Positions 1-20,922 of a stretch of 20,922 bases of DNA are shown here, one piece after another. The notes below the pieces were generated by a model. The model ran no database searches. It had not been told where the DNA came from and worked only from the letters and a program-made list of their open reading frames with translations. Positions within the stretch are counted from its first letter, which is position 1; the number at the start of each line of letters is the position of its first letter. Source of the DNA: a virus; IMG/VR virus record IMGVR_UViG_3300020401_001464, positions 1-20,922 of that record; one strand, written 5' to 3'. A program made the position numbers and the translations under genes.

Positions 1-58
1 CTCCTTTGACTGTGAAATTATTTCCTGCTTGTTCAACTGTATAATCTAACCAAATCAT
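1..58 (-). CDS. Start of an unidentified late gene (partial, runs off the left edge)
   Basis: Only the first 19 codons are inside the window, reading MIWLDYTVEQAGNNFTVKG. The start is well supported: the ATG at 58 follows a strong Shine-Dalgarno (AGGAGGG, about 7 bases upstream) and a TAAATA-type late promoter at 77-84. With T4-like spacing, transcription would begin about 13 bases before the ATG. It is the next gene after the 75-residue protein on the same strand but has its own promoter. Too little protein is visible to name a function. Confidence 0.6.
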   Translation of the reverse strand, partial: MIWLDYTVEQAGNNFTVKG

Positions 59-76
59 TGTTTAGCCCTCCTATAC

Positions 77-84
77 GTATTTAG
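77..84 (-). promoter_or_regulatory. T4-type late promoter (CTAAATAC)
   Basis: The minus strand reads CTAAATAC, close to the T4 late consensus TATAAATA read by the gp55 sigma factor. It sits just upstream of a strong ribosome binding site and the ATG at 58. The same octamer occurs at 13712-13719 in front of another gene. Confidence 0.55.
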
Positions 85-97
85 TTATATGCGTACA

Positions 98-325
98 TTA
101 ACCGCTTACGTAAGGTGACCCGTCCTTGAATTTAGAAAAAAAGTTTTTTTGATGATATATTCTACCTAGTAATTCTTGTATCTCTTGCATTTCAGCTTTT
201 AATTGAGGCGATGTTTCTCCTTGTGCTATTGCTATTCCTCTACGTCCTGCTTTTGCTCTTAATGCTATTTCAATTATTTCTATATCTCTTATACTAAGTT
301 CAAATTTAGTGTTAGGTTTTGGCAT
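98..325 (-). CDS. Small conserved phage protein of unknown function (75 aa)
   Basis: This is a short helical, charged protein that begins MPKPNTKFELSIRDIEIIE and ends in a stretch with KNFFSKFKDG. I recall similar proteins (MPKPNT start, LSxRDxEIIE motif, LLGxxxxQKN near the end) in T4-like marine phages, but know no function. No signal peptide, membrane segment or catalytic motif is seen. Its ATG overlaps the stop of the dehydrogenase gene upstream (TAATG), so it is likely translationally coupled to it and transcribed from the sigma70 promoter at 1697-1725. Confidence 0.8.
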   Translation of the reverse strand: MPKPNTKFELSIRDIEIIEIALRAKAGRRGIAIAQGETSPQLKAEMQEIQELLGRIYHQKNFFSKFKDGSPYVSG

Positions 326-1488
326 TATAATTTTTCCTTAATTTGTTCTACAATATCTTTTGCCGTATATGCACTTAATGTCCAACCAAGATGTCCGTGG
401 CCTGTGTTGTAAAATACTCTTTTTGCATTTTTACTTTGTCTTACTATTGGCATCATATTAGGTGTCATTGGACGCAGTCCTGCCCATGGTGTAATATTTT
501 CTGTATTGATTCCAGGAAATATTTTTTCACTCCATTCTATAAGTGGTTTAATTCTTTTTTGTATGATGTCTGTATTATAGCCGTTGAATTCTGCCGTGCC
601 AGCTACTCGTAATCTATCTTCACCTAGTCTAGCAGTCACAATTTTAGCTTCGTCATCAAGCATACTAGTCCATGGAGCAACTTCAGGTTTGTTTATTGTA
701 ATAGAATAACCTTTTACAGGATAAATGTCTAGTCTATCATTAATAGTTTTAGCTAATGTTCTTGAGCCTATGCCAGCACACACTACTATAGGACCTCGAA
801 AATGATTCAAGTCTTTTAGATGCTGTATAGTCCTTTGGTCATATTTTATTTTATATTTGTCTTTCAAAACCTTAGTTAGTTGTACACAGAATTTGTGTAT
901 ATCACCTGTAAAATCTGTTTGATTAAACATGCCGCCTAGTAATTTTGGAGGAGGCACTAGTGCCGGCTCTATTTCTCTACATTGTTCTGCCGACACTTCC
1001 CATCTATTAAGTCCTGCATTTTTATAAATTTCGTTTACTCTTCTTGCATTTTCAAATTCTTTTTCATTTGTATAGATATGTAAGATTCCCTTTTCAACCT
1101 TATCGAATTTTATATCTTCAAAAAATGCAATTTCTTTTAATAGTTTGTGAGCTTGCAAAGCCATAACACAAGTATCAAATGTGCAATCGTCACTATTGGG
1201 AATGGCAGTGATAAACTTTATCAACCAACTATACTTTTCTATATCAAATGAAGGATTTATTTTTAAAGGAGCATCAGCTTTAGTTAACCATTTGATGCCT
1301 TTGTGTATGCTACGCCAACTGTTCCAAACCTCTGCGTTACTTGCACTAAGTTGTCCGCCATTAGCATAAGAGGTCGCCATGGCAGGATACTTCCGTTCGT
1401 CGTATATTGTAACAGAGTATCCTGCTTTGGCCAAGTAATAGGCAGTTGTTATGCCGGTGATGCCGGCCCCCACTACTGCCGCTTGCAT
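325..1488 (-). CDS. dadA: FAD-dependent D-amino-acid dehydrogenase (DadA-like)
   Basis: A 387-residue flavoprotein of the DAO/DadA family, which oxidises D-amino acids to 2-oxo acids and passes the electrons onward. The N-terminus has the FAD-binding Rossmann fingerprint GAGITG (residues 7-12) followed by TAYYLAKAGYSVTIYDE. The DadA-like TSYANGGQLSASNA segment lies near residue 40. The C-terminal half carries GYSITI, WAGLRPMTPNMMPIV and NTGHGHLGWT (from residue 361), all hallmark DadA segments. The protein is shorter than E. coli DadA (about 430 residues) and lacks its C-terminal tail but looks intact. The start overlaps the stop of the 61-residue gene (TAATG) and its stop overlaps the next start, so the three genes form one operon. 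A glycine or other amine oxidase specificity is possible; the substrate cannot be read from sequence. It is an unusual cargo for a phage. Confidence 0.87.
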   Translation of the reverse strand: MQAAVVGAGITGITTAYYLAKAGYSVTIYDERKYPAMATSYANGGQLSASNAEVWNSWRSIHKGIKWLTKADAPLKINPSFDIEKYSWLIKFITAIPNSDDCTFDTCVMALQAHKLLKEIAFFEDIKFDKVEKGILHIYTNEKEFENARRVNEIYKNAGLNRWEVSAEQCREIEPALVPPPKLLGGMFNQTDFTGDIHKFCVQLTKVLKDKYKIKYDQRTIQHLKDLNHFRGPIVVCAGIGSRTLAKTINDRLDIYPVKGYSITINKPEVAPWTSMLDDEAKIVTARLGEDRLRVAGTAEFNGYNTDIIQKRIKPLIEWSEKIFPGINTENITPWAGLRPMTPNMMPIVRQSKNAKRVFYNTGHGHLGWTLSAYTAKDIVEQIKEKL

Positions 1489-1673
1489 TACATTGAGTTT
1501 TTCTTTTCTTGAATTTCCGCTCTGCGTGCCTTAGTAAGTTTACCAAGATCACCTAATGCTTTTCTTGCTCTTGCTGCCGCGGCTTTTACACCTTTGTCTT
1601 CAAAAGTTTCAGACTCAGCAAGATAGTTATTAAATGCTTGAACAATCTGTTCATGTTGTGATAATTCACTCAT
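1488..1673 (-). CDS. Small basic helical protein of unknown function (61 aa)
   Basis: This 61-residue protein has an acidic N-terminal part (MSELSQHEQIVQAF) and a basic Ala/Lys/Arg-rich C-terminal helix (KAAAARARKALGDLGKL). The composition would suit nucleic-acid or protein binding, but this is inference only. It is the first gene behind a full-consensus sigma70 promoter (1697-1725) and has a good Shine-Dalgarno (AAGGAG) before the ATG at 1673. Its stop overlaps the start of the DadA-like gene. I do not recognise a named family. Confidence 0.78.
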   Translation of the reverse strand: MSELSQHEQIVQAFNNYLAESETFEDKGVKAAAARARKALGDLGKLTKARRAEIQEKKNSM

Positions 1674-1696
1674 TATATTCTCCTTGTAATAAATTG

Positions 1697-1725
1697 ATTA
1701 TACTATATAAAATATTGTTTGTCAA
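1697..1725 (-). promoter_or_regulatory. Full-consensus sigma70 promoter
   Basis: On the minus strand TTGACA (1725-1720) and TATAAT (1702-1697) are separated by exactly 17 bases, matching the bacterial sigma70 consensus at all 12 positions. The predicted start near 1690 leaves a short leader with an AAGGAG ribosome binding site before the ATG at 1673. It should drive the 61-residue gene, dadA and the 75-residue gene with the unmodified host polymerase, so early in infection. Confidence 0.88.
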
Positions 1726-1728
1726 CCA

Positions 1729-2028
1729 TTAATCACCGTTGGCAAATACATCAGTGCTACCAGATGATGCTTTGTTAGGCACCCAACTACCGTGTCCGCT
1801 AGTTGCATCACTTTTTCTATGCACTTTTATGTTGTTTGCATACACATCTGGACTTCCTGCTTTAGCTGGATCACCACATGCTGTTGTATCACCTATACGC
1901 ACAGTTTTTTCGTCGTTAGTATAAACATCAGGTGAACCGGTTTTGTATGCTGTTTGATGAAACGGATTTGGTGTAGGACTTGCGTGTCCTACATGTTTAT
2001 CTTTATTTGTTCTTACAACGCCTGGCAT
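1729..2028 (-). CDS. PAAR-repeat protein, tail spike tip
   Basis: A 99-residue protein of the PAAR family (compare T4 gp5.4), which caps the membrane-puncturing spike of contractile tails and binds a metal at its tip. The start MPGVVR and three spaced turn repeats, GSPDVYTN, GSPDVYAN and GSTDVFAN, are typical of this fold. Scattered His and Cys residues (H12, H15, H24, the Cys of TTACGD, and the His of KVHRK and SGHGS) are candidate metal ligands. It starts inside the stop of the glutaredoxin gene (TAATG), so a virion part sits at the end of a nucleotide-metabolism operon. Confidence 0.85.
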   Translation of the reverse strand: MPGVVRTNKDKHVGHASPTPNPFHQTAYKTGSPDVYTNDEKTVRIGDTTACGDPAKAGSPDVYANNIKVHRKSDATSGHGSWVPNKASSGSTDVFANGD

Positions 2029-2282
2029 TAACTTAAACTATGTCCTGTACCATTATAATTTGTTGCATCAATATAACTTAACAGTTGTTCATAACCGCCT
2101 ATCTTATTATTGTTAATAATGATCTGCGGGAAAGTTCTTGCTTCAGGAAACATTTCCATAACAGTTTGTCTATCAAAGTCTTTACCAAGTTCCAAATACT
2201 TAAACGGATAATTATGTGATTCACAAAGCTGTTTTGCTTTTGTACAAGACGGACATAAACTCTTGCCGTATATCGTTATCAT
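2028..2282 (-). CDS. grx: Glutaredoxin
   Basis: An 84-residue thioredoxin-fold protein with the dithiol active site CPSC at residues 10-13, the cis-proline segment TFPQ near residue 51 and the glutathione-binding GGYEQL at 62-67. Its likely job is to re-reduce the phage ribonucleotide reductase, as T4 NrdC does. Its ATG overlaps the nrdB stop (ATGA) and its stop overlaps the PAAR start, so it is co-transcribed and coupled with nrdB. It is of normal length for a glutaredoxin. Confidence 0.92.
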   Translation of the reverse strand: MITIYGKSLCPSCTKAKQLCESHNYPFKYLELGKDFDRQTVMEMFPEARTFPQIIINNNKIGGYEQLLSYIDATNYNGTGHSLS

Positions 2283-3382
2283 AAACTAAATCCTTTCAAT
2301 GAATCCTTGTCTACATCTTGCTTGATGCCACCTATAATGTAAGATTCAACTTCAGTCTCTTGCGGGGCAACTTGTAGTCCTGAACTACTTAACCAATGTT
2401 GTGTCCAAGGAAGTGGGTTTGTATTTACAGGTTGATCAAATATTGCTTTTAAGTTAAGAGCTTTCAACCTACGGTTAGCAATATATTCTACATATTGATG
2501 AAGCAATGTGCTATTCAATCCAATCATACTACCGTCTTTGAACAAATAGTCTGCCCAATCTTTTTCTTCTGCTACGCACTCACGCCATAGGTCGTAAACA
2601 TCTTCTTCACACTCTTTTGCTATCTTTGCCATGTCAGGATCATCTTTACCCTGTGCCCAAAGTTTTAAAACATGTGTGCTAAGGGCCAGATGTTGTGCTT
2701 CGTCACGTGCAATAAGGGAAATAATCTTTGCACTGCCCTCCATCAATTTTAATTCGCCAAAACCAAATGTGCATGCAAACGATACATAGAAACGTAATCC
2801 TTCTAGAATGTTTACAGTCATCATAGCAAGGTATAATTTCTTTTTGACTTCGTACAGGCTTCCTTGACCTTTGTGCATAAAAGCATCGGCGGCTTCGTTA
2901 AAAGCATCATAATGTTTTGTTACACTTGTTGCTCTATCAATAATTTTTTTATCATCTAAAATAGTATCAAATACTTCGCTAGGATCTGGATATACATTTT
3001 TCATAATATGTGTATAAGAACGACTGTGAATTGTTTCGAAAAAGTCCCAAGTAACAATACAACCTTCTAGTTCTGGTAAAGATACATGAGGTAAAAATGC
3101 AAGGCATGGACCGCGACCTTGAACACTATCTAACAGTGTTTGATATTTTAAGTTTGCAGTAAAAATGTGTTTCTGTTCTGGTCTAAAGTTAGCATAGTCT
3201 GCTCTATCTTTTTGTAGACTTACTTCTTCAGGTCTCCAAAAGTAACCTAGCATTGTTTGATTAAGTTTATCAAACACAGGAAACTTAAACACATCATATC
3301 TTTGTGTATTTTGATCTGCACCAAAGAACATGTTTTGTTTGGTGAAATCTACCTTTTCTTTATTGAACACAGTTTTTGCCAT
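2279..3382 (-). CDS. nrdB: Ribonucleotide reductase class Ia, small (beta) subunit
   Basis: NrdB carries the di-iron/tyrosyl-radical cofactor that starts reduction of ribonucleotides by NrdA. All key residues are present, numbered from the start chosen here: iron ligands D85 (LLDSVQGR), E116 and H119 (ETIHSRSY), E194 (LEGLRFY), E228 and H231 (RDEAQH), and the radical Tyr at 123. The C-terminus DSLKGFSL resembles the tail that docks into NrdA. I chose the ATG at 3382 (MAKTVFNKEK, 367 aa) over the in-frame ATG at 3409. The sigma70 promoter at 3421-3449 predicts transcription starting near 3414, leaving only about 5 bases before 3409. The 3382 start also has an AGGA site upstream and matches the T4/E. 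coli N-terminus. Confidence 0.95.
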   Translation of the reverse strand: MAKTVFNKEKVDFTKQNMFFGADQNTQRYDVFKFPVFDKLNQTMLGYFWRPEEVSLQKDRADYANFRPEQKHIFTANLKYQTLLDSVQGRGPCLAFLPHVSLPELEGCIVTWDFFETIHSRSYTHIMKNVYPDPSEVFDTILDDKKIIDRATSVTKHYDAFNEAADAFMHKGQGSLYEVKKKLYLAMMTVNILEGLRFYVSFACTFGFGELKLMEGSAKIISLIARDEAQHLALSTHVLKLWAQGKDDPDMAKIAKECEEDVYDLWRECVAEEKDWADYLFKDGSMIGLNSTLLHQYVEYIANRRLKALNLKAIFDQPVNTNPLPWTQHWLSSSGLQVAPQETEVESYIIGGIKQDVDKDSLKGFSL

Positions 3383-3420
3383 TTTATAATTCCTAACTTT
3401 CTTTCTCATAATACCTTTGT

Positions 3421-3449
3421 ATTTTACTACAACTTAATTAGCTTGTCAA
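3421..3449 (-). promoter_or_regulatory. Sigma70 promoter for nrdB-grx-PAAR
   Basis: The minus strand has TTGACA (3449-3444), a 17-base spacer and TAAAAT (3426-3421), 11 of 12 consensus positions. It lies at the nrdA stop, so nrdB, glutaredoxin and PAAR can be transcribed independently of nrdA. The predicted start near 3414 supports translation from 3382 rather than 3409. Confidence 0.82.
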
Positions 3450-3451
3450 CA

Positions 3452-5782
3452 TTAAATTGCACAAGCCTCACACATTTCATCTTCTTCGTTTGCCAAAGTT
3501 ACCGGTTCATGTTCTGGTTGATTATCATGCCAACCTAAATTATGTTGCGGCTCTTCCATTGCTTCACTTGGATCTGTCTTATAATCATAAGTGTTTTGAT
3601 AGTAAGAAGTCTTCCAACCCATTTTGTATGTTGTAAGAAGATCCTGTATCATTACACTCATTGGAACTTCATTGTTTTCAAAATGTGTTGGGTTGTAACT
3701 CCAATTACCACTGATAGCTTGGTCGAAAAACTTTTGCATCACAGCCACTGTATTTATATATCCTGTGTTATTTGGCATCTCCCATAACAAAGTATAGTGG
3801 TTCTTTAGTGCCTGATACTGTGGAACAATCTGCTTAAGAGGCCCTTTTTTGCTTTTCTTAACGGACAAGTAGCCTCTAGGTGGTTCGATTCCATTTGTTG
3901 CGTTCGACACAACGGAACTGCTCTCTGAAGGCATCTGTGCGGACAATGTGCTGTGCCGTAAACCGTGTGTTCGTATGTCCTCGCGAAGAGTATCCCAATC
4001 ATATTTTAACTCGTTCTCAACGATAGAATCAACATCTGCCTTATAGGTATCTATAGGGAGGATGCCCTCACTATATTTAGTACGGTTAAAATATTCACAT
4101 GCACCACGCTCTTTTGCAAGTTCATTTGATGCTTTCAACAAATAGTATTGAAATGCTTCTGTAAGATCATGTACAAGTGTCCAGGCTTTCTTGTCTGCAT
4201 AATTTACTTTATTCTTTGCAAGATAATGTGCTAAGCCAATATATCCAATACCAAGGCTTCTTCTTGATTTTGTGCTGATCTCTGCAGCCTTAATTGGATA
4301 ACGCTGATAGTCTATTATTTCTTCTAATGCTCTTACAGCAAGCTCGCATATTTCTTCAAGATCTTCTAATTTTTTTATCAAACCTACATTGATAGCACTA
4401 AGGATACAAAGAGCAATTTCTCCATTTTCATCATCAATATGTTCTAATGGCTTAGTAGGCAATGTGATCTCTTGACACAAGTTACTCATGTACACAGTGT
4501 CTTTAAAAGAGCTATGTGTGTTACAGTGGTCTACGTTCATGATGTAAATACGTCCTGTTTCTGCACGTTCTTTAATTAAGGCAGAAAACAATTCCATTGC
4601 AGGTATAGTTTTCTTTTTGATACTATACGCTCTTTCATATTTTTCATACAATTCCTTAAATTCTTCGGAGTCTCCAAAATATGCTTCATACAATCCTGGA
4701 ACATCATGTGGCGAGAAAAGTGTAATATCGCCGCCGGATAATAATCTTTCATACATAGTTTTGTTAAGCTGAATTGAATAATCTAATTTACGTACACGAT
4801 TATCTTCTGTGCCTTTGTTGTTTTTCAGCACAAGAATATCTTCAATCTCTTGATGCCAAAAAGGAAAATGTGTTGTAGCACTACCACCACGCACACCATT
4901 CTGTGTGCAACACCTTACAGTTGCTTCAAACTTTTTCAAGAATGGGATTATTCCTGTGTGTGCAACTTCTCCTCCTCTGATCTTTGAGTTGACTCCACGG
5001 ATACGTCCTGCGTTAATACCGATACCAGCTCTTTGAGCTGTGTATCTACCGATGGACATGTCCGACGCAAAGATCGAATCGAGTGTGTCGTTACTGTCAA
5101 CAAGAACACAAGAGGCAAACTGCCTAACTGGAGTACGCACTCCGGCCATGACGGGCGTTGGGATATTGAGTTTAAAAAGGGAGGTCGCGTCATAGTATCT
5201 CCTTACATAATACATTCTATCTTCTTTAGGATAATTCGCAAATAATGTTGCGGCAATCATCATATACATAAACTGAGGAGTCTCAAAAACTTCACCTGAT
5301 GATCTATCCTGCACAAGATATTTGTCAACCACCTGACGCAGACCTGCGTAGGTAAAATTTTCATCACGCTTGTGATGAATATAAGAATCTAATTTATCTA
5401 TTTCGTCTTGGGTGTAATAATCTTTTATAGAAGAATCGTAAACACCTCTTTCAATATTAAGATCAATCATGTCTTTGAATGACTTTTGTTCAAAGCCGCC
5501 GAAAACTTCTTTGTATATTCCATAACTTAAGAGTCTTGCGGCCGCATATTGATAATTTGGAGCTTCAAGATTTATCAAATCATTTGCAGAACGTATAAGA
5601 ACTTCTTGTATTTCAGATGTTGCCATGCCATCATAAAATTGTATGTTTGCATTCATTTCAATCTGGCTTGCACTTACCCCAGCCAAACCTTCACAGGCAT
5701 GCATAACAACCTTGTGTATTTTTTCTATGTTTAAGTGTTCTTTTGTACCATCACGTTTGATGATCATTGTTCCGTTTGACAT
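3452..5782 (-). CDS. nrdA: Ribonucleotide reductase class Ia, large (alpha) subunit
   Basis: A 776-residue catalytic subunit that makes deoxyribonucleoside diphosphates; close in length to E. coli NrdA (761). An N-terminal ATP-cone (about residues 6-95, IIKRDGTKEHLNIEKIH) suggests allosteric control. Catalytic residues line up with E. coli: redox Cys C225 (RQFASCVLV) and C459 (EIALC), with N434, C436 and E438 in SNLCQE as the thiyl-radical site. Y727-Y728 (KTSYYQNT) is the radical-transfer pair and the C-terminal CEACAI is the thiol shuttle. NATNGIEPPRGY is also conserved. No intein or intron insertion is seen. The ATG at 5782 has an AGGAG site 6 bases upstream. Upstream lies a late-type ATAAATAC at 5813-5820. 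nrdB follows after a short gap with its own promoter. Confidence 0.97.
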   Translation of the reverse strand: MSNGTMIIKRDGTKEHLNIEKIHKVVMHACEGLAGVSASQIEMNANIQFYDGMATSEIQEVLIRSANDLINLEAPNYQYAAARLLSYGIYKEVFGGFEQKSFKDMIDLNIERGVYDSSIKDYYTQDEIDKLDSYIHHKRDENFTYAGLRQVVDKYLVQDRSSGEVFETPQFMYMMIAATLFANYPKEDRMYYVRRYYDATSLFKLNIPTPVMAGVRTPVRQFASCVLVDSNDTLDSIFASDMSIGRYTAQRAGIGINAGRIRGVNSKIRGGEVAHTGIIPFLKKFEATVRCCTQNGVRGGSATTHFPFWHQEIEDILVLKNNKGTEDNRVRKLDYSIQLNKTMYERLLSGGDITLFSPHDVPGLYEAYFGDSEEFKELYEKYERAYSIKKKTIPAMELFSALIKERAETGRIYIMNVDHCNTHSSFKDTVYMSNLCQEITLPTKPLEHIDDENGEIALCILSAINVGLIKKLEDLEEICELAVRALEEIIDYQRYPIKAAEISTKSRRSLGIGYIGLAHYLAKNKVNYADKKAWTLVHDLTEAFQYYLLKASNELAKERGACEYFNRTKYSEGILPIDTYKADVDSIVENELKYDWDTLREDIRTHGLRHSTLSAQMPSESSSVVSNATNGIEPPRGYLSVKKSKKGPLKQIVPQYQALKNHYTLLWEMPNNTGYINTVAVMQKFFDQAISGNWSYNPTHFENNEVPMSVMIQDLLTTYKMGWKTSYYQNTYDYKTDPSEAMEEPQHNLGWHDNQPEHEPVTLANEEDEMCEACAI

Positions 5783-5812
5783 GTTCTCTCCTATTCTTCT
5801 CTATTTGGTCTG

Positions 5813-5820
5813 GTATTTAT
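5813..5820 (-). promoter_or_regulatory. Possible late promoter (ATAAATAC) upstream of nrdA
   Basis: ATAAATAC on the minus strand overlaps the stop codon of the 141-residue gene and would give a leader of about 24 bases for nrdA. The same sequence also fits a weak sigma70-like pair: TTTACA at 5842-5837, a 17-base spacer and TAAATA. It could therefore serve host polymerase instead. Sequence alone does not decide which. Confidence 0.42.
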
Positions 5821-6242
5821 TGTAAATGATCCATGCTGTAAATCTTCTTGGTATCATATCTCTTTGGCAGATTTTTTGCATAGATTGGTTCTCCGTCGTG
5901 GTGTCCGATAACAGTATCACCTACATGAAGTAGGTACAGAGTAGCAGAATTTTTGCTATCTATAACGATATGTATCTCGAAATTGGTGGTTGAAAAGCGT
6001 TCAGTTAACTGTAAAGAATAACACATACCTAGCACACGACAGAAATCACAATACATGTTTTCTTGTAATAGTTCCCAGGGTGTTGGCCAAGTTGTTTTAT
6101 CATATGGGTCTGTATGTATGCTTACAGTTGGTGCTTGATTATAAAAATCTAATGTGTCTTTGAATGGATCATTAGAGCTTTCTAATGACTTTCTAAAATG
6201 TGACCAGGCGACTAATCGTTGATCATAATTTTTATCAAACAT
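5817..6242 (-). CDS. Conserved phage protein of unknown function with Cys motif (141 aa)
   Basis: A soluble 141-residue protein starting MFDKNYDQRLVAWSHFRKSL. It contains a Cys-rich core, YCDFCRVLGMCYSLQLTERF (C-x2-C-x5-C), which could bind metal or be redox active, although no known family is recognised. The WPTPWELL and FEIHIVID segments look like a compact alpha/beta fold. From memory similar proteins occur in T4-like marine phages beside tail genes. Its ATG overlaps the stop of the tail-fibre gene (TAATG), so it is probably coupled to it and may be a tail-associated or assembly protein. Confidence 0.78.
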   Translation of the reverse strand: MFDKNYDQRLVAWSHFRKSLESSNDPFKDTLDFYNQAPTVSIHTDPYDKTTWPTPWELLQENMYCDFCRVLGMCYSLQLTERFSTTNFEIHIVIDSKNSATLYLLHVGDTVIGHHDGEPIYAKNLPKRYDTKKIYSMDHLQ

Positions 6243-7945
6243 TACTCACCTGTAGCGTCGACTATTGTTTTTCTTAATTTTACTTTGTATTCTATTTGTG
6301 ATACATCATCACTAGGCATGATGCTACCTACTCTAACATCGATACTATCATCGACAGTATCTCCGTCAGCGTCTTGTATTAACACATCAAATGATATTGC
6401 ATCTTGATATGATGTAGTACCTGTAAAGTTTTGGTTATCCTCTACAGTTACAGTTTTTGTAATGCCATTGACATTAATAGTAAGTATTCCACTTCTGAAT
6501 GAATCATAGTTTCTACTTGTAATAACATAATCTATATCATATCTTTGATTGGCTACATCATCTTCTGCAGGTACTCTAAATCTTTTTTGGTGAATAATAC
6601 CAATAGCTGGATTTGTATCTATTCCAGTTCTTGTAATTGTGTTTAATACGTGTACTTGTCCAAAGGAAGCATCAACTGCTCCTTCTATTTCAGGTATATA
6701 TTTTACTCCGTCCCAATAACTTGCATCGTAAGATAAAACTGCGGTTCTTGAAAATATATCGTCTTTACTAACGTTTCCTGGTCTTTCAAATTTAATTACA
6801 CTATGGCTTGGAACATTGTCAGCACTTCCAGAGTTACCACATAGATCAAATTTATTGTGTTCACTAAAGTTTTTTACACCAAATTTGGCCCATATAGCTT
6901 GTCTATCAATATCGTGAAAGTAACAATGTGCTATTAAGTTATCTCTAGGACCTGTATTTTTACCACTTCCGGAAGTAAGGTCTAAAGAAAGTAAATTTGT
7001 ACCAAATCCAATACCATAACCTAAATCAAAAAATTCACAATCATGCCAATTATTGTTATTTGTATCCCAATCACTTTGAACTGCATAACTTATGTTTGAA
7101 AATTTACAATTCTTAAATGAATTATTTTTTGTTTCAACAGTACTGCTTAAATTATTTAATTGCAAACCTACATCTGAATTACTTATTGCATCGCCAGAAG
7201 ACCAATTTCCTTTAAATTTTACATCTTCAAACATACTATCTTTACAACTATCTAAAATCATACAAAAATTTACCACAGTAGATTCTAATGTAATACCAGT
7301 TATGTGTATATCTCTTGGCTGGTTAATAGTTGTGGTAGATGCATGACTAGAAGGTGTACCAACTGTACTGCTATCATTTACCGTTTGGAAAATTGGTTTA
7401 TTCAATGTACTAGTTCGTATAACAGTCTTGTCACTTCCTGCTCCCACGATATTAGTATATGGAGGTATGTAAATTGTATCATCTACTATATATTCTCCTG
7501 CTTCTAAATAAAGCACTACTCTACTTCCAATCGAACCTTTGTTAGCATCATTTAAATATAATTGATCAATGGCATTTTGTAATTTTGTAGTTGCAATTTG
7601 TGTGGTTTCTCCTGTTAATCCAAAAGCTCGACCGCTTACTCTGTCATCTAATCTATCTTGTAAAGTCCTTGTAATTGCAGTCGCACCAACTCCCCCTGTG
7701 TTCATCCAGGCATCTGGAGATCTGTATGTATATGCATCTGCTAAATCAAAAATATTATCATATTGTGTTAACACCTTTGTGTTTCCAACTTGCGGAGATC
7801 CTTCGCTTACTGCTCCGTTCCCTATATAAAGCTCTCTAGCATCTACTGCCCAACCAAATTCACCTGAAGCAAGTTGTGGCACACCTGTTCCTGCGTTTTT
7901 TTGCCCTCTACGGACTTGTATCCTTGATATTTGTACTACAGCCAT
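6242..7945 (-). CDS. Tail fibre / tail spike with beta-helix (pectate-lyase-like) domain
   Basis: A 567-residue virion protein. Residues 1-60 (RIQVRRG, ASGEFGWAVDARELYIGNGA, GNTKVLT) resemble the N-terminal attachment module of phage receptor-binding proteins such as the Bordetella major tropism determinant. Roughly residues 125-400 form repeated short strands with Asn, Cys and Phe ladders (NSFKNCKFSNI, NNNWHDCEFFDL, NLIAHCYFHDI), typical of a right-handed parallel beta-helix of the pectate-lyase fold. Residues 430-567 form a separate beta-rich C-terminal domain with Asp-rich DADGDTVDDS. It probably binds or trims host surface polysaccharide; enzymatic residues cannot be assigned. The ATG at 7945 has AGGAG 6 bases upstream and a late promoter at 7965-7972. 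Confidence 0.83.
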   Translation of the reverse strand: MAVVQISRIQVRRGQKNAGTGVPQLASGEFGWAVDARELYIGNGAVSEGSPQVGNTKVLTQYDNIFDLADAYTYRSPDAWMNTGGVGATAITRTLQDRLDDRVSGRAFGLTGETTQIATTKLQNAIDQLYLNDANKGSIGSRVVLYLEAGEYIVDDTIYIPPYTNIVGAGSDKTVIRTSTLNKPIFQTVNDSSTVGTPSSHASTTTINQPRDIHITGITLESTVVNFCMILDSCKDSMFEDVKFKGNWSSGDAISNSDVGLQLNNLSSTVETKNNSFKNCKFSNISYAVQSDWDTNNNNWHDCEFFDLGYGIGFGTNLLSLDLTSGSGKNTGPRDNLIAHCYFHDIDRQAIWAKFGVKNFSEHNKFDLCGNSGSADNVPSHSVIKFERPGNVSKDDIFSRTAVLSYDASYWDGVKYIPEIEGAVDASFGQVHVLNTITRTGIDTNPAIGIIHQKRFRVPAEDDVANQRYDIDYVITSRNYDSFRSGILTINVNGITKTVTVEDNQNFTGTTSYQDAISFDVLIQDADGDTVDDSIDVRVGSIMPSDDVSQIEYKVKLRKTIVDATGE

Positions 7946-7964
7946 TTGAATCTCCTGTTACACA

Positions 7965-7972
7965 TATTTATC
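7965..7972 (-). promoter_or_regulatory. T4-type late promoter (GATAAATA) for the tail fibre
   Basis: GATAAATA on the minus strand overlaps the stop of the nuclease gene. With T4 spacing, transcription would start about 14 bases before the tail-fibre ATG, leaving room for its AGGAG site. A late promoter is expected for a virion gene placed after an operon with an early-type promoter. Confidence 0.58.
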
Positions 7973-8648
7973 CGTGTTTCTCATAATATGTGTGTACCCT
8001 ATTCCACCATTCTTGTTCCCATTCTGCAAACTCATCTGGCCAAATATCAAACTGCTGATATTCACCTGCTCTGCTACACATGAATACATGGCCTTCTTTA
8101 ATATTAGTTTTGTATACATCATTGTGAGCGATTGCATAAGCGGTCAATTGTAAAAAATAATCTACCACCCATTCAGTTTTCTTTGGTTTATTAGTTTGTT
8201 TAAAATCCATTATACAGGGATTGCCTTTGTATGTTCCTACCAAGTCAGTGGTTCCTGCATAAATTTTAGGAACATATAGTGATACTTCACTACCCCAAAT
8301 CTCGTCTACATTTTCGAGGGCGTGTTCTTTAATTTGTGTAGCCATCATGTGAGCTTGTTTAGCATACGGATTACTACCTGGAGTAGGCCATTCGCCTGTT
8401 TCTACATAATCTTCCAAATATTTGTGCATACGTGTACCAACACCTGCGGCTTCTGTTGTAATTTCTTGTGCTTTTTGTTCACCTACACGTTTACGCCATT
8501 CTATAAGATGTGTTTTATCTTTTGTACTATCTAATATTGTTGTTACACTTGCAACAGCGTTACCGTCTGGTGTTAAATATTTTCTTTTACCATCTATTGA
8601 TTTTCTCTCGATGGTTGGATATTCATACTTGTTGTTTATTAGGGTCAT
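7968..8648 (-). CDS. PD-(D/E)XK family nuclease (RecB/exonuclease-like)
   Basis: A 226-residue nuclease of the PD-(D/E)XK superfamily. The core is readable: GTRMHKYLE (H75), E121 in WGSEVSLYVP, D135 in GTTDLVG, the D148-F-K150 catalytic pair in IMDFKQ, and the RecB-type QLTAYAIAHN motif at 167-176. A role in processing DNA ends during phage recombination, or in host DNA breakdown, is likely but not provable here. Only two Cys residues occur, so the four-Cys Fe-S cluster of Cas4/AddB-type enzymes is absent. The start overlaps the upstream oxygenase gene by 26 bases, with a GGAAG site 6 bases before the ATG. Confidence 0.85.
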   Translation of the reverse strand: MTLINNKYEYPTIERKSIDGKRKYLTPDGNAVASVTTILDSTKDKTHLIEWRKRVGEQKAQEITTEAAGVGTRMHKYLEDYVETGEWPTPGSNPYAKQAHMMATQIKEHALENVDEIWGSEVSLYVPKIYAGTTDLVGTYKGNPCIMDFKQTNKPKKTEWVVDYFLQLTAYAIAHNDVYKTNIKEGHVFMCSRAGEYQQFDIWPDEFAEWEQEWWNRVHTYYEKHG

Positions 8649-9189
8649 TTAAAACTTCCATATGGTAATCAAATACCATTATATCTCTTTCTTCTGCTGT
8701 AGGATAAGCACCATGATATATGTTTCCTTCTAGTACTAATAATTTACCTGCCCAATATGGAAATACGTGTAAATGGTTCGTTCCGTCGACTTCTGGCATT
8801 ACTGCATAAAATGCACCTGCACTAGTATCATCACTATCATTTGTATCAAAATGTAAAACACAAGAAACAATCTTGTAGGGCATAGCGTGGTTATGCATAG
8901 CTTGCCAACCACCCTTATCATATTGTATACTCCAGCTTCTTGATAAGTCTCCACAACGTATAGGACTGTCAAACTCTGTCAGCAATTCATTTGCTCTATC
9001 TCTAATTTTATTTGATGCTTCACTTATTTGATCTTGTTCGAAGTAAAACTGATAACCACCATTAGTTGCAGTCACCTCTTTTCTATTGTCTGATTTTTTA
9101 GGAAAATATTTTCTAAGTGATTCAAAGTCATCATAGTGACTTTCAATAATCCAAGATTGGTAATTCCATCTAGTTAGGAGTCTTGTCAT
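8623..9189 (-). CDS. 2-oxoglutarate/Fe(II)-dependent oxygenase
   Basis: A 188-residue double-stranded beta-helix oxygenase. The iron-binding facial triad is likely to include H99 or H101 in GWQAMHNHAMPY and H159 in GNIYHGAYPT, with R168 (EERDIMVF) as the 2-oxoglutarate anchor. The GKLLVLEGNIYHG segment matches the second-half signature (PxxGxLxxFP-like) of the small phage 2OG oxygenases common in T4-like marine viruses. The substrate is unknown; nucleobase, protein or lipid hydroxylation are all possible. It overlaps the Fe-S carrier gene upstream by 20 bases and the nuclease downstream by 26 bases. Confidence 0.83.
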   Translation of the reverse strand: MTRLLTRWNYQSWIIESHYDDFESLRKYFPKKSDNRKEVTATNGGYQFYFEQDQISEASNKIRDRANELLTEFDSPIRCGDLSRSWSIQYDKGGWQAMHNHAMPYKIVSCVLHFDTNDSDDTSAGAFYAVMPEVDGTNHLHVFPYWAGKLLVLEGNIYHGAYPTAEERDIMVFDYHMEVLNDPNKQQV

Positions 9190-9511
9190 CTGTATCCTCT
9201 AAATCATATTCGTCCCAACGGTCCATGAAAGGATCCATTGTATGGTAGGGATCTACAGTTGAGTTTGGATCATCTTCAGCGGTAATGGTTTGTACCTCTG
9301 GCACATAATGTTTTACCATATTTTCTACACCCATTTTTAATGTAATAGTGCTACTTGCACAACCGCTACATGCACCTCCAAGTATTAAACGTAAATGTCC
9401 ATCTTCATAACTTACAAAATCAATCATGCCTCCATGGCTTGCAACAGCAGGTGCAACATTAGTTTCTAAGATATGCTTAATTTGTTCGATGACTTCTTCG
9501 TCAGTTCTCAT
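9170..9511 (-). CDS. NfuA/NifU C-terminal-domain Fe-S cluster carrier
   Basis: A 113-residue protein with a NifU C-terminal-type domain in residues 1-75: SHGGMIDFV, LILGGACSGCASSTITLKMGV and the cluster-binding C48-x2-C51 pair. Such proteins hold and hand over a 4Fe-4S cluster at a dimer interface. The C-terminal 40 residues (DPYHTMDPFMDRWDEYDLED) are an acidic extension. It lacks the N-terminal A-type domain of E. coli NfuA, like other stand-alone Nfu proteins. It heads a three-gene operon behind a sigma70-like promoter (9533-9560) and has AAGGAG before the ATG at 9511. It may support Fe-S enzymes of the host during infection. Confidence 0.9.
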   Translation of the reverse strand: MRTDEEVIEQIKHILETNVAPAVASHGGMIDFVSYEDGHLRLILGGACSGCASSTITLKMGVENMVKHYVPEVQTITAEDDPNSTVDPYHTMDPFMDRWDEYDLEDTDDKTPN

Positions 9512-9532
9512 TCTATACTCCTTATAAAAATA

Positions 9533-9560
9533 AGTATAACAGAATTTTTTTAAAAGTCAA
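9533..9560 (-). promoter_or_regulatory. Sigma70-like promoter for the nfu-oxygenase-nuclease operon
   Basis: The minus strand shows TTGACT (9560-9555), a 16-base spacer and TATACT (9538-9533), ten of twelve consensus positions. It starts right after the stop of the 134-residue gene at 9568. The predicted leader contains the AAGGAG site of the nfu-like gene. Confidence 0.75.
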
Positions 9561-9567
9561 GTGTTTT

Positions 9568-9972
9568 CTACAGTTTATCGCCTAAATTTGTTGCAGATTT
9601 GGCCATTTGTGAAACTGTGTTACCACCGTCCTGACTGTCTGCTTGTGGAACATCATCAGGTTCTTCTTTTGTTTTAGGATCAATACCCTTCTCGCTGAAG
9701 TTTCGGATCATAGTTTTAACTCTGTTATCTGTATCGTAAGCGGCTTTGAATGTTTCATAATCAAACTGTTCTCCGCCTACATTAGCCATCAGTTTGTTTA
9801 GGTCTATATTTTTTGCATCATCTTTAAAATCCTCAGGTCTGGGATCAGAAAAATGTAAAAATAATTTTTCACCTTTTTGGTCTGCTTGAGATATTAAAGT
9901 GCGTAACACCTGCACTAACTTAGGTGCTAGTGTTGTAGGTTCCTGTTCTTTAAGGATTTCGGATACCTTCAT
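9568..9972 (-). CDS. Hypothetical phage protein (134 aa)
   Basis: A hydrophilic 134-residue protein beginning MKVSEILKEQEPTTLAPKL. The middle contains FLHFSDPRPEDF and FDYETFKAAYDTDNRVKTMI, and the C-terminal third (KEEPDDVPQADSQDGGNTV) looks disordered. The MKxSEILKE-type start recurs in small virion-region proteins of T4-like marine phages, but the function is unknown. It follows the 352-residue gene by 9 bases and has an AAGGAT site before the ATG, so the two probably share one late transcript from 11072-11079. Confidence 0.8.
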   Translation of the reverse strand: MKVSEILKEQEPTTLAPKLVQVLRTLISQADQKGEKLFLHFSDPRPEDFKDDAKNIDLNKLMANVGGEQFDYETFKAAYDTDNRVKTMIRNFSEKGIDPKTKEEPDDVPQADSQDGGNTVSQMAKSATNLGDKL

Positions 9973-9981
9973 TTTGTATCC

Positions 9982-11040
9982 TTACTTCTTGCTAGATAAA
10001 ATAGTGCCTAATCTACGTGAACGCATTACAGATTCTCTTCTAGCTCTACCTGCTTCGTCTTCACCGCCTACTGCTGGTGCCGCCGCGGCCATGCCGTCAT
10101 CTGCTTCTGCATCAATTGTAGGTTCCATATCACCTTCCAAATCATCCATAGGCGCATCCATAGGTGCATCTCCCATAGGTTCAGCCATGTCAGACTCACC
10201 TGTAAGTTGACCAACACCTTGTGTCAACGATACTCTTGTTTGTTCCATTGAAGCATATAACTGTTCTAAGGCAGGCTTCACAGTGTTTGTAAATGATTCA
10301 CTTGCTCCTGCTCCCATTTCATCACGTATTGCATCTGCAAGTTCTAGCATTGACTCTGATTGCATTTCAGCAGTGTCTTCCATCCAACCAGTTAATCTGT
10401 CAACCATGTCCTTTGCGGCCATTACAAGTTCTGCTTTATCTTCTTCGCCTTCTTTTATAAGAGATTTGAAATAATTTTCAATAATAGTTTTACCTTCGTC
10501 TATTGGTCCTTTTACAGAATTCCATACATCTTTGTTTTCTTCGCCATATTTTTTAATAAATTCTGCCATAGTCATTTTTTCTGCATCAGCCATCATCATT
10601 TTCTTGACGCCACCTTCTTTGATGTGCTTTCTCAACTGTGGAGGTACTTTACTCAAGTCCTTTTTCTTCTCTTTGCCGCCATCTTTTTCTTTAGCATCCT
10701 TTGCGGCCTTAGACATTGGTTCTTTTGTATTTTTGTCCTTATCTAAATCTAGGAAGTCTGGCTTTGCTTTTTCTTCAATATCAACATCAGAACGTTCCGC
10801 AATCGCAGCATTGAGAACATCAAGGAAGAGTTTGTTCTTAGCGTATGTTTCGTTTTGATGCAATCCACTATAACTTTCATTAGTTTCGATATCACTTAAT
10901 TTTGTTCTAATTTTATTTCGTGTATCCTGTAGTTGTTCTAATGTAAATTTGTCTACATCAATCTTCTTGCCAAATTGTTTGGCTAAAGTTTCATTTAAAT
11001 TCTTAGAATTTGCTGGTTTGTTAATTTCTCTAATGTTCAT
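9982..11040 (-). CDS. Probable virion structural protein (352 aa, coiled-coil and acidic low-complexity regions)
   Basis: Residues 1-90 are helical (KKIDVDKFTLEQLQDTRNKI, FLDVLNAAIAER). They are followed by a Lys/Glu-rich linker near 95-130 (AKEKDGGKEKKKDLSK), a helical region to about 270, and then an acidic Met/Asp/Pro/Ala-rich stretch near 285-325 (MGDAPMDAPMDDLEGDMEP). The end is basic (GRARRESVMRSRRLGTILSS). I recall similar proteins annotated as structural in T4-like cyanophages, but the precise role is unknown. Scaffold-like composition is an inference only. The ATG at 11040 follows an AGGAAG site and a late promoter at 11072-11079. Confidence 0.82.
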   Translation of the reverse strand: MNIREINKPANSKNLNETLAKQFGKKIDVDKFTLEQLQDTRNKIRTKLSDIETNESYSGLHQNETYAKNKLFLDVLNAAIAERSDVDIEEKAKPDFLDLDKDKNTKEPMSKAAKDAKEKDGGKEKKKDLSKVPPQLRKHIKEGGVKKMMMADAEKMTMAEFIKKYGEENKDVWNSVKGPIDEGKTIIENYFKSLIKEGEEDKAELVMAAKDMVDRLTGWMEDTAEMQSESMLELADAIRDEMGAGASESFTNTVKPALEQLYASMEQTRVSLTQGVGQLTGESDMAEPMGDAPMDAPMDDLEGDMEPTIDAEADDGMAAAAPAVGGEDEAGRARRESVMRSRRLGTILSSKK

Positions 11041-11071
11041 GTCTACTCTTCCTAATAGATTTTGTTATAGT

Positions 11072-11079
11072 TATTTATC
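11072..11079 (-). promoter_or_regulatory. T4-type late promoter (GATAAATA)
   Basis: GATAAATA on the minus strand lies in the 46-base gap before the 352-residue gene. T4 spacing puts the transcript start near 11066 and gives a leader of about 25 bases with an AGGAAG site. It would drive the 352- and 134-residue genes. Confidence 0.6.
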
Positions 11080-11086
11080 ACAGTTA

Positions 11087-11503
11087 TCAGAATATCATAC
11101 AGTCGAGAGAACGTTTTGCTGTTTCTGTACGTGCTTTAGCAATATCTAATCGGGTTTCTGATATATCTTTCTTCAAAGGGTCCTTTGTTATGCGTACTGT
11201 ATGGGCAAAAAAACATGCATCATTGTAATTTTTTTCTATTACACGGTCAAGATCTATAACTTCTGTCACAACATTCTGCCCTTTTGCTAGATTTTTTGCT
11301 ATTGCCACAGCCGCAGTTTTACTAAATGTAGTTTCTATATGTTTTTTACTACGCATATCATATATATGATAACCTTTTTTGTTATGTCTTATGGTAATAC
11401 TACCTATACGTATGCTATTACCCTTACAATAAGGAAACATACTAGGGTCAATGTTTTCTTCTATAAGTTTTTTGAGATCTTTTAATACTCTAGCATCAAT
11501 CAT
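11087..11503 (-). CDS. Conserved phage protein of unknown function (138 aa)
   Basis: A small alpha/beta protein beginning MIDARVLKDLKKLIEENIDP. The segment NSIRIGSITIRHNKKGYHIYD looks like a run of beta strands, followed by a helix-rich half (KTAAVAIAKNLAKGQN, ISETRLDIAKARTETAKRSL). I do not recognise a named family, though similar proteins occur in T4-like marine phages. The ATG at 11503 is chosen; a TTG three codons upstream (11512) is in frame but less likely. The start lies inside the end of the 66-residue gene, so it is translationally linked to it. Confidence 0.8.
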   Translation of the reverse strand: MIDARVLKDLKKLIEENIDPSMFPYCKGNSIRIGSITIRHNKKGYHIYDMRSKKHIETTFSKTAAVAIAKNLAKGQNVVTEVIDLDRVIEKNYNDACFFAHTVRITKDPLKKDISETRLDIAKARTETAKRSLDCMIF

Positions 11504-11696
11504 TTCTAGCAACCATCATACCTTTATTTGATTGTATCTTACTTACCAAACTTTTACGTATAAGGTTGTTTATTATGACTTGCTGTCGTTCGCTTAGACT
11601 GGCAAAAGGAACCATACCTTCGAGCTTGGATAATTCTTTTTCTTCTTCATTTGTTTTGTAAATTTCAAAACTATCTAATAATTCGTTCAATTTCAT
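11496..11696 (-). CDS. Small conserved phage protein (66 aa)
   Basis: It starts MKLNELLDSFEIYKTNEEEK and contains a helical core, SERQQVIINNLIRKSLVSKI, ending in MMVARND. The second half could be a short winged-helix-like unit, but this is a guess from helix pattern only. The ATG overlaps the stop of the 84-residue gene (ATGA), and the next gene begins within its last codons. That makes it one of a chain of five overlapping genes from 12503 to 11087. Confidence 0.78.
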   Translation of the reverse strand: MKLNELLDSFEIYKTNEEEKELSKLEGMVPFASLSERQQVIINNLIRKSLVSKIQSNKGMMVARND

Positions 11697-11947
11697 TTCA
11701 TTGATGCCAATTGAGCCATAAGTGCTTTCTTTTGGTCGTCTAGCGATTTTATTTGAGCTTGTATAGCACTACGCTGTTGAGACATAGTTGCTTTTCTTTC
11801 AGCTTCAGCTTTTGCTTGCGTTGCAGGGTCTACACCTTTGTTAGTTTCAGGTGCCTGATTTTGTTGTCCTCCTCCTGTTGGTGGAGTTGGTTTTTGTGGG
11901 GTAGGAGCAGGTGTCTGCATTTGCATATCTACTTCATGAATTTTCAT
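11693..11947 (-). CDS. Pro/Gln-rich small protein with C-terminal coiled coil (84 aa)
   Basis: The first half is low-complexity, rich in Pro, Gln, Thr and Gly (TPAPTPQKPTPPTGGGQQNQ). The second half is a helix with heptad character (QQRSAIQAQIKSLDDQKKAL). This layout suits a tether or assembly chaperone, but no family is recognised. Its start overlaps the stop of the 95-residue basic protein and its stop overlaps the 66-residue gene (both ATGA). Expression therefore probably follows the basic-protein pair. Confidence 0.78.
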   Translation of the reverse strand: MKIHEVDMQMQTPAPTPQKPTPPTGGGQQNQAPETNKGVDPATQAKAEAERKATMSQQRSAIQAQIKSLDDQKKALMAQLASMK

Positions 11948-12231
11948 ATCTTTCTACTCCTTTTACGAGGCTTGTTAAGCGAAGCTACTCTTCTTGCACC
12001 TGCACTAGAACGTTTTGTAATAGCTGTTTTAGCTTTTGCAATAGATGCTTTCGAACCCCGTCTTGTTTGTGACAGTGTGTTTTTTGCTTTAATATTTATC
12101 GGTGCATTACATGATGCTGGACTAGCTCGAACTTGTCCTTTACGCGGGCCACTCGTGCAACGAAATTTAAAAGATGGTGACTTACCTGGTTTCCTTTGGT
12201 ACGCTCTACTTGTTATTTCAAACACTATCAT
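11944..12231 (-). CDS. Small highly basic protein, second copy of a tandem pair (95 aa)
   Basis: It shares with the preceding gene product the pattern K-[FY]-R-C-x-S-G-x-R-K, then A-x-P-A-x-C-x-A-P and a long Arg/Lys-rich tail; here it reads KFRCTSGPRKG and ASPASCNAPINIKAK. The two Cys residues about 15 apart plus the basic tail suggest a nucleic-acid-binding protein, possibly packaged in the virion, but this is inference. No Cys/His quartet for a standard zinc finger is present, so a zinc site would need dimers. The start overlaps the stop of the first copy (ATGA), which supports a tandem duplication with translational coupling. Confidence 0.82.
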   Translation of the reverse strand: MIVFEITSRAYQRKPGKSPSFKFRCTSGPRKGQVRASPASCNAPINIKAKNTLSQTRRGSKASIAKAKTAITKRSSAGARRVASLNKPRKRSRKI

Positions 12232-12503
12232 CTGTTTAAGCCTTTTGCTAATCTAATACTTGCTGGATTTGTACGTTTTGTACGTTTTGCTTTCCTAGCC
12301 ATTCTGTTAGAAAGCCTAGCTCTTGTACGCTTCATTACAGCTCGTTTTTTTACATCCATTGGCGCAAAGCATTGAGCTGGTGTAGCAACAATCCTATTTT
12401 TCCGATTGCCACTCATACAGCGATACTTTCTTACAAGTGTTTTGCCTTTCCGGCCCCATACTTGCTTTTCATCAATAGGTTGTACGAACTCGCTTACTAA
12501 CAT
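12228..12503 (-). CDS. Small highly basic protein, first copy of a tandem pair (91 aa)
   Basis: It is homologous to the next gene product: KYRCMSGNRKNRI and ATPAQCFAPMDVKK align with the KFRC/ASPASC segments there. The C-terminal 45 residues are very rich in Arg and Lys (MKRTRARLSNRMARKAKRTK). A role in binding DNA or RNA is plausible but unproven. No Shine-Dalgarno precedes the ATG at 12503 and an in-frame stop lies just upstream, so no other start is available. The late-promoter motif AATAAATA ends five bases before the ATG, which predicts a leaderless mRNA. Confidence 0.83.
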   Translation of the reverse strand: MLVSEFVQPIDEKQVWGRKGKTLVRKYRCMSGNRKNRIVATPAQCFAPMDVKKRAVMKRTRARLSNRMARKAKRTKRTNPASIRLAKGLNR

Positions 12504-12508
12504 ACACT

Positions 12509-12516
12509 TATTTATT
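12509..12516 (-). promoter_or_regulatory. T4-type late promoter (AATAAATA) giving a predicted leaderless transcript
   Basis: AATAAATA on the minus strand is followed by AGTGT and then the ATG at 12503. In T4 the octamer spans -13 to -6, so +1 falls on the A of the start codon. There is no ribosome binding site between. It would drive the five-gene chain ending at 11087. Confidence 0.5.
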
Positions 12517-12521
12517 AAATT

Positions 12522-12755
12522 TTATTGGAAGGATATTAAAAGCACTACGATGGTGGAGAGTAAACCTGCTACTACAGTGCCTGCCGCACCGATCATAACC
12601 TTCATCATAGCTTTATTACCGCTAGTGATATCTTCATGGATACGCTCGACTTTTTGTTCTATCTTGTCAAGACGCCCTTCTAAAACCTCATAGCGTTGAG
12701 CACATAAGTCTACATGTGCTTCTAAATTTTCTTTTTCTAGTTGGCTTGTTGCCAT
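12522..12755 (-). CDS. Coiled-coil protein with C-terminal membrane helix (XhlA-like, 77 aa)
   Basis: Residues 1-50 form an amphipathic coiled coil (VDLCAQRYEVLEGRLDKIEQ, KVERIHEDI) and residues 51-77 a single membrane helix (KVMIGAAGTVVAGLLSTIVV) ending ISFQ. This layout matches haemolysin XhlA-type proteins that accompany holins in some phage lysis cassettes, and similar small proteins are frequent in T4-like marine phages. No endolysin or holin partner is visible nearby, so a lysis role is only a suggestion. A GGAGAG site lies about 7 bases before the ATG at 12755. Confidence 0.8.
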   Translation of the reverse strand: MATSQLEKENLEAHVDLCAQRYEVLEGRLDKIEQKVERIHEDITSGNKAMMKVMIGAAGTVVAGLLSTIVVLLISFQ

Positions 12756-12773
12756 TTTATTCTCTCCATTATA

Positions 12774-12799
12774 CCCGTACTCTCGGGCAATTAGTTGCC
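12774..12799 (-). other. Competing inverted repeats in the leader of the XhlA-like gene
   Basis: On the minus strand GGCAA-ctaa-TTGCC (12799-12786) and CCCG-agagta-CGGG (12787-12774) share two bases, so only one hairpin can form fully at a time. They lie directly before the ribosome binding site of the 77-residue gene. Three GGCA direct repeats occur between 12835 and 12780. The stems are short, so this may be chance. Confidence 0.25.
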
Positions 12800-12841
12800 T
12801 AATGAATGGATGCCTTACAATGCCTGAAATTATTAATAATA

Positions 12842-13240
12842 TTATTTATCATCTAGATCTAAGAGAAAAACTATATTACAATCATTTTCATGCTTTGTTG
12901 AAAAAATATTATTATTAATATTTGCAGTTTCATCTAATCCTTTTATCACAGGAACCAAGTCAAAATCATCTTTCAACATATCCAAATTAAGTGCTTCTGC
13001 ATACGGATTAATGAATTCAAACACCCACACTCTTTGTTTACCTTTTATACTATTGCCAAATCCTATGCCATTAACATCAGTTATTTCTGTGCGTAGTTCA
13101 ATAGGTTCAGGGTTTATACGTAAACCTAGTGTTTGAAACATAGTATTATAATTTGCTTGTTGATTTACCTTTTTAGGATTTTCACCTCTACGTGCTTTTG
13201 TTTCAGTGATATCAACGACAGTCTTGAGTGTAAACTTCAT
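12842..13240 (-). CDS. Conserved phage protein of unknown function (132 aa)
   Basis: It begins MKFTLKTVVDITETKARRGE and has FQTLGLRINPEPIELRTEIT and KQRVWVFEFINPYAEALN segments, a beta-rich fold with no recognised family. I recall proteins with the same VVDITETKARRGE start in T4-like marine phages. The ATG at 13240 is chosen over an in-frame ATG at 13273, because the latter lies inside a rho-independent terminator (13260-13290) and would add residues unlike the family. There is no Shine-Dalgarno. A late-promoter-like GATAAGTA ends five bases upstream, so the transcript may be leaderless. Confidence 0.78.
   Translation of the reverse strand: MKFTLKTVVDITETKARRGENPKKVNQQANYNTMFQTLGLRINPEPIELRTEITDVNGIGFGNSIKGKQRVWVFEFINPYAEALNLDMLKDDFDLVPVIKGLDETANINNNIFSTKHENDCNIVFLLDLDDK
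12843..12850 (-). promoter_or_regulatory. Possible late promoter (GATAAATA) for the XhlA-like gene
   Basis: GATAAATA overlaps the stop of the 132-residue gene on the minus strand. It would give a leader of about 80 bases before the ATG at 12755, longer than at the other late promoters here. Part of the motif is coding (Asp-Lys-stop), so chance is possible. Confidence 0.4.
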
Positions 13241-13245
13241 GCAAG

Positions 13246-13253
13246 TACTTATC
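13246..13253 (-). promoter_or_regulatory. Late-promoter-like motif (GATAAGTA) before the 132-aa gene
   Basis: GATAAGTA differs at one position from the GATAAATA found elsewhere in this window. It lies between the terminator at 13260-13290 and the ATG at 13240. Exactly five bases (CTTGC) separate it from the ATG, the same spacing as at 12509-12516. The gene needs its own promoter if the terminator is efficient. Confidence 0.38.
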
Positions 13254-13259
13254 GGCCAT

Positions 13260-13290
13260 AAAAAAAGGCCCACTGTAAAAGTGAGCCTTT
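13260..13290 (-). terminator. Rho-independent terminator after the 115-aa gene
   Basis: The minus-strand RNA folds as AAAGGCUCAC, a 7-base loop, then GUGGGCCUUU: a 10-bp stem with one U-G wobble, followed by seven U. The wobble pair works only in minus-strand RNA, which supports the orientation. It lies 20 bases after the stop of the 115-residue gene. Confidence 0.85.
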
Positions 13291-13309
13291 AGTTTTAGTT
13301 TGTGTAACC

Positions 13310-13657
13310 TTATGCTACTGCAAAGCTGGCTGCTGCCGATACTGTAGTATCTGAACCTACACCATCAATGTTTGCAAGACGTCTTTGTAAAGAAGTCGCA
13401 TCTGAATGATGTGCATCCATGATTACAGAAATTGTTCCTGCGTTATTGTCAGTTGCATGTGCCATCAATGGATTGATTTCACGTAAGATCATGTCATATA
13501 CTGATCCGTGTGATCCATCTACTGCACGTAGGTCAACTGCTGAACCTGAACCGTTTTTTACTGTGATTAAGAAACCGTTAATTTGAGCTGTTGTCTCAAG
13601 AGTTCCTACTACATTTGCACCGCCATTTGCTGGGGTTACGTCAAAAGTTGCTGCCAT
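13310..13657 (-). CDS. Small, probably structural, protein (115 aa)
   Basis: A 115-residue Ala/Gly/Thr/Val-rich protein of beta-strand character: MAATFDVTPANGGANVVGTL, then GFLITVKNGSGSAVDLRAVD, and ending in a hydrophobic ASFAVA tail. The composition and its isolated, strongly punctuated transcription unit (late promoter at 13712, leader hairpin, strong AGGAG site, terminator at 13260-13290) suggest an abundant virion component such as a decoration or fibre protein. That is inference; no named family is recognised. It has no signal peptide. Confidence 0.82.
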   Translation of the reverse strand: MAATFDVTPANGGANVVGTLETTAQINGFLITVKNGSGSAVDLRAVDGSHGSVYDMILREINPLMAHATDNNAGTISVIMDAHHSDATSLQRRLANIDGVGSDTTVSAAASFAVA

Positions 13658-13683
13658 TTTTTCTCTCCTATTTCATAAATGAC

Positions 13684-13700
13684 CTCCACACTCTGTGGAG
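13684..13700 (-). promoter_or_regulatory. 5' leader hairpin of the 115-aa gene
   Basis: CTCCACA and TGTGGAG form a perfect 7-bp inverted repeat around a 3-base loop. It lies a few bases downstream of the start predicted from the late promoter at 13712-13719, in a leader of about 48 bases. No U-run follows on the minus strand, so it is not a terminator in that direction. A 5'-end stabilising hairpin of the kind seen in some T4 late mRNAs is the simplest reading. Confidence 0.5.
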
Positions 13701-13711
13701 TTTCTTATATT

Positions 13712-13719
13712 GTATTTAG
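13712..13719 (-). promoter_or_regulatory. T4-type late promoter (CTAAATAC) for the 115-aa gene
   Basis: CTAAATAC on the minus strand is identical to the motif at 77-84. It lies in the 79-base gap upstream of the 115-residue gene and just after the stop of the 291-residue gene. The predicted start is near 13706. Confidence 0.62.
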
Positions 13720-13736
13720 TCTTTGTAGAAAAAAAC

Positions 13737-14612
13737 CTACTCTTTGAGCGTTTTTTGGGCTCTTTTGTGCAAAACACGTAATTGTTGGATAAATGCAGGG
13801 CCTGCACGGACAATGTCATGCACCATTTTTATAATAGGTAGATAAGCATTTATGATGTTTCCGGGTACACTTGATCCTTGCACTGCAAGTTCTACTGTTT
13901 TTTTAGCTAGAAATAACTTTTTTGCACCTACAAGATACTTGTAGTTTACAAATGATCCGGTATCTGTAGTAATATCAGGAGTGCTTATAGTTGGTTCGTT
14001 ATCATCTACAGAACCAACTTCAAAGTTTTTTTCCACTGCTAATTTTTCTAAATCATCTATTATGTCACTAGAACGTAACTTAGCTCTTACCGCATATAGT
14101 AACCTTGTAACATTCTTTTTTCTATCTTCGTTTGTTAAAGATTCAAAATTACCAATTGCTCTACGCATATTTTTGTAGTCAGTGTTGTTAATTCTAATTG
14201 CTGATTCAACGTTAATAAAAAGACTATTACTACTATCAGGATTTTTTCCATTTGCTATAGTTGTCAAAAAGCCGTTTATTTGTAGTGTAGGAAGATGTGT
14301 AATTTTTCTCATCTTTTTTGCCGCACCTGGATTTTTTAATTTATCTTGTGCAGATCCGTCACCATCTACGAAATATATAAAATTATATAGATCACTGCCG
14401 CTTAATTTGAAAGATTTGTAATTAGGATAACGAGTGGTTAAATGACTGTAGTTTTGTGCGGCACGAAAATACTTAGGGAACCGTCTAAGTAAATCAATCA
14501 CTAATAAACTAAGATATAACCTCTCACAACAATCTGTATATGTAAGTACACGTTGATTGTTTTCATTGCGAGTCATCCTCGCTTCCTGCAAATCTTGCAT
14601 AAATTCTAGCAT
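13737..14612 (-). CDS. Conserved phage protein of unknown function (291 aa)
   Basis: A mostly helical 291-residue protein. The N-terminal third has LTYTDCCERLYLSLLVIDLL and FRAAQNYSHLTTRY; the middle has DLYNFIYFVDGDGSAQDKL; the end is basic and helical (QQLRVLHKRAQKTLKE). No catalytic motif or membrane segment is clear. I recall relatives in T4-like marine phages without assigned function. Its ATG follows the upstream stop by one base. An internal ATG at 14576 also has a good AGGA site, so a slightly shorter form (279 aa) is possible. It ends the operon that starts at 17276. Confidence 0.8.
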   Translation of the reverse strand: MLEFMQDLQEARMTRNENNQRVLTYTDCCERLYLSLLVIDLLRRFPKYFRAAQNYSHLTTRYPNYKSFKLSGSDLYNFIYFVDGDGSAQDKLKNPGAAKKMRKITHLPTLQINGFLTTIANGKNPDSSNSLFINVESAIRINNTDYKNMRRAIGNFESLTNEDRKKNVTRLLYAVRAKLRSSDIIDDLEKLAVEKNFEVGSVDDNEPTISTPDITTDTGSFVNYKYLVGAKKLFLAKKTVELAVQGSSVPGNIINAYLPIIKMVHDIVRAGPAFIQQLRVLHKRAQKTLKE

Positions 14613-14613
14613 A

Positions 14614-14991
14614 TTACATATACTTTTGCATAAAGATTGCGCCTATTTTTTTGTAGTCTTTACTATCTACAAAATCATGTAGGTGTTGTGATAATTGCAG
14701 GTCTCTTGTAAATTGTAATTTTTGTTGTGGTTTCAATCCTTCAGCTCTTAATAATTTTCTAAGTTCTGCGGCTTGGTTAGGATCTACTTCAATAGTTTCT
14801 CCGTCATCTGTCACTACAGTTTTGAGAGGATCGGCTCCACCTTGCGTGTCAATTATTTTTCCTAATTGATCAAACATGGAATCACCTTTAAAGCTCTTTC
14901 CCATACCTCTTTCTGGATCGTCTAGTTCTGCTCCGACTTTTCCAAGTTTTAAATCGTCGAAGTCTTCTTTTACAATATCTTTCATTTTCAT
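14614..14991 (-). CDS. Hypothetical phage protein (125 aa)
   Basis: A hydrophilic protein starting MKMKDIVKEDFDDLKLG. Residues 30-75 hold an Asp/Gly-rich region (GKIIDTQGGADPLKTVVTDD, then GETIEVDPNQAAELRKLL) and the rest is helical (QFTRDLQLSQHLHDFVDSKD). No family is recognised. An AGGA site lies 8 bases before the ATG, 11 bases after the stop of the KxDG protein. It is probably on the same late transcript as its neighbours. Confidence 0.78.
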   Translation of the reverse strand: MKMKDIVKEDFDDLKLGKVGAELDDPERGMGKSFKGDSMFDQLGKIIDTQGGADPLKTVVTDDGETIEVDPNQAAELRKLLRAEGLKPQQKLQFTRDLQLSQHLHDFVDSKDYKKIGAIFMQKYM

Positions 14992-15002
14992 AGTTTGGTT
15001 CC

Positions 15003-16184
15003 TTATCTTTGTACTGATCTGTTTGCTTTTGTAAAATATGCTCTTGGCACAAGTTTTATGTCACCTTCTGGATGAGCTAGGACATAGCCTTCTCCTCCAT
15101 CACCATGTGCATCTGGTGTAACCGGACCATGTGGTCCAATATCTGCTTTAACAGTTGAATCATGAGAATCAAATTGTTTAATAATTTTGTCCTTGACAAT
15201 TAAAATTCCTGTCACAATATCCCACATAGCATTAAATGCTTGTTGGTTTTGAGAAATATGATCAATTATCCTTGTTTGTTTCACTCCACTAATTTTACTT
15301 GTTTTCATCCACTCTAAGAAGTCTTGCCCTAATTTAGTTAAGCCCGTATCAACTTTACTGTTCATGTAGGTGTAAAAAATATCTGGAAGGTCTTTCATCT
15401 TTAATTGCATTAATGTAGGCTTATCGAGCATTTTATCAATAGATGCACCAAATTTGCTTACACTTGCTTTGAGAGCATTTATATCTTCGTCTTCAATCTC
15501 AGCTGGTTGTTGTACTGTTACACTAGGAAAGAGCAATACCTCTGTTCCAATAAATTGCATATTATTAGGCACAGGTCCTTCTTGTCCATTTTCGTCCATT
15601 AATCTGTGCACCACTATACCTGTTTTGCTTTGAGCAATTTGCTTTCCAAGATCACTGTTTACATCAACTCTGTACGTAACTATGTTAGGAGTAAAAACAA
15701 ATTTATTATCAATTACTTCTGGAGTATTAAAATAAAGTAAATCGCCTTTTAGATATCCTGAAAAGTCTTTAGGTACAGCTTTCTCGTATTCATCAAATAT
15801 ATCTTTCATGTTTGAGGCAAGCCTAGCGTATCCTTCCGCTTTTTTCGGATCTGGGTTTCTGGCTCCGGGGCGGGCCATAAGCATTTTTTGTAGAGCTTCC
15901 GCAGATTTTGCTCTTCCGTCGTATCCTTTTGCTGTGAATCCTGATTTGTCTGTGAGGATGAATTCTCCATTTTCATTGCGACCAAAAATGATTGCGGGAG
16001 ATCCGTCCCATTTAACTGTGACATTTTCTTGCCCTCCTTGCTCCATACTTTTAAGTGCTTCTAGAGTACGTATTGCGCCTTTACTTCCTTGAAAGAAAAT
16101 AAGATCTTCTGCATGTTGTATACGTGCATCTGCTTCGTACAAATGCTCAACATTCTCTACAATTTTAAAATCACTATATCTCAT
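15003..16184 (-). CDS. Putative ligase-type nucleotidyltransferase (KxDG motif, 393 aa)
   Basis: I do not recognise a named function, but the sequence carries signatures of the covalent nucleotidyltransferase fold (DNA/RNA ligases, capping enzymes). Motif I appears as VKWDGSPAIIFG, with K58-W-D60-G61 as the candidate AMP-accepting lysine. LKGDLLYF (145-152) resembles motif III, EGYVLAHPEG (365-374) motif IV, and IKLVPRAYF (376-384) motif V. The gap between the motif III- and IV-like segments is longer than in compact ligases, and GIVVHRL (189-195) is an alternative motif IV. The start overlaps the stop of the upstream Pol-beta-like gene by ATGA, indicating a coupled pair. A role in RNA or DNA end repair is inference; kinase-like or degenerate forms cannot be excluded. 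Confidence 0.6.
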   Translation of the reverse strand: MRYSDFKIVENVEHLYEADARIQHAEDLIFFQGSKGAIRTLEALKSMEQGGQENVTVKWDGSPAIIFGRNENGEFILTDKSGFTAKGYDGRAKSAEALQKMLMARPGARNPDPKKAEGYARLASNMKDIFDEYEKAVPKDFSGYLKGDLLYFNTPEVIDNKFVFTPNIVTYRVDVNSDLGKQIAQSKTGIVVHRLMDENGQEGPVPNNMQFIGTEVLLFPSVTVQQPAEIEDEDINALKASVSKFGASIDKMLDKPTLMQLKMKDLPDIFYTYMNSKVDTGLTKLGQDFLEWMKTSKISGVKQTRIIDHISQNQQAFNAMWDIVTGILIVKDKIIKQFDSHDSTVKADIGPHGPVTPDAHGDGGEGYVLAHPEGDIKLVPRAYFTKANRSVQR

Positions 16185-17026
16185 GAATACATCTTTACAC
16201 TATTAAGCAAAAGTCCACTTAATTCTTTAATGCGTCCTAGATGCTTATCTTCTAAGCTCTCAAAAGGTAATCCTTTGCCTTGCTTTTCCATTGCTTCAAG
16301 CCACGGTGCAATAAGTTCTTGGAAGTTTGGATCTCCTTTAATAGCGGCTAACATGCTTTCTACTGTATGTGTGTCAGGCTCTTTTGCATTTGGACCTAAC
16401 AATATCTTTGCTATTTCATCCCAATCATTTGCTATAACTTCATCACCTTTGTTAGGATCTACAACGCCTTTTGTAGGACTAAATTTATATCCTCTACCTC
16501 TTGCTAAACTTGCTAATAATACAGCTCTGTCTGCACCAGTATAATTTTCTGTGCCTCCTCTTTTTGCACCTCTTTGCAAATTAGGATTATCTGTAAGCAT
16601 AAAATCTGTTTGACAGAAACCGTTTTTTACTTCACCTCTAATAGGGGTTCTAAAATGTACTTGTAAACCTGCATTAGCTACCCAACCTGCTGTAAAGGTT
16701 CTGCCTTTATTCATAATTTCAAGATCGGGAATGCCTACCTTTTGACACCACGCAGTCAATTTTGCTATAATTTGTTCTTTAGTTAATACATTTGTATCAA
16801 CATTAAGATCTATATCACCTGAAGAATTTTCTTCAAATGTTCCGTCTTCTTTATACTTTTTACCAGTAGTGCCAAGCATGTCTTCGTCAATAAAGTTAAA
16901 TCCGAAAGTAGCATTCATCCATTCTATTGTAGGTTTAATATCAGGAGTAGCAATCCTTTGGGTAAGAGGTATTACTTCTTCTCCTTCTACTTTCTTAAAA
17001 ACATTACCGCCTTCATTTAGTATCAT
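16181..17026 (-). CDS. Putative Pol-beta-superfamily nucleotidyltransferase (281 aa)
   Basis: The likely catalytic core is LGTTGKK (51-57) followed by SSGDIDLNVD, whose D71-x-D73 pair matches the G-[GS]...DxD signature of the Pol-beta nucleotidyltransferase superfamily. A third carboxylate could be D141 in FCQTDFMLTD. The spacing from LGTTG to DID is longer than usual but allowable with an inserted loop. Other segments (ADRAVLLASLARGRGYKFSP, then TKGVVDPNKGDEV) may bind substrate. It could add nucleotides to RNA or modify a protein or small molecule; the sequence does not say which. The gene overlaps the 87-residue gene by 14 bases and the KxDG gene by 4 (ATGA). It has only a weak ribosome binding site of its own, so it is probably coupled to its neighbour. 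Confidence 0.6.
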   Translation of the reverse strand: MILNEGGNVFKKVEGEEVIPLTQRIATPDIKPTIEWMNATFGFNFIDEDMLGTTGKKYKEDGTFEENSSGDIDLNVDTNVLTKEQIIAKLTAWCQKVGIPDLEIMNKGRTFTAGWVANAGLQVHFRTPIRGEVKNGFCQTDFMLTDNPNLQRGAKRGGTENYTGADRAVLLASLARGRGYKFSPTKGVVDPNKGDEVIANDWDEIAKILLGPNAKEPDTHTVESMLAAIKGDPNFQELIAPWLEAMEKQGKGLPFESLEDKHLGRIKELSGLLLNSVKMYS

Positions 17027-17276
17027 TATTTTTACTCTCGATAACTTTTTTCATGCCACGTTTGAATTTACGCGGATCACCACTCTTAATAGCATTTATA
17101 AACCTACGTTCAAGCTCGCCTGCTGTATTTTCGTCATAAGTGCTACTGATCTTATTGATAAGGTTTATACTGCTTTCAATAAGATTACTTGCTGTGGTCT
17201 CAATTAAACGGTCATTACCGTAATTACGGCCTAATTCGTTTAATTCTTCCAGTATTGATCTAGTTTTCTTTTTCAT
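17013..17276 (-). CDS. Small charged helical phage protein (87 aa)
   Basis: Residues run MKKKTRSILEELNELGRNYG, with amphipathic helices (ETTASNLIESSINLINKIS) and a basic end (DPRKFKRGMKKVIESK). It looks like a small helical-bundle or adaptor protein; similar ones are found in T4-like marine phages. It opens the operon containing the nucleotidyltransferase pair. A late promoter lies at 17294-17301 and a GAGG site precedes the ATG. Confidence 0.8.
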   Translation of the reverse strand: MKKKTRSILEELNELGRNYGNDRLIETTASNLIESSINLINKISSTYDENTAGELERRFINAIKSGDPRKFKRGMKKVIESKNNDTK

Positions 17277-17293
17277 GGCTCTACCTCGTACTA

Positions 17294-17301
17294 CTATTTA
17301 G
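17294..17301 (-). promoter_or_regulatory. T4-type late promoter (CTAAATAG), leftward
   Basis: CTAAATAG on the minus strand would start transcription about 11 bases before the ATG at 17276. It drives the operon 17276-13737. It lies only a few bases from the opposing late promoter at 17308-17315. Confidence 0.58.
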
Positions 17302-17307
17302 CTACGG

Positions 17308-17315
17308 AATAAATA
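17308..17315 (+). promoter_or_regulatory. T4-type late promoter (AATAAATA), rightward, for the lipase
   Basis: AATAAATA on the plus strand predicts a start near 17321, leaving a leader of about 20 bases with a GGGAGG site before the lipase ATG at 17343. Together with 17294-17301 it forms a divergent late-promoter pair in a 66-base gap. Confidence 0.58.
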
Positions 17316-17342
17316 TGATTGTAATAGATGAGGGAGGCAACT

Positions 17343-18104
17343 ATGTCAATAAACGATATGGATTTCAAAACAAAGTCCTTAATTTTTGCAAAGTTAGCTG
17401 GAATTGCTTATAGTAATTTAAAAGAAGCTAAAAGTCAAGCAAAAAAATTAGGATTTACAACAATAGAATTTTACGATAGAGATGGCGCACAAGCCTATCG
17501 TTTTATGAATAAGTCTGACATTGTCATTGCTTGTAGAGGTACACAACCTAATGAATTTAATGATATCAGGGCAGACCTAAGAGCAGTTCCTGTAATGGCA
17601 GAAACAGTTGGCAAAGTTCATTTAGGCTTTAAAAAGGAAGTAGATGATTTGTGGCCTATGGTATGTGAAGATATTAATAGAAAAGCAAATATTAAAAAGA
17701 ACCTTTGGTTCTGTGGGCATAGTTTAGGTGCGGCAATGGCAACTATAATGGCAAGCAGATGTTTACACAATGACGAATTAAATGATCCTTTAGAATTATA
17801 TACATATGGTTCTCCTAGAGTAGGTTGGAGGAAATATGTAAAAAGTTTAGGCGTCACACATCACCGTTGGGTAAACAATAACGATATAGTCACAGGTGTG
17901 CCTTTATGGCTAATGGGTTATGTACATCACGGTGACAAGCACTACTTAAATGCTTATGGCAAAGTAAGAAACCCGTCAGGTTGGCAATTATTTAAAGATC
18001 GCCTTAGAGGTATGTGGATGGGTATTAAAAACAAAAGAATAGATAATTTTTCTGATCATAGCATTACAGATTATATAAAGCATATTGAAGAATGGAAAAT
18101 ATAA
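17343..18104 (+). CDS. Class 3 lipase / alpha-beta hydrolase
   Basis: A 253-residue alpha/beta hydrolase of the class 3 lipase family, which cleaves ester bonds in acylglycerols or phospholipids. The nucleophile elbow is GHSLGAAMA. TYGSPRVG follows it, as in fungal and plant class 3 lipases. The likely triad is this Ser, the Asp in NNNDIVTGVP and the His in FSDHSITDYI. The ACRGTQ segment before the elbow matches the family oxyanion-side motif. No signal peptide or membrane helix is seen, so it would act in the cytoplasm unless released at lysis. I use the ATG at 17343; an in-frame ATG at 17328 lies upstream of the GGGAGG ribosome binding site. It is the only plus-strand gene and converges with the membrane protein gene at 18105. 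Confidence 0.88.
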   Translation: MSINDMDFKTKSLIFAKLAGIAYSNLKEAKSQAKKLGFTTIEFYDRDGAQAYRFMNKSDIVIACRGTQPNEFNDIRADLRAVPVMAETVGKVHLGFKKEVDDLWPMVCEDINRKANIKKNLWFCGHSLGAAMATIMASRCLHNDELNDPLELYTYGSPRVGWRKYVKSLGVTHHRWVNNNDIVTGVPLWLMGYVHHGDKHYLNAYGKVRNPSGWQLFKDRLRGMWMGIKNKRIDNFSDHSITDYIKHIEEWKI

Positions 18105-18428
18105 TTACATAAATTTATATAAGCCAAGCATTAAAGATCCTGTAATAATAGTACCTGCAAACATTGCTAACCAAAAACCATATGCTGGTAACATGTAAAC
18201 AAAAACAGGAAAAAATATTAGACTTACTAATACAAAGTAAACTGTCTGGATACTCAATGTTCTAAAAGTTTGAATATCTACTCCTGAATAGTATAGAAAT
18301 ATAAAGGATACAAAACTAGCCAAAGGTATACCTAAAACAAATGCACCTATAGTAGGATACTTTTCGCTAACTGTACTTACAGTCGCTATTATTATTCCAC
18401 CTATTACTGCTTTGATAAAAAGTTCCAT
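18105..18428 (-). CDS. Four-helix membrane protein (DUF3147-like, 107 aa)
   Basis: About four transmembrane helices cover nearly the whole protein: LFIKAVIGGIIIATVSTVS, TIGAFVLGIPLASFVSFIFL, a segment around YFVLVSLIFFPVFVYML, and FWLAMFAGTIITGSLMLGL. The pattern of a helix, then P-x-x-G-A-x-x-x-G-x-P, resembles the DUF3147 family of small inner-membrane proteins; this is from memory. Function is unknown. It is coupled to the PRPP synthetase gene by a TAATG overlap. Its stop abuts the lipase stop from the opposite strand with no space for a terminator. Confidence 0.8.
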   Translation of the reverse strand: MELFIKAVIGGIIIATVSTVSEKYPTIGAFVLGIPLASFVSFIFLYYSGVDIQTFRTLSIQTVYFVLVSLIFFPVFVYMLPAYGFWLAMFAGTIITGSLMLGLYKFM

Positions 18429-19381
18429 TAGACAAACAGACTACTAACTGACTCTTCATTTGTAACTCTACGTATAGCCTCTCCAAACAAAGGAGCAACA
18501 GAAACTTGCCTTGTCTTTTTGCAATTCTTAGGGCAACGATTGGGTATAGAATTTGTAACAACTAATTCGTCTAGCACTGACTTCTCAACCTTTTGGCATG
18601 CTTCGTTTGATAGAACTCCATGTGTGATGTATGCACGAACACTCAAAGCACCTGCATCCATAATTGCTTTTGCGGCATTACATAAAGTTCCGCCTGAGTC
18701 TACAATATCATCTACAAGAATTGCATGTTTATTTTTAACATCACCAATTAGATTCATTACTTCTGATTTGCCTGCTTCTGGTCTCATTTTATCTACAATA
18801 GCAATGTCGCCGTTAAACATATCTGCAAACTTTCTAGCACGAACAACTCCGCCTGCATCTGGAGAAACAAAAACAGTCTTTGCTTGTTCAATGTCAGGAT
18901 CATCTATAATGCCAATACTTCTTTTAATGTCTTTGGCAAAGACCACCCTGCTAGTAAGATCATCTACAGGAATATCAAAGAAACCTTGTATCTGACCAGC
19001 ATGAAGATCCATTGTTAAGATTCTATCTGCTCCTGCTGTAACTAGTAAATTAGCAACAAGTTTTGCTGTTATTGGAGTTCGACTTGCACTCTTTCTATCT
19101 TGTCTGGCATAACCATAATACGGAATAACCGCAGTAATTCTACTTGCACTTGATCTACGTGCCGCATCAATCATTATTAATAGTTCCATCAAACTATCGT
19201 TGACAGGACTACATGTGCTTTGAATAATAAAAACATCTTCACCTCTTATGTTTTCCATAAACTCTACACTTGATTCGCCGTCAGCAAACGTAGATACCGT
19301 TGCTGGAACTAGGGACGCAAAACAATGTTCTGCAATCTCCTCTGCTAATTTAGGATTAGCATTTCCTGTAATGATTTTCAT
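18428..19381 (-). CDS. prs: Ribose-phosphate pyrophosphokinase (PRPP synthetase)
   Basis: This enzyme makes PRPP from ribose 5-phosphate and ATP, feeding purine, pyrimidine, His and NAD synthesis. It is about 317 residues, the usual bacterial length. Present are FADGESSVEF near the N-terminus, the ATP-loop YYGYARQDRKS (about 88-98), DLHAGQIQGFFD with the catalytic His (about 127), VVRARKFAD and the PRPP-binding loop VDDIVDSGGT (about 223-232). The end has AIRRVTNEESVSSLFV, as in E. coli Prs. I prefer the ATG at 19381 (MKIITGN); an in-frame TTG at 19387 is better spaced from AGGAG, so a two-residue-longer form is possible. It sits in an operon with UDP-glucose dehydrogenase. Confidence 0.96.
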   Translation of the reverse strand: MKIITGNANPKLAEEIAEHCFASLVPATVSTFADGESSVEFMENIRGEDVFIIQSTCSPVNDSLMELLIMIDAARRSSASRITAVIPYYGYARQDRKSASRTPITAKLVANLLVTAGADRILTMDLHAGQIQGFFDIPVDDLTSRVVFAKDIKRSIGIIDDPDIEQAKTVFVSPDAGGVVRARKFADMFNGDIAIVDKMRPEAGKSEVMNLIGDVKNKHAILVDDIVDSGGTLCNAAKAIMDAGALSVRAYITHGVLSNEACQKVEKSVLDELVVTNSIPNRCPKNCKKTRQVSVAPLFGEAIRRVTNEESVSSLFV

Positions 19382-19383
19382 CT

Positions 19384-20136
19384 TCAAGTCGACTCCTTTC
19401 TGATACGTTTGTTGTATTCAATTGCTTCTTCTAAAATAGTTAAAGGTGTATTACAGTGTTGCGATGTTCTTAAGATGGCAAGTGTGTCTTTTGGAAAACA
19501 ATGACCACCGAATCCTTTATCTTCTGTAACAGTTGTATGACTCTCTCCTATTCTATTATCTTTTATAGTATACTCTCTTACTTTGTTATAGTCAACCTTT
19601 AATTCATCACATAGTTCTTTAATTTGGTTAAAGTAGGAAACTTTCAAAGCCAAAAAACTATTCCGTATATATTTTGTTAAAATTAATTCTTTAGGCTCTG
19701 CAACATCTATGTTAATTTTACCCATTGTTTGAATGAATATGTCAGACCAAAAGCCTACAGATTCGCCTCCGAGCATTATTGTTTTATTATTTTTGAAATC
19801 TACAAATGCATGTTCAGCTCGTAAGAATTCTGGAGAAAAGGTTATGTCTTTATTCTTACAATTATCAATTATAAAGTCCCAACCTTGTACACTGATAGTG
19901 CTTTTTATGAGATAAGGCACATCAGGACCTTTGTCTATTACATCATAAACATTTGATATATCACATTCACCTGATTCCATAGGTGGAGTAGATACACAAA
20001 CAATAATTGCATCACTCTCACTAAGGTTGTCATTGAAACCTTTTGCAGGATCATTCACAAGAACATCATGATACTGTTGCAAGACATTAAAATGAGCTTG
20101 TCCTACATATCCAAATCCTGCTATACCTATTTTCAC
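19384..20136 (-). CDS. ugd: UDP-glucose/GDP-mannose dehydrogenase, truncated form
   Basis: A 250-residue NAD-dependent sugar-nucleotide dehydrogenase. The Rossmann motif is GIAGFGYVGQ (4-13), followed by VCVSTPP (46-52), SPEFLRAEHA (101-110), K155 and N159 in TKYIRNSFLALKV, and the catalytic C213 in GFGGHCFPKD (208-217). The first two domains and catalytic residues are present. Typical enzymes continue for another 130-200 residues with the UDP-binding C-terminal domain, absent here, so it may be a minimal active form or have another substrate. The start is GTG at 20136, overlapping the upstream stop (GTGA) with an AGGAT site 8 bases before. Confidence 0.88.
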   Translation of the reverse strand: MKIGIAGFGYVGQAHFNVLQQYHDVLVNDPAKGFNDNLSESDAIIVCVSTPPMESGECDISNVYDVIDKGPDVPYLIKSTISVQGWDFIIDNCKNKDITFSPEFLRAEHAFVDFKNNKTIMLGGESVGFWSDIFIQTMGKINIDVAEPKELILTKYIRNSFLALKVSYFNQIKELCDELKVDYNKVREYTIKDNRIGESHTTVTEDKGFGGHCFPKDTLAILRTSQHCNTPLTILEEAIEYNKRIRKEST

Positions 20137-20450
20137 TCTACGTATCCTGTGGGCTTTCCTTTTAAACGTCTTACCAGCATAGGTAGATATATCATCACAG
20201 CCACAGCACTCCAATAAGCAAGCACTAATACAGCATACATGCTCCAATTCTCAAGATCTAAATATATTCCAAGTGCTATTAATAATATCCAAGTCCAGTC
20301 TGTGAACCCATGTATACGTTTTATTTTTTCTTTTCCAAATCTATTATGTAGCTGTTTACGTTTAGTAGCAAACCACGGTGACACATGACGCATTATTACA
20401 AAGCCTTCGTTAAAAAACATTATTGTGTACCCTAATATAAAAAATATCAT
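20133..20450 (-). CDS. Small membrane protein (105 aa)
   Basis: About three transmembrane helices are predicted by eye: residues 1-20 (MIFFILGYTIMFFNEGFVIM), WTWILLIALGIYLDL and MYAVLVLAYWSAVAVMIYLP. Basic loops between them (FATKRKQLHNRFGKEKIKRI) suggest the positive-inside side. No family is recognised. It starts just after the stop of the 77-residue gene with a GGGAG site 8 bases before the ATG. It is coupled to the sugar-nucleotide dehydrogenase by a GTGA overlap. Confidence 0.78.
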   Translation of the reverse strand: MIFFILGYTIMFFNEGFVIMRHVSPWFATKRKQLHNRFGKEKIKRIHGFTDWTWILLIALGIYLDLENWSMYAVLVLAYWSAVAVMIYLPMLVRRLKGKPTGYVE

Positions 20451-20451
20451 A

Positions 20452-20685
20452 TTATTTTCTCCCTAACATTGTTAAAAGTTTTTGTTGTTCACGTTTCTTA
20501 AGAAACTCTTCTTCGCCTTCATAAGAGCTACATTTTTCTAATGCATCTTCACAATACCAAAGTATCTGATACAAGTCCTGCTTACATCCCCATGTAACAA
20601 AGCCGTCCATTCGAGCATCGTTTGCTCCATAGGTAATCTTATCTATGTTATTCTTTACTTCTTCAAGTGACCAATCTTTTATCAT
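20452..20685 (-). CDS. Small conserved phage protein (77 aa)
   Basis: Reads MIKDWSLEEVKNNIDKITYG, then ANDARMDGFVTWGCKQDLYQ and a charged tail (EEFLKKREQQKLLTMLGRK). Similar short proteins with the ANDxRMDGFVTxGxKQDLY pattern are known to me from T4-like marine phages but have no function. No Shine-Dalgarno precedes the ATG at 20685; a weak sigma70-like promoter at 20693-20720 could give a nearly leaderless mRNA. It opens the operon running to 18105. Confidence 0.78.
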   Translation of the reverse strand: MIKDWSLEEVKNNIDKITYGANDARMDGFVTWGCKQDLYQILWYCEDALEKCSSYEGEEEFLKKREQQKLLTMLGRK

Positions 20686-20692
20686 ATTAGTA

Positions 20693-20720
20693 ATTATGTG
20701 TAATTTATTATCCCAGTCAT
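20693..20720 (-). promoter_or_regulatory. Weak sigma70-like promoter for the 20685-18105 operon
   Basis: ATGACT (20720-20715), a 16-base spacer and CATAAT (20698-20693) on the minus strand give nine of twelve consensus positions. It lies between a terminator and the first gene of the operon, where a promoter is needed. No TAAATA late motif occurs in this gap. Confidence 0.4.
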
Positions 20721-20721
20721 G

Positions 20722-20751
20722 AAAAAAGGCAGTGCGTCGATCACTGCCCTT
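20722..20751 (-). terminator. Rho-independent terminator after the membrane protein at the right edge
   Basis: The minus-strand RNA has GGCAGUG, a 7-base loop and CACUGCC: a perfect 7-bp GC-rich stem followed by six U. It lies a few bases after the stop at 20756 and separates that gene from the operon starting at 20685. Confidence 0.87.
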
Positions 20752-20755
20752 GATC

Positions 20756-20922
20756 TTATAATCCGTTTGGAACGATTACGTAATGGATTGCTAAAACTAC
20801 TCCTACTGATGCACCTAAACCAATCATCATTTTAATAAAGTCTTTGGTAACCAAAGGAAACACAGATTTAAATTTCTCTTTTCCTGTAATGGTTGCCATA
20901 GCAAGTTCACGTCCGCATAGTA
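20756..20922 (-). CDS. C-terminal part of a small membrane protein (partial at right edge)
   Basis: The frame is open to the window edge and stops at 20756. If translation begins at the ATG at 20899 the product is 47 residues (MATITGKEKFKSVFPLVTKD, a membrane helix IGLGASVGVVLAIHYVIV, end PNGL). That ATG lacks a clear Shine-Dalgarno, so the real gene may start outside the window. A strong terminator follows, so this is the last gene of its transcript. No family is recognised. Confidence 0.6.
   Translation of the reverse strand, partial: LCGRELAMATITGKEKFKSVFPLVTKDFIKMMIGLGASVGVVLAIHYVIVPNGL

What the first reader, a model, noticed from the sequence alone, without database searches (positions are those of the whole stretch)
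15003..17026. Coupled Pol-beta-like nucleotidyltransferase and KxDG ligase-like protein: candidate undescribed nucleic-acid repair or modification module
Seen: the 281-aa product has LGTTG...GDIDLNVD plus a later QTDFML, and the 393-aa product has VKWDGSPAI, KGDLLYF, EGYVLAHPEG and IKLVPRAYF. The genes overlap by ATGA. Known: DxD plus a third Asp marks the Pol-beta nucleotidyltransferase superfamily, and KxDG/EGxV/hKhh are motifs I, IV and V of covalent nucleotidyltransferases. Inference: a two-enzyme system that adds nucleotides to an end and seals it, for example countering host RNA-cleaving defences, or modifying a protein or metabolite. It sits in a late operon, so packaging into virions is conceivable.
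Basis: partly seen in the sequence, partly recalled or inferred. Interest (0 to 1): 0.75.

Follow-up and report, generated by a model that had tools for sequence, protein, structure and literature searches.

The report
Phage polymerase-beta and ligase-like enzyme pair
A marine phage carries two overlapping genes for enzymes that look like a nucleotide adder and a strand joiner; they are fused into one protein in some relatives, the joiner belongs to a gene family of unknown function found in almost every T4-like cyanophage, and together they are probably a nucleic-acid end-repair kit.

Summary
P2 (281 aa) and P1 (393 aa) overlap by ATGA, and both motif sets are invariant in relatives: K58, D60, G61, K80, G147, D148, E365, G366 and K377 in 92/92 P1 homologues; D71, D73 and D141 in 44/44 P2 homologues. 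P1 is Pfam DUF6267, unknown function. P2 matches no Pfam or PHROG family. The AlphaFold model of P2 (pLDDT 90) hits only family-X DNA polymerases among the top PDB matches listed; the P1 model (pLDDT 93) hits tRNA and DNA ligases first, but weakly. Of 167 P2 loci, 160 also carry P1; 13 are natural fusions, 2 lack it. Distant P2 homologues in jumbo phages PA5oct, Atu_ph07 and Phosso also sit beside KxDG ligase-like genes, and in PA5oct the P2 homologue is annotated as a virion protein seen by mass spectrometry. Without P2, P1 is near-universal in T4-like cyanophages, which lack a recognisable DNA ligase, and usually neighbours a HIGH-type nucleotidyltransferase. Best reading: a nucleic-acid end-healing and sealing module, analogous to but not a member of the known RlaP-RNA ligase pairs. 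RNA versus DNA substrate is unresolved.

The parts
16181..17026 (-). P2, 281-aa Pol-beta-fold nucleotidyltransferase; AlphaFold model resembles family-X DNA polymerase palm plus thumb; no Pfam or PHROG family
   Evidence: ORF; no significant family; AF2 pLDDT 89.9; Foldseek to Pol lambda, Pol beta and TthPolX, best E 3.1e-4, prob 1.00; 44 relatives
15003..16184 (-). P1, 393-aa KxDG covalent-nucleotidyltransferase-like protein, Pfam DUF6267, with a helical insertion (about residues 232-340) between motifs IIIa and IV
   Evidence: ORF; DUF6267 E 1.1e-35; AF2 pLDDT 92.9; 92 relatives
16181..16184 (-). ATGA overlap of P2 stop and P1 start codons
   Evidence: sequence
16808..16816 (-). P2 D71-x-D73, metal-binding pair (GDIDL)
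   Evidence: invariant in 44/44
16604..16606 (-). P2 D141, third carboxylate (QTDFML)
   Evidence: invariant in 44/44
16002..16013 (-). P1 motif I K58-W-D-G61, predicted nucleotide-accepting lysine
   Evidence: invariant in 92/92
15741..15746 (-). P1 motif III G147-D148
   Evidence: invariant in 92/92; Asp where classical ligases have Glu
15081..15092 (-). P1 motif IV E365-G-Y-V368
   Evidence: E365, G366, V368 invariant in 92/92
15042..15056 (-). P1 motif V K377-L-V-P-R381
   Evidence: K377 and R381 invariant in 92/92
17013..17276 (-). 87-aa gene overlapping the 5' end of P2, PHROG virion structural protein; a relative lies near this position in 162 of 167 P2 loci
   Evidence: phrog_11854 E 6.4e-15; conservation

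Best explanation
P2 and P1 form a two-enzyme nucleic-acid end-repair module. P2, a Pol-beta-fold nucleotidyltransferase shaped like the catalytic core of family-X polymerases, would use D71, D73 and D141 with two metal ions to add one or a few nucleotides to a damaged 3' end or gap. P1, a divergent covalent nucleotidyltransferase, would take AMP onto K58, pass it to a 5'-phosphate end and seal the strand. Translational coupling and natural fusion keep the two steps together. Shown by computation: both genes, invariance of the catalytic residues, coupling and fusion, the Pol-beta fold of P2. Inferred: nucleotide addition, adenylylation, sealing and the substrate. I lean to RNA (cleaved tRNA or other host-damaged RNA) over DNA, about 60:40, because P1 ends about 12 residues after motif V and so has no room for the OB-fold domain of DNA ligases and capping enzymes, shares PNxIxY-type and motif-Ia patterns with T4 Rnl1 by eye, and coexists with a separate ATP DNA ligase in several of these phages. 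The virion finding in PA5oct suggests that at least P2 may be delivered with the genome in some phages.
For: Invariant catalytic residues. P2 fold: the top PDB matches listed are all Pol lambda, Pol beta or TthPolX. P1 fold: top PDB matches are fungal tRNA ligase Trl1 and DNA ligase III; in the viral library, RNA ligases appear after DUF6267 relatives. Coupling: 160 of 167 P2 loci also carry P1, 136 with a gap of at most 20 bases and 13 fused. Independent recurrence: the jumbo-phage P2 homologues (HMM E 2e-13 to 5e-33) sit beside KxDG proteins in PA5oct, Atu_ph07 and Phosso. The Atu_ph07 and Phosso neighbours match Pfam RNA_ligase at E 0.002 and 0.085; a PA5oct protein of the same length as its KxDG protein is recovered by the P1 model (E 1.4e-4). 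Separate ATP DNA ligases coexist with P1 (or, in PA5oct, its counterpart) in G005, G007, G008, PA5oct and DLP_6. tRNA genes lie within 1.5 kb upstream of P2 in one clade, 57 seen against about 12 expected from density. Published precedent for Pol-beta plus RNA ligase repair pairs: RlaP (PMC7824862).
Against: No profile-level homology of P1 to T4 Rnl1, Rnl2 or gp30 or of P2 to Pol beta beyond the DxD motif. Foldseek E for P1 versus ligases is only 0.16 with low TM-scores. P1 motif III has Asp, not Glu. The tRNA proximity comes from one clade and a strand-switch region, so it is not independent evidence; the window has no tRNA. No polynucleotide kinase was recognised in the searched marine contigs except one AAA_33 hit in G006, but the contigs are fragments. 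The cyanophage partner is a HIGH-type nucleotidyltransferase, which more often acts on small molecules.
Confidence: 0.55

Rival explanations
1. DNA gap or break repair: P2 is a minimal family-X-like DNA polymerase and P1 a divergent DNA ligase, together filling and sealing gaps in phage DNA, possibly carried in the virion. In T4-like cyanophages P1 would be the missing gp30-type ligase.
For: The best P2 fold matches are DNA polymerases of family X. The PA5oct P2 homologue is annotated as a virion protein seen by ESI-MS/MS. In cyanophages P1 lies in the replication cluster gp43-uvsX-gp41-mazG ... gp61. P1 is found in 370 Synechococcus and 61 'Cyanophage' records against 376 and 61 for gp41. No recognisable DNA ligase was found in the searched cyanophage genomes, and a review reports that no gp30 homologue is found in cyanomyoviruses (PMC2984593).
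Against: No OB-fold or motif VI in P1. P1 (or, in PA5oct, its counterpart) coexists with ATP DNA ligases in G005, G007, G008, PA5oct and DLP_6. P2 lacks an 8-kDa lyase or HhH N-terminal domain. Host ligase can replace gp30 in T4 (PMC2984593).
Confidence: 0.25
2. The pair modifies a protein or small molecule, for example NMP transfer to a virion or host protein or nucleotide activation for a surface sugar, and is not a polynucleotide repair system.
For: Pol-beta-fold enzymes include protein- and antibiotic-modifying enzymes (established knowledge). The cyanophage partner is a CTP_transf_like domain, downstream in 57 of 84 P2-less loci, once fused. The window genes lie among structural, Prs and UDP-glucose dehydrogenase genes. 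T4 Rnl1 itself also helps attach tail fibres (annotation).
Against: P2 resembles polymerases, not antibiotic or protein NTases, among the PDB matches listed. RNA_ligase-like neighbours recur in unrelated jumbo phages.
Confidence: 0.15
3. P1 has lost ligase chemistry and serves as a nucleotide-binding or scaffolding subunit; only P2 is an enzyme.
For: Motif III is Asp rather than Glu; C-terminal domain missing; weak fold match.
Against: K58, K80, D148, E365 and K377 are all invariant in 92 sequences as divergent as about 21% identity, which a dead enzyme would not need.
Confidence: 0.05

Closest known systems
RlaP (RNA-ligase-associated Pol-beta NTase, PF10127) with Rnl1/Rnl2 RNA ligases
   Same: A Pol-beta-superfamily NTase working next to a KxDG-type ligase in phages; proposed to restore lost nucleotides before sealing (PMC7824862).
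   Different: RlaP is not among the Pfam families that P2 members match (the 18 families hit are all listed), and RlaP was not found in the searched marine P2 contigs. P2 and P1 are fused or ATGA-coupled. Atu_ph07 and Lak-B6 carry RlaP matches elsewhere in the genome besides their P2 homologue.
Family-X DNA polymerases (Pol beta, Pol lambda, bacterial PolX)
   Same: Palm-thumb architecture and G-S/T ... GD-x-D ... D motifs; best structural matches.
   Different: No lyase or HhH N-terminal domain, no significant sequence-profile match, conserved N-terminal GGxxF-type motif of its own.
T4 RNA ligase 1 (gp63) and other covalent nucleotidyltransferases
   Same: KxDG, motif-Ia-like lysine K80, PNxIxY-like block after motif III, EGYV and hKhh motifs.
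   Different: Asp in motif III, helical insertion of about 110 residues, no C-terminal domain, no significant profile match.
Pfam DUF6267 / phrog_455, unknown function
   Same: P1 is a member (E 1.1e-35; 92/92 relatives).
   Different: Known only as unknown function; most named members are in cyanophages without P2.

Membership tests
DUF6267 (PF19782) | Profile score above the curated cut-off | tested here: met
   P1 124.1 bits against cut-off 27; all 92 relatives match
Covalent nucleotidyltransferase superfamily (ligases and capping enzymes) | Motif I KxDG and motifs III, IV, V in order | tested here: met
   K58, D60, G61, G147, D148, E365, G366, K377 invariant in 92/92; motif III carries Asp instead of Glu
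Covalent nucleotidyltransferase superfamily (ligases and capping enzymes) | Nucleotidyltransferase fold | tested here: inconclusive
   Top Foldseek hits are tRNA ligase Trl1 and DNA ligase III, but E 0.16-0.2 and TM below 0.2
Covalent nucleotidyltransferase superfamily (ligases and capping enzymes) | Covalent lysine-NMP intermediate | not testable with these tools
   Needs a biochemical assay
RNA ligase Rnl1 (PF09511) / Rnl2 (PF09414) | Profile match | tested here: not met
   No hit for P1; 1 of 92 members hits PF09511 at E 0.018; hhalign with T4-type Rnl1 and Rnl2 not significant
ATP DNA ligase / capping enzyme | C-terminal OB-fold domain with motif VI | tested here: not met
   P1 ends 12 residues after motif V (residues 377-381 of 393); the model shows one terminal helix there
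Family-X DNA polymerase | Pol-beta fold with palm and thumb | tested here: met
   Foldseek prob 1.00, E 3.1e-4, about 215 aligned columns, TMq about 0.4
Family-X DNA polymerase | Pfam palm or thumb profile | tested here: not met
   PF14791 no match in the window; PF14792 in 1 of 44 members at E 0.072
Family-X DNA polymerase | N-terminal lyase or HhH domain | tested here: not met
   Only about 50 residues precede the palm in the model
RlaP (PF10127) | Profile match | tested here: not met
   RlaP not among the families matched by any of 44 P2 members; RlaP not found in the searched marine contigs
RlaP (PF10127) | Genomic association with a KxDG-type ligase | tested here: met
   160 of 167 loci plus three jumbo phages

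The most novel reading that the evidence does not exclude
DUF6267 is the overlooked ligase of T4-like phages: in cyanophages it supplies the strand-joining activity that gp30 supplies in T4, and it works with exchangeable nucleotidyltransferase partners (a new Pol-beta, family-X-like enzyme in marine and jumbo phages, a HIGH-type enzyme in cyanophages), with the Pol-beta partner packaged in some virions to repair the genome or host RNA on entry.
Probability: 0.2. Interest if true: 0.8.

Novelty: new variant of a known kind. Interest (0 to 1): 0.6.

Why it matters
P1 gives a testable catalytic assignment to DUF6267, present in nearly all sequenced T4-like cyanophages, which lack any recognisable DNA ligase (a gap noted in PMC2984593). 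P2 is a virus-borne Pol-beta-fold family with no Pfam or PHROG entry, found in marine phages and jumbo phages. Fusion with, or location next to, a ligase-like protein in several distant phage lineages makes a two-step heal-and-seal system directly testable in vitro.

Tried and rejected
Profile-profile alignment of P1 with T4 Rnl1, Rnl2 and gp30: only motif IV-V aligns, not significant. Profile alignment of P2 with human Pol beta palm-thumb: only the DxD block, score 21.2-21.8 against 21.2 for the best of 40 shuffles (the last 112 residues of that sequence were confirmed against PDB, the preceding palm segment was from memory). Sequence search of PDB with the P2 profile found nothing, and with the P1 profile only chance-level hits. 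P2 in bacterial and archaeal genomes: none found. P2 in eight genomes or contigs carrying cyanophage-type P1: none, though without a positive control in that search. Homology of the 87-aa upstream gene with the PA5oct 81-aa virion gene: not supported. Lak phage: no ligase-like gene seen within 4 kb of P2, read with TAG=Q as well. Protein-family libraries flagged Fib-H_N and Mononeg_mRNAcap below cut-off for P2 and P1; rejected as chance. The PA5oct proteome paper (PMC7318152) is not held, so the MS evidence rests on the GenBank note only.

Full report
WHAT IS THERE. On the minus strand P2 (16181-17026, 281 aa) is followed by P1 (15003-16184, 393 aa); the stop of P2 and the start of P1 share ATGA. 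The record is a 20,922-base virus fragment. Neighbours include an 87-aa gene just upstream that matches a PHROG virion structural family, a lipase, ribose-phosphate pyrophosphokinase and UDP-glucose dehydrogenase upstream, and further small conserved genes downstream, one further down (9982-11040) matching a PHROG virion structural family. No tRNA lies in the window.

P1. Pfam assigns P1 to DUF6267, unknown function (E 1.1e-35), and PHROGs to phrog_455, unknown. No paper in the library uses the name DUF6267. Across 92 relatives down to about 21% identity, 23 columns are invariant, and K58, W59, D60, G61 (motif I), K80, G147, D148 (motif III position), E365, G366, V368 (motif IV), K377 and R381 (motif V) are among them. 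The AlphaFold model has mean pLDDT 92.9. Its best PDB matches are the adenylyltransferase domain of tRNA ligase Trl1 and DNA ligase III, but with E 0.16-0.2 and low TM-scores, so the fold call rests mainly on motifs and on the kind of protein that comes up first. In the viral structure library the first 12 hits are phage proteins, several named as cytidyltransferase-like, followed at lower significance by RNA ligases. P1 stops 12 residues after motif V, leaving no room for an OB-fold domain, and has a helical insertion between the early strands and motif IV. By eye, the block after motif III (FTPNIVTY) resembles FVAPTNRIVLAY of T4 Rnl1, and EGYVLAHPEGDIKL resembles EGYVAVMKDGSHFKI; profile comparison with Rnl1 is not significant.

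P2. No Pfam or PHROG family matches P2 or its relatives at a meaningful score. G52, G55, S69, G70, D71, D73, Q139 and D141 are invariant in 44/44. The model has mean pLDDT 89.9, and the 50 best PDB matches listed are Pol lambda, Pol beta or TthPolX, with prob 0.96-1.00 and about 215 aligned columns. The TM-score of about 0.4 and the lack of profile homology mean family-X-like shape, not proven membership.

COUPLING. Scans of IMG/VR gave 167 loci with P2; 160 also carry P1, 136 with a gap of at most 20 bases and 13 as one fused polypeptide (for example L055, L076/L080, L086, L094); 2 lack P1 (L067, L077) and 5 end at the contig edge. P2 is not found in GTDB genomes. P1 and P2 of the nearest relatives are mosaic: against contig 3300020446_000165, dS is 0.29 for P1 but 1.68 for P2, so the two can recombine separately near their junction.

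DISTANT RELATIVES. A divergent P2 query reaches jumbo phages. PA5oct EST35_0231, Atu_ph07 AUZ94877, Phosso XYS97604 and an unannotated Lak-B6 ORF match the P2 HMM (E 2e-13 to 5e-33). X is homologous to the protein directly upstream of DUF6267 in cyanophage S-PRM1 (phmmer E 5e-10), which in turn matches the protein upstream of DUF6267 in phage DLP_6, so the PA5oct locus bridges the two arrangements. In Atu_ph07 and Phosso the gene directly upstream of the P2 homologue, overlapping it, has KLDG, PNxxxY, EGxV and K-hydrophobic motifs and weak matches to Pfam RNA_ligase. Thus a ligase-like partner recurs in jumbo phages distant from the phage of the window.

CYANOPHAGES. DUF6267 relatives are found by tblastn in 370 Synechococcus phage records and 61 'Cyanophage' records; the gp41 helicase, as yardstick, is found in 376 and 61. 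There P1 has no P2 but a CTP_transf_like (HIGH-type) gene follows in 57 of 84 P2-less loci, once fused, and the place is the replication cluster. None of the searched cyanophage genomes has a recognisable ATP or NAD DNA ligase, nor, where tested, an RNA_ligase domain match, in line with a review that found no gp30 homologue in cyanomyoviruses and raised distant homologues as one possibility, though it thought absence more probable (PMC2984593). By contrast, marine P2-P1 contigs G005, G007 and G008, DLP_6, and PA5oct (with its KxDG counterpart) also carry an ATP DNA ligase, so P1 is not simply a replacement there.

MECHANISM. The economical reading is that P2 adds a nucleotide or nucleotides and P1 seals. 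RNA is mildly favoured: no OB fold, Rnl1-like blocks, RNA_ligase-like neighbours in jumbo phages, coexisting DNA ligases, and tRNA genes in one clade (57 within 1.5 kb upstream against about 12 expected; not independent, since they share ancestry and sit near a strand switch). DNA is favoured by the polymerase-like fold of P2, by the cyanophage gene position and by virion association. I give nucleic-acid end repair with the RNA lean 0.55, DNA repair proper 0.25, other chemistry 0.15, inactive P1 0.05.

NOVELTY. The pairing of a Pol-beta NTase with an RNA ligase in phages is known as RlaP (PMC7824862). P2 fails the RlaP profile test and P1 fails the Rnl1 and Rnl2 profile tests, so this is a new variant of that kind rather than a member.

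Noticed in passing
L003/L081 (contig 3300020446_000165) against window 15003-17026: P1 is 99% identical to the window (dS 0.29) but P2 in the same contig is only 94% identical (dS 1.68): a recombination breakpoint near the ATGA junction.
   Followed up: partly
L121, L136, L147, L164 and about 30 related loci, 0.4-0.6 kb upstream of P2: A variable tRNA cluster (Gly-tcc, Thr-tgt, Trp-cca, Cys-gca, Met-cat) sits just upstream of P2 in one clade.
   Followed up: partly
L254 2641-3660, L088 5081-6007, L258 3037-3954: Protein X next to KxDG proteins is conserved from cyanophage S-PRM1 and phage DLP_6 to jumbo phage PA5oct; some cyanophage genes at this position (P-TIM40, Melnitz) show PD-(D/E)XK-like motifs by eye.
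   Followed up: partly
L257 5621-6808: Lak-B6 has a second, canonical-looking nucleotidyltransferase (GS ... DIDLHV) about 1 kb from its P2 homologue.
   Followed up: no
window 11944-12231 and 12228-12503: Two adjacent small, very basic proteins with a similar pattern, probably paralogues; relatives lie near P2 in 88-89 loci.
   Followed up: no
window 325-1488: Phage-borne FAD-dependent oxidoreductase (DAO family, Pfam E 8e-56).
   Followed up: no
L067, L077: P2 without P1: the next gene is a different protein of about 130 aa.
   Followed up: no
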